DNA of 64,000 nucleotides from Ignavibacteriales bacterium (GTDB lineage Bacteria; Bacteroidota; Ignavibacteria; Ignavibacteriales; SURF-24), in assembly GCA_026390815.1 (NCBI GenBank), contig JAPLFH010000006.1, positions 186,001-250,000 of the forward strand. The letters run 5' to 3'. This document shows, piece after piece, positions 1 to 64,000 of this stretch. Within the stretch, counting starts at the first letter, position 1. Each line of letters opens with the position of its first letter. The notes below the pieces were generated by a model that saw nothing but the letters and a program-made list of their open reading frames with translations, was not told the DNA's origin and made no database searches. A program made the position numbers and the translations under genes.

Positions 1-195
1 ATTCTTAAATCTATAGTTCATAAAGATTTTGTTTTTATGAAAGATACTGATGAAATTGATGAGCTTGTAAAAGTTGCATCCAAATACAATCTGTTTGCTA
101 TTCCCATTGTTGATGGTGAAATGAACCTTGTGGGAAGTGTTATCATTAACGATATTATTTATGAACTGCTAAAAAGCCGCAGGAAGATTGCATAA
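1..195 (+). CDS. CBS-domain protein, C-terminal part only
   Basis: The frame is open from base 1 and ends in TAA at 193-195, so only the last 64 residues are present. They read as the second half of a CBS domain: a hydrophobic stretch with AIPIVDGE, then LVGSVIINDII, then a basic tail. CBS pairs bind adenine nucleotides or Mg2+ and gate transporters or enzymes. The next gene, 18 bases downstream on the same strand, is an Nramp-type metal transporter. In other genomes such transporters are often paired with a soluble protein carrying MgtE-type N-terminal and CBS domains, so this is probably that partner (inference). The 5' end lies outside the window and the full domain content cannot be seen. 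Confidence 0.75.
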   Translation: MLKSIVHKDFVFMKDTDEIDELVKVASKYNLFAIPIVDGEMNLVGSVIINDIIYELLKSRRKIA

Positions 196-213
196 TAGAG
201 AAGGAAAATCTTT

Positions 214-1455
214 ATGGCTTTAAAGAAAAAAACTTGGTATATAAATTTTGTTATCTTCTTAAGCATTTTAGGTCCAGGGATAATTACCGGAAGTGTTGAT
301 AACGACGCAGGTGGAATTACAACATATTCTGTTGCTGGTGCAATGTATGGTTACAGACTTCTATGGACAATGATTCCGGCATTTATTGTTTTGCTCGTTG
401 TTCAGGAAATGAATGCAAGAATGGGTATAGTAACAGGAAAAGGTTTGGCAGACCTAATCCGGGAAAATTTTGGGGTGAAGGTAACTTTTTTCATCTTTGT
501 TGGATTGCTGGTTGCTGATATTGGCAACACAACTACAGAATTTGCCGGCGTGGCTGGTAGCATGAATGTATTTGGAGTAAGCAAATATATTTCAGTTCCA
601 ATTGCTGCTGTATTTGTTTGGATGCTGGTTGTAAAAGGAACTTACAGATCGGTAGAAAAAATCTTTTTAATTTTTAGTGTATTCCTTCTCTCCTACGTGG
701 TTTCTGCATTGCTTGCTAAACCAGATTGGACTCATATCGGTATGGCAATGGTAAAACCGTCATTCGAATTAAATACAACCTTCCTAAGTATGGTAATTGG
801 GATTGTAGGAACAACAATTGCTCCGTGGATGCAATTCTATATGCAATCGGCTGTAATAGAAAAACGTATTAAGATTGAAGAATATAAATTTGTAATCTGG
901 GATGTAGTAATTGGATGTTTGGCAACAATTGTAGTTGCATTTTTTATTATAGTTGCATGTGGAGCGACACTGCACCAAAAAGGAATTCAAATAAATGATG
1001 CGAAAGATGCGGCTCTTGCACTTGAACCATTAGCAGGTGAGTTTGCCGCCTCTTTGTTTGCTTTGGGATTATTTATTGCTTCGGTTTTTGCAGCTACAAT
1101 TTTACCATTAGCAACCGCATTTTACATTTGCGAGGCGTTTGGTTTTGAAGCTGGTATTGATAAGAAACTTAAAGAAGCTCCGGAGTTTTATTCGTTCTTT
1201 ACAGGCATCATTCTTATTTCAGCCGCAATTATATTAATTCCTAAAGCTCCTCTTATTCTCATTACAATATGGTCGCAAGTTATAAATGGAATGCTATTAC
1301 CGGTTGTTTTAATCTGTATGATTGTTCTAATTAATAAGAAAGAGATAATGGGAAACTATGTAAATAGCGGGATAAAAAATTCAATTGGATGGATAACTAT
1401 AATAATATTAGTATCGCTTACTTTAATTTTAACTATAGAACCATTTTTTAAATAA
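214..1455 (+). CDS. Nramp-family divalent metal transporter (NRMT-like)
   Basis: A 413-residue inner-membrane protein with about 11 hydrophobic segments, the size expected for Nramp/SLC11 proton-coupled metal transporters. The TM1 motif, DPGN in classical Mn/Fe transporters, is replaced here by SVDNDAGG (about residues 27-34). The TM6 motif is TTIAPWMQF (about 199-207) instead of one containing MPH. Both changes match the Nramp-related magnesium transporters (NRMT) rather than Mn2+ transporters, so Mg2+ or Mn2+ is the likely substrate (inference from motifs). A purine-rich ribosome site (AGAAGG) precedes the ATG. It follows the CBS-domain gene closely and the two are probably co-transcribed. 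It is convergent with nanE, with only 8 bases between the stop codons. Confidence 0.88.
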   Translation: MALKKKTWYINFVIFLSILGPGIITGSVDNDAGGITTYSVAGAMYGYRLLWTMIPAFIVLLVVQEMNARMGIVTGKGLADLIRENFGVKVTFFIFVGLLVADIGNTTTEFAGVAGSMNVFGVSKYISVPIAAVFVWMLVVKGTYRSVEKIFLIFSVFLLSYVVSALLAKPDWTHIGMAMVKPSFELNTTFLSMVIGIVGTTIAPWMQFYMQSAVIEKRIKIEEYKFVIWDVVIGCLATIVVAFFIIVACGATLHQKGIQINDAKDAALALEPLAGEFAASLFALGLFIASVFAATILPLATAFYICEAFGFEAGIDKKLKEAPEFYSFFTGIILISAAIILIPKAPLILITIWSQVINGMLLPVVLICMIVLINKKEIMGNYVNSGIKNSIGWITIIILVSLTLILTIEPFFK

Positions 1456-1463
1456 ATTCAAAA

Positions 1464-2159
1464 CTACTTTTTAATTGAATTTTTAATTGCATCAACATAC
1501 CAACCAGTTACTATTCGTGGGCTTGTAATTGCTGTTCCAACAACTACTGTCCATGCGCCTCTCTTAATCATTTCTGCTGCAAATTCAGGAGAGTGTATTT
1601 TGCCTTCTGCAATTACCGGTATAGGGCTTTCCTTTGCTAATCTTTCAAGTAAATCAAAATCGGGTAAATCTTTGGGCAGATGTATTGTTTCTGGTGTATA
1701 GCCACTTAGAGTTGTAGACAGGCAATCTGCGCCAGCACTAATACAAGCAATTCCTTCTTCGTACAAGGCAACATCAGCCATAACAGTACAATCAAATTTT
1801 TTCTTTACTTCGGTTATGAACTCAGGTCCGGTTACTTGTTCTCGAAGACGAAATGTTCCATCAATTGCGATTATGTTGCAGCCAATATTTAACAATTCTT
1901 CTATTGCATCGAATGAACAGGTTATACAAACTGAGTTGTCCGGGAATTTTGTTTTTACTAATCCAATAACAGGAATGTTGACTGCCTGGATAATCTTTTT
2001 AGTTTTCTCAATTCCCTGGCTCCTGATTCCAACAGCTCCACCCATCTCAGCAGCTTTTGCAAACAGAGAAATTTGTTCCGGAGAATTGAAAGGATCAATC
2101 TCCTCTGACTGGCAGGAAACGATTAATCCTCCTTTCAATTTAATTAATACTTCTTTCAT
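1464..2159 (-). CDS. nanE: N-acetylmannosamine-6-phosphate 2-epimerase
   Basis: A 231-residue TIM-barrel protein of the NanE family, at the family's normal length. It converts ManNAc-6-P to GlcNAc-6-P in sialic acid or amino-sugar catabolism in the cytoplasm. Visible landmarks are LKGGLIVSCQS near the N-terminus, the catalytic-lysine segment GLVKTKF (K69), IAIDGTFR (about 98-104), VIAEGKI with the conserved Glu (E185), and GTAIT near 210 for phosphate binding. It is the last gene of a minus-strand run that begins with two transporters and a HyuA-type ATPase. The 167-base gap before it leaves room for its own promoter. No other nan gene (lyase, kinase, sialidase) is in the window, so its substrate source is unclear. 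Confidence 0.92.
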   Translation of the reverse strand: MKEVLIKLKGGLIVSCQSEEIDPFNSPEQISLFAKAAEMGGAVGIRSQGIEKTKKIIQAVNIPVIGLVKTKFPDNSVCITCSFDAIEELLNIGCNIIAIDGTFRLREQVTGPEFITEVKKKFDCTVMADVALYEEGIACISAGADCLSTTLSGYTPETIHLPKDLPDFDLLERLAKESPIPVIAEGKIHSPEFAAEMIKRGAWTVVVGTAITSPRIVTGWYVDAIKNSIKK

Positions 2160-2326
2160 ACTTTTTAATTCTTTTACTTATATAATGAATTTATGATTCC
2201 GAATTAATATACTGGAATTAATCTAAATAATTGGCAAAATCTACTAATAGAAAACCAGAGTGTTTTTATTACAATCTCCGATTAACTGATTCCTCTCGCA
2301 GCCTATTCTATTAAACTGGGACCATC

Positions 2327-3190
2327 TTAATTTTGCAATAATTTAATTTCAAACTCTTTTGCTTTAATCAATTCTTTTTCCGGTGAAAAAGATTGGTGTA
2401 AATAATTTTCAGTCGAAGATAAGTTTTTCAATGAAAATGAAATAACTGATTTGTTGATTTCAGGTAATGATTGTGCTGGTATAAGTTGAACTCTTGCATT
2501 CTCTGGTAATAGAGCTCTGGAAATTTCATCTAACTTTCTTTGTACGGAATGCTCAATTGATAAATCATCATCTTTTATAATCTCAAATGATGCCCAGATT
2601 CTTCCATCATTTAGTATAAGAGTTTTTTTTGCTTCTTCAAGAATTGGATAAGTTGGCTGTTTTAATCCCGAAATAAAAATGTTCACAAGAGATCTCTTAA
2701 TTTTTCTTGCATCAGGATCTGCGATAGTAACAAGTTGAAGATTATCTGAAGCATCGAAAAAATTATCGGCATAAAAAGTTACCAGTCCTTCTTTAGCCAT
2801 AAATTCTATTCCTTGAATTCTATTTTCCTCGATCTTTAGCCTTGACGGTGTAACATGAAAAAGTATTTCAATATTATTTTCTTCCAGTTCCTTTTGAAGA
2901 ATATATTTAACTACTTCAGGATTTAGAAAAAGATTTTCCTCATCCTCCCAAAGCAAACCTTGTTTTTCATTTATAATTCTCTTTAGAATTCTATCAACAA
3001 TAAATACAGATTGTTCTTCTGCCAAAAGTTTTTTCTGTAGACAATTTAAGCTCTCAGAAATGCTCCCACCTGTAAAACCATAAAAGTTTAGTAATAAAAC
3101 AGATTTACCTTGTTGGTTTTTTATTATTGAAGTTATTATACCGGATAACGAGGCACCAAAAACTATATGATCGTAAATCTTGTCCGACAT
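2327..3190 (-). CDS. FAD-dependent oxidoreductase-like protein (short form)
   Basis: 287 residues. The N-terminus has a beta-alpha-beta nucleotide-binding pattern (DHIVFGASLSGIITS, then a LLLNFYG strand), with the usual GxGxxG relaxed to GASLSG. A second segment around residues 130-160 (RIQGIEFMAKEG, then DNFFDASD) resembles the region in FAD_oxidored proteins where substrate-derived loops precede the ADG/ASD motif. Typical family members are 430 residues or longer, so this one is short and lacks an obvious C-terminal FAD-binding half. It may be a minimal or degenerate form. It lies 78 bases downstream of the HyuA-type gene on the same strand and is probably co-expressed. The substrate cannot be inferred. 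Confidence 0.6.
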   Translation of the reverse strand: MSDKIYDHIVFGASLSGIITSIIKNQQGKSVLLLNFYGFTGGSISESLNCLQKKLLAEEQSVFIVDRILKRIINEKQGLLWEDEENLFLNPEVVKYILQKELEENNIEILFHVTPSRLKIEENRIQGIEFMAKEGLVTFYADNFFDASDNLQLVTIADPDARKIKRSLVNIFISGLKQPTYPILEEAKKTLILNDGRIWASFEIIKDDDLSIEHSVQRKLDEISRALLPENARVQLIPAQSLPEINKSVISFSLKNLSSTENYLHQSFSPEKELIKAKEFEIKLLQN

Positions 3191-3268
3191 GTTTTAGTCC
3201 TAATAATAGTAATACCATCCTGAAATTTATTTTTTTGTAAATATGATTTGTACTGAATCTGTTTAAAT

Positions 3269-5425
3269 CTATTTTTTTCTAGCTGCAATTACAACTACCG
3301 GCTCAGTCGGCAATGTATTTTTCAATTCTATTTCTACCAAAGATAAAATTTGTGATTCTTGCACTAATCCTGTCATATCAATTATCCTGGCAGAAACAAG
3401 CAGAAAGATATCTGGCACAAGCGCACCAGCATCGCCAAATGTTGTTAGGTCCGCAATCATATCTTTGATTTTACTTTTTACATTTTGCGCTTCGACTTGT
3501 TCAGTCAAACAATCATTTACCTGAAGTTTAATTGTTCCTTCTTTGTCAACAACCCTGATATTTAAAACATTTTGTTTTATCAATCCAAACAAATGTTTAT
3601 CAGTTTTGTTGTATGATACTGCAGCAAGAAACGAAGTTTGTCCTGAGATATTCAAATTCTGCTTTTTCGTTTTGAAGGAAATTGCAGCTACATCAAGTAG
3701 TTCATCATCGGTCAACATTTTTACAACCAAATCCCTTGCCCGCATTTCACTTGAACCCATTGCAATTGCAATTACTTTTTTATTCTTGGTATCTATCTCA
3801 ATAGTAACTTCAATCGATTCTGGTATGGCGCCCATTGACTGAACTGAGTTTATTACTTCCTGCCGCATGGAAAGAATATCATTCTCCGTTGGATTTACAA
3901 TATTGCGTTCAACTGAATCTCTGATAATTCCCAGCGCAGCACCAATAGCAGAAACAACTTCGCAATTCTGCGCAATTTTATGTGGAACCTTCATATAGTT
4001 TGCGGTAAATGGTACAAGTGCAGAAGCGCCACCGCCTCCACCAACAAATTGCAATAAGTCATCATCAAGTTTATATTCGCGGGCAAGCTGCTTAATTACA
4101 GGTTTAATTTTTTCTGCGGAGATAGTTAATACTTCTTTGGCTATTTCTTTCGCTTCACAGTTGAAAATTTTTCCAATCGATTCATAACACGATTTAATTG
4201 CTTTTAAATTTGCCGATCCGTGTCCAACATCTTTTACTAACTCCAAAAGGTAAGACGCGCTAGTTGGAGTAATTGTAAACTTCTTTTCAGGATTGCTTTT
4301 TTTCTTAACAACCATATAATCATCAGGATCGCCATCTTTCGGTTTAATTTTTTCTAATTCAATATCTGAAAAATCTTCATCATCGGAGTATGCTTCGTAG
4401 GCAAGATTTGCAATGTGGGCGCTCCGCGGACCAACATCAATAATTTTATTTCCATTAAAACGGGGAATGGATCCGCCGGCAATTCCAAGTGTGCGCACAT
4501 CAAGAGTGCGAAGATACAACCGATTGCCGCCAATTTGTGCGCTTTTAACCTGCGGCTTTCCATTTTTAATAACTGAAATATCTGTTGAGGTTCCGCCAAC
4601 TTCCAGGAAAATTCCATCTGAAATTTTTACGTACATCAAAGCAGCAGTAACTCCGGCAGCCGGTCCAGACAGCATTGTAAGTATTGGTCTCTTTCGCATT
4701 TCATTGATGTCCATTATACCGCCGTCCGAGCGCATAACCATTAGTGGCGCTTTTATCCCGCTTTTACGAATAGATTCTTCGGTCATGTTTGCAGTTTCAA
4801 GCATTCTAGGCATCATACTGGCATTGATTATTGCAGTCCGTGTGCGTACTCTTAATCCATACAACTTAGAAATTTTACTTGCAGCGGTTGCCATCAAACC
4901 CATTTCTTCTGCGGCACAAGTTACATATTCTTCATTCGATGGATCATCCACACCAAAAGCTTCTGAGGCAACAATAATTTTTGCCCCGGCATTCACCAGT
5001 TTTTTTAATTCTTCGTTTACGGAATTTTTCCAATTCACTTTGCTTACATCAATAAAAGTAAAAATGATTGGCAGAATTTTTCCAGGTGCAAGCTGTATGT
5101 TGTTTAGATTGGTTTCCTTTTCTGCTCTTTTTCCTTCAAGACCTTTTCCCATCCCAACAACTCCAACAACAGCAACATCACCTTCAAGCAGTGCATTTGT
5201 AGCTTGTGTTGTTGAGTGAGCAATCAGAATAATTTCATCAGGATTTATTTTAGTTTGCGCGATAAGATTGTTCATCGAGTCAACAACACCTTTTGCAACA
5301 CCTTCGTTTGCGTTATGTGTGGTAGGAACGCAAGATTTGCCAATGATTGAATAATCCGTTATATCAACCGCAACTGCGTGAGTAAATGTTCCGCCAACAT
5401 CAATTCCTATTTTTATTTTTCGCAT
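3269..5425 (-). CDS. Hydantoinase/oxoprolinase (HyuA-type) family protein
   Basis: 718 residues. It opens with the ASKHA-fold phosphate-binding motif [12 protein letters not shown] (about 7-18), followed by [12 protein letters not shown], the SDGGIM and LSGPAAGV motifs, EVGGTSTD, and [12 protein letters not shown] near residue 460. These are hallmarks of the ATP-using HyuA subunit of hydantoinases, 5-oxoprolinases and acetone carboxylases, which open or carboxylate small carbonyl compounds. The last 200 or so residues do not resemble the usual HyuA C-terminal domain. No HyuB partner is nearby. Instead it sits between a permease gene (39 bases upstream) and an FAD oxidoreductase gene. The enzyme class is clear and the reaction is not. 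Confidence 0.8.
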
Positions 5426-5464
5426 AGAAGGAAAATCAGATAGTTTTCTTTATAATTTTTTTTA

Positions 5465-6931
5465 TTACATAAACATTATTGCTGAAATAGTCAGACCAAG
5501 AAAAGCAAGTATCCAGGTGTATGGAATTGTATTCCACAAAACTTTTTGAACATCTATCTGCATTTCGTTTGCCAGCCAAACATTGTGTGTATTTGTCGGA
5601 TCGCTTATTCCTTGTATCTGTCCAACTGCAAGCAGTAATCCCATTACTGCACCAGGATTTAAACCGCTGGCTAGAAATACCGCAGCAAGTCCGTAACCCA
5701 TTCCCCAGACATTTAATGGTCCGCGGTACAAAGCAAGCGGTGCAGCGATGGTAAATATTAATATGTATGCAAAAGCGTTTGTTGGAACAATTTGTAACAT
5801 CAAAGGACGAAGAAGATTTAAAACAGGCCAACCGTCTGGATAGTCTGGAAGTTTTACACCGGGACCCATAATTGCATTAAGCAGCATACCAATTCCAAAC
5901 ATCAGCGCAACAGCGGGCATTACAAGTCCGCCACCTTCAAAGATAGAACGCACAAATAAATTTAATCTTCCTTTCTGATAAGTTGAAACAAAGCAATAAA
6001 CTAATCCAACTATAAACGCTGCTATAAAATCAATATTAAAAATTAATATAAGGAAGAGGGGAATAACCGGAGTGAAATATGCGCTCCAGTGTACTTCATT
6101 TGATTTCTTTATAAAAAGTCTTATCAAGTTAAGAAGAAAAAGAAAAACTATTCCTCCGCCTATTAGCCATTTAAGTCCAAGCCAAATCAATGATAAAGTA
6201 TCTATAACTTTAACTTGCCAATATGAATCCAGCAAATAGAAGTAAGATAAAAAAACCGAGGCAACAACCAATACAACAACAACACTTCTAACAATTATTT
6301 TTTTAAGATCAAGATCATGTCCATCTTTGTAAAGCTGAATAGTAATATAAATTAATGCTGCAACGAAGGTCATTCCAAACATTGTTAAAGCGAAAGGACG
6401 AATCTGATCGACAGTTAAACCCATTACACTAACATAAACAGCCCAGTTGCCAACATTAAGTGTTCCACCAATACTTAAACCAATAAGAAAGATTCCTACA
6501 ATAGTCATCGGACCAATTCCAACCGAAGCCATAATTGGAAGAACTATAGTTGCAACCATTATGATAGCTCCAAGTCCACCAAGAGTTGTAAAGAGAAGAG
6601 TAATAAGCACAAGCATAATAACTGCAATTATCCACGGGTTATCACCAGAAAGTTCAGCACCTTTTTTTATAAAACTTTCTGCAACACCTGTCTTTTGAAG
6701 AATAACACTTAGCATGCTACCGAACATTGCAACGGTATAAGCATTATAGAGTTTTAGAGAACCTTGCCCAATAACATATTGAATTATATCAGGAATTTTT
6801 ACACCTCCAATTAGAGCAATTAGAAACGCCATTATAGGGAGAGCAATTAATGCCGGAATCTTTCGTAAAAACATTGATATTGCCATCACAAGGAAGACAA
6901 CAAAGAAAAGAATAAGCTGCAAAATTTCCAT
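5465..6931 (-). CDS. CitMHS/ion-transporter-superfamily permease
   Basis: 488 residues, almost entirely hydrophobic, with about 12 membrane segments. Glycine-rich re-entrant-like stretches TTLGGLGAIIMVATIVLPI (about 115-135) and GLSIGGTLNVGNWAVY (about 153-168) resemble those of the citrate/arsenite/Na+:H+ ion-transporter superfamily, with a related stretch near the C-terminus (LAVGQIQGISDPTNTHN). It probably moves an organic anion across the inner membrane. It lies 39 bases upstream of the HyuA-type gene in the same direction, so its cargo may be the substrate of that enzyme (inference). A CitMHS, GntP-like or C4-dicarboxylate assignment cannot be separated by eye. Confidence 0.7.
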   Translation of the reverse strand: MEILQLILFFVVFLVMAISMFLRKIPALIALPIMAFLIALIGGVKIPDIIQYVIGQGSLKLYNAYTVAMFGSMLSVILQKTGVAESFIKKGAELSGDNPWIIAVIMLVLITLLFTTLGGLGAIIMVATIVLPIMASVGIGPMTIVGIFLIGLSIGGTLNVGNWAVYVSVMGLTVDQIRPFALTMFGMTFVAALIYITIQLYKDGHDLDLKKIIVRSVVVVLVVASVFLSYFYLLDSYWQVKVIDTLSLIWLGLKWLIGGGIVFLFLLNLIRLFIKKSNEVHWSAYFTPVIPLFLILIFNIDFIAAFIVGLVYCFVSTYQKGRLNLFVRSIFEGGGLVMPAVALMFGIGMLLNAIMGPGVKLPDYPDGWPVLNLLRPLMLQIVPTNAFAYILIFTIAAPLALYRGPLNVWGMGYGLAAVFLASGLNPGAVMGLLLAVGQIQGISDPTNTHNVWLANEMQIDVQKVLWNTIPYTWILAFLGLTISAIMFM

Positions 6932-7089
6932 AATTGAATTATTACTTTAGATGAGTATAAAAACCTGGACAAAATTAGCAACTTTTAATAATAAATGAAA
7001 ATGGAAATTAAGTTTGGAAAGTCTCGTTTATTGTTTGATGCCAACTTGATGGATAGAAAAAACCATTCAGCAATTAATAAATGCAACAA

Positions 7090-8421
7090 CTAAGCAACAG
7101 TCGAAAATCCTCTCCTCTTATCAATGGTACTGGTAACTTTATTATAAATAACCAATGCAATGGCGGCTGTTACACCAATTGCAGCAAAATAAAACCAAAT
7201 GTAGTAAGAATGATCATAAGCTGTCTTTAATTGTTCAGGAGAAAGAGTATTGGGGTCTGGTGCATAAGCGGTTAATAAATATCCGGAAATTCCAAAGCCA
7301 AGAATTGATGAAAAGAACGAATGAAGATGGCTGAAACCTAAGTATAATCCTTCCTCTCCTTTTGGAGCCTGAAGAGAAAAGAATTCCAAGTAACGCGGTG
7401 AAATAAAGCATTCCGCTAATCCCTGGAAAACTATTCCTATAATCATCATTATTGTAATTGGATGTGCAGTGAATATTCCAAACACGGAAACCTGCGTACC
7501 TGCAACCGATTCCAATAAATAACTGGAAGCCATCATCAATGCAGAAAAGGGCATTAAGAACATTCCCACCGTCATAGAAGTAATTGCTTTTACCTTGCTC
7601 ATCAATGAAGTAATAAGCACAACTGTTGTCATCACAATAAACGGATTAACATTTGCTATCCATTCCGGGGAGGCATGCTCTCCGATTGTTCTTAAAACAT
7701 ATTTTGGCATTGTTGCGTAAAGCTGGTATTGAATAATCCAGAACCCGGTTATAATTAGAATTAATGTTAACAACCTTCCATTTTTTAATACGCGAACGAA
7801 TCCATCTAACACTTGCTTTATTGATTTACCCTCGCCATGAATATCAACATTCTTATAAAAAATTACCACTACAATCAAAGCGATGAAGGTCATACATGCA
7901 GAATAAAAATTAATTGATTCAATGCCCCATTCCAATCGTAACGGATAAGCAAAAGTTTTTCCAAGAAATGACCCCACGTTTACCATACCGTAAAAGATAG
8001 AATAACCACGCGCACGGTTTTGTTCTGAAGTTGTTTTGGCAACAGTACCGGTAATTATGGATTTAATAAACGAACCACCAAACATTAGAATTACTAATGC
8101 AGGTAAAACTGTTGGTTTATAGGGAAGTGCACCTAAAGTAAAATAACCAATGGTTAACAGAGAGAATGCAAGTATAATTGCTTTTCTAAATCCAATCTTA
8201 TCAGCAAATGCACCTGTGAACATCGGAAGAAAATATAACCCGGCTGAAAAAACTCCGCCAATCCAAGCAGCCCAAATATCATTATAACCAACTATGCGCG
8301 TAAGGTATAATGTAATTGCTATGAAAACTGCATAGTAAGCTGAACGCTCGAATAACTCAACAATGTTAGAAGTCCAGAATGCTCGTGGAAATTTCCAACT
8401 TAATTTATATTCCTTTTGCAT
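7090..8421 (-). CDS. POT/PTR-like MFS transporter
   Basis: 443 residues from the chosen ATG at 8421, with 12 predicted membrane segments. The segment NIVELFERSAYYAVF near the N-terminus matches the ExxERxxYY signature of proton-dependent oligopeptide (POT/PTR2) transporters. GAFADKIGFRKAI is the MFS loop 2-3 motif and GTVAKTT follows in TM4. The frame stays open to 8481, but the extra 20 residues are not membrane-like and would leave only 14 bases to the divergent gene at 8496, so 8421 is preferred. Di- or tripeptide uptake is likely, but the family also contains other symporters. It heads the minus-strand run that continues with the CitMHS-like permease after a 158-base gap. Confidence 0.75.
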   Translation of the reverse strand: MQKEYKLSWKFPRAFWTSNIVELFERSAYYAVFIAITLYLTRIVGYNDIWAAWIGGVFSAGLYFLPMFTGAFADKIGFRKAIILAFSLLTIGYFTLGALPYKPTVLPALVILMFGGSFIKSIITGTVAKTTSEQNRARGYSIFYGMVNVGSFLGKTFAYPLRLEWGIESINFYSACMTFIALIVVVIFYKNVDIHGEGKSIKQVLDGFVRVLKNGRLLTLILIITGFWIIQYQLYATMPKYVLRTIGEHASPEWIANVNPFIVMTTVVLITSLMSKVKAITSMTVGMFLMPFSALMMASSYLLESVAGTQVSVFGIFTAHPITIMMIIGIVFQGLAECFISPRYLEFFSLQAPKGEEGLYLGFSHLHSFFSSILGFGISGYLLTAYAPDPNTLSPEQLKTAYDHSYYIWFYFAAIGVTAAIALVIYNKVTSTIDKRRGFSTVA

Positions 8422-8495
8422 GGTTTGGTTGTCTCTGTTTTCGTATATATTTTTGAAGGGCAAATATACAAAACAATTCATTAAATCTATTTAAT

Positions 8496-9389
8496 TTGAT
8501 AAATAAAAACGGCTCTCATTTCAAATCTGCACTTCTGGCAGTTTTCGTTACTTTCCTCTGGTCAACTTCTTGGGTACTAATTAAAATTGGATTGAAAAAT
8601 ATTCCGGCTATAACTTTTGCAGGATTAAGATACACAATTGCTTTTGTTTGCCTTGTTCCGGTATTCGTCTTTTCAAAAAATTTTAAGGGCGAGATTGGAA
8701 AAATTAATCTAAATGATTTTTTCAAAATATTTTTACTTGGAATTCTATTTTATTTTATCACTCAAGGTTCACAATTCCTTGGACTATTTTATCTTCCCTC
8801 AGTTACGGTTACCTTAATGCTAAACTTTACCACTATTATTGTAGCTGCAATTGGAATCTTATTTTTAGGTGAAAAGCCTTCATTGGTTCAGTGGATTGGA
8901 ATAATTTTATTTACAATTGGTGCAGTAATTTATTTTATTCCAGTCAGCTTTCCTCAAAGTGAGTGGATTGGATTATTAATAGTCTTAATTGGAGTTTTTG
9001 CAAATGCATTATCATCAGTTCTGGGAAGAAGTCTTAATAGAAAGGGGAATCTTCGTCCGCTTACAATAACCGTCTTAAGTATGGGTGTTGGGGCAATATT
9101 GCTATTGATTACAGGAATATCATTACAGGGATTTCCAGCTTTAGGTTTGAATTCCTGGTTAATAATAATATGGCTGGCGATAATTAATACGGCAATTGCA
9201 TTTACAATCTGGAATCATACATTACGAACACTCACCGCAGCAGAATCAAGTATAATTAACAATACGATGCTAATACAAATTGCAATTCTTGCCTGGATTT
9301 TCCTGGGAGAAACTTTGGATACGAAAGAAATAGTCGGACTAATCTTTGCTGCTTGTGGAGCATTTGCTGTGCAGATAAAGAGGAAATAA
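8496..9389 (+). CDS. EamA/DMT-family transporter
   Basis: 297 residues forming ten membrane helices in two EamA repeats (about 8-140 and 155-293), the standard RhaT/YdcZ-type drug/metabolite exporter layout. Landmarks are LWSTSWVLIKIGLKNIPAI in TM1, GEKPSLVQWIGIIL before TM5, and LGETLDTKEIVGLIF in the second repeat. The frame begins with TTG at 8496. No strong ribosome-binding site is visible, so the start is uncertain by a few codons. It is transcribed away from the POT-type gene with a very short shared promoter region. Substrates of this family are diverse (amino acids, nucleosides, metabolites) and cannot be inferred. Confidence 0.85.
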   Translation: MINKNGSHFKSALLAVFVTFLWSTSWVLIKIGLKNIPAITFAGLRYTIAFVCLVPVFVFSKNFKGEIGKINLNDFFKIFLLGILFYFITQGSQFLGLFYLPSVTVTLMLNFTTIIVAAIGILFLGEKPSLVQWIGIILFTIGAVIYFIPVSFPQSEWIGLLIVLIGVFANALSSVLGRSLNRKGNLRPLTITVLSMGVGAILLLITGISLQGFPALGLNSWLIIIWLAIINTAIAFTIWNHTLRTLTAAESSIINNTMLIQIAILAWIFLGETLDTKEIVGLIFAACGAFAVQIKRK

Positions 9390-9426
9390 ATTTATTTAAT
9401 GCCAGATAAAAAATCTCACAAATTAA

Positions 9427-10530
9427 TCATGATATAAGCGAATCCAGTTTAATAAAAGCTTTATCATCAATATTATAGATTTTATTTATTTCCCGAACAA
9501 GATCCTCAAGGTCAATTCCAGTTCTATTTGAAAAAATAACTACTGAATATTTTTTAGATGGAACAGTAAATACAATTGATCTGAATCCACCGTTTGAACC
9601 TGTATGATAAACGACTTTACTATCAGCGGAACCACCGATAAACCAACCAAATCCATAAGAAATTTTCCGTAAAATATCAATTGGAAACTGAGTTGATCGT
9701 GCTTCTTTTACTAAAGATGGATTTAACACTCTCCCTTTTAAAATTGCCATTAACCATTTAAGATAATCATCAATGGAAGTATAAATCCCGCCATCGCCCA
9801 TTGTGGAAAAGAACAAACTCTCCTTAGCGTCAGAAATCTTAAAACTATCTTTTTCAAATTCATAACCAATAGCCCGATCTGAAATATTAAATTCGGGTTT
9901 TATTACAGCACTCTTTTTCATTTTTAATGGATTAAAAATGTTCTCAAGAATAAAATCAGGGTAAGTTTTTCTGGAGACGTTTTCAATAATTAATGCAAGC
10001 AGGCAAAATGCTGTGTTGCTATAACGATATTTAGATCCAGCGGGGAAATAACTTGAATCGACAGATTTTACAGCTCTCAATACATCCTTGTCCCAGAACT
10101 CTTTGTATTGTTTTTTATCAACAAAAGAATAATGATCGACTATTCCAGAACTATGCGTTAACAAGTGGCGAATGGTTACAGAACCAGCTACTTTGGAATT
10201 AAAATCCGGGAAATACTTATTTAATTTATCATCCAAGGATAATTTATTATGACTTTGTAATTTTAGAATACAATAAGCAGTAAACTGTTTAGTCAGCGAG
10301 CAGATATTAAAATTTGTTGATGAGCGAATGACTTTCTTTGATTCAAGGTTAGTAACTCCATATCCTTTCCTAAAAATAACTTTTCCATTCTTAACTATCG
10401 CTATCGCCGCTCCGGGTTCATTAGAATGGTAGATGGAGGACATTAGAGAATCCAGATGATTGTTTTCTTTTTGCGCAAAAACTTGTGTGATCATAAATAA
10501 TAAAATAAATATTGAAATGAACTGTTTCAT
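9427..10530 (-). CDS. Serine hydrolase, class C beta-lactamase/DD-peptidase family
   Basis: 367 residues with a clear signal peptide (MKQF, then a hydrophobic core, cleavage after VFAQ near 20). The catalytic triad of the PF00144 family is visible: SLTK (S78 and K81), YSN (Y170, N172) and HTG near residue 307. The LLTHSSGI motif (about 124-131) is typical of esterase-like or D-aminopeptidase-like members. The protein is exported to the periplasm or outer surface. Family members include esterases, penicillin-binding proteins and peptidases, and beta-lactam hydrolysis should not be assumed. It is convergent with the EamA gene (37-base gap). No sorting domain is present. Confidence 0.88.
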   Translation of the reverse strand: MKQFISIFILLFMITQVFAQKENNHLDSLMSSIYHSNEPGAAIAIVKNGKVIFRKGYGVTNLESKKVIRSSTNFNICSLTKQFTAYCILKLQSHNKLSLDDKLNKYFPDFNSKVAGSVTIRHLLTHSSGIVDHYSFVDKKQYKEFWDKDVLRAVKSVDSSYFPAGSKYRYSNTAFCLLALIIENVSRKTYPDFILENIFNPLKMKKSAVIKPEFNISDRAIGYEFEKDSFKISDAKESLFFSTMGDGGIYTSIDDYLKWLMAILKGRVLNPSLVKEARSTQFPIDILRKISYGFGWFIGGSADSKVVYHTGSNGGFRSIVFTVPSKKYSVVIFSNRTGIDLEDLVREINKIYNIDDKAFIKLDSLIS

Positions 10531-10615
10531 ATTTGTATTCCTATTTTGGTATACCCAGCAAAATCACCAATAGAGAATAAGAAAATATTCTAGAAAATTA
10601 AGGGTCACTTTGGTT

Positions 10616-10674
10616 TTTTTTATTAAACACATTTTTCTAGTTAGTCTATTTTCTCCAGCTTTCAAAACATAAAA
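10616..10674 (-). pseudogene. Orphan tail of a T9SS C-terminal sorting domain
   Basis: Read on the minus strand from 10674, this segment encodes FYVLKAGENRLTRKMCLIK. This is almost the same as the last residues of the PL6 protein in this window (FYVLKAG, then RKMCLIK). No open frame leads into it: upstream the frame runs straight into the hairpin at 10673-10700 and nothing resembling the rest of the sorting domain follows. The stop codon that ends the intact copies is also lost. It looks like the last 20 codons of a deleted or recombined secreted-protein gene. Confidence 0.7.
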
Positions 10675-10700
10675 ATGCCATCCCAGATGAGATGGCATTT
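10673..10700 (-). terminator. Hairpin, probable terminator of the gene ending at 10884
   Basis: AAATGCCATC and GATGGCATTT form a perfect 10-bp stem with an 8-base loop. On the minus strand it is followed by a T-rich run. It lies about 180 bases after the stop of the minus-strand gene at 10884, and its 3' arm overlaps the first codon of the orphan sorting-domain tail. Confidence 0.5.
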
Positions 10701-10883
10701 ATAAATTTAAGAGTGGTTCTAAGTACTTTCCACCTGGAGATGCCATTGCCACAATATCATCTTAAAACTTTTGGCCAGGTCATATGTGGCTTAAGTGTCT
10801 CTAAGTGGCAAGCAATAACAATACTAAAATAAATTTTACAACCAGCTTTATTATAAAAAAGTAATTCTTATTCTTCTCAAATA

Positions 10884-11579
10884 CTATTTTACCTCAACAA
10901 TTGTAATTGCAAACGGTTTTGCCATTTCGTATGCAATAGGAACTACTTCTTTCCCCTGACCATAATCCCAAAACTTATTTTCCGGACAGTTTCTTCTAAA
11001 GCCAACGGTATGTAAAATATATAACTGCCAACCAGGTTTAGCATTAGATAACCAAAGTCCTACATCAGTTTTCATATCGTTGCCTTCGGTATCTTCCCAA
11101 TCTACACCGGAACCATTCCATTCCCTAATACCACTTGTTGTATTGTACGTCATAAAACATAAAGGATTATTTGCGTGCAACATTTCTTCCGGATTGGAAG
11201 GCCATTTTGTAAATAGTACATTTCCAGCAAAATTGTGGCTTGAATAAATTTTCCAGTAAACTAGTTCTTCGGTCTTCTTGCTGAACTCTTTATGTTTCAA
11301 ATTAAATTCTTTCAACAGATCGTTATATGTTTTACCCTTGGGACAAAAAGCTCTAAGATTAATAGTCCCACCAGCTTCAACATAGAATTTTCCGTTTGTA
11401 AATTCAAATTGAGATGGATTATAGGTTGAAAAAGATGGATAACCTGCTTTAGATACACAGATTGAACCCCAGCCAAAAGCAGTTATATAACCCTTATCGA
11501 AATCATCTGCAAAAGTGAATGCAAGAAATGATGAAACTGCAAATAAAATAATTGCAATTAAAGATTGTTTGTTTTTCAT
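10884..11579 (-). CDS. Secreted protein of unknown function
   Basis: 231 residues from the ATG at 11579. This start is preferred because AAGGAAC lies a few bases upstream and the first 25 residues (MKNKQSLIAIILFAV, cleavage near TFADD) form a signal peptide; the frame is open further upstream to 11717. The mature part is rich in aromatic residues and has four cysteines (SICVSKAG, FCPKGK, LCFMTY, NCPENK), which could form disulfides in the periplasm. I do not recognise a family. It has no sorting domain or lipobox. The gene is divergent from the secreted-protein gene at 12145, and the long region between them probably holds both promoters. Confidence 0.65.
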   Translation of the reverse strand: MKNKQSLIAIILFAVSSFLAFTFADDFDKGYITAFGWGSICVSKAGYPSFSTYNPSQFEFTNGKFYVEAGGTINLRAFCPKGKTYNDLLKEFNLKHKEFSKKTEELVYWKIYSSHNFAGNVLFTKWPSNPEEMLHANNPLCFMTYNTTSGIREWNGSGVDWEDTEGNDMKTDVGLWLSNAKPGWQLYILHTVGFRRNCPENKFWDYGQGKEVVPIAYEMAKPFAITIVEVK

Positions 11580-11583
11580 ATTT

Positions 11584-11590
11584 GTTCCTT
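11584..11590 (-). promoter_or_regulatory. Ribosome-binding site fixing the start at 11579
   Basis: The minus strand reads AAGGAAC four bases before the ATG. It supports the start at 11579 rather than the upstream in-frame ATG at 11717, which has no such site. Confidence 0.6.
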
Positions 11591-12133
11591 TTGTATAATT
11601 GAAAAAAGCAATAAACAAGTAATTAGTTTTTTCATTGCAGTGCTGTCTAAAAATGGAAGATTTACTCAATATTAGAAACTTCATCGTACCTCTCAAAAGT
11701 TTGATGTTGAATATCAAACAATTATAAAACTTGGCAATAATGTTAAAAATTTAATACTTAAAGTCAATCAAATTCTAACCATAAAAAAAGTGTGACTTGA
11801 TCTAAAATTCATTTGGAATCGAGATTGAGTAGCTTTTCAAAAACCTTTTACAAATTTAAATAAAGAAGGGTATGACACAAATATGGGAGTACCTGCTAAA
11901 TAATTTTTAGTTAATTTTAATTCAGCTTCTTAAAAATTTTAGTGGCATGATAAAGATTAGCTTAAAAATTGTTTATTAAGAAACATGTATGGTCAATTTA
12001 GTTTTTGTTTGATTTATAATTTGAGATTGAATAATTCTAAAAAGAAATTTTTGATTGCTAATAATACATTTGAACGCATATGAATTTCAGTTTCATATAA
12101 ATATCTCTTTTTAAAAACATTTACCAAATATCT

Positions 12134-12140
12134 TGGAGGT
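12134..12140 (+). promoter_or_regulatory. Ribosome-binding site fixing the start at 12145
   Basis: TGGAGGT lies four bases before GTG 12145. It overlaps the upstream in-frame TTG at 12133, which makes GTG 12145 the likelier start. Confidence 0.7.
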
Positions 12141-12144
12141 TGCT

Positions 12145-13098
12145 GTGAAGTCATTTATCGCCGCTCTCTGTTTATTTCTGGTTTTCTTAACTATTACTAT
12201 AAGCGCACAAAAAGGTCCTACGCTAAGTACCATCACAACAAAAATATTAAGTTTTGTTGATGAAGACGGAAGATGGTATCCTCAGGAAGGTTGGAGTTGT
12301 AAAGGACTTTCAAGTGGGGAAGAATTGAAAACTACAATACTGGATAAATCCGGAAAAGCTGTTGCTTTTGCCATTTGGGATTTTAATGCAAATTCTGATG
12401 GTGATTGGGCTAAAATTACCGGATGTAAAAAATTTAGTCCCAAAGGTCATCCTCAGAGTGATTACCCCAATCTTCCCAAAATTGCTCCCGGGAATTATAA
12501 ACTGCAGATTTCAGCAGGCGGAAAAACCATATGGGAAACAGATTTTGAACTTACTATGCTCAGATATTTAGAAAGAGACCATTATAATTGTACGGGTCCA
12601 TGGAAAACAGTGGCTTATTTCTACAGTGGCGAAGGCTCGGATGGGGGAATTATTAATTTCTATTTCGAAGGACCCTCTGATTATAAATGGTTTTGGGAAT
12701 CGAGTGCTGAATATGAAAGAAGTTGTGAGCTGAAGGCTGAGATCTTAAAAAATGGAGAAGTTTTAATGACAGAAGGTCAAGATGAAGGGGGTAAATTTAA
12801 AACATATCCCGGTCATTGCTCGAAATATGGTAAAAGAATTGGTTACCACCAGGAGTACCAGCAAAAAGTTTTAGCTACTGATGGAAATTATGATGTAATT
12901 GTTTATGCAAGTGATCAATATAAAAATAATTGGTCCCCAATTGTTAACCTTACTTTTACTGTAAAAAGTGGTAAAGTAGCAATTAATGAATCTCTGTCGG
13001 GTGAAAGCGCAAATCCTTTGCACAGGTACATTACATCAAGTTCACAATACCAGGAAAATGCAGTTAAGAATACGGTACCAAACTTTCGTACGAATTAG
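12145..13098 (+). CDS. Secreted protein of unknown function
   Basis: 317 residues starting at GTG with a strong ribosome site. A signal peptide (basic KSF, hydrophobic LFLVFLTITI, cleavage after SAQ) shows export. The body has a repeated two-part look: two stretches each with a cysteine-containing WSCKG or YNCTG motif followed by beta-rich sequence (WDFNANSDGDW; YFYSGEGSDGG), and two more cysteines around RSCELKAEIL and GHCSKYG. This suggests tandem immunoglobulin-like or CBM-like beta-sandwich domains (inference). The last 40 residues are Ser/Asn-rich and disordered. It has no T9SS sorting domain. A hairpin terminator follows at 13155. I do not recognise the family. Confidence 0.7.
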   Translation: MKSFIAALCLFLVFLTITISAQKGPTLSTITTKILSFVDEDGRWYPQEGWSCKGLSSGEELKTTILDKSGKAVAFAIWDFNANSDGDWAKITGCKKFSPKGHPQSDYPNLPKIAPGNYKLQISAGGKTIWETDFELTMLRYLERDHYNCTGPWKTVAYFYSGEGSDGGIINFYFEGPSDYKWFWESSAEYERSCELKAEILKNGEVLMTEGQDEGGKFKTYPGHCSKYGKRIGYHQEYQQKVLATDGNYDVIVYASDQYKNNWSPIVNLTFTVKSGKVAINESLSGESANPLHRYITSSSQYQENAVKNTVPNFRTN

Positions 13099-13154
13099 TT
13101 AAATCTTATTCGGCATTAGTTCTGCTTCAATTACATAAATTGAATAAACATTTT

Positions 13155-13196
13155 AAATGGCGGTGAAAAATCTTTCCCGCCATTTTATTATTTTTA
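13155..13196 (+). terminator. Rho-independent terminator
   Basis: AAATGGCGG and CCGCCATTT form a perfect 9-bp GC-rich stem followed by TATTATTTTT. It lies 56 bases downstream of the secreted-protein gene ending at 13098. Confidence 0.8.
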
Positions 13197-13239
13197 AAAC
13201 GCACAAAATTTTTTATTCTAAATTAAATTAGGGATTGCT

Positions 13240-13623
13240 ATGAAAAAATTTTCCAGTATTATTTTGCTTCTGTTTTTTATGATTGGCTTTTTCTCCTGCA
13301 AATCAGAAAGTACAGATCCGGAAATACCAAAGTATGATGTTGAATATAAAACAAGCGGTATTGTTAATAATATCTCAGAAATAAAATATCTTAATTATAA
13401 CGGAGATACGCTTACAGCAAAAAATGTTGCTGCAAGCTGGAGTTATAAATGGACTCAGAAAGGGGTAAGCGGCAATAAAACATTTTTAAAAGTTACTTTA
13501 AACAATGAAACGGGGTTTGTTGTTTTAACTATCCTTTCAGATAATAAGGAACTGATACGGGATACACTAACCGCATATCCATCAGGAACAGCAACTTTAT
13601 CGCGTGGAATTACTATTCCGTAA
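13240..13623 (+). CDS. Small lipoprotein of unknown function
   Basis: 127 residues. The N-terminus is a type II signal peptide: MKKF, a hydrophobic core, and the lipobox GFFSC with Cys at about 20, followed by KSESTDPE. The rest (about 100 residues) alternates polar and hydrophobic residues in a beta-rich pattern, similar in look to the FxLCT-type small domains that bind no ligand. I do not recognise the family. The gene stands alone between a terminator upstream and a decayed minus-strand gene whose stop codon is 8 bases away. The mature lipoprotein would be anchored in the outer or inner membrane. Confidence 0.72.
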   Translation: MKKFSSIILLLFFMIGFFSCKSESTDPEIPKYDVEYKTSGIVNNISEIKYLNYNGDTLTAKNVAASWSYKWTQKGVSGNKTFLKVTLNNETGFVVLTILSDNKELIRDTLTAYPSGTATLSRGITIP

Positions 13624-13630
13624 CGTAAAA

Positions 13631-14185
13631 TTATTTTGCTTCAATCGGCGGTGTTCCTTTTATATAATTTACAAGCTGTTCAATTACGAATTCTTTTTCA
13701 TCAATAATTGCTTTCACTACATCGCCAATTGAAAGAATTCCAATCAACTTGTTATTCTCCATAACGGGTAAATGGCGAACTCTCTTATTAGTCATTTATG
13801 CTGTGCATTCTGCTACGGTATGATCCGAAGTAACATAAATAACATTCTCGGACATAATTTCATCTACGGTCATTTCTATAGTTGACTTGCCCAGCAAGAT
13901 GACTTTCCTTGCGTAATCCAGTTCCGAAAGAATGCCAACAATAACATCACTTTCAGATACATTCAATGCGCTAATATCTTTTTCCGCCATCATCGGTTTA
14001 AGTATTACACTTCCCACCGCAAAACCATATAATGAATCTACAAAGAAAATAGAATTAAGAAAATATTTACTTGAGTCTTTTTCACTAATAACTTTCCAAT
14101 TTTCTTCAACATCAAGTGTTTAATTATCTTGCTGGAATCACCAACTGCAAAGCAATAATACTGTTACAATAATATTAATCTTCAT
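13631..14185 (-). pseudogene. Chimeric pseudogene: signal peptide + YCF48-like piece + CBS pair
   Basis: One minus-strand frame of 185 codons runs from ATG 14185 to TAA 13631-13633 and carries three internal stops (TGA 14138-14140, TAA 14120-14122, TAA 13796-13798). Its parts are recognisable. First is a signal-peptide start (MKINIIVTVLLLCSW). Then comes a YCF48/BNR-type propeller blade (LNSIFFVDSLYGFAVGS). Then, after an abrupt junction near codons 60-63, a CBS-domain pair of the stand-alone stress type (MAEKDISAL, DYARKVILLGKS, EIMSENVIYV, RVRHLPVMENNKLIGI). It starts 3 bases after the stop of the 1366-residue BNR gene. The in-frame TAA inside the second CBS domain sits where homologs usually have Leu (TTA). 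Confidence 0.75.
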
Positions 14186-14188
14186 CTG

Positions 14189-17100
14189 CTATTTAAGTAA
14201 GCACATTTTTTTAGAAATTTTTATTCCATCAGATTTCAAAACATAAAAGTAGAAACCACTTGATAAATTATATTTCGAAGCATTAAATTCAACTTCAAAA
14301 TTTCCAGCAGTCCCGCCAAGCGGGATTTCTTTGTTAACAAGTGTTGCTACTTCCTTTCCAAGAACATCAAACACTTTCAAAGTGACGAATGAAAGGGACG
14401 AGGGAACAGTGTACTTAATTTTTGTACTTGGATTAAATGGGTTGGGGTAGTTTTGTGATAAAGAAAACTGAGTTGGAATTGTATTCTCATTTTCTACACC
14501 AACAGCACCAGCTTGAATTGACAAATTATCCATTGCCCAACCCCAGCCAACTATATATGGATCTGAGAACATCCTTAACCTGATTAATATTTTATCTCCT
14601 CCATTAAATTTGTTTAATAGATTAATTTTATGATGAACGAAGTTCGATGAATTTGGAGTTAAATTAGAATTCCAGATATTTTGCCAATTTGGATTGAATC
14701 TACAATCGTAACCATCTTCTATGGGAAGCCAGTCTAATCCATCTTTGCTGCCTTCTATTACCACATAATCATAAAATTGAGTTTCCCCAAATACCGATCC
14801 TGTTTCTCCAGGTTCAACAATAGCAATATCGTCATATTCAATAAAAGCATTTGAATTGGCTACAGTAATTGGTACCAATAAAGTATAGTAATAATCAACC
14901 TGAGTATTGTACGGATGTAAACTATGAATTGCTGAAGATTGAAAACCTGGTAGTGTCGTAATGTTAAAATCATTACCGAAAAAATCCTGTGAATTAGAAT
15001 TAAAATCATTTACATACGATACAACCGGTTGTTTATAGTCATAAATCATTACATACTTTTTAAAGGTGTGATAGGGTTTTTCATTTTTATAAGAAGCAAT
15101 CTGAACTGAAATAATTCCGGGTAGTAAACCTGGGAATTTAACTACAGTATCCGCAACAGATGTATTCAATATTTTTATCTTTTTAGTTCCATTTATAAAA
15201 ACCAGGGTAGAATCATACACAGACCGCAACTTTACCGCACAATTTAAAACTCCGTTTAAATCTTCAACTGTATTTACCAGCAAAGGTGATAAAGTAACAA
15301 CAGGTGGTTTATATCCATTAAGTTCATTAAGAGTAACAGAAAAAATACCTCGTCCATGTGTTGCAAGTATAACCTGATCATCAACAATTTTCATATCCCA
15401 AATACAAACTGCAGGTAATCCATTATTAGTGTAATGCCAGCTTATACCATTATCAGTCGATTCAAATAATCCAATTTCAGTTCCAGCCCAAATTATATTT
15501 GTATTAAATGGCATAACAACAACACAATAAGTTACAACATTCGGAAATCCATTAGTACTAACTGATCCAGAACCAAAGCCAGTAATATCTTGCCATGATT
15601 GTCCAAGGTTTGTTGTTCTTAGAATTTTGGGTGCATCAGCAATACCAAAAGTTAAATAAGCAGTATTTGCATCGGTAGGGTGTGTATCTATACCAGCAAT
15701 ATTTCCTAATGTTACACCGGAATATGGGCTTACTAAATTAAAAACTATTCCTCCATCCTTAGAAAGAACGAGGTTGCTACTTTCCTTTGAATAAAATGTT
15801 CCCGCCCAAATAATTCCTGGGTCTGTAATTGAAATAGCAATCGGAGTTGAAAGCCCATTAAATGCCCAGTCACTTTGCTTAACCCCGCATTTAAACCAAT
15901 TCTGTCCAAAGTTCTCGGATCGCCAAACACCAGAAGCACCGGTTGTATAAATTATATCGGGATCAGTATTGGAATTTGCAATTTTAGAAATAAAACATCC
16001 CGAGTCTGATCCAGCAACACCTAATCCATTAGTTGCAACAGTCCAATTATGTCCACCATCTGAACTGCGTCGAATATTATTGTATTGAGAAGAACCTACG
16101 AGCAAATTAGAATTATTATAATTCCAAATTGCATCAAAACCATCACCTCCAATAACTAATCTATACGCAGTTGATTTGTCTGCATTTACATTAGCAGGTG
16201 ATTGGTAGGTGCCATTATCCTGTGTTCCACCGATGTATTCACTTGCTGAAGGTTTTTTATCAGCACCGTAAAATTGTGTAGTATTATAACCACCAGAAAG
16301 CGCTTCGCGCCAGGTAGTGCCACCATTTGTTGATAATGCAACTCCACCATCATTTCCATTTAAAATCCAAAAACTTTGTGTTGGGGCATCCTTTGGAATC
16401 ATAACCAGATTATGATGATCGACATGAACATATGGTTTTTGGTAATATCCATAACCATCTGTTACATTAAAGAAATCTGCCAAAGGCGGTAATAGAGTAG
16501 TACCATAATTAATTCTTAAAGTAGAGGTTGGTAAATTATCTGGATTCCAAACAGTACCAAATGGTTTATATGGATGAATAGCATAAATATTTTTATATAT
16601 TATTCCGTTAGTTAAAGCAACTTGCGGATCTGCAGCATCGGCATTGTATAGTATAGAATGTATAGCAATATATTCCTTGGATTGATTTGCTGATTTTAAG
16701 TCAAACTTGCCATCGTTTAGATTATCTCTAAAAGAAACCATTAATTGTTTATTATTAGTTATATCCCAAACCTGAAAAGGAACGACTACAAAGTCTTTAT
16801 ATTCATAACCACCATTTGCTGCAACCACAAATCGATGAGCTTTTTGAGAAACTCCAATTCCAAATCTCACTTCAACGGAAACATAATCGCTTTGAGTTAA
16901 TTGGAATCCGCTTGAATCGAATTGACTGGAATTGAAAAAATCTTTACCAATTCCAACACCTGTATTATTAAAGCATCCTATCCAGTTAGTAAAAGATATA
17001 AATGAAGCTAAGTTTTCCTGATCAACACTAGTAATACCCAAAGCCGTTTGAGAAGGGGCTACCTCAGCCTTCCAAACATCAATGCCGGCAAAAAACACTA

Positions 17101-18289
17101 CACCTTTTTTATAAGGATGCACAGCAATTGTGTTATCATACCAACCTTGCCCATTTAGCCAATCTTTACTAGTGCCATCTTTAACATAAACAGTTTGCCA
17201 ATTCTGTGCAGCGTCAGTTGAAATGAATAATGCAGATGAATCAGCTGATTCTGCGCTTGCATAAATGTAGTTTGGATCGGTAGGTGAAACTGCAATTTCT
17301 ACTCTGCCTCCAACTTTTAAACCTTCACTGGAATTTTGCCATGTTAATCCTCCATCAGTGGATTTAACTACTCCTTTACCATAAATTGCTGCATACAAAA
17401 TTAAAAAATTATTCGGATCTGCTTTTAAATCCTGCACTCTTGATGTAGATTGATACACTCGTGTCCAAGTTGCCCCGCCATCCGTTGATCTGTAAATACT
17501 TGGTGGATTTACAGAACCATTCGGACCTTCATTAGTGCATGCCAAAACAACATCAGGATTTGTAGGATCGATTGCCATTCTATTAACACAATAAAAATCA
17601 AAGTTTGCAGTAGATAAAAGTTGATTCCAACTATTTCCATGATCTGTAGATTTAAAAATTCCACTTCCATTTACTGCGTCGGCATTGTAAAAACCTTCGC
17701 CAGTTCCGCAGAAAATTATATCGGGATTAGATGGGGATTGAATTAAAACAGTTGTTCCAAGGTTGGGTAAATCTACAGTTTTATTTTCCCAATGAAAACC
17801 TTTATCGGTAGTTTTCCAAATTCCACCGCCAACTGATCCTGCGAACCAGGTATTACCGGAAGGATCTGATACATCTACAATCAAACCTCTTGTTCTACCG
17901 CTTACATTTCCGGGACCTCTATCAATCCAACTGAGAACATTGGTGGCTTTGGTAAGTTTTTTTTGTTGTATCGATTTAGCAACTTCCTCATAAATATAAT
18001 TAGGGCGGTAACCAGGTTTAGTTTCACCGCTTCTTGTCATCAAGGATCTTTTATATTCTACAAACTTATTTGGTGAATCGTTTTTCACAAAACCTTTTAT
18101 CACCTTCTTCTTCTCAGAAAATAAATTTTCTCTTTTAATATTGTTTTTCTTTTTAGTCAAATTTTGATTATCAGATTGCGAAAAAAGTTGATCATTATTA
18201 TTAAGCATCATTTTTTGGCAAAATGATTCCGAATTAAAAATCAAGCAGCTAATAAAAAACAATGTGATTGTTTTTGTAAAGTTGAACAT
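14189..18289 (-). CDS. Large BNR/VPS10-like propeller protein with T9SS sorting domain
   Basis: 1366 residues with an N-terminal signal peptide (cleavage near SFCQ). Most of the protein is a chain of Asp-box repeats (FKSTDHGNSW, YRSTDGGATW, VKSTDGGLTW, RRSSDGGHNW and others) interleaved with segments such as NPDIIFCGTGEG. This is the layout of VPS10/sortilin-like and exo-sialidase-like beta-propellers. A galactose-binding-like region (about 1130-1270, ending in GWGWAMDNLSI) follows. The last 90 residues are a T9SS sorting domain (QNYPNPFNPST, LKVFDVLGKEVATL, SSGFYFYVLKSDG). It should be secreted and surface-attached. Binding or scaffolding is more likely than glycosidase activity because no catalytic set is visible. 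It heads the chimeric pseudogene. Confidence 0.88.
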   Translation of the reverse strand: MFNFTKTITLFFISCLIFNSESFCQKMMLNNNDQLFSQSDNQNLTKKKNNIKRENLFSEKKKVIKGFVKNDSPNKFVEYKRSLMTRSGETKPGYRPNYIYEEVAKSIQQKKLTKATNVLSWIDRGPGNVSGRTRGLIVDVSDPSGNTWFAGSVGGGIWKTTDKGFHWENKTVDLPNLGTTVLIQSPSNPDIIFCGTGEGFYNADAVNGSGIFKSTDHGNSWNQLLSTANFDFYCVNRMAIDPTNPDVVLACTNEGPNGSVNPPSIYRSTDGGATWTRVYQSTSRVQDLKADPNNFLILYAAIYGKGVVKSTDGGLTWQNSSEGLKVGGRVEIAVSPTDPNYIYASAESADSSALFISTDAAQNWQTVYVKDGTSKDWLNGQGWYDNTIAVHPYKKGVVFFAGIDVWKAEVAPSQTALGITSVDQENLASFISFTNWIGCFNNTGVGIGKDFFNSSQFDSSGFQLTQSDYVSVEVRFGIGVSQKAHRFVVAANGGYEYKDFVVVPFQVWDITNNKQLMVSFRDNLNDGKFDLKSANQSKEYIAIHSILYNADAADPQVALTNGIIYKNIYAIHPYKPFGTVWNPDNLPTSTLRINYGTTLLPPLADFFNVTDGYGYYQKPYVHVDHHNLVMIPKDAPTQSFWILNGNDGGVALSTNGGTTWREALSGGYNTTQFYGADKKPSASEYIGGTQDNGTYQSPANVNADKSTAYRLVIGGDGFDAIWNYNNSNLLVGSSQYNNIRRSSDGGHNWTVATNGLGVAGSDSGCFISKIANSNTDPDIIYTTGASGVWRSENFGQNWFKCGVKQSDWAFNGLSTPIAISITDPGIIWAGTFYSKESSNLVLSKDGGIVFNLVSPYSGVTLGNIAGIDTHPTDANTAYLTFGIADAPKILRTTNLGQSWQDITGFGSGSVSTNGFPNVVTYCVVVMPFNTNIIWAGTEIGLFESTDNGISWHYTNNGLPAVCIWDMKIVDDQVILATHGRGIFSVTLNELNGYKPPVVTLSPLLVNTVEDLNGVLNCAVKLRSVYDSTLVFINGTKKIKILNTSVADTVVKFPGLLPGIISVQIASYKNEKPYHTFKKYVMIYDYKQPVVSYVNDFNSNSQDFFGNDFNITTLPGFQSSAIHSLHPYNTQVDYYYTLLVPITVANSNAFIEYDDIAIVEPGETGSVFGETQFYDYVVIEGSKDGLDWLPIEDGYDCRFNPNWQNIWNSNLTPNSSNFVHHKINLLNKFNGGDKILIRLRMFSDPYIVGWGWAMDNLSIQAGAVGVENENTIPTQFSLSQNYPNPFNPSTKIKYTVPSSLSFVTLKVFDVLGKEVATLVNKEIPLGGTAGNFEVEFNASKYNLSSGFYFYVLKSDGIKISKKMCLLK
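14311..14325. repeat. In-frame palindrome in sorting-domain coding DNA
   Basis: TCCCGC, CAA, GCGGGA within the sorting-domain codons of the 1366-residue BNR protein, at the same turn (KEIPLGGTAGN) as the copies in three neighbouring genes. Confidence 0.7.
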
Positions 18290-18332
18290 ATAAGTACCTC
18301 TGTAATTTATATATTAAGTTTAGTTATTATTA

Positions 18333-18737
18333 TTACCGTTTAGTCTTTTTCTTTTGCCGAAGATCGTAAATGTATCCTTTAGAATTATTTTTAGCATCAG
18401 TTGATACCATTTCGGGAGTTATAATCACTTCTACCTGGTAACTATTTTTCCATACTACCATGGAATTGGGTCTATTGTCCTCTAAGATTATCTTATTGTT
18501 TGATAAATCATAAACAAAAAATTTCAATAACGGAAAAGGATTTTGGGCAGTAGGTTTTTTTTGATTGATTATTAGAACAAAACTACTATCTGAGTTAAAT
18601 GAAAACTGAAAATCTGTACCAAATTTCTTTTCGGCAATATTTTTAAAATCATCTTTGTTTGGAGGCGGGGCTGGCTTAATGCAAGCACAATGAATAGCCA
18701 AAAAGGAAATAGTTATAAATACAAATATTGTTCTCAA
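18333..18737 (-). CDS. Small lipoprotein of unknown function
   Basis: 134 residues with a lipoprotein signal peptide: MRTIFVFITISFLAI followed by HCAC, where either Cys could be lipidated, then KPAPPPNKDD as a flexible linker. The mature part contains a beta-rich stretch (FQFSFNSDSSFVLIINQ, then LKFFVYDLSNNKIILED) and a basic C-terminus (LRQKKKTKR). I do not recognise the family. It lies in the minus-strand cargo block, 43 bases upstream of the large BNR gene and 119 bases downstream of the YCF48-like gene, but it carries no sorting domain. Confidence 0.7.
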   Translation of the reverse strand: MRTIFVFITISFLAIHCACIKPAPPPNKDDFKNIAEKKFGTDFQFSFNSDSSFVLIINQKKPTAQNPFPLLKFFVYDLSNNKIILEDNRPNSMVVWKNSYQVEVIITPEMVSTDAKNNSKGYIYDLRQKKKTKR

Positions 18738-18856
18738 TGTAAAATGATTTTATGGTTTTTTTATTATCACAAAAATATTTATATTAATGTAATTAAATAT
18801 TTGTTTAAACATGAGTTCTTTTACTAAATTTTAATGAATTTTTTCTTGCTTATAAA

Positions 18857-20140
18857 TTATTTCATCAGTATAAGCTTCTTAGTTTGACTAAAATTTCCTG
18901 CTTTTAATTGATAAAAATAAATTCCGCTGGAAAGATTGCCACCATTAAATTCTACTTCATAATTTCCTGCAATCCCGCTAAGCGGGATTTCCTCGTTAAC
19001 CAGTGTGGCTACTTCGTTTCCAAGAATATCATAAACTTTCAAACTTACAAATCCGAATTTCGAATTCCAAAAACTTATTTTTGTTGTTGGATTGAATGGG
19101 TTGGGGAAGTTTTGGAAGAGTATGAATTGATTCGGTAGTTGTTCCACATGATTCTCAATTTGTGCAGCTACATCTTTTGCTTTATAAAGAATAAGTCCGG
19201 AATCCCCAACACCAAATCCACGTGATTCATTAAAGAAGTAAATTGCATTAATATTTTTTGTAGTTGGTACAATTTCTTTAGTCCAGGAACCACCACTATC
19301 GGAGGATTTGAAAATCAGTCCATTGTTTCCACAAACATAAACGACCTTTTGAGATGGAGCGGATATACCGAAAAATACACCATCCCCAATTATTTCAGAG
19401 GAAACTGATAGCCAGACTGAATCACTCATTTCATTGCGCAGAACAGTTGGCGCTGCACGTAAATCTCCTTGAACACCAACAATATATCCCGGACCACTAC
19501 CAGAAGAAAATTCCCCATCAAATGCTTCTGAACCTAAGCCATGAAAGAAAGTTGCAATCTCTTCCCAATTACCAGACGGGAATTCCATTTTGCGATATAG
19601 GGAATTAGAAGTAAGAGCATAGATTGGTAAGGATTGTATATATGGTCCACGCCACGAGAAAATAGAACGAATAGGAGAGTTGCTTATTTTTTCTGATGCC
19701 CAGGTTTTACCGCTATCTAGCGAATGACAGATCCAGCCGGAGTCTGCACCAATATAAATGTTGCCGGGTGCAAGATATAGTTGAGAAATATAATTTTGAA
19801 AATAGGGAGCAGAATGCCATAACCAGGTTCTGCCACCGTCTGATGTGATTCTTATTCCTCCATCACCTGTTGCAATTCCACAAGAAGTATCAAGAAATGA
19901 AACGCCATTCCATGGTACAGTTGAAGAAAGCATTATAGTTAAGTTCTTCCATGATTTTCCTGCATCGCTGGTCCTAAGTATAGAGCGACCTTTTCCTACT
20001 GCAATAGCAGTAAGTGAATCGATCATAATTACATCGGTAAGTTTTTCATCAGTTCCACTACTTTGTTTAATCCATTGAGCGTTTATTGTTATTTGATAAT
20101 ATGATATTAGAAATAAAATTATTATTACTCTTTTCATCAT
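18857..20140 (-). CDS. YCF48/BNR-like secreted propeller protein with T9SS sorting domain
   Basis: 427 residues. A signal peptide (cleavage near INAQW) is followed by Asp-box-like repeats of the YCF48/HCF136 type: LRTSDAGKSW, ITSDGGRTW, CHSLDSGKTW and FKSSDSGGSW, each linked by phrases like VSFLDTSCGIATGDGG. These build a beta-propeller that in photosynthetic organisms assists photosystem II. In this group of bacteria the same repeats occur in many secreted proteins of unknown role. Residues 339-427 are a T9SS sorting domain (QNFPNPFNPTT, LKVYDILGNEVATL, SSGIYFYQLKAG). The coding DNA of this domain holds a perfect 8-bp-arm palindrome at 18971-18989. It follows the PL6 gene by only 6 bases and is probably co-transcribed. 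Confidence 0.85.
   Translation of the reverse strand: MMKRVIIILFLISYYQITINAQWIKQSSGTDEKLTDVIMIDSLTAIAVGKGRSILRTSDAGKSWKNLTIMLSSTVPWNGVSFLDTSCGIATGDGGIRITSDGGRTWLWHSAPYFQNYISQLYLAPGNIYIGADSGWICHSLDSGKTWASEKISNSPIRSIFSWRGPYIQSLPIYALTSNSLYRKMEFPSGNWEEIATFFHGLGSEAFDGEFSSGSGPGYIVGVQGDLRAAPTVLRNEMSDSVWLSVSSEIIGDGVFFGISAPSQKVVYVCGNNGLIFKSSDSGGSWTKEIVPTTKNINAIYFFNESRGFGVGDSGLILYKAKDVAAQIENHVEQLPNQFILFQNFPNPFNPTTKISFWNSKFGFVSLKVYDILGNEVATLVNEEIPLSGIAGNYEVEFNGGNLSSGIYFYQLKAGNFSQTKKLILMK
18971..18989. repeat. In-frame palindrome in sorting-domain coding DNA
   Basis: AATCCCGC, TAA, GCGGGATT: a perfect 8-bp-arm palindrome inside the sorting-domain codons for EEIPLSGIAGN. Related copies lie at 14311-14325, 22408-22422 and 24367-24381. 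Neighbouring sorting domains without it read EEKPAGN or EEKSAGN. Confidence 0.75.
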
Positions 20141-20146
20141 TTGCTC

Positions 20147-22270
20147 CTATTTAATCAAACACATTTTTCTCACTAATCTGGTTTCTCCTGCTTTCAAAAC
20201 ATAAAAATAAATCCCGCTTGATAGATTGCTGCCTCCGACATTGGCGGAAAACTCCACTTCATAATTTCCAGCGGGTTTTTCTTCGTTCAAAAGAGTTGCG
20301 ATTTCGTTACCAAGAATATCAAATACTTTAAGAGTTACCCTCACCTGTCCTTCGGACATCCTCTCCCTTGGGGAGAGGACTGAGGTGAGGGCTGGAATAG
20401 TAAATTTTATATTTGTACTTGGATTAAAAGGATTAGGGTAGTTTTGTTCCAATTTATTTTCATTGAGATTTATATTGGGACTCATCTCTTTTGAAATTGT
20501 AACTTCGAGTTCATTAGAGTAAAAGGCAGTTCCATTGAAATCAGTTTGCCTTAACCGGTATTTATAATTACCAGGCGTAATATTTTTATCATTAAAAAAG
20601 TAATATGCTTTTTCTGTTGATGTTCCTTTACCTTTTACAAAACCTATTTCATTCCAGATTAAAGTGGATGGTGAGTTTCCCTTTTTCTCCACATAAAATC
20701 CCGAATTATTTATTTCTGTTGATGTCTGCCAATTTATATTAACTTCACCGTTATTAAATTCTGCAATAAAAGAACAAAGTTCAACCGGTATAGGCTGCCA
20801 GTACCAGAAAGGTCCTGTACTCATTCTATCAACCGATTTTCTTTGAATTGGAAAGGATGAGTATTCGTCACAACCAACATCTTTATTGTTATCTCTAACT
20901 TGTCCGTCAAAATCATCAGTAATAAAAGGATATGAACCAACTGAAGCATTTATTGCCGGACTTATCGAAGTCAATCTCCATAAAAAATCCGGATAGGATG
21001 ACTGCAATTTGGGATCAATTGAGTCTATTCCAGTAGATGGTTGCATCCCGATCGGACTTCCAAACATAATATTTTTTGTCCAGCTCAGGTTTATAGGTTC
21101 TATCCTGGTTATAATAAAAGGATTCTGCTCGTCAAGGTAACTTCTGTAGATAACATTATTAGCAATGATGCAATCTTTTGGAGGTTGAGGAATAAGAGAT
21201 GGATCCGACAAGTAAGGATTTCCAATATCAAAGTTGAGTTGATTATTTACAAAAGTGTTATGAACTATTTGTACATTCTTTGGTTGAGGAAAACTTCCGG
21301 ACGAGGGAAAAGTGAAATCACCGCTCAGGAGATAAATTGCCGGTTTCTGTTGTAGCGACTCAAAATAGTTATTGTAAATTTTATGGTCTTCGCTCAAAAT
21401 AATTATTCCGCCGGAAATATTATGTTGTCCGAAAAAATAATTACTTTCTACTATTGCTCTTTTCCCCCAGCGCAACGAAATAAATCCCGCACATCTGGTA
21501 AACACATTGTAATGATAAATATTATCATCAGATTTATTTGAAATGATTTCATCTTCTCCGTTACAATCCTCAAAATAATTATATTCGATAATATTATTAT
21601 TGCCATAAGGAGAACCCGCTACACCTACCATAATTATATCTGCTCCGTTAACCAGTACCCCACCAATAATATTCGGGGAACGGTAACCAAAGTAATTAGA
21701 ATCTACTTTATTCCCGAAATCACCTTCGTTTGCATCAATAACCATAAGGTTGCCAAAGTGTCTCTTATTTTTAAAGCAACAGTGATCAATCCTGTTATTG
21801 TTACCCCTTAATACTGCCCAGAAATTGTGAATGGAACTATCCGGAGGATTAAAATTATCAATTGCACAATTGGTTAACCTAAGGTGATTTCCGGTAACCC
21901 AGATTCCATTAATAGTATCCTTTATGCCTACCTCAATTATTTTGTCATAAGGATTGTCAGGAATTATATATCCATCTGTAAAATATAAACCATCTACTGT
22001 TATATACTCGCCGGTAAAAAAGAATTTTGATTGACCTGTAAAGATTGCTCTGCCCGGCGTTTCAGCACGTATAATTATTGGTTTCTGCTCATTCCCCTTT
22101 GCTTTAAAATATATTTTCTGATTTATCCAAAAACCGTTGGATAAAATAATTGTATCGCCTGGCTGAACGCTTTTCATTAACAAATGAATATCTGCAGCGG
22201 ATGATACCCGGTACGTTGAACCTGCTGCTTCTGAAAAAATAATCAATAATAAAAAGAAAATTTTTCTCAT
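20147..22270 (-). CDS. PL6-family polysaccharide lyase with T9SS sorting domain
   Basis: 707 residues with a signal peptide (cleavage near SEAAGS). Residues 20-470 form a right-handed parallel beta-helix of polysaccharide lyase family 6 (alginate lyase/chondroitinase B): RNNNRIDHC-like turns, then GEDEIISNKS with the catalytic Lys (K246) and ISLRWGK with the catalytic Arg (R267). It should cleave uronate-containing polysaccharide (alginate or a glycosaminoglycan) by beta-elimination outside the cell. A fibronectin-like region (about 500-600, INWQTSTEINNSGFYVEKKG) and a T9SS sorting domain follow. The sorting domain is interrupted in frame by 18 residues (ALTSVLSPRERMSEGQVR) encoded by a 54-bp palindromic element. 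Whether that disturbs secretion is unknown. Confidence 0.88.
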   Translation of the reverse strand: MRKIFFLLLIIFSEAAGSTYRVSSAADIHLLMKSVQPGDTIILSNGFWINQKIYFKAKGNEQKPIIIRAETPGRAIFTGQSKFFFTGEYITVDGLYFTDGYIIPDNPYDKIIEVGIKDTINGIWVTGNHLRLTNCAIDNFNPPDSSIHNFWAVLRGNNNRIDHCCFKNKRHFGNLMVIDANEGDFGNKVDSNYFGYRSPNIIGGVLVNGADIIMVGVAGSPYGNNNIIEYNYFEDCNGEDEIISNKSDDNIYHYNVFTRCAGFISLRWGKRAIVESNYFFGQHNISGGIIILSEDHKIYNNYFESLQQKPAIYLLSGDFTFPSSGSFPQPKNVQIVHNTFVNNQLNFDIGNPYLSDPSLIPQPPKDCIIANNVIYRSYLDEQNPFIITRIEPINLSWTKNIMFGSPIGMQPSTGIDSIDPKLQSSYPDFLWRLTSISPAINASVGSYPFITDDFDGQVRDNNKDVGCDEYSSFPIQRKSVDRMSTGPFWYWQPIPVELCSFIAEFNNGEVNINWQTSTEINNSGFYVEKKGNSPSTLIWNEIGFVKGKGTSTEKAYYFFNDKNITPGNYKYRLRQTDFNGTAFYSNELEVTISKEMSPNINLNENKLEQNYPNPFNPSTNIKFTIPALTSVLSPRERMSEGQVRVTLKVFDILGNEIATLLNEEKPAGNYEVEFSANVGGSNLSSGIYFYVLKAGETRLVRKMCLIK
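20338..20391. repeat. 54-bp multi-stem palindromic element inserted in frame
   Basis: Outer arms CCCTCACCT and AGGTGAGGG enclose two smaller stems: GTCC, TTC, GGAC and CCTCTCC around a short loop with GGAGAGG. The whole forms a cloverleaf-like fold. Its length is exactly 18 codons. It interrupts the sorting domain of the PL6 protein between the FTIP and VTLKVFD segments, which are contiguous or separated by 3-8 residues in the neighbouring proteins. Confidence 0.8.
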
Positions 22271-22288
22271 AACACATCCCGAAAAAAA

Positions 22289-24244
22289 TTATCTTAACAG
22301 AATCATTTTCTTAGTTTGATTAAATCCTGATGAGGTTGTAATTCTGTAGAAATATATTCCGCTTGGAAGTGAAGAACCGGAGAATTCAACTTCATAACTT
22401 CCGGCAGTCCCGCCAAGCGGGATTTCTTCGTTAACCAGTGTGGCTACTTCGTTTCCAAGAATATCATATACTTTCAAACTTACAAATCCGAATTTCGAAT
22501 TCCGAAAACCTATTTTTGTTGTTGGATTGAATGGATTTGGGAAGTTTTGTTCTAATTTAAAATTTTCTACAACCTTAAATTCTTCCTTAGGAACTGCAGT
22601 AATTTCTGAAGTTTGCCAAACCAAGCAGGATGGATAATTTTTATTAAAGTAAACATAATTGTTAGCAATCAGAGTATCACCGGGAACATAAAGTGAATCC
22701 CCATTATTAAGATTAATATCAAAATGAGGATAAATTGAAGAACTGATTACTATCCTTAATTTATGGCCTGGTTTAATTGTTAATGCAATATTTTGAAGCT
22801 GAATTTCGACTGGATAAATTTTGCCGGGGATCATTAGAGAGTCTGAAGAATATGAACTTCTGAAACGCATTCTTCTTATACCTTGCGTTATTATTATCGA
22901 TCTGTTATCAGGATAAACATCGCATAGCCTCAAAGCAAAGTCGGTATCTTTTCTATTTGATGAAATAAAAAGTTTAAGAATAGCATTACCATTTATTTTT
23001 ATCTGATGACTTAAAGACTCGGTGGAAAAAATTAATACATCATTCCGGATTTCAATTGAATTGCTTATGTCAATTGGACCGTCAGGCAAATCAGTAATAA
23101 AAGGATTAAACCTGGCTCCTCCAATAGCCGGCGAAGGATCTTTTGGATCATAGTAAAATGAATCCGAGCTTATTTCAGAGAATGGTTTGTTAAATGAAAG
23201 TAGATTTCCTTCGCAAAGAAATAAAGTATCTGTCGTGGTTGAAATACTATTCCACCCGTTGGTTGAATGCCATTCATCTTCTCCAAGCTGATAATAAATT
23301 ATTGTGGAATTTTTATCATAACTATTTGATTCATTTCTTAAATAATAATTAAAAAACTGCATTGCAATAGAATCAGGGTACCCGAAAGCATTAGGATACT
23401 CAATTTCACCCTGTTGAAGTTTACCAATACCTGAATGAAGCCAGGGACCGATAAGAAATTTATGTTTAAAGAGTACAGTTACATCACTTCTTTCATAAAG
23501 ATCGTTAAAAGCCCGGATTACTTCATCTGGAAAATGATCAAACCAGCCGCCAATCATAAGAACAGGTATGGAAATTTCCTCTGGATAATCAGAACTTGAT
23601 TCAATGACGTTCCAATAAAAATCTTTTTTAGGATGTGCAAGAATTTCTTCGGTGGAAAGGAATCCCAGTTTTGCCAGCGATTCTACGTGTTCTTTCCTGT
23701 AATCACCACCATAGTAATAGTTATTGTAAGATGTTTTATAATCCTTAACAAGAGGAACAGCGCAAATAAGATGTGGCGGATGATGTCTTGCAGTCTGAAA
23801 TTGAATTAAACCTAAAGCGGAAGCCCCGTAAGTTCCAATTTTTCCATTACACCATTTTTGATTTGCAATCCATTCAATAGCGTCATAACCATCCAATCCT
23901 CTATCATATCCATCAATTTTAGCAAGTATTGATCCGTAAAATCCCCGCCAATCCATTATAACATAATTGTAATTAATACTATCGAAAGGAAAAGTAACTC
24001 CGCCGGACTGTGGCAGATGAATATTTGTACGATAAAGATTCTTATTGTAAGGAGTTTGAATAAAAATAACTGGTTTAGCAATATTTGTATCTAAAGAGTA
24101 AAGATCGGCAGCAAGTGATTTTTTAAAAGGAAAATTTACGCGCGTGGGAATCGATAACGGTATAAAACTATAAACTTGCTGCGCAATTGAATTACCTTCA
24201 TAAACTGTAATGGAAAAGAACAATAAAAAAAATATTTTCTTCAT
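22289..24244 (-). CDS. CocE/NonD-family (S15) hydrolase with T9SS sorting domain
   Basis: 651 residues with a signal peptide (cleavage near SIAQQ). The alpha/beta-hydrolase core shows MDWRGFYGS and IEWIANQKWCNGKIGTYGASALG, where S142 of GASALG is the nucleophile. GGWFDHFPDEV carries the acid region and IGPWLHSG the His region, all as in X-Pro dipeptidyl-peptidase/CocE acyl hydrolases. The PF08530-type jelly-roll domain follows (about 370-545, ending in HKLRIVISSSIYPHFDINLN). The last 90 residues are a T9SS sorting domain. It is a secreted esterase or peptidase and the substrate is unknown. It lies 18 bases upstream of the PL6 gene in the same direction and is probably in the same operon. Confidence 0.87.
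   Translation of the reverse strand: MKKIFFLLFFSITVYEGNSIAQQVYSFIPLSIPTRVNFPFKKSLAADLYSLDTNIAKPVIFIQTPYNKNLYRTNIHLPQSGGVTFPFDSINYNYVIMDWRGFYGSILAKIDGYDRGLDGYDAIEWIANQKWCNGKIGTYGASALGLIQFQTARHHPPHLICAVPLVKDYKTSYNNYYYGGDYRKEHVESLAKLGFLSTEEILAHPKKDFYWNVIESSSDYPEEISIPVLMIGGWFDHFPDEVIRAFNDLYERSDVTVLFKHKFLIGPWLHSGIGKLQQGEIEYPNAFGYPDSIAMQFFNYYLRNESNSYDKNSTIIYYQLGEDEWHSTNGWNSISTTTDTLFLCEGNLLSFNKPFSEISSDSFYYDPKDPSPAIGGARFNPFITDLPDGPIDISNSIEIRNDVLIFSTESLSHQIKINGNAILKLFISSNRKDTDFALRLCDVYPDNRSIIITQGIRRMRFRSSYSSDSLMIPGKIYPVEIQLQNIALTIKPGHKLRIVISSSIYPHFDINLNNGDSLYVPGDTLIANNYVYFNKNYPSCLVWQTSEITAVPKEEFKVVENFKLEQNFPNPFNPTTKIGFRNSKFGFVSLKVYDILGNEVATLVNEEIPLGGTAGSYEVEFSGSSLPSGIYFYRITTSSGFNQTKKMILLR
22408..22422. 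repeat. In-frame palindrome in sorting-domain coding DNA
   Basis: TCCCGC, CAA, GCGGGA in the codons for EEIPLGGTAG of the CocE/NonD protein; same site as the other copies. Confidence 0.7.
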
Positions 24245-24250
24245 TTTTTT

Positions 24251-26452
24251 TTACTTTAGAATGCACATTTTCTTTGAAATCCTTAGATCATCATAATTTA
24301 GAACATAAAAATAAATTCCGCTTGAAAGGTTACTTCCATCAAACTCCACTTCATAATTTCCTGTAGTCCCGCTAAGCGGGATTTCTTCGTTAACAAGCGT
24401 GGCTACTTCATTGCCGAGAATGTCATATACTTTCAAACTCACAAATTCAAAATTTGCAATCTGAAATTTGATTTTTGTTGTTGGATTGAATGGATTGGGG
24501 AAGTTTTGGCTTAATTGAAAAGTAATTTTGGATGTTTTTTCTTCGTCTCTCAAAATACCACTTATTTTATCTGGTAAATAAATTGTAATTCCATCTCTCG
24601 TTAATACAAAAAGAAGATCATCATTAAATAAAATATGTTCAGGTGGAAAATCTAATATGATACCACCTTCAATTAGTTTTGGTTCAGCAGGATTAGTGAA
24701 ATCGTACTTAAGTATTCTAGAACCGAAATCGTATGATATTAAAGCATATAATATTTTCTTGGCAATATCTAACGAAACGGATTTAATGTTTGCAAACCAG
24801 AGTGGCGATATTTCACTAATAAATTGCAAGTTATAAGGTTCAAAGATTTGCGTACCATTAATTTGCACAAGAAATAAAAGAGAATCTAAACATAGCAACT
24901 CATTAGGTTCGTTTGAAACTACGTAATCATATTTAAATATTTCGGTAAAATTTTTATTTGAGTATTGGAAAGCATATAGCGGACTATTATCAAATTTGAC
25001 CCAGATATTATCTCCAGTTATTTTAATTTTTTTATATTCTCCGAAGTATTGAAAATAAAAAGGTTGAATGGATTTTGAATACTCCATTTCAGGTTGATAC
25101 TTATTTGTTATATCTATTACAAAGACTTCATTTTTATCATTGATTAAAAATATTTTATCTTTTCTAATATCTAAGTCAGAGGCAAGTGGGATATTCAAAG
25201 TAGAAATTAATTCGGGCTTATTGGGATTACTTATATCTATTATTTCTAGTCCTTTAATATAATCAGCCAGGTAGGCATAATTTCCTGAAATTACGATATT
25301 CCTCGTACAACCATTTAGATCAAGTTCTCCTATTATTTTAGGAACTGAACTATCAGAAACATCTATAATTTTTAATCCATCCCCCATATTAGTTGTATAA
25401 ATATAATTCCCTTCCTTAATAAAATTAATTGGGTGTCCAATATTAGCACCATATATTGATTCAATTGCAGGATTATTTAGATTGTTGATATTACAAATTT
25501 CAATACCGATTGTTGTCCCAATAAATAGGTGTGTTGGATTTAAGTGCGCAGAATAGACATCCCCAGATGTTGATATTTTTTTTATTAAGTTAATTGAACT
25601 ATCATAAATACTAATATTCTTTTGATACCCATATAAAAAAAAATTTTTATCCTGCCAGAATCCTCTTAACCGGTTGTGAGGATAATAATTTGTTGTAACA
25701 AATTTTGGTTTGCGTGGATCTGAACAATCAAATAACATTACTTCGCCAAAATTTTTACCAACAAGAATTCTTTTATTTCCAGATACCAGCCCAGTCAGAT
25801 CCTGATCAGTTACCGGACTTTGAACTTCTTTTAGGTTATTAAGGTCAGAAGCATCAATTAATATCAAACCGGAATATACTCCAGCATATCTAGTTGATAT
25901 GTAAATCACTTCATCAACAGCCGCAATTCCACTTATTTCGCTTGATTGTGTAGTCAACTGAAAAGTTTTAATAAGTTCGAAATTCAATTGATTTTTCATT
26001 TTAAGCACTTTAATATCTTGATCATAATTCCTGAAATAGAAAAACCTATCATCTATTTCTATCACTAAATTTGGCTTCCAAAAATAATGATCAATGATAT
26101 CAACATCCGGATTTGATTTTATTGCATAGAATCCTTCGGTTAATATTGAGTCTTTTTCATATAAAATGCAGTTTTCATAAAATTTATTGCCTTCATAAGT
26201 ATTTTTTTCTTTTCTTCCAAGTTCAACAGGATTTTTTATATCAGATATATCATAAATACCGACACAATAATTACCATTATTCTGCTGGACCAATGTAAAT
26301 AAAAGGTTATTATGTTTATAGAATTCCTCAATATACATTCCGCTCCCAAAATTGATCTTTAAATTTGAAACTAAAAGGAAAGTATCCTGTGAAAAGAATG
26401 AAGTTGGTACTATGAGACAAATGAAAATAGCCTTAAAAAATAATTTCTTCAT
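24251..26452 (-). CDS. LVIVD-repeat secreted protein with T9SS sorting domain
   Basis: 733 residues with a signal peptide (cleavage near SFFSQD). The body has LVIVD-type propeller repeats, with the core hydrophobic-IIDISNPNKP followed by a beta strand: VGIYDISDIKNPVELG, LILIDASDLNNLKEV, LKIIDVSDSSVPKIIG, LEIIDISNPNKPELIS and VFVIDITNKYQPEME. Such repeats form a beta-propeller usually found in surface proteins with a binding role. The last 90 residues are a T9SS sorting domain (QNFPNPFNPTT, LKVYDILGNEVATL), and its coding DNA holds one of the short palindromes (24367-24381). It is 6 bases upstream of the CocE/NonD gene. No catalytic motif was seen. Confidence 0.86.
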   Translation of the reverse strand: MKKLFFKAIFICLIVPTSFFSQDTFLLVSNLKINFGSGMYIEEFYKHNNLLFTLVQQNNGNYCVGIYDISDIKNPVELGRKEKNTYEGNKFYENCILYEKDSILTEGFYAIKSNPDVDIIDHYFWKPNLVIEIDDRFFYFRNYDQDIKVLKMKNQLNFELIKTFQLTTQSSEISGIAAVDEVIYISTRYAGVYSGLILIDASDLNNLKEVQSPVTDQDLTGLVSGNKRILVGKNFGEVMLFDCSDPRKPKFVTTNYYPHNRLRGFWQDKNFFLYGYQKNISIYDSSINLIKKISTSGDVYSAHLNPTHLFIGTTIGIEICNINNLNNPAIESIYGANIGHPINFIKEGNYIYTTNMGDGLKIIDVSDSSVPKIIGELDLNGCTRNIVISGNYAYLADYIKGLEIIDISNPNKPELISTLNIPLASDLDIRKDKIFLINDKNEVFVIDITNKYQPEMEYSKSIQPFYFQYFGEYKKIKITGDNIWVKFDNSPLYAFQYSNKNFTEIFKYDYVVSNEPNELLCLDSLLFLVQINGTQIFEPYNLQFISEISPLWFANIKSVSLDIAKKILYALISYDFGSRILKYDFTNPAEPKLIEGGIILDFPPEHILFNDDLLFVLTRDGITIYLPDKISGILRDEEKTSKITFQLSQNFPNPFNPTTKIKFQIANFEFVSLKVYDILGNEVATLVNEEIPLSGTTGNYEVEFDGSNLSSGIYFYVLNYDDLRISKKMCILK
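24367..24381. repeat. In-frame palindrome in sorting-domain coding DNA
   Basis: TCCCGC, TAA, GCGGGA in the codons for EEIPLSGTTG of the LVIVD protein; same site as the other copies. Confidence 0.7.
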
Positions 26453-26486
26453 ATTCAGTAAATATATTTATTGTTTTAATTTGTTA

Positions 26487-29027
26487 TTATTTTATCAAAC
26501 TCATCTTTCCCGAAATTTGATTTCCTCCAACGGTTAAGTTGTAGAAATAAACTCCGCTGGTTACGTCTCTGTCATTATTGTCTGTACCGTCCCATCGTGT
26601 TAAGTAATTCCCTCCAGGTAAATTTTCATTCAGCAACTGCTTTACTAATTCACCGTTCAAGTCAAAGATGTTTAGCTTAACATCCTGGTTGCTTAGCTTT
26701 GCTGGAATTGTAAATCTGATTATGGTTGTTGAGTTAAATGGATTAGGATAATTATGTGCAAGCAGCATTGTTTCTGGTAATGTTGTGGTGTTGTCATCTT
26801 TTTCAATGCCAGTGATTAATTTTAATCCTTCTCCTTTTGAATTGCCTTTTGAATCAGCTAAGTAAACATTTACCCAATCCGGTCGCATTGAAGGGGCAAC
26901 ATCATAAAGAGTCTTCCATTCTTCGTCTGATAGTCTGTAAAAATTCGTTGATAAGTGTTCGTAATAACTCATCACTGGTCCAACAAAAGCAACTGATTGA
27001 TTATCAGGGGCTTCAGCAATAAATACTCCCAGATTTATTGGACCCGTTCCTGCATGAAGAATCCAGCCAACCATATTTCCAAATTCATCAGTTGGTGCAG
27101 TGTGTACGTCGGCAATAACTTTGTCATCTTTTAGCATTCCTAATCCGCCAGTATAGAACAAATCCAAATACCAACCATCAAAAGTTTGTCCACAAATATT
27201 GGCGTTATATAACATCCTGCGTAAAAAACTTTTCTCGGCTTCGCTGAATGATTGTTTATTTAATTCCTTTTTAGCGATTGAACTAAGAGTATCCATAATT
27301 GCTTCGCATTTTTCAAAATAATAATCTGTATAGACAGGATAATTTTTCAAGAACTCCTTTCCTCTAGCACAAAACTGATTAACTGCATCGTAAAATTCAG
27401 GAACCGGCTCTACAAAGCTGAAAGGATAGGAACATATAACCCCGCCTGAATAAGACTGTTTTGCATAAAGAAGGTTATCATGCCGCAGTTGTGCCCACGA
27501 GGAAAGCTGAGTGTTCATTTTTTCCTGCCACCATCCGGCAGATTGCATAAACTGTGGTAGATTTGTTCTATCGTTTGGTGGATTTAATTTCCGGATAGAA
27601 TTCAACCAAAGATTATATAGGCTAACCTCCCAAAAATCATTATCATATCCGTCAATCAAATATCTTAATGCTGCAAGATTTGATGAGTAATGATATTTAT
27701 CTAATTCAGAAACAAGAAGCTGAGCTGAAGCATCATTTCCCAAAGTATAAAGAACATCAAGCGTAGAAGGAAGCATTCGTTTTATTCGGCTATTATTAAA
27801 CAAAATTTTATCAAACACTACCTGGGATGTAACATAGGAATCAATAATGAACCTTTGCCCAAACAATAAAAATGAACTGGCAGGAATGATGCTGTCCGGA
27901 CTATTAAATCCCGTCATAATAATTTGGGAAAGAATCCTTTGAAATGCGTAAGCCTTTGTTTTTAAGGAATCCTGAAATGATTTTAATTTACTTTTATCAA
28001 GAAGATCTGACGCGTTTTTTATATCTATCGCTTGAACCAGTGATTTTAAATTTGGTGGGGTTACATTATCAGATTCTCCGACAAAGAATTTAATAACATC
28101 ATCAAGCTCTTTCCATTGGGAAGTAAGATTACCCAATTCAATTGCTTCATTTACTAATAATGCATCAATTGTTTGCCTCTGAATATCTTCTTCAGTTGGT
28201 GCAGGTTCAATTGCCCGTGGAGATAAAAGATAAATTTCAGTTCTGCCCAGCCACATCATTGTCTTAAAATATGTTGCAAGTTTCGGAAAGTTGGAATCTG
28301 TGTAGTGTCCTCGCACTTTAAATTGGCTGTAATCCATTATTCTATTCGTCGAAGAGAAAAGAGAATCTTCAATTGGTTTCTCTGCACTAATGTAATTAAA
28401 TATTTTGTTTATTTCCGGTCGGGTTAAATCAGAGTAATATGGAATTGCAAAATCCCCCATCAGTTTTATGGCAACTGTTAAATAAATATCCAGATCATAC
28501 AATTTTCTTGTCATCATAGGATTATTAGAATATTTAGTATGGAGGTAAGATTGCTGTTCTTTTAATTTTTTTAAAAATGTATCCAGTTTGGGGATTAAAA
28601 AATTTACTTCCACGGTTTTAAGAATCTCATCATATGACATATGTAAAGCATGAAGTATTGCATCCGTTGAGATAAAAACTGGTAAGTCTTTGTGCCATAT
28701 ATCTCCAAAAGCCTCGCCAAAGCTTTTATTTGTTAATCTCTCGGATACCATAAATCCATTCTTTTGTATCAAAGATTTTTCTTGTTCCGTCAGATTGTAC
28801 TTGAAGCAGATCGAATCGAAGTACACCGCATCCTTTGGTTGAAGTTTTAAATCTCCTTTAAATATTCCGGTAGGATGAAGATTGAGCAATTGACCTGAAG
28901 TCATATTCTGATTATTAGACAGAAATTGTTTATAGGAATTCAAATCAAATGGTTCCGTTTGAGCTTGAGCATAGATACACAGCAGAAAGAATAAATTAAT
29001 ATTGCAAAGTAAAATTCGAAATTTCAT
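26487..29027 (-). CDS. DUF3160 secreted protein with T9SS-type sorting domain (copy 1)
   Basis: 846 residues with a signal peptide (cleavage near AQAQTE). Most of the length is a DUF3160 domain: VFISTDAILHALHMSYDEIL (about 115-135), MMWLGRTEIYL, SQLRHDNLLYAKQSYSGG and ADVHTAPTDEFGN. This alpha-helical family is found in secreted proteins and has no known reaction. The C-terminal 90 residues are a sorting domain of a different subtype from the neighbours (HNYPNPFNSTT, LNIFDLNGELVKQLL, GTDNNDRDVTSGVYFYNL). It is a close paralog of the gene at 30465-33044, separated from it by one other cargo gene. It is 34 bases upstream of the LVIVD gene. Confidence 0.85.
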   Translation of the reverse strand: MKFRILLCNINLFFLLCIYAQAQTEPFDLNSYKQFLSNNQNMTSGQLLNLHPTGIFKGDLKLQPKDAVYFDSICFKYNLTEQEKSLIQKNGFMVSERLTNKSFGEAFGDIWHKDLPVFISTDAILHALHMSYDEILKTVEVNFLIPKLDTFLKKLKEQQSYLHTKYSNNPMMTRKLYDLDIYLTVAIKLMGDFAIPYYSDLTRPEINKIFNYISAEKPIEDSLFSSTNRIMDYSQFKVRGHYTDSNFPKLATYFKTMMWLGRTEIYLLSPRAIEPAPTEEDIQRQTIDALLVNEAIELGNLTSQWKELDDVIKFFVGESDNVTPPNLKSLVQAIDIKNASDLLDKSKLKSFQDSLKTKAYAFQRILSQIIMTGFNSPDSIIPASSFLLFGQRFIIDSYVTSQVVFDKILFNNSRIKRMLPSTLDVLYTLGNDASAQLLVSELDKYHYSSNLAALRYLIDGYDNDFWEVSLYNLWLNSIRKLNPPNDRTNLPQFMQSAGWWQEKMNTQLSSWAQLRHDNLLYAKQSYSGGVICSYPFSFVEPVPEFYDAVNQFCARGKEFLKNYPVYTDYYFEKCEAIMDTLSSIAKKELNKQSFSEAEKSFLRRMLYNANICGQTFDGWYLDLFYTGGLGMLKDDKVIADVHTAPTDEFGNMVGWILHAGTGPINLGVFIAEAPDNQSVAFVGPVMSYYEHLSTNFYRLSDEEWKTLYDVAPSMRPDWVNVYLADSKGNSKGEGLKLITGIEKDDNTTTLPETMLLAHNYPNPFNSTTIIRFTIPAKLSNQDVKLNIFDLNGELVKQLLNENLPGGNYLTRWDGTDNNDRDVTSGVYFYNLTVGGNQISGKMSLIK

Positions 29028-29046
29028 TTTAATTTCCTCGTTTTTT

Positions 29047-30447
29047 TTATTTTATCAAACTCATTTTCCGAACAAATCTATTGCCACCAGCTTTCAAATC
29101 ACAAAAATAAATCCCGCTTGAAAGATTGCTACCTCCGACATTGGCGGAAAATTCCACTTCATAATTTCCAGCCGATTTTTCTTCATTAACAAGAGTGGAA
29201 ACTTCGTTGCCGAGAATGTCATATACTTTCAAACTTACAAATCCAAAATTTGCAATTTGAAATACGATTTTTGTTGTTGGATTGAATGGGTTGGGGAAGT
29301 TTTGAGATAAGATAAATGGTAATTTATTTAGAGATTTATCATTTACATCACCCCAAGCGGGTATAAATAATGTCCGTGCAACCCAAATATCTTTTTTATT
29401 ATTTGATTCATGAATCCAGAAAATGGATACATAGTATTTACTTGAATCCTCTACTATACAGACATCTGGTTCAAAGTCCATCCCTTCCATAGAGGAAATA
29501 TTTAGAATTGTATCACCACTACCCTCAGAATAACTTAGTAAAGGGGCAGCATAAATTTCCGTATCGTTTATTAATGAATCTGAATTAAAAATTAAAAGAA
29601 ATGGGGTAATCGCCCTTGCTGAACTTGTTGGAACGGGGTAATCAAAAATAAAAGGATTTTCATAATTGCAATATTTATTAGAGGTGATTGCAAAATCTGT
29701 AGAGTAAATATTGCCAAAAGCTATGTTCCATACAGAATCTTTTTTGGTTTGAAATAATATTAAGAAACCATTATGAAATTTTGGTTTTTTATTGTCCCCA
29801 TCAGAATATATACTGGATTTTACCCAATCATCTGACTCGTATTTTTGTTGCCTGGCATAATAAATATCTCTTTTTCCTTCGATTTCTTTTTCATAGACAA
29901 TTGCTGATTCATCCATATTATCATAAAAAGATTTATCCAAATCGGGATTCGAACAATTGCTAGAGTCTATAGTAAACATATCACTAATCGACGGATTTAA
30001 TTCTTTTCCAACTAATTTCCCATTAATAGACCATACGATTCTAGAATTAGCCAAGGTCATTTGTTCATTATTGACTGATTCATCAGATATTAGAAAAGTT
30101 GAACCCAAGGAATCATTAGAAAAATATCTTAAATAAATCTGCCATCCATTTTTATCTGATACCTGCCAAGCAATTTTACCATGAACAATTTGAGCATTAC
30201 TTTTCAATTGATAATCTGACGAGACTATAATATCCTTGGAGATTATAGGACTTATTTTTTTTACATAAACAGTATAAAGAGAATCAATTTCATTAATCCA
30301 GGTAATATAAATATCAGAATAAGTGTAACCACTTATACCGAAATCAAAATTATTACCCGTGTTGGTAATAAATGGAACCTTCTGAAACTCTTGGGTATAA
30401 ATAGTACTTAGAGTAATGAATACTAATATAAGGATAGTTGTTTTCAT
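29047..30447 (-). CDS. Secreted propeller-like protein with T9SS sorting domain
   Basis: 466 residues with a signal peptide (cleavage near IYTQE). The body has short beta-strand modules such as YSDIYITWINEIDSLYTVYV, NAQIVHGKIAWQVSDKNGW and SRIVWSING. These resemble the repeats of TolB/Kelch-like propellers that describe string-like blades, but I cannot name the family. Residues 372-466 are a T9SS sorting domain (QNFPNPFNPTT, LKVYDILGNEVSTL, SANVGGSNLSSGIYF). It shares the inserted SANVGG stretch with the PL6 protein. The gene lies between the two DUF3160 paralogs with gaps of 17-19 bases, so the three are probably one transcript. Confidence 0.75.
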   Translation of the reverse strand: MKTTILILVFITLSTIYTQEFQKVPFITNTGNNFDFGISGYTYSDIYITWINEIDSLYTVYVKKISPIISKDIIVSSDYQLKSNAQIVHGKIAWQVSDKNGWQIYLRYFSNDSLGSTFLISDESVNNEQMTLANSRIVWSINGKLVGKELNPSISDMFTIDSSNCSNPDLDKSFYDNMDESAIVYEKEIEGKRDIYYARQQKYESDDWVKSSIYSDGDNKKPKFHNGFLILFQTKKDSVWNIAFGNIYSTDFAITSNKYCNYENPFIFDYPVPTSSARAITPFLLIFNSDSLINDTEIYAAPLLSYSEGSGDTILNISSMEGMDFEPDVCIVEDSSKYYVSIFWIHESNNKKDIWVARTLFIPAWGDVNDKSLNKLPFILSQNFPNPFNPTTKIVFQIANFGFVSLKVYDILGNEVSTLVNEEKSAGNYEVEFSANVGGSNLSSGIYFCDLKAGGNRFVRKMSLIK

Positions 30448-30464
30448 TAAAATTTCTTAGAAAT

Positions 30465-33044
30465 TTATTTTATCAAACTCATCTTTCCGGATATTTGATT
30501 TCCTCCAACGGTTAAGTTGTAGAAATATACTCCGCTGGTTACGTCTCTGCTATTATTGTCTGTACCATTCCATCGTGTCAGATAATTTCCAGCGGGAAGA
30601 TTTTCATTCAGTAACTGTTTTACTAATTCACCGTTCAAATCAAAAATGTTTAGCTTTACATTCTGGCTGCTTAGCTTTGTTGGAATTGTAAATCTAATAA
30701 TAGTTGTTGAGTTAAATGGATTAGGATAGTTCTGTGCAAGCAGCAATGTTTCCGGTAATGGTGTTGTGCTTCCATTTTTTTCAACTCCAGTTATTAATTG
30801 TAATCCATCACCTCTTGAACTGCCTGATTCATCTGCTAAATATAAATTTACCCACGAAGGACGCAGCGAGGTCTTTAAATATGTTTCTTCCCATTCCTGA
30901 TCCGTTAACCGTAAAAAATTTGTTGATGTGTATTCATAATAACTTAAATGTGGTCCAACGAATGCAACAGTTTTATTATCCGGCATATCGATCAAGTACA
31001 CACCAAGATTTATCGGACCAGTTCCCACATGAACAACTGCTCCAAGATCGTCACCAGAACAATCTGTTGGAACAGTGTGTATATCCGCAACAATAAAGTC
31101 CATCTTTAGTAAACCATCCCAACCTTCAGGATCATCATAAAAAAGCTTTGCATACCATCCACCAAACGGCGGAGCACCACTTTCGTGTACATTTGTATAA
31201 ATCAATTTCTTCAGAAAGAAAATTTCACTTTCAAGTAAAGGAGTTGAAGAAATTTCTTTATGAGTTATCGATATAAGCGTATCAGTAATATTTTTAAGAT
31301 CGCTAAAGTAGGCTATTATTTTGTCTTTTAAGTAAGAGGGTGAGAAATTTAAAACTTCAAATTTTTCTTTGGAAATTTGAGATAGCAATTTAAAACTTTC
31401 AAAAAATTCCGGGAATGGTTCAACAAACGCGTATGGATAAGAGCAAAAGCTACTGCCGGTATATGATTGTTTTGCATAAAGAAGATTATCGTGCCTCAGT
31501 TGAGTCCAAGATGCAAGCTGTGTATTTAACAGTTTCTGCCAGTATGCCGCTGTTTGCATGAATGCAGGAAGATTGTTCCTGGTTTCGGGAGGATTAAGCT
31601 GCTTGATAAGATTTAGCCACGAGTTATAAATTGTTCCGTTCCAGAAATCTGATCCGTAGGAATCAATTAAATACCGCAGTGCCGCCAGGTTTGATGAATA
31701 ATGATAACCATCTAATTCCGGTTTAAGCAGTTGGGCAGCAGCATCATTTCCGAGCGCAAACATTGGATCGAGAGTGGAGGGGAATAACCGGCAAATCTTT
31801 TCACCATTATATTTGATTCTATCATATACAACGCTTCCGGTAACGTATGAATCAATTACAAATCTTTGCCCGAATAACAAAAATGCTGATGCCGGAATTA
31901 TGCTATCAGGCGACATTGGATCGCTGTAAAGTATTTGAGACAGGATCAATTGATTGGCAAACGACTGAACTTTAAGTGTGTCTTCAAATTGCTGCAGCTT
32001 AAGTGAATTAAGAAGTTGCGCCGCACTGGTTATTTGAATAGCCTGTTTCAAGTATTGAACATTCGGCAGCGTTACATTATCCGGATGACCAATAAAGAAC
32101 TCAAGAACATTTTCTATGTCATCATAAATTGAAGAAACATTTGACTGTTCGAAAAGTTCAGAAATTAAAACCGCATCAATTATTTGTCGTTGTATATCCT
32201 CAAAGGTTGGGGTGGGACAGGGAAATGGAAACGATCGCGATGCTGATAAATAAATTTCAATTCGTCCCAGCCACATCATTGTTCTAAAATATTTTGCAAG
32301 CTGTGGAAGATGTTCATCAACATAATGACCGCGTGGTTTGAACTGACTGAAATCAATCGTTCGGCATGAATTGGAAAAAATTGCATAGTCTGCAGGTTTT
32401 TCCTTTTCAATTAAACTCATGATCTCATTTATTACATTGTTATTACTTGAATAATACGGTGTAGCTGTACCAGTTAAAAGTTTTAATGGAACCGTCAAAT
32501 ACACATCTACATCTTTTAGCTTTTGTTCCATTGCAGGATTGTTAGAATATGTAGCTTCAAGTGACGGAAGTTGGCTATGCATTTGGGTAAGAAGGTTTTC
32601 AAGTTTAAGGATCAGAAATCCAAGTTCAACATCTTTCAAAATTCTATCATATGATCGATGAAATGCATGAAGAATTGCATCGGTTGAAACATATACTGGC
32701 AAATCTTTCTGGTATATATCAAAAAAGGCATCGCCAAATGTATTATGGGAAAGTCTTTCACTAACCATAAAACCATTTTTTTGAATCAATGATTTTTCCT
32801 GTTCGGTAAGGTTATACTTAATGCTGATCGAATCGAAGTAGGCAGCATCTTTCAGTTGAAGTTTTAGATCTCCTTTAAAAACACCGGCAGGATGAAGATT
32901 AAGCAGCATTTCTGAATTCATATTCTGGTGGCTTTCAAGAAATTGCTTATATGATTGAACATCAAAAGTTCCTGCTTGAGCATTTACCAAAACATTAAAG
33001 AAAGCAAACATTAAAGTGGAAACAATGTAACCCCGGAGTTTCAT
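30465..33044 (-). CDS. DUF3160 secreted protein with T9SS-type sorting domain (copy 2)
   Basis: 859 residues, paralog of the protein encoded at 26487-29027. It has the same signal-peptide length, the same opening (FDVQSYKQFLESHQNM compared with FDLNSYKQFLSNNQNM), VYVSTDAILHAFHRSYDRIL, MMWLGRIEIYL, QLRHDNLLYAKQSYTG and ADIHTVPTDCSG, and a nearly identical sorting domain ending in GGNQISGKMSLIK. The family function is unknown. It is the first gene of the long minus-strand cargo block, and its start (ATG 33044) is preceded by a purine-rich site (AGGAGGT in the minus-strand reading of 33049-33055). The promoter must lie in the divergent region that also holds the 140-bp inverted repeat. Confidence 0.86.
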   Translation of the reverse strand: MKLRGYIVSTLMFAFFNVLVNAQAGTFDVQSYKQFLESHQNMNSEMLLNLHPAGVFKGDLKLQLKDAAYFDSISIKYNLTEQEKSLIQKNGFMVSERLSHNTFGDAFFDIYQKDLPVYVSTDAILHAFHRSYDRILKDVELGFLILKLENLLTQMHSQLPSLEATYSNNPAMEQKLKDVDVYLTVPLKLLTGTATPYYSSNNNVINEIMSLIEKEKPADYAIFSNSCRTIDFSQFKPRGHYVDEHLPQLAKYFRTMMWLGRIEIYLSASRSFPFPCPTPTFEDIQRQIIDAVLISELFEQSNVSSIYDDIENVLEFFIGHPDNVTLPNVQYLKQAIQITSAAQLLNSLKLQQFEDTLKVQSFANQLILSQILYSDPMSPDSIIPASAFLLFGQRFVIDSYVTGSVVYDRIKYNGEKICRLFPSTLDPMFALGNDAAAQLLKPELDGYHYSSNLAALRYLIDSYGSDFWNGTIYNSWLNLIKQLNPPETRNNLPAFMQTAAYWQKLLNTQLASWTQLRHDNLLYAKQSYTGSSFCSYPYAFVEPFPEFFESFKLLSQISKEKFEVLNFSPSYLKDKIIAYFSDLKNITDTLISITHKEISSTPLLESEIFFLKKLIYTNVHESGAPPFGGWYAKLFYDDPEGWDGLLKMDFIVADIHTVPTDCSGDDLGAVVHVGTGPINLGVYLIDMPDNKTVAFVGPHLSYYEYTSTNFLRLTDQEWEETYLKTSLRPSWVNLYLADESGSSRGDGLQLITGVEKNGSTTPLPETLLLAQNYPNPFNSTTIIRFTIPTKLSSQNVKLNIFDLNGELVKQLLNENLPAGNYLTRWNGTDNNSRDVTSGVYFYNLTVGGNQISGKMSLIK

Positions 33045-33106
33045 AACTGACCTCCTATTTTTATCTGGCTGTAATCTATAAAATAAGATTAGTTAAATCA
33101 AGAATA

Positions 33107-33246
33107 TTATTAAATTACCTTACGCAAAGAATTGTAATTGTCATATTGAGCGGAGCGAAATATCTCAAAACAGTTTGAAATCGAGGTGTCGAGATTCTTC
33201 ACTCCGTTCAGAATGACAATTTTGTGTAAGGTAACTTATTTAATAA
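33107..33246. repeat. 140-bp imperfect inverted-repeat element
   Basis: The outer arms ATTATTAAAT and ATTTAATAAT are exact complements. Inside, ACCTTACGCAAA pairs with TTTGTGTAAGGT with one mismatch, TTGTCATATTGAGCGGAG pairs with CTCCGTTCAGAATGACAA with few mismatches, and ATCTC faces GAGAT around a 24-base centre. It codes for nothing. The inner arm resembles the widespread GAGCGGAGCGAAG/AATGACA intergenic repeats of this phylum. A MITE-like or REP-like mobile repeat is the best reading. Confidence 0.75.
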
Positions 33247-33333
33247 TGTAAATCGACTTTTGTATTATTTGATTTTAGTTTCTGGTGTAGTATATCCTGT
33301 GGCTTTTTTCCCGAAATTTTATTTCAATATAAA

Positions 33334-33361
33334 TTGAATTAGAAAAATTATCATAGTTTTG
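33334..33361 (+). promoter_or_regulatory. Possible promoter of the DUF4097 gene
   Basis: TAGTTTTG (33354-33361) fits the Bacteroidota -7 consensus TAnnTTTG, with TTGA at 33334-33337 sixteen bases upstream in the -33 position. It lies about 53 bases before the ATG. Sigma-factor preference in this lineage is not established here. Confidence 0.35.
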
Positions 33362-33413
33362 TAACCAAATAAATATTCCCGGCGTCTAAAGAACAGAATA
33401 AAAGAGGTTTAAT

Positions 33414-34319
33414 ATGCAATCCAAAACAATTTTCAAAGTTCTTCTGCTTCTATCATTTATTTTTATTACGGTAGCTTCAGTATATGCAGATGATGTAAGA
33501 GTAATCCACGAAAAAACTTTTCAAACGGAAATGGGTAAATCCTTTAAGCTAAATACCAGCAGCGGAGATGTTTATATTTCTACATGGGATAAACCGGAAG
33601 TTTATGTTAAAATAAGTGGTAACAAAAAAGCACACGATAAAATGAAATTCAGGTTTGATAAAGACAATAATGGAGTTACCATTGAAGGGAAGCGTGATTC
33701 CTGGTTTAGCTGGTTTAATTGGAACAATGTTTATGTTAAATATGAGGTTAAGTTACCAGCAAACTATAACGCTAATATTTCAACTGCCGGCGGCGATATT
33801 AAGATTTACGATATTAAAGGTACTATTAACTTTGAAACATCCGGAGGTGATATTTTTGTTAAAAACTCTGAAGGAGTGGTCCATTCATCAACTTCTGGTG
33901 GTGATATTACAATTGAAATGAGCAAGGGAAAATTAGATCTCTCTACTTCCGGTGGCGATATCCATGCTAAAAAATTTGATGGCGATTTGTCTGTTTCCAC
34001 TTCCGGTGGAGATATTGTTTTGGAAGGACAAAATGGTAAGGTAAATGCTTCAACTTCCGGAGGTGATATTAACCTTACTTATTTAGCAGTGAATAAAGGA
34101 ATTGATTTAAGTACAACCGGTGGCGATATCTACGTTAAAGTTCAATCCGATTTCTCAGCAAATGCAGATCTTTCAACTACTGGCGGTGATGTTACTTGCG
34201 ATTTACCAATTACAAGCAAAGGTAAAATAACTGCATCTAGAATCAGGGGAGAAATTAACGGTGGTGGACCTTCAATGGAATGTTCAACAACCGGTGGCGA
34301 CATAAAAGTTACAAAATAA
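33414..34319 (+). CDS. DUF4097-family beta-helix repeat protein
   Basis: 301 residues with a signal peptide (cleavage near VYADD). From about residue 120 the protein is a run of nine repeats of about 20 residues built on S-T-x-G-G-D-I (FETSGGDIFV, SSTSGGDITI, LSTSGGDIHA, VSTSGGDIVL and so on). This is the DUF4097 adhesin-like pattern that folds into a beta-helix. The N-terminal third (FKLNTSSGDVYISTWDKPEVYV) is the usual leading sheet of the family. Function is unknown, often linked to surface or envelope stress. No sorting domain is present, so it is probably periplasmic or outer-membrane associated. A 13-bp-stem hairpin follows the stop. Confidence 0.85.
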   Translation: MQSKTIFKVLLLLSFIFITVASVYADDVRVIHEKTFQTEMGKSFKLNTSSGDVYISTWDKPEVYVKISGNKKAHDKMKFRFDKDNNGVTIEGKRDSWFSWFNWNNVYVKYEVKLPANYNANISTAGGDIKIYDIKGTINFETSGGDIFVKNSEGVVHSSTSGGDITIEMSKGKLDLSTSGGDIHAKKFDGDLSVSTSGGDIVLEGQNGKVNASTSGGDINLTYLAVNKGIDLSTTGGDIYVKVQSDFSANADLSTTGGDVTCDLPITSKGKITASRIRGEINGGGPSMECSTTGGDIKVTK

Positions 34320-34335
34320 TTCCAATCAGGGATTT

Positions 34336-34369
34336 GGAAACATTGAGATGATTTGGTCTCAATGTTTCC
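34336..34369 (+). terminator. Long perfect hairpin after the DUF4097 gene
   Basis: GGAAACATTGAGA and TCTCAATGTTTCC form a perfect 13-bp stem with an 8-base loop, 16 bases after the stop. It is not followed by a T-run, so it may protect or process the 3' end rather than act as a classical terminator. Confidence 0.6.
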
Positions 34370-34585
34370 AGGATTCTTGGTGGTGGTTGTATATTTTCAT
34401 CTTGCTTTTAAGTTGAATTCCTTTTCCCCCATTTCCCTTATCCCTTTCCCATTTTGCATTATCCCTCAACCATTGCTGCTTACCGTGTAATAATTACTCT
34501 TCAAATTGTAAAAAAAATGATCCATTCCTTCCTTTGATTTTCTTTCCACTAATCCTTTATCCTTGTAAAAATCTCCTTTTTTGAA

Positions 34586-34593
34586 TACTTTTG
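34586..34593 (+). promoter_or_regulatory. Possible -7 element close to a start codon
   Basis: TACTTTTG matches TAnnTTTG and lies 10 bases before ATG 34604. If active, the transcript would be almost leaderless, which fits the lack of a ribosome site there. No good -33 element was seen. Confidence 0.25.
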
Positions 34594-34603
34594 ATTCCAA
34601 CAT

Positions 34604-35317
34604 ATGAAAAGATTCCTTTTAGTTTTTATCGCATTTTTATTATTGGATAAATCGTCTGCGCAGGATAATTTATTTTCCACAGAAAGTTTTATTATAAAGC
34701 TATCCGGAGCTAATCTCTTAGTTGAAAATCTTGAACGTAATATCGTATTTGAAAAAATATTTTCCCATCCGAAAGGATTTGTAGTGGATATGGATAATGA
34801 TGGGGCGGTTGAGTTTTTAGTGAATGATTTCACAATACGCCAGGGAAAAAGTTTCTATTCAACTTTTTTATATAACACGGTTGATACGTTTTATTTAATT
34901 GATTCAATCTATTCTGGCTTAAAAGAACCTTACTATTCTTTTTCTGATGAATTGAATGAAGTGATTTTAATAACCGGAAGTCCGGATTTTGATTCTCTTA
35001 ATACATCGGAAATGGAAACAATTTATTCGCCTTTGGTTTGCTGGGGGTTTGTAGGTTTTGAATTAGCAATTGTGAATGACCAACTTTATGATTTTTTCAT
35101 TGCTGAAAATGAAAAGTATATTGACTTTATCGATCAGTTTTACAAAAGTAAAGGAACAGGATGCAATTCCACTTCGCTATTAAAATCTGTTATTGCCGCT
35201 CTTTTTGTAAATTATATTTATGCTGATGAAAAAGCAGTTGCAGAAAAATCAATTCAACAATATTATAATTGCGATGACAGAGAAAAGTTTAAAGAAGCTA
35301 TTAAAAAATTATTATAG
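34604..35317 (+). CDS. Exported protein of unknown function
   Basis: 237 residues with a signal peptide (cleavage after KSSAQ near 20). The middle contains VVDMDNDGAVEFLVNDF (about 64-80), which looks like one VCBS/FG-GAP-type calcium-binding blade. The C-terminal part is predicted helical (AVAEKSIQQYYNCDDREKFKEAIKKLL). I do not recognise the full-length family. It has no lipobox or sorting domain. The next gene starts 8 bases after the stop, followed by a third overlapping it, so the three (34604, 35326, 35558) probably form one operon that continues to the Gfo/Idh/MocA gene. Confidence 0.68.
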   Translation: MKRFLLVFIAFLLLDKSSAQDNLFSTESFIIKLSGANLLVENLERNIVFEKIFSHPKGFVVDMDNDGAVEFLVNDFTIRQGKSFYSTFLYNTVDTFYLIDSIYSGLKEPYYSFSDELNEVILITGSPDFDSLNTSEMETIYSPLVCWGFVGFELAIVNDQLYDFFIAENEKYIDFIDQFYKSKGTGCNSTSLLKSVIAALFVNYIYADEKAVAEKSIQQYYNCDDREKFKEAIKKLL

Positions 35318-35325
35318 GAAATAAA

Positions 35326-35565
35326 ATGAAATTAGATTGGAATGAATTCCTTGGCAAAACCATAAACATTACTATGAAGGAAAACTACGGAATGGTTTAC
35401 GACATCAAAACTGAATCACCACTTTACGAAATTGTTTTCAAAACCGGTAAACTTATCGGCGTTTACGATGAAGGACTTCTTTTAGAAACCACCAGAGAAA
35501 ATCAAACTGTTAAAATATTTGTATCACATTTATCTATAAAGTGTGTTGAGATTTACTATGTATAA
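35326..35565 (+). CDS. Small conserved-looking cytoplasmic protein, possibly Sm-like fold
   Basis: 79 residues without signal peptide or membrane segment. The pattern NYGMVYDIK, FKTGKLIGVYDEGLLLET, then VKIFVSHLSIKCVEIYYV is all-beta with a G/D turn and a final hydrophobic strand. It resembles Sm/Hfq-like or SH3-like small barrels, in which a surface of this kind binds RNA or peptides (inference from pattern only). It has a good ribosome site (AGGAAATAAA) and is separated by 8 bases from the upstream gene; its stop overlaps the start of the DUF5103 gene. Its position within an envelope-protein operon does not reveal a role. Confidence 0.65.
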   Translation: MKLDWNEFLGKTINITMKENYGMVYDIKTESPLYEIVFKTGKLIGVYDEGLLLETTRENQTVKIFVSHLSIKCVEIYYV

Positions 35566-36802
35566 GAATAAACTCATTCTGAATTTATTTTTAACTTCTC
35601 TATTTTTTATTTTGAATCTGTTTTCAATAGAAGCACAAACTGAAATCAAATCTTTAAAAGTCTATGCCGGCAGTTCCCAAGATTCAATACCGATCATAGA
35701 TGGTCAGAAAAATTCATTAACAATTGAATTTGACGTTAAATCAGTTGGTGAACCGATGTTTAATATCATTTTTAAGTTTTGCGATAGAGATTGGAATCCT
35801 TATAATAATTTATTTCTTTCCAATACAGGGTACAACACAGTTTTTCAACATCAAATGTTTTATGAAGTTTTGCCCCCGCAAATTAAAGAAGTTGATTTTC
35901 ATTACAAGGGTAGTTTTCCAAACGATAGAAGTAGTGTAGATTTCCCATTCTCTGGCAAATGGAAATTTTATGTAACTGAATCCAATGATACTTCAAAAGT
36001 TTATGCAGTGGGAAAATTTATTGTTGTAAACAATCTCATCGAAGTTTCTGCTAAAATTAAAAATGAAACACTTGAAAAAATTTACTTTCCAACTGATCTT
36101 GGAAGAATTTTTCAATTGGATCTTGAATTGAATTTACCAGAAAACTATTTTCCTTCTAATGTACAGGGAATTGAGATAATTGAAAACCAGAAAATTGAAT
36201 ATCCGTATTATGTTGATAGAAAAGGCAACAGCGATTTACGTGCATATTATTGGAACGGCAGCAATAAATTTAGTTTTATGTCTAAGGAAATAAGACCCGG
36301 GAATTCTTATCGACAGGTTGATTTAAGAAATACAACAATCAATATGGCAAAGCAAGTGTACGCGCAATTTGATGGAGTGGAAACTTCACGATTCTTTGTT
36401 TCGCCCGGGAAAGATTTGCACGGTGGTTCCCTGGTTGCAAAATATAGTGATCAATTTGCAACTTATCTTGATGTTACTTTTCGATTAAGACCACCTGCAG
36501 AAATAAACAGTAAAATATTTCTCGTTGGTTCTTTTAATAACTGGCAGGTGCTTCCTGAATATGAAATGCAAAATAGTGGTGGTCTATTTACAACCACAGT
36601 TCAGATTAAGCGTGGGATTTATGATTATCAGTATGTAACTGCAGATCTAAATGATGGGAAGATAAGCAATATTGATTGGTATATTCTGGAAGGAAATAAC
36701 TGGAATACAAAAAATTATTACAGCATCTTCCTTTGGTATTCTGAACCTGATAAAGGTGGTTATGACAGAATAATTGGCTATCAACAAATTATGAGTAATT
36801 AA
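35558..36802 (+). CDS. DUF5103-family exported protein
   Basis: 414 residues from ATG 35558. The frame is open from GTG 35543, but the signal peptide (MYKNKLILNLFL, cleavage near IEAQT) starts at the ATG. The N-terminal domain (EIKSLKVYAGSSQDSIPIID, FKFCDRDWNPYNNLF) is typical of DUF5103, a Bacteroidota family of exported proteins of unknown role. The C-terminal 100 residues contain SKIFLVGSFNNWQ and RGIYDYQYV, matching the glycogen-binding-like E-set (CBM48/AMPK-beta) fold. That suggests carbohydrate binding, but this is inference. It overlaps the preceding small gene by 8 bases and is followed one base later by the Gfo/Idh/MocA gene. Confidence 0.8.
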   Translation: MYKNKLILNLFLTSLFFILNLFSIEAQTEIKSLKVYAGSSQDSIPIIDGQKNSLTIEFDVKSVGEPMFNIIFKFCDRDWNPYNNLFLSNTGYNTVFQHQMFYEVLPPQIKEVDFHYKGSFPNDRSSVDFPFSGKWKFYVTESNDTSKVYAVGKFIVVNNLIEVSAKIKNETLEKIYFPTDLGRIFQLDLELNLPENYFPSNVQGIEIIENQKIEYPYYVDRKGNSDLRAYYWNGSNKFSFMSKEIRPGNSYRQVDLRNTTINMAKQVYAQFDGVETSRFFVSPGKDLHGGSLVAKYSDQFATYLDVTFRLRPPAEINSKIFLVGSFNNWQVLPEYEMQNSGGLFTTTVQIKRGIYDYQYVTADLNDGKISNIDWYILEGNNWNTKNYYSIFLWYSEPDKGGYDRIIGYQQIMSN

Positions 36803-36803
36803 A

Positions 36804-37793
36804 ATGTCGAATTTGAAAATTGGAATTATTGGTACAGGTCATTTAGGCAGACTTCATACAAAACTTTTTAAGGAAGTTACCGGCTGCCAGCTTGTTGGAA
36901 TATTTGATAAAGATTTAGAAATGGCAAATGCTTGTGGAAAAGAATTTGATGTGAAGGTTTTTGAGAAACTTGATGACTTATTAAATGCGGTTGATGCTGT
37001 TTCGATAGTTGCAACAACCAGCGCTCATTATGAACTTGCAAAGAAATCATTGGAAGCAGACAAACATGTTTTTGTAGAGAAACCAATTACTGCCACAATT
37101 GAAGAAGCTGAGGAACTTGTTCTGATTTCATCTCAAAAAAGTTTAAATCTACAGGTGGGACACATTGAAAGATTCAATCCTGCTTTGCTTTCGCTTGAAA
37201 AATATCAACTGGATCCAAAATTCATTCAGACTGACAGACTTGCTCAATTTAATCCACGCGGTACCGATGTTGCTGTTGTATTGGATTTGATGATTCACGA
37301 TATCGATATTATTTTAAGTCTGGTTAAAAGTGATGTTAGAAAAATTCACGCGAGTGGTGTTGCTGTAGTTTCGGATAATATTGATATTGCAAATGCAAGA
37401 ATTGAATTTGAAAACGGCGCTGTGGCAAATGTAACTGCATCCAGAATTTCTCAAAAGAAAATGCGGAAGATGCGAATGTTCCAGAAGGATACTTACATCT
37501 CTCTCGATTTTACAACTGGTGCTTCGGAAGTTTACAGGCTTGCTTCTCCCGATGAACAGTTGAAAGAACCATTCGTTTCCTTTGGAGAAATGGGAATTGG
37601 TGATAAGAAAAAATTAGTTATTTATGAACAGCCGGAATTGAAAGAAGTTAATGCTCTTCAGTATGAACTGCAGCTATTTGTTGATTCGATCAACAAGAAG
37701 GAGAAACCAATTGTTACCGGTGCAGATGGATTGAAAGCTTTAAAGGTTGCAGAAACAATTATAATGGAAATAGAAAAATCAAAAATTAATTGA
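36804..37793 (+). CDS. Gfo/Idh/MocA-family NAD(P)-dependent oxidoreductase
   Basis: 329 residues. The N-terminal Rossmann fold shows GIIGTGHLGRLHTK (GxGxxG, about 7-20), and the family's EKPI motif follows near residue 92. The C-terminal alpha/beta domain contains VGHIERFNPALLS and DLMIHDIDIILSL with the catalytic-region His. Members oxidise or reduce sugars and sugar nucleotides. Some, such as the UDP-GlcNAc 3-dehydrogenase GnnA, act in lipid A synthesis, and the nearby lptD gene makes an envelope role plausible (inference). The start codon lies one base after the stop of the DUF5103 gene. Confidence 0.87.
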   Translation: MSNLKIGIIGTGHLGRLHTKLFKEVTGCQLVGIFDKDLEMANACGKEFDVKVFEKLDDLLNAVDAVSIVATTSAHYELAKKSLEADKHVFVEKPITATIEEAEELVLISSQKSLNLQVGHIERFNPALLSLEKYQLDPKFIQTDRLAQFNPRGTDVAVVLDLMIHDIDIILSLVKSDVRKIHASGVAVVSDNIDIANARIEFENGAVANVTASRISQKKMRKMRMFQKDTYISLDFTTGASEVYRLASPDEQLKEPFVSFGEMGIGDKKKLVIYEQPELKEVNALQYELQLFVDSINKKEKPIVTGADGLKALKVAETIIMEIEKSKIN

Positions 37794-37825
37794 TTAGTTG
37801 AAGTTAGCCGGATAAATGTGATACT

Positions 37826-38437
37826 ATGAATAAAAATAAGTTTACTCTGATATGCGCAGTTCTAATGCTTGCAATTGGTTTTACCAGTTGTTCAGTATTC
37901 AATGCAATAAGAGATCTTGCAAATCTGAAATTCAAATTAGGCGCTGTCGGAAATTTTCAGATAAATGGAATAAGCATAACTAATAAATCAAAACTAAGCG
38001 ATTTTACTGCAATAGATTTATTAAGATTATCGGCGGCATTCGCCAATAAAAAAATTCCGGTTACCTTTACTCTAAATGTAGAAGCTATGAATCCAAATTC
38101 AAATCAATCAACAGGAAATTCTGCAGTTTCGTTAACTAACTTTCCCTGGCGATTGATCATTGATGATAAACAAACAATTGTTGGCAACATTGGCTCTTCT
38201 GTTAATGTTCCGGGTGGTAATCAAAAAGCAATTATTCCTTTACAAATGCAGCTTGATTTGTTCCAATTCTTTGGAGATGGTGGATATGAAAAATTAATTA
38301 ACATTGCTCTAAAACTTGGTGGGCAAAGCGGATCACCAACGAATGTAAAATTAATTGCTCAACCAACTATTGCTACACAGATAGGTAATATCACATATCC
38401 GGGAGAGTTGACTATTGTATCGTACGAGTATAGATGA
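37826..38437 (+). CDS. LEA/WHy-like lipoprotein
   Basis: 203 residues with a lipoprotein signal: MNKNKFTLICAVLMLAIGF and lipobox TSC (Cys near 22). The mature part (VGNFQINGISITNKS, FTLNVEAMNPN, AVSLTNFPWRLIIDDKQTIVGNI) has the beta-sandwich look of the LEA14/WHy fold used in stress or envelope proteins of plants and bacteria. This is a fold resemblance and not a proven match. The last residues form a strand (GELTIVSYEYR). It follows the Gfo/Idh/MocA gene by 32 bases and precedes a ROK kinase gene by 42 bases. Confidence 0.65.
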   Translation: MNKNKFTLICAVLMLAIGFTSCSVFNAIRDLANLKFKLGAVGNFQINGISITNKSKLSDFTAIDLLRLSAAFANKKIPVTFTLNVEAMNPNSNQSTGNSAVSLTNFPWRLIIDDKQTIVGNIGSSVNVPGGNQKAIIPLQMQLDLFQFFGDGGYEKLINIALKLGGQSGSPTNVKLIAQPTIATQIGNITYPGELTIVSYEYR

Positions 38438-38479
38438 AAAGTAAACTTAGAAATATTTACTAATATTTTAGGACGATTT

Positions 38480-39442
38480 ATGGCTAAGCCAAATAAATAT
38501 GCAATCGGAGTTGATCTTGGCGGTACTTCAATTAAAGTTGGAGTAGTTTCTAAGGAAGGGAAAATTCTTAAAAAAGTATCTTTAGATACATTAGCAGATG
38601 GCGGACCGGATATTGTCATTCATCAAATTAAAAAAGGGATTGATCTTTTACTGGAGGATTATAAAAAAGAAATTGTTGGAATTGGAATCGGGTCGCCCGG
38701 TGTTGTTTCGATAAAGAAAGGCACAGTTGAAAATCCGCCAAACTTGAGCAACTGGAAGAAAGTGCATCTTGGAAAAATTATTGAAAAAGAATATGACATT
38801 AAAACTGTTGTTGAAAATGATGCAAACGCTGCGGCAATTGGCGAATTAATTTTTGGCGCCGGCAAAGGTTTCTCTGATTTCATAATGATTACATTAGGCA
38901 CCGGTGTTGGTGGTGGAATTATAATGAATCGCAAATTGTATCGTGGTGAAACTGGTGCAGCCGGGGAAATTGGACATATTACTATTGCGTATGATGGCAA
39001 ACCTTGTAATTGTGGCGGTGTGGGCTGTGTTGAAGCTTATATTGGAAACAATTATATGATAGAACGGGTATCAAGGGAATTGCCGGATCATCCTGAATCT
39101 AAAATATTTGAATTGCTCGATAATAATTTGAATCACCTTACACCAAAAATTATTAACGATGCTGCGGTTTCCGGAGATGAATTTGCTAAATCGATAATTT
39201 TTGATACCGGTAAATACCTTGGTTATGCCTTGGCAACAGTAATTAATATTTTAGATATAAGTACAATAATTATCGGTGGTGGTGTTGCCGGCTTCGGTAA
39301 AATATTATTCGATTCAGTTGAAAAAACAACAAAGGAAAGGACATTAAAATGTTTTAAGGATAGAGTAAAGATTTATCCTGCAAAATTAAAAAATGAAGCC
39401 GGAATAAAGGGCGCTTCTGCATTGGTGTTTTATAAATCGTAA
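38480..39442 (+). CDS. ROK-family sugar kinase (glucokinase-like)
   Basis: 320 residues. Both ROK signatures are visible: the phosphate-binding DLGGTSIKVG near the N-terminus (about 11-20) and the zinc-binding CNCGGVGCVE (about 176-185), with GEIGH upstream of it. GTGVGGGII (about 140-148) is the second phosphate loop. ROK kinases phosphorylate glucose, GlcNAc, ManNAc or other hexoses with ATP in the cytoplasm. The exact substrate is not certain from sequence, but glucokinase activity is the most common. A ManNAc kinase role would link to nanE, but that gene is 36 kb away. It is followed by heptamer arrays and then lptD. Confidence 0.88.
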   Translation: MAKPNKYAIGVDLGGTSIKVGVVSKEGKILKKVSLDTLADGGPDIVIHQIKKGIDLLLEDYKKEIVGIGIGSPGVVSIKKGTVENPPNLSNWKKVHLGKIIEKEYDIKTVVENDANAAAIGELIFGAGKGFSDFIMITLGTGVGGGIIMNRKLYRGETGAAGEIGHITIAYDGKPCNCGGVGCVEAYIGNNYMIERVSRELPDHPESKIFELLDNNLNHLTPKIINDAAVSGDEFAKSIIFDTGKYLGYALATVINILDISTIIIGGGVAGFGKILFDSVEKTTKERTLKCFKDRVKIYPAKLKNEAGIKGASALVFYKS

Positions 39443-39444
39443 TA

Positions 39445-39533
39445 CAGAAATCAGGAGTAAGGAGACAGGAGTAAGAATAAAGCAATTTTTAACTTCTGAC
39501 TTCTGACTTCTGACTTCTATCGTCTGACTTCTG
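39445..39533. repeat. Inverted heptamer arrays directly before lptD
   Basis: The left array is four degenerate heptamers CAGAAAT, CAGGAGT, AAGGAGA, CAGGAGT (39445-39472). The right array is six heptamers of ACTTCTG type (39492-39533, two degenerate). In RNA the two pair almost completely, with G-U pairs. The right array ends two bases before the lptD ATG, so it occupies the ribosome-binding position. Confidence 0.75.
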
Positions 39534-39535
39534 AA

Positions 39536-42139
39536 ATGATAAAAGTAATATTATATATCACAATTCTGCTCCCAGGTTTAATTCTCGCTCAGAAGCCTGA
39601 TTCTATTTTTGTTAAACCTGATTCCGTTTCCTTTAACAACCTTCAAAAAGATTCGCTTGCAGTTTCCGATTCCACTAAAAGAAAAAAGAAACAGTTTGAT
39701 GTAAATGCGGTTATCAACGCAACAGCTTCAGATTCCCTTATCTTCAAAGTGAAAGAAAAGAAGATGGAGCTTTATGGCAATGGTGAAATGAAGTACAAAC
39801 AAACTGATCTGAAAAGTGCAAACATCATTGTTAATTTTCAAACAAATCAAATTGCTGCTTCAGGAGTGCCTGATACCGCCGATAAATCCGGGAAAAAACT
39901 AATGGGCACGCCGGTGCTTACTGAAGCAAGTGAAACCTATGAAGGAACTAATCTAACTTACAACTTCAAAACACAACAGGGATTTATTTCTCTTGCTAAG
40001 ACTAAATCCGAAGGAACGTATTACGGCGGTTCTAAAGTAAAAAAAATGGATAAGGAAACATACTTTGTTCAGAATGGAATGTATACAACTTGCACAGATG
40101 ATACTCCTCATTATAATTTTTACGCAAGCGAAATGAAAGTTATTATGAAAGAACAGATTATTGCTAAATGGATTTGGCTATACATCGGAGGTGTTCCTTT
40201 ACCAATTCCACTTCCTTTCGGAGCGTTTCCTACTCAATCCGGCAGACGCTCCGGCATAATTGCACCAGCTTATGGCCAAAGTGAAAAGCAAGGTTGGTAT
40301 CTTACACACCTTGGTTACTTTTGGGCAATGAGCGATTACATGGATTTGAACGGTACTATGGATTACTTCTTCAAAGGTGGCTTCAGTTTAAATAGCAGAT
40401 TCAGATATGCAAAACGTTACTCATTGAGTGGAAGTATTGATGCAGGTTATAAAAATCTTCATTTCGGTGAAACCGGGGACCCGGGTTATAAGACACAAAG
40501 AGATTGGAGTTTATCTATAAACCATAACCAGGTAATCGATCCAACTATGCGACTGGATGCACATTTGACTTTTATGTCCTCGAAAAATTTTATCAATAAT
40601 AACAGTATTAACTATGACGATCTGCTAACCCAGAATATTGTCTCTAGCGCAACACTTTTTAAAACTTGGGAAGAATCTGGTAACAGTTTGTCCCTAAGTT
40701 ACAGCAGAAACCAATATCTTTCAACTGGACAAATAGATGAAATATTACCAAATCTTACTTTTACTCTTTCTCAATCATACCCTTTTAAACGGAAAGGAAA
40801 AGTTGATGCATCAGATCAAAAATGGTATGAACTATTAGGATATTCATACTCAGGACGGTTTTTGAACAGAAGAAATAAAACTGCCGGTAATTTAAATATC
40901 AGGGGCGGTATTCAGCACGATGTTGGCATTAGCGTTTCTCCCAAGATTGGCTACATCAATATATCACCTAGAGTTTCTTACACAGAAAGATGGTATAACA
41001 AACGAATTGAAAAATCGATTGGTCCGGTTCCGATTTATAATTCCGCAAATGTAATTACAGGATATAAAAATGATGTGATCTCTAAAGATATTAATGAAAT
41101 TAATATGGTTCGTGATTTCGATTTTAGTATTTCGGCATCAACAAGATTGTATGGGATTATTCAACCAAATGCGTTAGGAATTGATGCTTTAAGACATACA
41201 ATTACACCTTCAATTTCTTACAATTATACGCCCGATTTTTCCAAACCAAAATGGGGATACTACGATAGCTACAAAGACACAAACGGAAAGCAAATAAAAT
41301 ATAGCAAATTTGAAAAGGAAGTTTTTACCGGACCGGGTGAAGGCGAATCCCAAAGTTTAAGTTTTTCTGTCGGGAATATTTTTGAAATGAAAACCAAGAA
41401 AGATCCGACTGATACAACTTCCGAAGCTAAAAAAATCCAACTCCTTAATTTTGATGCTTCTGTTGGATATAATTTTGCGGCTGATAGTATGAGGCTTTCG
41501 GATTTACATTTAGGATACCGCACACAGGTAGCAGATTTTCTGAATTTTTCTGGTGGTTCTACTTATTCATTTTATGATTATGCACTGAATAAAAACGGTT
41601 CTTTGCAAAAAATTAATAAATTCTTAATTAATGAAAAAAAAGGATTGTTAAAGCTAACTAACTTCGACTTCTCAATATCTGCTTCACTATCAGGTGAAAA
41701 ATTAAAGAGCAAGGAAACAAAGGAAGAAAAAAAGAAACTGGAAGAGAATGAGGTGACAAATAAGCAAAGTAATTATTCCGGTATTTACAATGAAGAAGAT
41801 CCTGATTTTGAAATTCCGTGGGATGTTTCTCTTAGTTATAATTATAGATTTGATAATATTGGACATACAAAAAGTTCCAATGTAAACCTTAATTTGAATA
41901 CAAATCTTACAAAGTCCTGGAAACTTTCTCTATCTGCTTACTATGATATTTTCAGAAAGGAATTTCAGGCTCCCCAAATAAATATTTACAAGGATTTACA
42001 CTGCTGGGAATTGAAAATAACATGGAATCCTCTTGGCACTTATCGTGGTTACCGATTTGAGATAAGAATTAAAGCACCGCAATTGCAGGATATTAAAGTA
42101 ACCCGAAGACGAGGGCAATTCCAGGGAGTTGGATATTGA
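39536..42139 (+). CDS. lptD: LPS-assembly outer-membrane protein LptD
   Basis: 867 residues with a signal peptide (cleavage near LILAQ). Residues 60-200 carry the OstA/LptA-like beta-jellyroll (ELYGNGEMKYKQTDLKSANI, FVQNGMYTTCTDD). The rest is a large outer-membrane beta-barrel (SGRRSGIIAPAYG, then alternating strands ending in RGQFQGVGY). LptD forms the outer-membrane LPS insertion complex with LptE. The sequence is in the size range of LptD in Ignavibacteria and Bacteroidota. The start codon directly follows the heptamer array and lacks a normal ribosome-binding site, so translation could depend on the array length (inference). Confidence 0.85.
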   Translation: MIKVILYITILLPGLILAQKPDSIFVKPDSVSFNNLQKDSLAVSDSTKRKKKQFDVNAVINATASDSLIFKVKEKKMELYGNGEMKYKQTDLKSANIIVNFQTNQIAASGVPDTADKSGKKLMGTPVLTEASETYEGTNLTYNFKTQQGFISLAKTKSEGTYYGGSKVKKMDKETYFVQNGMYTTCTDDTPHYNFYASEMKVIMKEQIIAKWIWLYIGGVPLPIPLPFGAFPTQSGRRSGIIAPAYGQSEKQGWYLTHLGYFWAMSDYMDLNGTMDYFFKGGFSLNSRFRYAKRYSLSGSIDAGYKNLHFGETGDPGYKTQRDWSLSINHNQVIDPTMRLDAHLTFMSSKNFINNNSINYDDLLTQNIVSSATLFKTWEESGNSLSLSYSRNQYLSTGQIDEILPNLTFTLSQSYPFKRKGKVDASDQKWYELLGYSYSGRFLNRRNKTAGNLNIRGGIQHDVGISVSPKIGYINISPRVSYTERWYNKRIEKSIGPVPIYNSANVITGYKNDVISKDINEINMVRDFDFSISASTRLYGIIQPNALGIDALRHTITPSISYNYTPDFSKPKWGYYDSYKDTNGKQIKYSKFEKEVFTGPGEGESQSLSFSVGNIFEMKTKKDPTDTTSEAKKIQLLNFDASVGYNFAADSMRLSDLHLGYRTQVADFLNFSGGSTYSFYDYALNKNGSLQKINKFLINEKKGLLKLTNFDFSISASLSGEKLKSKETKEEKKKLEENEVTNKQSNYSGIYNEEDPDFEIPWDVSLSYNYRFDNIGHTKSSNVNLNLNTNLTKSWKLSLSAYYDIFRKEFQAPQINIYKDLHCWELKITWNPLGTYRGYRFEIRIKAPQLQDIKVTRRRGQFQGVGY

Positions 42140-42281
42140 AACGAATGATGATTGAAAATTACAAAATTATAAAATTGCAATATTGCAAAATTGATTTTGA
42201 TTTCGACAACTAAACAATTTAACAATCGATGTCTTGAATAAACCGTTGATTTAAAACAGATAACAGAAGACATACAACTAT
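42140..42281. other. Short intergenic region with palindrome
   Basis: 142 AT-rich bases between lptD and the NYN gene. They contain a perfect 14-bp palindrome TTGCAATATTGCAA (42175-42188) and short ACAAAATT-type repeats. No gene was seen. It may be a decayed repeat of the type found elsewhere in the window. Confidence 0.4.
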
Positions 42282-42731
42282 ATGAAAACGTACCTGATAG
42301 ATGGCAATAATTTAATTGGCAAAATAAGATCATTGATGGACTTGCAATCAAAGGACAGGCAGGGTGTCCGCGAAAAACTTGCTTTTATGATTGACAATTA
42401 TTTCACCGGGAAAAATGCTAAAGTATTACTCTTTTATGACGGTTATGAAAATCTCTTAATTCGTTCCACTAAATCAAAAATAATTTATTCACAAAAAAAA
42501 ACCGCAGATGATGTAATTAAAAATCAAATTGGGAATTCCAAAAATCCAAGACAGATAGTTATGATTAGTTCAGACAATAATCTAATCCAATTTGCCAGTG
42601 TGTGCGGATGCGAAACTATTAAATCCGAAAAATTTGCTGCTGAAATTTCTGCTCATAAGAATCTTGATGATGAAGAGGATCGTGAAAGATCTATAGACAA
42701 CAACGAAATTAAAAAATTATTTGGTGTATAA
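42282..42731 (+). CDS. NYN/YacP-family RNase-like protein
   Basis: 149 residues, cytoplasmic. The opening YLIDGNNLI (acidic and Asn active-site motif), LLFYDGYENLLI, KTADDVIKNQI (about 70-80), and VMISSDNNLIQFASVCGC match the NYN (PIN-like) domain as in YacP/Rae1, a metal-dependent ribonuclease that cleaves mRNA in the ribosome in Bacillus. The four acidic positions (D7, D49, D72, D93 region) appear intact. The tail (EEDRERSIDNNEIKKLF) is charged. It is 18 bases upstream of the next gene, so they may be co-transcribed, but no functional link is obvious. Confidence 0.78.
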   Translation: MKTYLIDGNNLIGKIRSLMDLQSKDRQGVREKLAFMIDNYFTGKNAKVLLFYDGYENLLIRSTKSKIIYSQKKTADDVIKNQIGNSKNPRQIVMISSDNNLIQFASVCGCETIKSEKFAAEISAHKNLDDEEDRERSIDNNEIKKLFGV

Positions 42732-42749
42732 GAATTAAAGGGAAAAAGA

Positions 42750-43694
42750 ATGAATTTCTTTAGTTATTTTTATCACCGGAAATTGTCCGGAATCTTGCTG
42801 CTGTTTATAATTATAATTTTATCATTAAACAATTATTCTTCTGCTCAAATGGAAAATTTAACAATCAAACAATTAAAAGAAAAAATAGAATCCCAGCTAA
42901 AAAATATTAAAGGTGATTATGCCGTGGCTTTTAAAAGTTTGGTAGATACTTCTGATGTTATCTTTATAAATGAAAATGAAAATTTTCATGCAGCAAGTAC
43001 AATGAAAACCCCGGTTATGATTGAAGTATTTAAGCAGGCAGCTGAAGGGAAACTTAAATTAACTGATTCCATCCTTGTTAAAAATGAATTCAAAAGCCTG
43101 GCGGATGGAAGTTCTTTTAAATTAGATATTGATAGAGATGGTGGTGAATCTCTTTATAAATCGATTGGCGGAAAAATGTCTATTTACGATCTGGTTTATG
43201 ATATGATAACTGTTAGCAGCAACTTAGCGACCAACATTTTAATAGAATTAGTTGAAGCTAAAAATGTTTCCAAAACAATGCGTCAACTCGGAGCAAATAA
43301 AATTAAGGTAATGCGTGGAGTTGAAGATATGAAGGCTTACGACCTTGGAATGAACAATACAACAACTGCCCTGGACCTATTGATCATTTTTGAAAAGATT
43401 GCAAATAGTGAAATAATTTCCGCCGAAGCTTGTAGAGAAATGATAAAAATTTTAGCTGACCAAAAATTTAATGAAGTTATTCCTGCCCATCTTCCAGGTA
43501 ATATAAAAGTTGCGCATAAGACTGGATCAGTCGATGGAGTTCAGCATGATTCAGGAATAATAATTCTCCCTGACGGTGAAAAATATGTGCTTGTGCTTTT
43601 AACAAAGAATCTTGAAAGCAATAGCGAAGCGATAAAAGTTCTTGCTAATGTTTCCAAAGAAATTTACGACTATATAACAAATAAAAAATTGTAG
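42750..43694 (+). CDS. Class A beta-lactamase-like serine hydrolase
   Basis: 314 residues with an N-terminal membrane/signal segment (LLLFIIIILSL, then SSAQ). The active-site motifs of the class A fold are visible: STMK (S83 and K86), SSN (S156-N158, the SDN position), RGVED (E192 region) and KTG (K255-G257). The set is that of PF13354 (beta-lactamase 2). SSN instead of SDN and the non-canonical omega loop make carbapenem or penicillin hydrolysis doubtful; a DD-peptidase or esterase role is as likely. It lies between the NYN gene and the GH18 gene, 27 bases before the latter. Confidence 0.85.
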   Translation: MNFFSYFYHRKLSGILLLFIIIILSLNNYSSAQMENLTIKQLKEKIESQLKNIKGDYAVAFKSLVDTSDVIFINENENFHAASTMKTPVMIEVFKQAAEGKLKLTDSILVKNEFKSLADGSSFKLDIDRDGGESLYKSIGGKMSIYDLVYDMITVSSNLATNILIELVEAKNVSKTMRQLGANKIKVMRGVEDMKAYDLGMNNTTTALDLLIIFEKIANSEIISAEACREMIKILADQKFNEVIPAHLPGNIKVAHKTGSVDGVQHDSGIIILPDGEKYVLVLLTKNLESNSEAIKVLANVSKEIYDYITNKKL

Positions 43695-43721
43695 TTTATA
43701 TCTGCCATTTTCGAGGTTTTA

Positions 43722-45452
43722 ATGTTGAGATTTTTATTCCTTTTTGTTTTACTTGTTAATCAATTTTCATATTCACAGGAACATATTTCTGTTCATCAAA
43801 GAGATAAAGAACAATTCGGTCAAAAAGAAAAACCAATTGTTTCGGTTGATGAAAGTAGAGAAGAGATAATACCTTTGGTAATAAAAAGTACAACATCGTT
43901 GAATAAATCTGTGTTTGGATTTCTACCTGATTGGGAATACCCAACCGCTAAATTTAATTTGAGATATGATCTTCTTACACACATAGCTGCTTTCGATTTT
44001 GCCGTTAGCAGCAGTGGAGTTATCAGCAATCCTTCCGGATGGCCCTGGACTGATGTTATAAATACTGCCCACACCAATGGTGTTAAAATTATAATGGCAA
44101 TAACAAATTTTAATAAAGATGGTATCAGAACAATTCTTACTAATACAACAGTTAAAAACACATTTTTTGCTAATATAAAAACAAAGATACAAACTTATAA
44201 TCTTGATGGTGTCAATATCGACTTTGAGGGACCATACACCGCAGACCGTGGTAGTTTGATGAATGGATTTATGGCTGATTTAACAAATTATGTTCACACA
44301 AATTTACCTGGTAAAGAAGTTTCTTTTGATGGACCAGTTGTAAATTGGAGTGGATGGGATTTTGTTGGATTAGCAAATTCCTGTGATTATATATTTATAA
44401 TGGGCTACGATTTTAATGGTAGTTGGAGTACTACTACCGGTCCAAGTTCACCTTTAAGCGGTGGAACTTATAATGTCGGTAACTCATTAACTTCAACAAG
44501 CTGGGGATATGGAAATGTGGTTGCCTCTAATCCCGGTAAATTGATTTTAGGAATTCCATATTATGGTGATCATTGGACAACACAAACAAGCGCAGCTAAT
44601 TCAACTGTTATAAGTTTTATAAGTTCAACCAGGTTTAAGGATGATTATTTAAATTCTTTAACCTATGGTAGAATCTGGCAGAGTTCTTACCAGGTGCCAT
44701 GGTATCGATATCAACAAAGCAGTACGTGGCACCAGAAATGGTACGATGATGATCAGAGTCTTGGATTAAAATATGATCAGGCAATTTCTAAAAGCCTTAA
44801 AGGTGTTGGAATGTGGGCGCTTGGTTATGATGGAACTCGCCAGGAACTTTGGGATCTTTTACGAAATCGATTTTACTCTGAAGTTCCAGTTGAGTTCACT
44901 TCTTTTTCAGCTATTCAAAACGAAACCAAAATAAAATTGAGTTGGACCACCGCTACTGAAACAAATAATATGGGATTTGAAATTCTGAGAACAATAGCTG
45001 AAGAAGAACCGGCTTGGGAAAAAGTAGGATTTATAAACGGACACGGAACTACTACTGAACCTTCAAACTATGTTTTTTATAATGATATTAGTGATGTAAA
45101 TTCAAAAAAAGTTAATTACAGGTTAAAACAAATCGATACAAATGGAAGCTATAATTACTCAGATATAATTGAAGTTGAATTAACTCCGTTTAAATTCTAT
45201 CTATCGCAAAACTTTCCAAATCCTTTCAATCCAGCTACAAGAATAGATTTTCAATTGCCAACAGATGAATTTATTTCAATCAAAGTTTTTGATCTTTTAG
45301 GAAACGATGTTGAAAATCTTTATGAGGGAATGATGAATTCAGGTTTTCATAGATTTAATATTGATGGAAGTAAATTAACCACCGGAGTATATTTCTATAA
45401 ACTTTCATCTAAGAATTTTAATGAAGTAAAAAAGATGATGTTAGTACGATAG
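43722..45452 (+). CDS. GH18-family hydrolase with T9SS sorting domain
   Basis: 576 residues with a signal peptide (cleavage near SYSQE). The (beta/alpha)8 barrel of glycoside hydrolase 18 shows VFGFLPDWEY near 65-73 and the catalytic motif LDGVNIDFEG (161-170, acid E169). In DxxDxDxE the second Asp is Asn here, as in YaaH-type members. IFIMGYDFNGSW is the late-strand motif. A fibronectin-like piece (LSWTTATETNNMGFEILRT, about 405-425) and a T9SS sorting domain (QNFPNPFNPAT, IKVFDLLGNDVENL) follow. The substrate could be chitin or peptidoglycan-type amino sugars. It is the only intact T9SS cargo gene outside the minus-strand block. Confidence 0.87.
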   Translation: MLRFLFLFVLLVNQFSYSQEHISVHQRDKEQFGQKEKPIVSVDESREEIIPLVIKSTTSLNKSVFGFLPDWEYPTAKFNLRYDLLTHIAAFDFAVSSSGVISNPSGWPWTDVINTAHTNGVKIIMAITNFNKDGIRTILTNTTVKNTFFANIKTKIQTYNLDGVNIDFEGPYTADRGSLMNGFMADLTNYVHTNLPGKEVSFDGPVVNWSGWDFVGLANSCDYIFIMGYDFNGSWSTTTGPSSPLSGGTYNVGNSLTSTSWGYGNVVASNPGKLILGIPYYGDHWTTQTSAANSTVISFISSTRFKDDYLNSLTYGRIWQSSYQVPWYRYQQSSTWHQKWYDDDQSLGLKYDQAISKSLKGVGMWALGYDGTRQELWDLLRNRFYSEVPVEFTSFSAIQNETKIKLSWTTATETNNMGFEILRTIAEEEPAWEKVGFINGHGTTTEPSNYVFYNDISDVNSKKVNYRLKQIDTNGSYNYSDIIEVELTPFKFYLSQNFPNPFNPATRIDFQLPTDEFISIKVFDLLGNDVENLYEGMMNSGFHRFNIDGSKLTTGVYFYKLSSKNFNEVKKMMLVR

Positions 45453-45721
45453 GAAAATTTAACTTATGCAAAAGTATTAAATCAAAATTTTAATACCTGG
45501 CGATTCAATAACTGAAGAGTTCAGAACTTCAGACTTCCTTTCAGATTTCAATATTATTCCTGTCCTTTCAGAACTTATGATCTTGACATGAATAAAAAAG
45601 GATTAAAATAGTTTATCAATTACGATTATTTATAATAGTAATTGAATCTTTAATTTTTTGTTTTCCACCTCAGGATATAATTCCTGATGTTACGGAAATT
45701 GAAATTATTAGGAGAATTAAA
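45453..45721. other. Leader region with duplicated segment (copy 1)
   Basis: Downstream of the GH18 gene. Bases 45557-45690 are similar to 46680-46823 (TTGACA, TTTATCAATTAC, TTTTTTGTTT, CAGGA followed by TCCTGA). A weak palindrome (GTATTAAA, TTTAATAC) at about 45474-45497 may end the GH18 transcript. Confidence 0.45.
45557..45690 (+). repeat. Duplicated structured leader (copy 1)
   Basis: It contains TTGACA, a block from TTTATCAATTACG to GTAATTGAATC, and the hairpin TCAGGATATAATTCCTGA. Copy 2 at 46680-46823 keeps all these in order. A reading frame (YQLRLFIIVIESLIFCF, then PPQDIIP) runs from here in frame into the start of the 45722 gene, but no start codon is seen for it. Confidence 0.55.
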
Positions 45722-46621
45722 ATGAATAGCTTTATAAAATTATTAAGTGCAATAATAGTAATGAGTAATTTAATTCTTGCTCAAGAGTTATCATTAAAAT
45801 TATTATTCGACAAGAAAACATTTTTAAGATATGAACAGGTAGAATTTTTAATGGAATTAAGAAATACCGGAAATGAAGAATGCTTAATTGAAGGAAATAT
45901 TTTAGGTAGAGAGGATACAAGGATTGATATAATAGTATTAGATGAAAATGGAAAAATACTTCTGCCTACTTTAAACGCTGGTGGACATTCATTATCTACA
46001 AATACTTTTTTTAAATTACCTTCAGGGGAAAGCATATATGAAAAGATAAATTTATCATCTTGGTATGGAAATGAAAAATTTGGGAAGATTGTAATCAATC
46101 GATTCGAACCCTATTCATTTTTACAAGGGAAATATTCTGTTAAAATAAAATATAATTATATGTATTTGGACTTAAATAAAAGTTTGCAAAGAAAAGAATT
46201 TTGTTCTGATATTGTAACATTTTCGGTCGTTAAACCAAAAAATTCCCAAGATATTACAGTATTAAATAAACTTAATGAATTACGAAAAAAAGACGAATTG
46301 ATTTATAAATACGAGGAAGAAGTTAAAAACTTACGAAAGGAATATATTAATATTATTGATGAATTTCCTAATACAAATTATTTTTTATCTGTTTATAATA
46401 ACCTCATCGATGCTTATCATATAGAAAAATTTAATGACATTCCAGAGAAAATACTATGGAATTTATTAAAACGATTCCCTAATGCACCCTTGACTTATTA
46501 TGCCGTTTCGTGTTATAAAACGTACTATAAGAATTTTTACCACTCAGAAAAATTTCAATCAAAGATTAGCAAGTTCGTAAAAAAAGTAATTGATAAAAAT
46601 GAAGTGATCAAAAAAAAATAG
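45722..46621 (+). CDS. Exported protein of unknown function
   Basis: 299 residues with a signal peptide (cleavage near LILAQE). The first 170 residues are beta-rich (LKLLFDKKTFLRYEQVEFLMELRN, CLIEGNILGREDTRIDIIVLDENGKILLP), an immunoglobulin-like layout often seen in Bacteroidota surface proteins. The last 110 are helical and charged (KLNELRKKDELIYKYEEEVKNL), with a possible short coiled coil or TPR-like pair. No sorting domain or lipobox. It does not resemble a family I know. Its leader is a copy of the segment that precedes the gene at 46855, although the two proteins are unrelated. Confidence 0.65.
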   Translation: MNSFIKLLSAIIVMSNLILAQELSLKLLFDKKTFLRYEQVEFLMELRNTGNEECLIEGNILGREDTRIDIIVLDENGKILLPTLNAGGHSLSTNTFFKLPSGESIYEKINLSSWYGNEKFGKIVINRFEPYSFLQGKYSVKIKYNYMYLDLNKSLQRKEFCSDIVTFSVVKPKNSQDITVLNKLNELRKKDELIYKYEEEVKNLRKEYINIIDEFPNTNYFLSVYNNLIDAYHIEKFNDIPEKILWNLLKRFPNAPLTYYAVSCYKTYYKNFYHSEKFQSKISKFVKKVIDKNEVIKKK

Positions 46622-46679
46622 AGTTTCATTAAAGCAACTATTATCAAAATAAAAACAATAAGAAATATTTTATAGTATG

Positions 46680-46823
46680 TTTCTGTCCTGTCAGTTCGTT
46701 AATAGCGAATAATTTTCTTGACAGGAATAAAATGGTTAAAATTGTTTATCAATTACAATTATTTTTTATGATAGTAATAGGGTCGCTTATTTTTTGTTTC
46801 CCACGTCAGGAGATAACTCCTGA
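46680..46823 (+). repeat. Duplicated structured leader (copy 2)
   Basis: It opens with TCCTGTCA and TGACAGGA arms (46685-46726) and ends with a perfect hairpin TCAGGAG, ATAA, CTCCTGA (46806-46823). A 35-codon open frame (46732-46839, MVKIVYQLQLFFMIVIG, then SLIFC) runs through it. In copy 1 the same peptide is visible but its start codon is lost. Confidence 0.55.
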
Positions 46824-46839
46824 AGTAAATTTATTTTAG
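46732..46839 (+). CDS. Possible 35-residue lipoprotein-like peptide
   Basis: ATG 46732 to TAG 46837-46839. The sequence has one Lys near the start, a hydrophobic core and a lipobox-like IFC, then PRQEITPEV. A similar peptide is encoded in the copy 1 leader (CFPPQDIIPDV) with substitutions at several positions. It could be a real small lipoprotein, a leader peptide, or the remnant of a duplicated gene start. No ribosome site is seen. Confidence 0.25.
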   Translation: MVKIVYQLQLFFMIVIGSLIFCFPRQEITPEVNLF

Positions 46840-46854
46840 TTTGAGATGGAAATT

Positions 46855-47385
46855 ATGAAAAATAAAATTTATGCAACTACACTTATAATGCTTTTTATTG
46901 TAAATAGTGTATTCGCACAGAATAATTTTGGTCAGAAAGATTCGATTAGGTACAGCCAAATTGGTATCGCTGGGGGATTGCAGTTAAAAAATGAAAAAGT
47001 AAAAGATATAAATCCACTTGCTGGATTATTGGTTGAGGTACCATTAAGCTATAATTGGTCATTGCCTTTTGAAGTATTCTTGTGGAACATTTTTGATCAT
47101 CAAGGACACGAAAGAAGATGGGTCGGTAGGTTAGCAATATCAGCAAAATATAAAACAAATTATGACTTTCCTCTAAATCTGTATTTACAAAGTGGGGCAG
47201 GAATTGCTTCATATTTATATCCTCCAATTTTTTCCATACACTATGGAATAGGTTTAGAATATAGGGTAACACCCTCATATACTATAAACAGCGATGCAAG
47301 AGTACTCTCGGGTATAGCAGATGGTGGAGGAAAAATTTTAACTACACCTTTAATAATTACGTTTGGAATTAAATTTAGTCAATAA
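46855..47385 (+). CDS. Outer-membrane beta-barrel protein, small
   Basis: 176 residues from ATG 46855; the frame also opens at ATG 46846, but the signal peptide (MKNKIYATTLIMLFIV, cleavage near VFAQN) begins at the later ATG. The body has alternating amphipathic strands (YSQIGIAGGLQLKN, GLLVEVPLSYNWSLPFEVFLW, RLAISAKYKTNYDFPLNLYLQSGAGI, HYGIGLEYRVTPSYTINSDARV) and ends with strand TFGIKFSQ. This fits an 8-stranded outer-membrane barrel of the porin/OmpA-like group. The pseudogene that follows at 47429 has the same kind of sequence and is probably a broken paralog. Confidence 0.75.
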   Translation: MKNKIYATTLIMLFIVNSVFAQNNFGQKDSIRYSQIGIAGGLQLKNEKVKDINPLAGLLVEVPLSYNWSLPFEVFLWNIFDHQGHERRWVGRLAISAKYKTNYDFPLNLYLQSGAGIASYLYPPIFSIHYGIGLEYRVTPSYTINSDARVLSGIADGGGKILTTPLIITFGIKFSQ

Positions 47386-47428
47386 ATTTTCCTATCCTGA
47401 TAGCACTTAAACAAGATGTACATTCAAA

Positions 47429-48052
47429 ATGAATAAAAATATTGGTAAACTTATTACACTTATGGTATTATTAACGAGCTACTTTACTTATGGTGAAATT
47501 CCACAAAAACACTTTAATAATGACTCTGATAGTCTTTATTTCCAAAATATGTCAACGACCACATAATTCCGTAGATACAGTTAAAATCACTTTAACAGAA
47601 AAACAATATGGAATTTCTATTAAAGGTGGAATAAAATTGAGAGATAAACATGATTATGATATTAAATCCGGACCTAATTTAGGCTTACAATTTTATGTAC
47701 CAATTGACAACGGCTGGAGTATTCAACACGAGTTAGATTATTAGAAGGCAAATTATGGTAGAGATGTGGAAACGGGGTGATGTTTATTCTATCGGATGTA
47801 TTATTTCCATTGTTGCAAATATTGAAAGTGAAAAATTTGTTTCAAGATTTTAAATTACCAACAGAGCAAAATGTGGAGTTGAAATTATTTGATATACTTG
47901 GTAGTGAAGTGAAGACCATATTAAATGAACTCATGCCTGCCGGATTTCAATCTGTTGTTTTAACAACAACTGAATTAACCTCAGGTGTATATTTGTACAG
48001 GTTAAAGGCAGGCAATTTTACTGAAATTAAAAAAATGGTAGTTGCCAAGTAG
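47429..48052 (+). pseudogene. Frameshifted outer-membrane/sorting-domain gene
   Basis: ATG 47429 begins a signal peptide (MNKNIGKLITLMVLLTSYF) but the frame stops at 47564. The next frame (from about 47530) continues with barrel-like sequence (SIKGGIKLRDKHDYDIKSGPNLGLQFYVP) like the gene at 46855 and stops at 47742. A third segment in the frame ending at 48052 carries a complete T9SS sorting domain (LKLFDILGSEVKTIL, SGVYLYRLKAG, KKMVVAK). At least two frameshifts or a deletion separate the parts. It may once have encoded a surface protein fused to a sorting domain, or two genes now joined. Confidence 0.6.
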
Positions 48053-48186
48053 GTTAGAATATTATTTTAAACAGTTTCAATTGTAAATACGCTCCAAGTA
48101 AACCAAACAAAGAGATATAGTTAAAGCTGAGTTTTAGAAAATTGAGATTGTAAATAAATTCATTACTTTAAAAGTAACTTTCCAAT

Positions 48187-48600
48187 TTAAACATTATTTC
48201 TCCACTCTCTTCTTGATTGTGTGTTCTGTTCTTTTCGTAGTGTAATAATAATGAGAAGGCTCACCAAAAATAATCCCAGGTATGAAGTAATATCCCTTAT
48301 TTCAGAATGCATATGATAATTTTTTATTTGAATCATATTAGAAGTAATAAATCTTCCTTGAACGGAAATTATACCTGATTGCCTGAAATCTTTGTTAAAT
48401 ATTTCTATTCTTTCATTGGCAAACGTGATTATCTCAGATTGTTTATCAGAGTCTTGAATATAAGCCCTGTCAAGTTCAATGTATTTACCAACTCGATTAT
48501 CATAATTGCGCAATGTTTTTACGTAATGATTATCTGCTGATTCAATAGAATTAACAAAGAAGAATGGAAGAAGTAAATAAATAGAAGTCCAAATAAGCAA
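48187..48600 (-). CDS. Membrane protein fragment of unknown function
   Basis: 137 residues in the frame overlapping the 3' end of the gene at 48551-48787 by 50 bases. It has hydrophobic ends (TSIYLLLPFFFV at the N-terminus; YLGLFLVSLLIIITL near the C-terminus) and a polar middle (KYIELDRAYIQDSDKQSEIITFANERIEIF). No start with a ribosome site is evident, so it may be the other half of a frameshifted gene. The family is not recognised. It could also be an independent small membrane protein with an extracellular loop. Confidence 0.4.
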   Translation of the reverse strand: MLIWTSIYLLLPFFFVNSIESADNHYVKTLRNYDNRVGKYIELDRAYIQDSDKQSEIITFANERIEIFNKDFRQSGIISVQGRFITSNMIQIKNYHMHSEIRDITSYLGLFLVSLLIIITLRKEQNTQSRREWRNNV

Positions 48601-48787
48601 GTGCTATGCAGTATAATCTAAAATTGTAGAAATTTATATTCGGTAAAATGATATGAACTGCTCTCTGGAACAACCATGGAATATCAGGTATAATTGCGCC
48701 TAAATAGATCCACAAGAAATCTGCTTTTTTAATAAATGTCCGTGTTGTAATTCCATTTACTGCTAAGTGTGCTAACGTATCTGGCAT
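48551..48787 (-). CDS. Truncated YdjM-like membrane metal-dependent hydrolase fragment
   Basis: 78 residues. The opening MPDTLAHLAVNG, followed by DFLWIYLGAIIPDIPWLFQRA, resembles the first TM region of the YdjM/LexA-regulated membrane hydrolase-like family (pattern P-x-x-x-x-H-L and PDIPW). It stops after about 75 residues, whereas members I know have 160-250. The minus-strand frame after it shifts into the ORF at 48187-48600, so one or two indels, or a fusion to another gene, are likely. The start lies 46 bases downstream, in its reading direction, of the heptamer array at 48834. Confidence 0.4.
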   Translation of the reverse strand: MPDTLAHLAVNGITTRTFIKKADFLWIYLGAIIPDIPWLFQRAVHIILPNINFYNFRLYCIALAYLDFYLFTSSILLC

Positions 48788-48833
48788 TGTTGAATATATT
48801 TTTCTTGCATATCACTAAATACACAATATTTTT

Positions 48834-48907
48834 CATTCTACATTCTACATTCTACATTCTACATTCTACATTCTACATTCTACATTCTACATTCTACATT
48901 CTACATT
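48834..48907. repeat. Ten tandem CATTCTA heptamers
   Basis: CATTCTA repeats exactly ten times from 48834 to 48903, then CATT. It follows the stop of the minus-strand deoxyhypusine-synthase-like gene at 48915 and precedes the start of the YdjM-like fragment at 48787. Such low-complexity heptamers are prone to slippage. Confidence 0.9.
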
Positions 48908-48914
48908 AATAATT

Positions 48915-49958
48915 TTACACTTGTGTAGTTTGCTTCAAAAATAATTTTTGCAATTCCTTAGCCTTGCGATTTTTCCAGACACCTTTGTGGTAAGCATACC
49001 CTGCCACAAGCGGCATAGCAATCGTAGCCTCGGAATAAACCATCTGCTCAAAGGTAGTTTCTACTTTTCCCCACGAACTGGCTTCTTTTAATGTTGAAGA
49101 GGAAAGGGCTCCATCTCTAACATCTGCAACTGTAATTTGGATGGCGTACTTGTGCATCGGTGCATCATCCTGAAGCAGGTCCGCCGCAACAACAATATCC
49201 TGTGTAAAGTTTTTAGGTACACCACCACCGATCATAAAGATTCCGGTTTCCTTTGAATGTAATTTAATTTGAGTAAGTTCAAGAAAATCTTTTGCAGAAT
49301 CGATTGAAACATGTTTATCCGGATTTTTGGTTTGATGCATTACAAATCCAAAACCTGCTGAACAATCTGAGAAAGCAGGAACAAAGATCGGGACATTCTT
49401 TTTATAAGCTGTATAAACAACGCTGTCATCAACTTTAGGTCCACCGTTCATCTCTAAATATTTTCCAAACTCCCAAAGAAGTTCTCTGGACGAATATGGG
49501 CGCTGTTCTAATGTATCCAGAATTTTTGCAGTAGTTTCATCGCAAATTCTTAATTCATCTTCATCAATGAATGTATCATAAATTCTATCAATATGAAGAT
49601 CGCGAAGTTGGTTATCATCGCTAAATGGTGTACCGATGTAATGTTTGAAACCGAGGGCTTCAAAAAAATCCTGATCAACCATTATGGCGCCGGTGGAAAC
49701 TATTGCATCAACCATATTATTTGTTATAAGATCGTAAACGACTTTCTTTAATCCTGCACTGAATAAACTTCCAGCAAGCGTAAGAATAACTGTGCAATCT
49801 TTATCGATCAACATTCTTTCATAAATCTTAGCTGCACGATTCAAATCTCTTGCAGTAAAAGCCATTTTTTCCATAGCATCCACAAAAGGAACAACATTAT
49901 AACTCTTTATGTCTATGTGTTGAATAATTTCTTTTAATAATTCTTTTTTGTCAGCCAT
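48915..49958 (-). CDS. Deoxyhypusine-synthase-like protein
   Basis: 347 residues, cytoplasmic, in the size range of deoxyhypusine synthase (DHS). The NAD-binding and active-site motifs are present: LTLAGSLFSAGL (about 59-70), VSTGA, IFVPAFSDCSAGFG, GGGVPKNF (244-251) and SSWGK (294-298). In human DHS the equivalents of GGGxxK and SWGK carry K287 and the reactive K329. DHS transfers a butylamine group from spermidine to eIF5A in eukaryotes and archaea. Bacteria lack eIF5A and their DHS-like enzymes are thought to make homospermidine or act on polyamines (known for the family, inference for this gene). The start ATG 49958 lacks a strong ribosome site. Confidence 0.85.
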   Translation of the reverse strand: MADKKELLKEIIQHIDIKSYNVVPFVDAMEKMAFTARDLNRAAKIYERMLIDKDCTVILTLAGSLFSAGLKKVVYDLITNNMVDAIVSTGAIMVDQDFFEALGFKHYIGTPFSDDNQLRDLHIDRIYDTFIDEDELRICDETTAKILDTLEQRPYSSRELLWEFGKYLEMNGGPKVDDSVVYTAYKKNVPIFVPAFSDCSAGFGFVMHQTKNPDKHVSIDSAKDFLELTQIKLHSKETGIFMIGGGVPKNFTQDIVVAADLLQDDAPMHKYAIQITVADVRDGALSSSTLKEASSWGKVETTFEQMVYSEATIAMPLVAGYAYHKGVWKNRKAKELQKLFLKQTTQV

Positions 49959-50101
49959 TTTTATTTCACTCCAATTTTAATTTTCTGTTCAAAATATAAA
50001 AAAACAAATGATGAAAGAACAAAGAAATAAGTTATTAGTTTCCAATCACAAATATTAATTTCTGTTTCCTTCATTATACATTATAAATTTTTAATTCTAC
50101 A

Positions 50102-51139
50102 TTAAAATACCTTCTTCGCCAATTTTAAAATTCCTTGCTTCCACGGAACGCGATGAGAAATACCTGATTGGTTTTTGAACGAGTCTAGATTATCCAAATA
50201 CCATTTGTAATTTCGAATCAATGCATCTTTGTTGGAGTACTTTGGTTTATAACCAAGAATCTTCTCAGCTTTTTCAATCGATACGAATGAATCTTTGGAA
50301 GCAGTTTCATAAACCCATTTATAAAGAGGGGAGAGTTTCAATGCTTCCAATAATCTTAAAGTAATTATGATCGGCTTTTCAGGAAGCGGTTTAATCTTTT
50401 TGCCAAAGCCAGCGTAATCAAGTACTGCCTGGTAGTCTTCTTTCATTGTTGTGAATTGTTTTGCACCAACGTTGAAAGTATCGTTCACAGTTTTTTCATC
50501 AAGAGTGCAACACAAATAGGTTGCTCTGCATAAATCTTCAACATCTAAAAGCTGGTAGCGATTCTTTCCGCTGCCAATCATTGGAAAACCATGTTTTTCA
50601 TTTGCCCAATCATAAAACAATGCAAATACACCAAGACGTTCTGGACCTATGAATGACTTGGGTCTTAAGATTGGTACACACATTCCTTTCTTTCGGAATT
50701 CCAAACAAACTTCTTCAGCCTGTATTTTGGCTTGACCATAATAACCCACACCATCAAGTTTATCATTTTCGTAAAGTGGATGATGATTGGGGATTCCGTA
50801 AACTGCGGTTGATGAAATATGAACGAATCTTTTAATCCTATATTTTTCAGCCGCTTCCAAAAGAATTCTTGTTCCTGTAACATCGGTAGAAAATATTTCT
50901 TCCTTTGTATAAAGTGGTAAAGCCGCTGCAGTATGTATAACAATATCAATATTCTTCATAACATTGCCAACAACGTTTGGATCGCGAATATCTCCAATAA
51001 TTATTGAAACTTTATTCTTAACATCTTTATAATCAAATTCCGCAATATCCAAAGATGTAATCTTATGCCCTTCATTTAGAAGAAAACGAATAAGATTGAT
51101 GCCTAAAAATCCCGCACCACCTGTAATAAGAAAATTCAT
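50102..51139 (-). CDS. NAD-dependent epimerase/dehydratase (extended SDR)
   Basis: 345 residues. It shows the extended SDR signature: GGAGFLGINL at the NAD-binding turn (GxxGxxG, 7-13), DIRDP (about 50-54), HTAAA (69-73), HISSTAVYG (107-115), and the YxxxK pair Y134/K138 (YYGQAK). The C-terminal half has LLDVEDLCRATYLCCTLDEK and NVGAKQFTTMKEDY as in NDP-sugar epimerases. It may act on a nucleotide sugar or a small sterol-like substrate; the family is too broad to say. It is on the opposite strand from the next gene (51233), with a 93-base gap. A gene at 48915 is in the same direction after a 143-base gap, so a transcription unit is possible. Confidence 0.85.
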   Translation of the reverse strand: MNFLITGGAGFLGINLIRFLLNEGHKITSLDIAEFDYKDVKNKVSIIIGDIRDPNVVGNVMKNIDIVIHTAAALPLYTKEEIFSTDVTGTRILLEAAEKYRIKRFVHISSTAVYGIPNHHPLYENDKLDGVGYYGQAKIQAEEVCLEFRKKGMCVPILRPKSFIGPERLGVFALFYDWANEKHGFPMIGSGKNRYQLLDVEDLCRATYLCCTLDEKTVNDTFNVGAKQFTTMKEDYQAVLDYAGFGKKIKPLPEKPIIITLRLLEALKLSPLYKWVYETASKDSFVSIEKAEKILGYKPKYSNKDALIRNYKWYLDNLDSFKNQSGISHRVPWKQGILKLAKKVF

Positions 51140-51232
51140 TAATCCCTCGCTTAAAAGATTTGTGGTAAAAATAACTAAAATAGTTCTACAACAGAAATAA
51201 ATAAGAAAATTGAAATAATTTGTTAATTGAAA

Positions 51233-52012
51233 ATGCAGTTACAATACCATAATTTTTTGGTAAAGAATTTTGCGGATACTGTGGATTATACTTTAGAAAA
51301 AAAAATAGAATATAAAATAGCGGTTGGAAGTATAGCATGCTCGCTATTATTGCATCTTTTGTGTGTGGTAATAGCTATAATAATCTTTAAACTAACTGAT
51401 AAAGATTTGGTGCAATCCGGATATGTGGTTGTAAATACTTTGAAAGGAACATATTTAAAACAGCAAAATAATAAAGAGGTAGTTAGAGTCGATCATGCAA
51501 CTGATGATAATCTTAAATCTGGTGAAAAAACAGAGTCACAGGAAAATAATTCACCAACTTCATATTTTTCAAATATTGAATCTGCAGGTTTAGATTCTAC
51601 AAATCTTGAGCAGGTTTATAAAGAACATACACTCAATGTTCGATTGAAATACCCTGTTGGCTGGATCTATATCGATCAGCAACGGAAAAGCAAGTTAGAT
51701 GGAATAACTTTTTGGTCTACAGACAATTCCTTTGATCCTCCACCATACATTCATATCGAAGTTGTAGATAAATATATGTTCAATCCAACGAGATATAAAT
51801 TTACCCACAAATTCAAAACATTCGAGGGTTTTTATAATGAACCAGAAGAAATGGAAACGCAAATAACACAGCAAATTTACATCAAAACAAATGATGAAAA
51901 GGACTTTATTATTAAACTTATAATGAATGGACGAGAAAATTTTAAGAAATTTCAACCAATTTTCTTTGCGATGGTAGATTCTTTTCAGTTTGGGAATTCC
52001 TTTTTGTTTTAA
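51233..52012 (+). CDS. Membrane-anchored protein with PsbP/Mog1-like C-terminal region
   Basis: 259 residues from ATG 51233; a TTG two codons upstream is less likely. One membrane helix lies at about residues 28-52 (KIAVGSIACSLLLHLLCVV, then AIIIF), so the N-terminus is cytoplasmic and the rest periplasmic, as in TonB-like or cell-division anchors. A hydrophilic linker (about 85-135) precedes a domain that begins LNVRLKYPVGWIYIDQ and ends VDSFQF. The YPVGW motif and the final strand resemble the PsbP/Mog1 fold (pattern only). It precedes rplM by 134 bases. Function unknown. Confidence 0.6.
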   Translation: MQLQYHNFLVKNFADTVDYTLEKKIEYKIAVGSIACSLLLHLLCVVIAIIIFKLTDKDLVQSGYVVVNTLKGTYLKQQNNKEVVRVDHATDDNLKSGEKTESQENNSPTSYFSNIESAGLDSTNLEQVYKEHTLNVRLKYPVGWIYIDQQRKSKLDGITFWSTDNSFDPPPYIHIEVVDKYMFNPTRYKFTHKFKTFEGFYNEPEEMETQITQQIYIKTNDEKDFIIKLIMNGRENFKKFQPIFFAMVDSFQFGNSFLF

Positions 52013-52071
52013 TCGTAAACCGTATTATTGCATCCATTTCAACATATCAGATTTTCCAGTAATTATATTTC

Positions 52072-52100
52072 TTGACTTTCTGCCTTGTTGGCGTTAATTT
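52072..52100 (+). promoter_or_regulatory. Candidate promoter of the rplM-rpsI operon
   Basis: TTGACT at 52072-52077 and TTAATT/TAATTT at 52094-52100 are spaced by 16-17 bases, the sigma-70-like arrangement. It lies about 50 bases upstream of the GTG start of rplM. Confidence 0.45.
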
Positions 52101-52132
52101 TAAGGACTTTTTTATTAAAAACATTTGATTCC

Positions 52133-52138
52133 GGAGGA
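52133..52138 (+). promoter_or_regulatory. Ribosome-binding site fixing the rplM start
   Basis: GGAGGA lies seven bases before GTG 52146. It favours this start over the upstream TTG at 52125 and over ATG 52161. Confidence 0.7.
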
Positions 52139-52145
52139 TATTTTC

Positions 52146-52586
52146 GTGAAGCAAGAGAAAATGACAAGGTTTATTAGAACCGAAGATGCTAACAAGAATT
52201 GGTTTATTGTTGATGCTAAGGATCAGGTTCTTGGAAGATTGGCTGCAAAAGTAGCCAGAGTAATTAGAGGAAAAGAGAAAGTTATATTTACACCTAATGC
52301 CGATACTGGTGATTATGTGATTATTATAAATGCTGATAAGATCCAGTTAACTGGAAAACGACCAACACTAAAAACTTATTTCCATTATTCTGGTTACCCA
52401 GGTGGTGGAAAAATAAGAAGCTTTTCCAACCTTGTTGGTTCAAATCCACAATTTGTTATAGAACATGCCGTTAAAGGTATGTTACCTAAAAGCAGATTAG
52501 GGAAAAAACTTATTAAAAAATTAAAAGTATATTCTGGCGAAACTCATCCACACGAAGCCCAGAAACCAGAATTATTAAGTATTTAA
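52146..52586 (+). CDS. rplM: Ribosomal protein uL13
   Basis: 146 residues from GTG 52146. It has the uL13 landmarks: WFIVDAKDQVLGRLAAKVARVIRGK near the N-terminus, GDYVIIINADKIQLTGKR, and FVIEHAVKGMLPKSRLG in the C-terminal half. It binds 23S rRNA early in 50S assembly. The start is GTG with a good ribosome site; the first residues (KQEKMTRFIRTEDANKN) are a short extension that is variable in this family. It is 15 bases upstream of rpsI, the usual pairing. In E. coli the operon is regulated by L13 binding its own mRNA, but no matching structure was seen here. Confidence 0.95.
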   Translation: MKQEKMTRFIRTEDANKNWFIVDAKDQVLGRLAAKVARVIRGKEKVIFTPNADTGDYVIIINADKIQLTGKRPTLKTYFHYSGYPGGGKIRSFSNLVGSNPQFVIEHAVKGMLPKSRLGKKLIKKLKVYSGETHPHEAQKPELLSI

Positions 52587-52601
52587 CGGAGAGTTAATTT
52601 A

Positions 52602-52988
52602 ATGATAGATAAAATTTTTGTTGGTAGAAGAAAAAGTTCTGTAGCTCGTGTAATACTTAGAGCAGGCGATGGAAAATTTATTATAAACGATAGAGAATTT
52701 GAACAAGCTTTTCCCTTACAAACTCATCGGGATGACATTATTTCTCCATTAAGAGTAACAGATACCTTTGGCAAATATGATGTAATTGTAAATGTGAGAG
52801 GTGGAGGATACACTGGTCAATCTCAAGCAATTAGATTAGGTATTGCCCGTGCATTGGAAGATAGCAATCCTGATTTCAGAACAAATTTGAAATCTGAAGG
52901 TTATTTAACAAGAGATCCTCGTATGGTTGAAAGAAAGAAATACGGAAGACCTAAAGCGAGAAAAAGATTCCAATTCTCTAAGAGATAA
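52602..52988 (+). CDS. rpsI: Ribosomal protein uS9
   Basis: 128 residues, normal length. It shows the uS9 landmarks: [24 protein letters not shown], then [26 protein letters not shown] (about 63-88), and the basic tail ending in [11 protein letters not shown], which reaches the P-site tRNA. It is a 30S head protein. The ATG follows a ribosome site (GGAGAG) 15 bases after the rplM stop, so the two are co-translated from one transcript. Downstream a structured leader and then rpsB follow after 115 bases, so the four genes from rplM to tsf may share a transcript. Confidence 0.95.
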
Positions 52989-53018
52989 AACTTATTTATT
53001 AACATTCATACTTTTGGA

Positions 53019-53069
53019 TTTACCGGCTGTGCCGTAGTGTAACTAAATGCAGCTATGGTTTAAGGTAAA
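53019..53069 (+). ncRNA. Candidate structured leader of rpsB
   Basis: The outer stem TTTACC (53019-53024) with GGTAAA (53064-53069) encloses an inner stem CCGTAG (53032-53037) with CTATGG (53053-53058, one G-U pair). A 7-base and a 5-base asymmetric loop separate the two stems. It lies 34 bases upstream of the rpsB start codon. In E. coli rpsB-tsf is autoregulated by S2 through its 5' leader, so this may be a functional analog (inference). Confidence 0.45.
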
Positions 53070-53103
53070 GTTGAAAAAAGTAGAAGCAAAACAGGAAAGA
53101 AAA

Positions 53104-54045
53104 ATGAAAAAACTAGAACTCACCGAACTTATTGAAGCGGGTGCTCATTTTGGGCACTTAACACGTCGTTGGAATCCTAAGATGAAACCATATATTTTTA
53201 TGGAGAAAAATGGGATTCACATCATCGATCTTAAAAAAACAAAAACACTTTTAACTGATGCTGCACAGAAATTATCCGATGTTGTTGCTGAAGGAAAAAG
53301 AGTTTTATTTGTTGGAACGAAGAAGCAAGCTAAACATATTATTTCAGTTGAAGCTAAACGCTGTGAACAGAACTGGGTTAGTGAAAGATGGTTAGGCGGA
53401 ATGCTTACTAACTTTTCCACTATACGCAAAAGTGTAAAGCGATTAACCAATATCGATAAAATGGAAAATGATGGAACATTCGAAAAGATTACTAAGAAAG
53501 AAAGATTGTTCCTTACAAGAGAAAAAGATAAACTAAGAAAAGTTCTGGATGGCGTAGAAACAATGACAAAACTTCCAGGTGCTTTGTTTATAGTTGATAT
53601 TAAAAAAGAATCTATTGCAGTTGCAGAAGCAAAACGTCTTAATATTCCTGTCTTTGCGATTGTAGATACTAACTGCGATCCTGATTTGATTGATTATATT
53701 GTTCCTGCAAATGATGATGCGGTAAAAACAATTGATGTAATTTCTAAAGTAATGGCTGATGCTGTTGTTGATGGTTTAGGAAGAGCAAAAGAAGTGCGCG
53801 CCCTGGAAGTTGCTGAAAAAGAAAGACAAAAAAAAGAACGGGATGATGAAGAAAAATTAGTAAAAGAAGCAAGAGCTGCAAAAAAAGTACAAGCTAAAGA
53901 ATTAGCTCAAAAAGCAATTGAACAATCTGCCCTGGAAAAAGCAGCTCAGGAAAAAGCAGCTCAGGAAAAAGCAGCTCAGGATAAAGCAGCTCAGGATAAA
54001 GCAGCTCAGGATAAAGCAGAAAATAAAGAAACAGAAAAAAAATAA
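53104..54045 (+). CDS. rpsB: Ribosomal protein uS2 with long repetitive tail
   Basis: 313 residues from ATG 53104, chosen because of the AGGAAAG ribosome site and because uS2 begins with [25 protein letters not shown]; the open frame upstream is not S2-like. Landmarks: [36 protein letters not shown], and [29 protein letters not shown] (written here in pieces of the motif region). It binds 16S rRNA late in 30S assembly. The last 80 or so residues are a charged tail with [10 protein letters not shown] repeats encoded by 15-bp tandem repeats at 53935-54009. Typical S2 proteins are about 240-260 residues, so the tail is an extra. Confidence 0.94.
53935..54009 (+). repeat. Five 15-bp tandem repeats in rpsB
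   Basis: GAAAAAGCAGCTCAG or GATAAAGCAGCTCAG repeated five times in frame, encoding EKAAQ and DKAAQ, followed by a partial copy. Confidence 0.9.
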
Positions 54046-54053
54046 GGTTGATT

Positions 54054-54923
54054 ATGGCGATTAGTGCAGAACAAGTAAAATTATTAAGAGATAAAACTGG
54101 CGCAGGTATGATGGACTGTAAAAAAGCCCTTACCGAAGCTGATGGTGATTTTGATAAAGCGATTGATGTCTTACGAAAAAAAGGCGCTGCTGTTGCTACA
54201 AAAAGAGCAGAAAGAACTACTAATGAAGGAATTGTACTTACCAATATTTCAGAAGATAAAAAAACTGCTTATATGGTTGAAGTAAATTGCGAAACTGATT
54301 TCGTTGCTAAAAGCGATGACTTTATTCATTTTGCAAATTTAGCTCTTGAAGCAATTATTAACCATCAACCAAAAAATGTTGAAGAATTACTTGCATTAAC
54401 TCAGAATGGAAAAGTGATTAATCAGGAATTGGAAAGTTTAATTGGAAAGATTGGGGAGAAGATCGCTGTTTCCAGATTCATAATTGAAAATTCTAAGAAT
54501 GGAGCTTTAGTTGATTACATTCATCATGGTTCTAAACTTGGTGTTTTAGTACGCGTAGATGAAATTGCTAATGAGGGACTTGATGAAATGCATAACATCG
54601 AAAAAGATGTTGCAATGCAAGTTGCCGCAATGAAACCATTTTTTGTTTACCGGGAAGAAGTTCCAAAAGATGTTATTGATAAAGAAATTGACATTTATAA
54701 AGAGCTATCTAGAAAAGAAGGTAAGCCAGAACAATTACTTGAGAAAATAGCTGTTGGAAAACTAAATAAATACTACCAGGAAAATTGCTTATTCGAGCAG
54801 GCATTTATTAAGGATAACACCAAAACAATCAGTGATCTGTTTAAGGAATTCAACAAAAAATATTCTTCCAACGCAAAGCTGGTTCTCTTCCACAGGTATC
54901 ATCTTAGTGACGAGAAAAAATAA
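54054..54923 (+). CDS. tsf: Elongation factor Ts
   Basis: 289 residues from ATG 54054. It has the EF-Ts UBA-like N-terminus (ISAEQVKLLRDKTGAGMMDCKKAL), the GTP-exchange core motif EVNCETDFVAKSDDF (about 78-92), and a final helix. It recycles EF-Tu by nucleotide exchange. The start lies 8 bases after the rpsB stop, with a TTG two codons earlier rejected for lack of support. A strong terminator follows its stop, before pyrH, so the downstream genes either have their own promoter or receive readthrough. Confidence 0.95.
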   Translation: MAISAEQVKLLRDKTGAGMMDCKKALTEADGDFDKAIDVLRKKGAAVATKRAERTTNEGIVLTNISEDKKTAYMVEVNCETDFVAKSDDFIHFANLALEAIINHQPKNVEELLALTQNGKVINQELESLIGKIGEKIAVSRFIIENSKNGALVDYIHHGSKLGVLVRVDEIANEGLDEMHNIEKDVAMQVAAMKPFFVYREEVPKDVIDKEIDIYKELSRKEGKPEQLLEKIAVGKLNKYYQENCLFEQAFIKDNTKTISDLFKEFNKKYSSNAKLVLFHRYHLSDEKK

Positions 54924-54930
54924 ATTTTTT

Positions 54931-54962
54931 AAAAAAGGTCTTTCAACAAGACCTTTTTTTTT
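54931..54962 (+). terminator. Terminator between tsf and pyrH
   Basis: AAAAAAGGTCTT and AAGACCTTTTTT form a perfect 12-bp stem with a 5-base loop, ending in a T-run. It lies 7 bases after the tsf stop. The pyrH start is 20 bases downstream, so there is little room for a separate promoter. Confidence 0.85.
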
Positions 54963-54982
54963 ATTAATTTGAAAGCCAAATT

Positions 54983-55702
54983 ATGACACAACTAAAATAT
55001 AAACGACTTCTTCTAAAACTCAGTGGTGAATCATTGATGGGTAAACGCGGACACGGGATTGATCCGGATGTCCTCGATTTTTATTCAACTGAAATAAAAA
55101 AAGTTCACCAGATTGGCGTGCAGGTTGGGATTGTAATTGGAGGCGGGAACATTTATAGAGGGCTAAATGCTGGCGAACAGGGTATAGACCGAGTAACAGG
55201 TGATCAAATGGGAATGATTGCAACTGTTATAAATTCACTTGCTTTGCAAAACGCCTGCGAACACAAAGAAATGTTTACCAGACTTTTAAGTGCAATTCAT
55301 ATGGAAGAGATAGCAGAACCATACATAAGACGCCGAGCTATCAGACATCTTGAAAAAGGAAGAATAGTAATCTTTGGTGCAGGAACCGGACATCCATATT
55401 TTAGTACGGATACCGCAGCAGCTTTAAGAGCAGTTGAAATTGAAGCAGAAGTTATTTTAAAAGGAACCCGCGTAGATGGTATATTTGATTCAGATCCGGA
55501 AAAAAATCCAAACGCAATAAAGTATGATCAGATTCCTTATTTGGATGTTTTAAAAAAACGATTAGGAATAATGGATTTAACAGCAATCAGTCTTTGCCAA
55601 GAAAATAATCTTCCAATTGTAGTTTTCAATATGAATAAACCCGACAACTTATTAAAGTTAGTAATGGGAGAAAATAATGGAACTAAAGTTGGGAATTTCT
55701 AA
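54983..55702 (+). CDS. pyrH: UMP kinase
   Basis: 239 residues. The amino-acid-kinase fold is clear: [20 protein letters not shown] (about 8-27), [13 protein letters not shown] (about 47-59), [19 protein letters not shown] and [20 protein letters not shown]. It phosphorylates UMP to UDP with ATP in pyrimidine nucleotide synthesis and is a hexamer in bacteria. The order rpsB-tsf-pyrH-frr is the classic one. The ATG follows 20 bases after the terminator, with AAAGCC as weak ribosome site. It is 42 bases upstream of frr. Confidence 0.95.
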
Positions 55703-55744
55703 AATACAGGAATCAATTAATTCATAAACTATATAGAGGTTTAA

Positions 55745-56299
55745 ATGAATCCAAGTATTAAAGATGCGAGCCATAGAATGGATAAATCAATTGAAGCTTT
55801 CCGGGGTGAAATTGCCAAGATACGAACAGGTAAAGCAACAACGGCTTTGCTTGATGGAATAAAGGTAGATTATTATGGAACTCCAACTCCGCTAAAACAG
55901 GTTGGTAACCTATCTGTGCTTGATGTTCATACACTTGCAATTACTCCATGGGATAAAACCTTAGTGCCAATAATTGATAAGGCAATCCTTAGTGCTGATC
56001 TAGGTTTAAATCCTCTTAGTGATGGTACAAATATTAAAATTCCCATACCTGCCCTAACCGAAGAAAGAAGAAAAGATATGGTAAAATTAATTAAGAAGAT
56101 GGGAGAAGATGCTAAGATTGCTATTAGAAACGTTAGAAGAGATGCAAACGAGCATCTGAAGAGGCAGGAAAAGGAAAAGAAAATTACCGAAGATGAATTG
56201 AAAGAAGCAGAAAAGGAAACTCAAAAACTTACCGATGATCATATTACAAACATCGATGAAATTATTAAGCATAAAGAAAAAGAAATAATGGAAGTTTAG
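55745..56299 (+). CDS. frr: Ribosome recycling factor
   Basis: 184 residues, exactly the normal length. It shows the RRF landmarks: RMDKSIEAFRGEIAKIRTGKA, VDYYGTPTPLKQVGNL, NIKIPIPALTEERRKDMVKL, and the long helical C-terminal part (NVRRDANEHLKRQEKEKKI). It acts with EF-G to split post-termination ribosomes. The ATG has a GAGGT ribosome site 6 bases upstream. A 15-bp-stem hairpin follows the stop codon, marking the end of the translation operon. Confidence 0.95.
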   Translation: MNPSIKDASHRMDKSIEAFRGEIAKIRTGKATTALLDGIKVDYYGTPTPLKQVGNLSVLDVHTLAITPWDKTLVPIIDKAILSADLGLNPLSDGTNIKIPIPALTEERRKDMVKLIKKMGEDAKIAIRNVRRDANEHLKRQEKEKKITEDELKEAEKETQKLTDDHITNIDEIIKHKEKEIMEV

Positions 56300-56311
56300 A
56301 CATTGATGATT

Positions 56312-56353
56312 GAAGGTTGCGGATTGCTGAATTGAAAACAATCTGCAATCTTC
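56312..56353 (+). terminator. Terminator after frr
   Basis: A 15-bp stem (GAAGGTTGCGGATTG with CAATCTGCAATCTTC, two G-U pairs) with a 12-base loop, followed by ATTTTAATTTT. It begins 12 bases after the frr stop. Confidence 0.8.
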
Positions 56354-56483
56354 ATTTTAATTTTGCCAAATACCCATTCACAACCCGTATTTATTTTATT
56401 TACCTATTTTTATTTTCAATAAAATATTGTAGTTTCCTCCCATATTAAAAACCATTCTTGTTCAACAACAAAAGGAATTCCAT

Positions 56484-58739
56484 ATGAAGATAAGAAAAGA
56501 GGAAGCGCTTGAATACCACAGCGAAGGCAGGCGTGGAAAAATTGAAGTCGTTCCTACAAAGCCCTGCGTTACATCAAGAGACCTATCACTTGCTTATACT
56601 CCAGGAGTAGCAGAGCCATGCATGGAGATTTACAGAAATGATGATGATGTTTACCGTTATACTGCAAAAGGAAATTTGGTTGCGGTAGTTTCTAATGGAA
56701 CTGCGGTATTGGGCTTGGGAGATATTGGTCCGCACGCTGGTAAACCAGTAATGGAAGGAAAGGGGGTTCTATTTAAAAGATTTGCTGATATCGATGTTTT
56801 TGATATTGAACTGAAAACGCACAACCCTAAAGAAGTAATTAGATGTGTGCAGTTGCTCGAACCAACTTTTGGTGGAATTAACCTGGAAGATATTAAAGCT
56901 CCGGAATGCTTTGAGATTGAAGAGGAGTTGATCAAGACAATGAATATTCCGGTATTTCATGATGATCAGCATGGAACAGCAATAATTTCTTGTGCAGCTT
57001 TAATTAATGCCTGCGAAGTAGTTGGTAAAAAGTTAGATGAAATTAAAATGGTTATTAACGGTGCCGGTGCTGCTGCAATTTCCTGTTGTAATTTATATTT
57101 GAAAGCTGGGGTTAAGTTAGAAAACATTATAATGTGCGATTCTAAAGGAGTACTTACAACCGATCGAAATGATTTGAATAAATATAAATTAAAGTATGCC
57201 CGGGAAACAAAACTAAAAACTCTTGCTGAAGCAATGGTTGGCGCAGATGTATTTCTTGGTTTATCAATTGCCAATGTTGTTACAAAGGATATGGTCCGCA
57301 GTATGGCAAATGATCCAATAGTATTTGCTATGGCTAATCCAGATCCGGAAATTACTTATGAAGATGGAACTGCTGCACGAAGTGATATAATTATGGCAAC
57401 TGGAAGAAGCGATTATCCGAACCAGGTAAATAATGTTTTAGGATTTCCATTTATATTCCGTGGAGCGTTGGACGTTCGTGCATCTGCAATTACAATTGAT
57501 ATGAAAATGGCGGCAGTTCATGCTTTGGCAAATTTAGCTAAAGAAAAAGTTCCAGAAATCGTAATCAACGCTTATGGTGGAAATGAATTTTCTTTTGGAA
57601 GGAATTACATTATTCCTAAACCTTTCGATCCGCGAGTGCTATGGTACGTTGCACCCGCTGTAGCCAAGGCTGCAATCGAAGGCGGAGTTGCCCGTGTTAC
57701 CATAGAAGATTGGGCAGCCTACGAAGAACAGTTAAAAGAACGGCTTGGAATGTCTAAAGAAGTTATCCGTGTTATGGTTCATAAAGCTCAAAAAAATCCA
57801 CAGAGAATTGTTTATAGTGAAGGTGAAGAAGAAAAAATCATAAGAGCAGCTCATGCAGTTTATGATGATAACATTGGTCATCCAATTCTTCTTGGTGACG
57901 ATACGATAATTAAAACGAAAATTGCTTCTCTTGGATATGACCTGGAAGAATTTATAATTGTTAATCCTCTCCAATCTGAAAAATTTAATATCTACGCTAA
58001 TGAATTTTTTGCTTCACGACAGCGGAAAGGATGTTCAGTAAGACTGGCAAAAGAATTAATGCGACAGTCAAATTATTTTGGATCGATGATGGTGAAGATG
58101 GGCGACGCAGATACCTTAATCGGCGGTTTAACCACATTTTACCCTGAAACTATCCGACCTGCATTACAGTGCATCGGAGTAAGAGATGGTTTTAAAGTGG
58201 TTTCTGGTTTATATATTGTAATTACAAAAAAAGATGTTTATTTCTTTGCTGATTGTACGGTTAATGTTAATCCTAATGCTGCACAGTTAGCAGAAATTGC
58301 AATTGCTGCCGCAGACACGGTAAAACAATTTGATATTGAACCCCGGACAGCCATGCTTTCCTTTAGCAATTTTGGAAGCGCACCATATCCGGAATCCATA
58401 AAAGTAAAAGAAGCAGTACAAATTGTGCAAAGGTTAAGACCAGACTTAAAAATTGATGGTGAGATGCAAGCTGATGCTGCTGTTGTTTCGCAAATACTGG
58501 AAAACGATTTTCCATTCAACAAAATTAAGGGAAAAGTTAATGTTCTGATATTCCCGGATTTGAATTCTGGTAATATTGCTTATAAGCTGATGGCAAGAAT
58601 TGGAGAAGCAACAGTTGTTGGTCCAATCATAATGGGGATGAATAAATCTGTCCACGTTTTACAGCGCGGTGCCACAGTTGATGATATAATTAATCTATCG
58701 GCAATTGCTGTTGTAGATGCGCACCACAAATCAAAATAA
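56484..58739 (+). CDS. maeB: NADP-dependent malic enzyme with phosphotransacetylase-like domain
   Basis: 751 residues. The N-terminal half is the malic enzyme: YTPGVAEPC (about 32-40), [30 protein letters not shown] (pieces), DDQHGTAI (about 160-167) and GAGAAAISC (about 190-198). The C-terminal half (about 430-751) is a phosphotransacetylase-like domain ([26 protein letters not shown]) without the full Pta active site expected for a working enzyme; in MaeB it is regulatory. It converts malate to pyruvate with NADP+. The ribosome site before the ATG is AAAGGAATT. It stands alone and is followed by a terminator. Confidence 0.94.
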
Positions 58740-58748
58740 ATATTATTT

Positions 58749-58770
58749 AGAGACGGTGAAAGCCGTCTCT
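58749..58770 (+). terminator. Terminator after maeB
   Basis: AGAGACGG, TGAAAG, CCGTCTCT: a perfect 8-bp stem with a 6-base loop, 10 bases after the maeB stop, followed by ATTAATTAAAT. Confidence 0.75.
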
Positions 58771-59003
58771 ATTAATTAAATGTAGTTTTGTTTCTTTACC
58801 TTGATTTTACAATTATCAGTAAATGTTTTATCAGAGTAAATCTGAAGTAGTTTACCAAACACATTCTTTTTGTTAGAATAGAGCAATAAAAAAATTAAAT
58901 CAACGGTTCGTATAGAAAATAAACAAATTATTTGGGCAATTTTTCTTAAAACAATCACAAAACAATTTAGTTTTATTATTTCTTGTTTTAATGTAATTTT
59001 TAT

Positions 59004-59669
59004 GTGAGAATATTTCATCTTACAAAGATTTATTTTGGCAATCTATTGTTTAAAAACGTATTATATTTTATAGGAAGCATCGTAGTTTTTATCGCAGGAA
59101 TGATTGCCTATGGTGTTATTCTGAAAGTAAGTGAGCCATCTATGCCAGAAGCTATGGTCTCTAAAGGATTACGTTATCTGGTAAATGTTTCTATTCATAT
59201 TGATAGAAAAAAATTCAAGCTTGATCTGTATTCGGACACTATTTTAGTAAAATCATATAGCGCTGTTTTTGGAAGAAATAGTTCATCGCATAAAACTTTT
59301 ACAAATGATGATACAACCCCAATTGGCAGATATCAGATTTGCAGTATTGATACTTTTTATAAATATCACAAATTGTTTAGATTAAATTATCCAAACCAGA
59401 AGGATGCAGCAGAAGCACTATCAATGAAATTGATTTCCAAGAATGAATATGATAAAATGGTAACCGAAATTGAAATTGGAGATTGCCCTCAAATTAAAGA
59501 TGAAAAATTGATAATTGGAATTCACGGAATTGGTAAGTTAAATTATATTTTTAAAAATCTGCCATTTGTTTACAATTGGACTAACGGTTCCATTGCAGTA
59601 AGCAATGAAGACATTGACGAACTATATTCAGCAATAAAAGTAGGTACAGATGTTATCATCAAAAATTAG
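59004..59669 (+). CDS. L,D-transpeptidase (YkuD-like) with Ser in place of catalytic Cys
   Basis: 221 residues from GTG 59004, which is weakly supported. One membrane helix (about 22-42, NVLYFIGSIVVFIAGMIAYG) anchors it, with the domain in the periplasm. The YkuD fold is indicated by DDTTPIGRYQI (about 102-111), GIHGIG (H174), and WTNGSIAVSNEDIDEL (192-207). In active L,D-transpeptidases the last motif is SxGC or NGC, with the nucleophilic Cys at the position of S196 (codon TCC, 59589-59591, one base from TGC). So it may be inactive or use Ser. Its 3' end overlaps the next gene by 20 bases. Confidence 0.75.
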   Translation: MRIFHLTKIYFGNLLFKNVLYFIGSIVVFIAGMIAYGVILKVSEPSMPEAMVSKGLRYLVNVSIHIDRKKFKLDLYSDTILVKSYSAVFGRNSSSHKTFTNDDTTPIGRYQICSIDTFYKYHKLFRLNYPNQKDAAEALSMKLISKNEYDKMVTEIEIGDCPQIKDEKLIIGIHGIGKLNYIFKNLPFVYNWTNGSIAVSNEDIDELYSAIKVGTDVIIKN

Positions 59670-60303
59670 GTTTTTCAGCATTTTATTATTTTTAATAGCG
59701 GGAATGATTTTTATATCTTGTGATAAAAAAGATCCCGACAAACAAGTTTCCTATACGGTTTCTCCGGATTCTGCTGCAAGTATTGATAAAGCAATTCTTG
59801 CAAACGAGGCAAAGAAAAATCTTGGAGATAAAATACAAATCTTTGATACAGGTTTGTTTGAAAGTGACTCCCTAAAAGGATTGGTTGTTGGAAAGGAATT
59901 TATTGGTGACAAGGAATGGGGAATGAAATTTTATTATTATAAACTCATAAACAATACTCCAAAGCAGATATTTGAAACTCCACTGCTAAACGGTTCGTTT
60001 AATGAGTGCCTTGTAAGAAAAATAAAAATGGCAAACTATAATTATGAGATGATTTATTATGATTCGCAGGATTACTTTATGGGTTCGGGTGGTGGTGAAG
60101 TGTTTAATTATCTCATCGACTTGAATGAAAAGAATGTTTATTATGCACATTTTTTTACAACACCAGATAGACCGGTGTCTCTTTATTTATCTTCTAACAT
60201 AAACAAACCTGATATTAAAGATTTTATAGTTAAGCATTTTCAAAAGGATTACCCTGGTTTGAGTATTGTTAACAAAGATATCAATCTTGATAAAGCGCTT
60301 TAA
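59650..60303 (+). CDS. Lipoprotein of unknown function, overlapping the L,D-transpeptidase-like gene
   Basis: 217 residues. The lipoprotein signal peptide is clear: MLSSKIRFFSILLFLIAGMIF and lipobox ISC (Cys near 24), followed by DKKDPDKQ. The mature part has a repeated pattern IQIFDTGLFESDSLKGLVVGKEFIGDKEWG and beta strands such as FNYLIDLNEKNVYYAHFF. I do not recognise the family. The ATG lies inside the last 20 bases of the L,D-transpeptidase-like gene, a translational-coupling overlap that suggests related function. It is followed by the Omp85 gene 24 bases downstream. Confidence 0.75.
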   Translation: MLSSKIRFFSILLFLIAGMIFISCDKKDPDKQVSYTVSPDSAASIDKAILANEAKKNLGDKIQIFDTGLFESDSLKGLVVGKEFIGDKEWGMKFYYYKLINNTPKQIFETPLLNGSFNECLVRKIKMANYNYEMIYYDSQDYFMGSGGGEVFNYLIDLNEKNVYYAHFFTTPDRPVSLYLSSNINKPDIKDFIVKHFQKDYPGLSIVNKDINLDKAL

Positions 60304-60317
60304 ATTTAGATTAAACA

Positions 60318-60322
60318 CGGAG
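60318..60322 (+). promoter_or_regulatory. Ribosome-binding site fixing the Omp85 start
   Basis: CGGAG lies five bases before TTG 60328, supporting this unusual start codon. Confidence 0.55.
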
Positions 60323-60327
60323 TTCTA

Positions 60328-62460
60328 TTGCCATACAGGATAAAGCTGCTTTTTATATTTGCATTTTTCCTTACAGCAAATATTTTTGCCCAGGAACCAG
60401 AAAATTTTGAACTGGTAAGCATTCAATTTCATGGTAATAATTCTCTTTCTACTTCCGATCTTACCGGGGTAATTGCTTCCCGTTCTACACCAAATTGGTT
60501 TTATATTTTTTTACATAGCATTTGGAAAAATATCGGTAAACCTGCCACTTATTTTGATTCAACTAAAATTCCGGAAGATGTAAAAGCACTGGAAAGTTAT
60601 TACCGGGATAATGGATTTTTTGAAGTAAAAGTTATTCCGAAATATTACATCGATAAACCGGCTAAGGAAGCAACAATCGTTTTCCACATTGATGAAAACG
60701 AGCAATTTAAGATTAGTAGTTTTGTTGTACGGGGATTGAGGAATCTTCCAGATGAATTTAAAGAAAGGATAAACAATGATATTACGATTGATACAAATGA
60801 CGTTTACTCTAAAGAAACGATTGAAAAAAATAGAGAAACTATATTAACTTTTCTGCTTGATCATGGTTATATGCTTGCGCAAAAATTTCCACCTCAAATA
60901 TTAATTGATACTTCAAAAAAAACTGTTTCTCCAAGAATTAGATTTAGTCCAGGAATCAGATACAAGATCAAAGAAGTAAGAGTAGGTAAAACAGGTCCGG
61001 GTAAGGATGATGTTCAGGATACATTATTGAAAAAACTTGTTGCAATTTTACCTGGAGATTATTACAGCCTTGAAAATATAAATAAAGGTCAAATCAGACT
61101 TTATCGAACAAGTTTATTCTCTTCTGTTCTTGTTAATACTGTGCTGTCAGATACTGTTGGAAATCAGGTACCTCTTAATATCAACAGTGATATTGGAATG
61201 TTAAATGAATTTTCTCCAGAAATTATTTTGAATAACCAGGCGAGCGCTTTTAATTTAGGTTTAGGTTTATCTTATACAAAGAAAAATTTTCTTGGCGATG
61301 CACGTAATTTTACAATCGGAGCAAGTTTTGCTGTTCAGGATATTTTTAACGTAAATTATGCAAAAATTCCAAATTTCATCGCCATGAGTGATACTTCAAT
61401 TTTAGGTTATTTAGATGCAAGAATAGCAATTGATCAACCATATCTTTTTGGAGATCCGATAAGATCGAAACTTGAATTATATTCAACAATCAATAAACAA
61501 AAAGAATATAAGTCAACTTCTCTTGGTTCAAAAATAAGTCTGGATTTTGAACTACCAAAGTTTGTTTACTTTACTGCCTTCCAGCTTTATTACGATATCG
61601 ACAGATCAAAATACAGTTTTAACAGTGATTATATAAAGCGAATATTGGAGAGTATTGTTAAAAATGTTCGCCAGGATATTGTTGATTCTTTGACTAACAA
61701 TCTGGGTTCAGCAGGTAAAAGAGATTTTACTACTTCAATAATAGGATTTGATTTATATGCCAATAAATCAAACGATCTGCTTTTTCCATCAAATGGATAT
61801 TCTCTTTTTGTTACCTTACAAGAAGCTAACTTTCTCCCTGCTTTATTAGATAAATGGTTCAATAGTAAATTCCAGCCTAAAGCACAGTTTTATAAAATTG
61901 TAGTACAGGGAACTTTGTTCCCTCACATATACAAGTCAAACCTTTCCTCATTTGGGATGAAATTGAAAATTGGATATATACATACTTACAAGGGTTTATC
62001 TTCAGACATTCCATTTAACTCACGTTTTACTTCCGGTGGAAGCAACTCGGTTAGAGGTTGGAGAGCGCGGGAATTAGTCCCACTTTCCAATTCATATAGC
62101 GTTTATGATTTAACGGTGCAGAATTTTTTAGATAAATATCTGAACAAAATTCCAATTGGTGGAACGTTCCAGCTCGAAGGTTCAATAGAAACCAGAAACC
62201 GATTGATCGGTCCGATAGGAAGCGCACTATTTCTTGATTTTGGAAACACGTGGGATGGGTATAAACAATTCCGATTTGATAAAATTGCTGTGGCGGTTGG
62301 ATTTGGTTTAAGATTTTATTCCTCATTCGCACCAATACGTGTGGATTTCGGATTCAAAGCCTATGATCCATTTGACGGAAAAACATTTTTCGAAAAATTT
62401 AAAAATTCATCTGTCTTCAATAATATAGAATTCCATCTTGGTATTGGAGAAGCGTTTTAA
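60328..62460 (+). CDS. Omp85-superfamily outer-membrane protein (BamA/TamA-like)
   Basis: 710 residues from TTG 60328 with a signal peptide (cleavage near NIFAQE). Residues 25-300 contain POTRA-like domains (FELVSIQFHGNNSLSTSDL, AEFKISSFVVRGL-type strands, RYKIKEVRVGKTG), and the rest is an outer-membrane barrel. The hallmark Omp85 loop motif appears as FTSGGSNSVRGWRARE (about 565-580, VRGW). BamA normally has five POTRAs; this protein appears to have two or three, so TamA-like or a specialised paralog is more likely than the main BamA (inference). The last residues (FHLGIGEAF) end with an aromatic residue as in outer-membrane proteins. Confidence 0.85.
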   Translation: MPYRIKLLFIFAFFLTANIFAQEPENFELVSIQFHGNNSLSTSDLTGVIASRSTPNWFYIFLHSIWKNIGKPATYFDSTKIPEDVKALESYYRDNGFFEVKVIPKYYIDKPAKEATIVFHIDENEQFKISSFVVRGLRNLPDEFKERINNDITIDTNDVYSKETIEKNRETILTFLLDHGYMLAQKFPPQILIDTSKKTVSPRIRFSPGIRYKIKEVRVGKTGPGKDDVQDTLLKKLVAILPGDYYSLENINKGQIRLYRTSLFSSVLVNTVLSDTVGNQVPLNINSDIGMLNEFSPEIILNNQASAFNLGLGLSYTKKNFLGDARNFTIGASFAVQDIFNVNYAKIPNFIAMSDTSILGYLDARIAIDQPYLFGDPIRSKLELYSTINKQKEYKSTSLGSKISLDFELPKFVYFTAFQLYYDIDRSKYSFNSDYIKRILESIVKNVRQDIVDSLTNNLGSAGKRDFTTSIIGFDLYANKSNDLLFPSNGYSLFVTLQEANFLPALLDKWFNSKFQPKAQFYKIVVQGTLFPHIYKSNLSSFGMKLKIGYIHTYKGLSSDIPFNSRFTSGGSNSVRGWRARELVPLSNSYSVYDLTVQNFLDKYLNKIPIGGTFQLEGSIETRNRLIGPIGSALFLDFGNTWDGYKQFRFDKIAVAVGFGLRFYSSFAPIRVDFGFKAYDPFDGKTFFEKFKNSSVFNNIEFHLGIGEAF

Positions 62461-62507
62461 TTTAAAGTTAGAAAATTTACAAAACAATAATTGATAAATG
62501 GAAAAAA

Positions 62508-63446
62508 ATGAAGTGTAAAGTTATCTCACTATTTTTAATAGTTGTAGGCATCAGTAGTTCCAGTTTTGGACAAAAAGAATTCATCAGTGTGAATGGAAAG
62601 AAGGTTGAAATATTCACATCGAGTTTAGAGAACAACCAGAACGGGAAACCTGTAATCGTTTTCGAAAATGGAATGGCAAGTAAATATGGTAGCTGGGAAA
62701 CTGTTATTAATGAAGTATCAAAAACATCCGCAGTATTTTCTTATAACAGACCAAGAATTGGAGAATCCGAGAATGACAGTCTGCCTCCAACCACCGAACA
62801 TATCGTCAGTAATTTAAGAAAGATGCTTTCGGAAAATGGGCTCAATCCACCTTACTTATTAGTATCACATTCTTTTGGTGGTGCATATATAAGAAGTTTT
62901 GCGTCTTACTATCCAGATGAAATTGCCGGACTTATTTTTGTTGATCCAATCGATTTCACAAAAAAGAAAGGTGATGGAGATCTTCCATATTTGGAAATTG
63001 GATTAAAGCAACATCAAATCGATTCTATGTTTGCAAAACCTTACGATAATTTCATTAAAAAACTATATGCCGAAATGCCAAATTTTTATGTGGAAGAAGT
63101 AAAAATATCGAGGCAATTAACCAAAACTGAATTTGAAGAATGCAATCGTAATCCTTTACCGGATGTTCCTGTTCATTTTATCAAGGCTGGTGGATATCCC
63201 ACAACTCCTGATGATAGGGGAGTAACAAGTTTTGATAAGGTGAAGTTGTTTAGAATTGATAACAATTTAAAGATGAAACGTTGGATGGCACTACTAGATC
63301 CATTGAAATATGGAAAGTTTTTTTATTGCTCTAACTCCGGACATTCTGTTCAAACTGATGATCCTGAAACAGTAATTTCAAGTATTAAACTGGCTCTGAT
63401 TGATTACGACAGAATTCAAAAAGAAAAAGCAAACGACCATAAATAA
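62508..63446 (+). CDS. Exported alpha/beta hydrolase
   Basis: 312 residues with a signal peptide (cleavage near SFGQK). The alpha/beta-hydrolase fold shows VIVFENGMASKYGSWETV (oxyanion region), the nucleophile elbow SHSFGG (S122), an acidic residue around VDPIDF, and the late His in NSGHSVQTDDP (about 287-297). It is likely an esterase or lipase-like enzyme of the periplasm; no substrate can be inferred. It follows the Omp85 gene by 47 bases and may be part of the same transcript. No sorting domain. Confidence 0.87.
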   Translation: MKCKVISLFLIVVGISSSSFGQKEFISVNGKKVEIFTSSLENNQNGKPVIVFENGMASKYGSWETVINEVSKTSAVFSYNRPRIGESENDSLPPTTEHIVSNLRKMLSENGLNPPYLLVSHSFGGAYIRSFASYYPDEIAGLIFVDPIDFTKKKGDGDLPYLEIGLKQHQIDSMFAKPYDNFIKKLYAEMPNFYVEEVKISRQLTKTEFEECNRNPLPDVPVHFIKAGGYPTTPDDRGVTSFDKVKLFRIDNNLKMKRWMALLDPLKYGKFFYCSNSGHSVQTDDPETVISSIKLALIDYDRIQKEKANDHK

Positions 63447-63628
63447 TAATTATGAGAGTTGACGTAAGTTTTTAATTAAGTTGAGAACATTTGTCTTTAA
63501 CAAAATCCAATTCTATCTTGGAATTAAGAAGTGTTTTACAAAAATGTTAATGAGTTCCCATTCAAAATATATTTAGGCTGTTTAATATATTAGTGTTAAA
63601 TTTTAAATAATTATTTATTTTATAGATT

Positions 63629-64000
63629 ATGAATAGGTCATCTTTTAAAAGGATTTCGAAAATCCGAGTTGGGGAAGCTAAAAAACTTTTAGAGGAAAAT
63701 CATTTTTGTGGTGCTTATTATTTAATTGGTTATTCAATTGAATGCGCTTTAAAAGCCTGCATATCCAAACAAATAAAGAAATATGATTTTCCCGATAAGA
63801 AATTAGTATCAGAATCACATACACATGATTTGGAAAAGTTAATTAAAATATCTGGTTTAATAACCGATTTTGATAAAGATAGAAAAAATAATTCTAACCT
63901 TGAACTCAACTGGACTATCGTAAAAGACTGGTCCGAAGCTTCAAGATATAGTGATGGATTTACAGAAAACCAAGCCCTCGATTTATATAATGCTTGTACA
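63629..64000 (+). CDS. HEPN-domain protein, 5' part
   Basis: The frame starts at ATG 63629 and runs off the window end; 124 residues are visible. The sequence (FKRISKIRVGEAKKLLEENHFCGAYYLIGYSIECALKA, given in pieces: EAKKLLEENHFCGAYYLIGY and SIECALKACISKQI) has the alpha-helical HEPN pattern, in which the YxxGYxxECxLK helix is typical of the HEPN nucleotidyltransferase-partner group. Such genes often form toxin-antitoxin pairs with MNT nucleotidyltransferases. No partner can be seen because the window ends. A leader of 182 AT-rich bases precedes it. The missing 3' end prevents a check of the Rx4-6H RNase motif. Confidence 0.6.
   Translation, partial: MNRSSFKRISKIRVGEAKKLLEENHFCGAYYLIGYSIECALKACISKQIKKYDFPDKKLVSESHTHDLEKLIKISGLITDFDKDRKNNSNLELNWTIVKDWSEASRYSDGFTENQALDLYNACT

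Follow-up and report, generated by a model that had tools for sequence, protein, structure and literature searches.

A protein-coding palindrome in a T9SS sorting domain resembles intrastrand-triplex repeats that flank DUF559 genes

Repeats of the BoxC/PIT/TM kind have been known since the 1990s, and we know of no enzyme or function that has been assigned to them. DUF559 stands in Pfam as a "protein of unknown function." In Escherichia coli K-12, 23 triplex motifs (TMs) have been described, which are always intergenic and without mobile-element association, and whose loci are prone to rearrangement; the motif was demonstrated to form a triplex in vitro as single-stranded DNA, and in vivo its formation was found to be only minor or temporary (PMC4666352). 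A DUF559 gene has already been assigned to the EDxHD family (PMC9403480), and VsrA, a DUF559 protein of Caulobacter, belongs to a DNA-damage response tied to cytosine methylation (PMC12907096). No paper linking DUF559 to TM/BoxC/PIT repeats was found in the open-access literature searched.

The window, i.e., the whole 64-kb stretch of Ignavibacteriales DNA analyzed here, contains a palindromic element of 54 bp within a gene for a polysaccharide lyase. Its position, arms, and letters were exactly those given in the initial annotation, and the outer arms and two inner stems described there were borne out by sequence, coordinates, and folding (Table 1). The outer arms CCCTCACCT and AGGTGAGGG surround two hairpins, GTCCTTCGGAC and TCCTCTCCC-TTG-GGGAGAGGA (20359-20379). 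Read on the + strand, positions 20359-20391 are TCCTCTCCC-TTG-GGGAGAGGA-CTG-AGGTGAGGG and constitute a perfect class II intrastrand-triplex motif. TMs were defined by a pyrimidine stem, a purine stem, and a mirror purine third strand of 6 to 15 nt each, separated by loops of 1 to 6 nt and with at most one mismatch; the motif found here has 9-nt stems, loops of 3 and 3 nt, and zero mismatches, and it is also multi-copy and dispersed in its own genome. The third strand AGGTGAGGG additionally pairs with the outer arm CCCTCACCT. Moreover, the 5' part (CCCTCACCT plus the hairpin GTCCTTCGGAC) yields a second class II motif on the other strand, with the hairpin as a long loop, and this part is predicted to let the entire element fold as a three-way junction. 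The RNA fold, proposed at the outset as a check, came out at -34.9 kcal/mol (z -3.7), far more stable than shuffled sequences, and the DNA fold was likewise more stable than shuffles (z -4.3). The core hairpin occurred once in the window (expected, 0.01), and the GC content of the insert was 63% versus 33.6% for the window. Judged by its sequence, the insert belongs to the intrastrand-triplex repeats of the TM/BoxC/PIT type, of which it represents a solo copy, with the triplex folding itself predicted.

Table 1. Coordinates of the element, its host gene, and comparable sorting-domain loops (positions in the window, except for the last row, which gives positions in the named loci)
Feature	Position	Strand	Basis
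Whole TM (triplex-motif) palindromic element within coding sequence	20338..20391	.	sequence, folding, GC
Outer pyrimidine arm CCCTCACCT; predicted third strand of a - strand class II triplex	20338..20346	+	sequence
Small hairpin GTCCTTCGGAC	20347..20357	+	folding
Pyrimidine stem A TCCTCTCCC	20359..20367	+	sequence, hairpin search
Loop 1 TTG	20368-20370	+	sequence
Purine stem B GGGAGAGGA	20371..20379	+	sequence, hairpin search
Loop 2 CTG	20380-20382	+	sequence
Third strand AGGTGAGGG; mirror of stem B, T facing one A	20383..20391	+	sequence; motif definition PMC4666352
PL6/chondroitinase-B-like lyase with T9SS sorting domain, 707 aa	20147..22270	-	ORF, Pfam
Por_Secre_tail sorting domain, residues 611-703; insert in loop between first two predicted strands	20162..20440	-	Pfam, paralogue comparison, structural model
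Sorting-domain loops with other palindromes	L109 1501-1782; L260 4586-4861; L112 1837-2121; L252 4870-5163		

The element lies in frame within the 707-aa open reading frame 22270..20147 (-) and codes for ALTSVLSPRERMSEGQVR between FTIP and VTLKVFD. Pfam identified a PL6/chondroitinase-B domain and a Por_Secre_tail in this protein, so that the insertion into a T9SS sorting domain with its frame kept, as initially annotated, was confirmed by both the ORF and the domain search. The annotated gain of 18 residues holds as far as coding is concerned; since the equivalent loop has only 3 to 4 residues in most sorting-domain paralogues, the net gain is ∼14. Similarly, the insert was indeed absent from neighboring sorting domains, namely from six further ones in the window. 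In the structural model, the beta sandwich remained intact (pLDDT about 90), and the insert appeared as a low-confidence loop between the first two strands. An effect on export of the lyase, which the initial annotation had considered, is unsupported: the structure prediction leaves the sandwich intact, and several other genes of Ignavibacteria have TM-type or other palindromic inserts at this loop. In the lyase, the extra loop residues are most likely near-neutral. The proposed dating by alignment of orthologs yielded no date: no close PL6 orthologue was found, and matches to the catalytic domain did not exceed about 36-49% identity.

This sorting-domain loop has been struck by inserts repeatedly. 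TM-type inserts were present in the equivalent loop of other Ignavibacteria (L083, L104, and L115), and the element in L083 was near-identical to that of the window but ran the other way with respect to its host gene. L104 and L115 may be biased toward similar inserts, because they were retrieved with the window protein as the query. At least two other palindrome families were also inserted in the sorting-domain loop of Ignavibacteria. When sorting domains were sampled without selection for inserts, long loops were seen in 8 of 23 (genome G035), 1 of 8 (G043), and 1 of 12 (own genome), the last being the window lyase itself. As a side observation, palindromes of the forms GTCACCCTGAGC..GAAGGGT and GTCATTGCGAG..GCAATCTC were noted in frame in this same loop of T9SS sorting domains. 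A pairing of the GTCACCCTGAGC.. and GTCATTGCGAGG.. palindrome families with GIY-YIG nucleases was considered and left unsupported (2/30 and 1/30 loci, respectively). Separately, small GIY-YIG genes were encountered in regularly spaced tandem arrays, each of five near-identical copies, at G048:C1:120132-122135 and G035:C1:2945594-2947066.

Copies of the element were found throughout its own genome (4.52 Mb in 59 contigs), where 14 core hairpins were detected at up to 2 mismatches versus 0 in a reversed control, and a TM scan of part of the genome recovered at least 16 TMs. The search thus bore out a dispersed family, and the possibility raised initially, that no other copy might exist, fails because the element family is multi-copy. 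In-frame TM copies resided in the lyase, HsdR, HsdM, and MetH genes; in one restriction-modification (R-M) operon, HsdR contained four in-frame hairpins and HsdM a single one. An exact 24-nt stretch of the window element recurred in 55 loci of several phyla, including Alphaproteobacteria, Candidatus Moranbacteria, Gastranaerophilales, Planctomycetota, Elusimicrobia, and Bacteroidetes. Nine of these loci had the stretch deep within long ORFs, and the host ORFs scanned included PriA, DnaX, CarB, UvrB, and a U32 peptidase. Among 164 genomes of the own order, the GTCCTTCGGAC type was rare (2 genomes) and a stricter TM pattern was patchy (13 genomes); a search of viral contigs with a 30-nt piece of the element gave no match. 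One TM-like hairpin, at L016 (G000:C46:151084), had a further hairpin, CCTGCCTGGCCGACAGGCAGG, interposed between its stem and its third strand, as at the right end of L140, so that two repeat families were nested.

The TMs in the HsdR gene of the own genome bracket an extra domain, which Pfam identified as DUF559 (PF04480). Each of the four DUF559 genes in the own genome was flanked by TM-like palindromes, and two of these genes lay in frame within HsdR and MetH. DUF559 was present in 109 of 160 genomes of the own order. With the TM scanner, a TM was detected within 160 bp in 51 of 59 DUF559 loci, and on both sides in 38; this locus sample consisted of top-scoring matches, about half of them from genomes picked for having the element. 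For comparison, TMs occurred in 4 of 528 distant windows of the same 59 loci, in shuffled sequence at 3 matches per 505 kb and 1 per 482 kb, and in 1 of 30 GIY-YIG loci of the own order. Most of the DUF559 loci missed by the scanner had visible palindromes of the same kind. In the flanking units, the sequence of the small hairpin varies (GCCCGAAGGGC and GTCCGGTACTCCGGAC, versus GTCCTTCGGAC in the 54-bp element) with its pairing retained. TM-flanked DUF559 genes were also seen in annotated isolates (Sphingomonas, S. meliloti, Synechocystis, and Deinococcus), and in Hyphomicrobiaceae the subfamily of the window element lay ∼100 bp from a DUF559 gene. DUF559 and repeats of this architecture are thus associated in several phyla.

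Around the exact 24-nt element, DUF559 was nearby in only 1 of the 55 loci, with up to 8 kb examined per locus, and because of this most copies are taken to be solo and trans-mobilization is assumed. TMs can also persist without DUF559, since E. coli K-12 has 23 TMs and the Pfam control search of an E. coli control genome revealed no DUF559. From both observations, solo copies may be relics or may have been moved in trans. Two further observations were made at the DUF559 loci. Across L139-L201, third strands pointed outward in gene-embedded units (12 of the 14 unambiguous ones) and inward in free-standing units (11/11). At L141 of the own genome (2300-3328), an ORF starting MKTILGLDLGTNSIGWALIEKAG appears to resemble a Cas9 N terminus; it lies ∼360 bp downstream of a repeat-flanked DUF559 gene.

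For an analysis of covariation, hairpins near DUF559 were gathered without requiring a third strand (n=111). A perfect 8-nt mirror of the own stem was present nearby in 84 of them. After permutation of the stems among loci, mirror matches averaged 15.9 of 111 and never exceeded 23, and a direct-repeat match was found in only 10 hairpins. In a unit with different stems at its two ends, each end retained its own mirror third strand. Changes in a stem are thus matched, in mirror image, by its own third strand. Such covariation is what a local triplex predicts; alternatively, it may reflect another kind of local recognition of mirror symmetry.

The fold of DUF559 matched 3HRL, a DUF559 protein (Z 16.3), I-Bth0305I (Z 11.7), and Vsr (Z 9.9), and residues E52, D54, H58, and D67 were invariant, as expected of an EDxHD/Vsr enzyme. 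DUF559 was found embedded in MetH, HsdR, Mod, PriA, UvrA, HydF, a GHMP kinase, a radical SAM protein, and a zinc carboxypeptidase, and complete TM-DUF559-TM units were in frame within MetH, HsdR, PriA, UvrA, and HydF. Both allelic states were seen in MetH: the linker comprised 16-17 aa when empty and 154-202 aa when filled, and filled linkers had TM-coded peptides at the insert ends. Most relatives had an empty MetH site and some a filled one, with filled ORFs scattered across the 160 genomes; within the own family, G000 and G163 were filled and G160-G162 carried a short ORF. In-frame insertion with empty and filled MetH alleles is thus directly observed. A DUF559 tree grouped the sequences by host site (MetH, 16/17, support 0.996; HsdR, 7/7, support 0.915). 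Pfam scans of proteins with embedded DUF559 revealed no intein domain, 8 loci gave no Rfam match, intron RNA included, and no target-site signature of the insertions was resolved. In one HsdR gene (L160, 175-3315), GIY-YIG and DUF559 domains were both inserted in frame.

Several other explanations of these observations have to be considered. The TMs could be selected regulatory or structural sites, such as terminators or instability hot spots, between which DUF559 settled by chance; this would agree with the rearrangement-prone TM loci of E. coli (PMC4666352), and DUF559 units could prefer to land at such sites. However, the TMs of MetH occurred only together with DUF559 and were absent from the empty alleles read, and therefore arrived with the insert, and the differing stems of a single unit each keep a matching mirror third strand, which makes selected sites a rather unlikely explanation. 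DUF559 might instead act, like Vsr, as a nuclease of repair or immunity, with the TMs as independent repeats accumulating nearby, but this seems quite unlikely as well: although Caulobacter VsrA acts in a methylation-linked DNA-damage response (PMC12907096) and several DUF559 units lie within R-M genes (HsdR and Mod), the two-sided flanking with nearly fixed spacing, the insertions in MetH, PriA, UvrA, and HydF, and the site-tied lineages fit a selfish element better.

The presence of six Y1_Tnp genes in the own genome and the documented intragenic, in-frame REPs (PMC3733652, PMC6006769) would favor an ordinary REP-type repeat, moved by a RAYT/Y1 (HuH) transposase, that landed in the lyase gene by chance. 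Yet no TM abutted any of the six Y1_Tnp genes, and the nearest TM with a third strand was ∼540 bp away (L080), while L079 had a bare hairpin at ∼630 bp, in contrast to the DUF559 genes with their 51 flanked loci out of 59. RAYT as the mobilizer was rejected for this absent adjacency, no GT[AG]G foot flanked the 54-bp element in its sequence, and such an origin is very unlikely. Finally, the 18 residues could represent a conserved functional loop of the sorting domain, with the palindrome a coincidence of codon use, as the intact frame and a similar peptide in a few other sorting domains might suggest. Against this stand the short loop of most paralogues, loop inserts from unrelated palindrome families, the TM type in both orientations, and identical DNA in other genes and phyla; moreover, no vertical orthologues all carrying the loop were found, and we give this explanation almost no weight.

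Most probably, the insert represents one end, copied on its own, of a DUF559-driven mobile element with triplex-type ends. In such a mechanism, single-stranded ends, on the lagging strand or during repair, would fold into a triplex or cloverleaf, DUF559 would recognize the folded end and nick it, and repair or replication would then copy the end, or the entire unit, into a new site. In-frame landings in tolerant surface loops would persist as extra residues, because the ends have few stop codons, and the lyase insert would be a solo end of this kind. The TM-DUF559 association suggests an unrecognized kind of jumping element able to enter genes without breaking the reading frame. We lean, if only slightly, toward the broader proposal that DUF559 and triplex-forming ends make up a distinct, phylum-spanning mobile element, with a triplex-recognizing nuclease and non-splicing, in-frame insertion into essential genes, which would be the source of BoxC/PIT/TM repeats, including protein-coding solo copies. 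Linking these repeats with DUF559 gives each a testable role, and the covariation speaks for maintenance of the triplex architecture as such. It would also offer an apparently non-splicing, in-frame way for a nuclease gene to reside in housekeeping genes, and strings of residues seen in annotated proteins, for example LSPRER..EGQVR or PLGEGRGG, would be explained as mobile-element scars.

Among known systems, the Rickettsia palindromic elements (RPE), to which the insert had initially been likened, share with it the dispersed palindrome that codes for protein in diverse genes; that part of the likeness stands, whereas the predicted structure, of the intrastrand-triplex kind, and the endonuclease-linked context appear to set the 54-bp element apart. 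REP/RAYT systems (REPtrons; PMC3733652, PMC6006769) likewise combine an enzyme gene having palindromic ends with solo copies and occasional in-frame loop insertion, but DUF559 is a Vsr/EDxHD nuclease and not a HuH tyrosine transposase, and its units end in triplex motifs that lack a GT[AG]G foot. With EDxHD homing endonucleases (I-Bth0305I) and Vsr, the DUF559 units share the fold and the EDxHD residues, and with homing endonucleases also the site-tied lineages and the patchy empty and filled alleles. In contrast, the DUF559 inserts scanned showed neither an intein nor an intron domain; they remain open in frame in their host proteins, apparently without splicing, and are bounded by triplex-type repeats. 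The closest counterparts of the 54-bp element are the TM/BoxC/PIT repeats (Holder et al. 2015, PMC4666352), which share its three-tract class II architecture, its multi-copy nature, and its occurrence in many taxa, and whose sequence, CCCTCNCCC-loop-GGGNGAGGG-N3-GGGNGAGGG, is nearly identical. In contrast to the TMs as described there, those reported here also occur in frame within genes, possess additional outer arms as well as hairpin loops, and lie on either side of a gene for an endonuclease.
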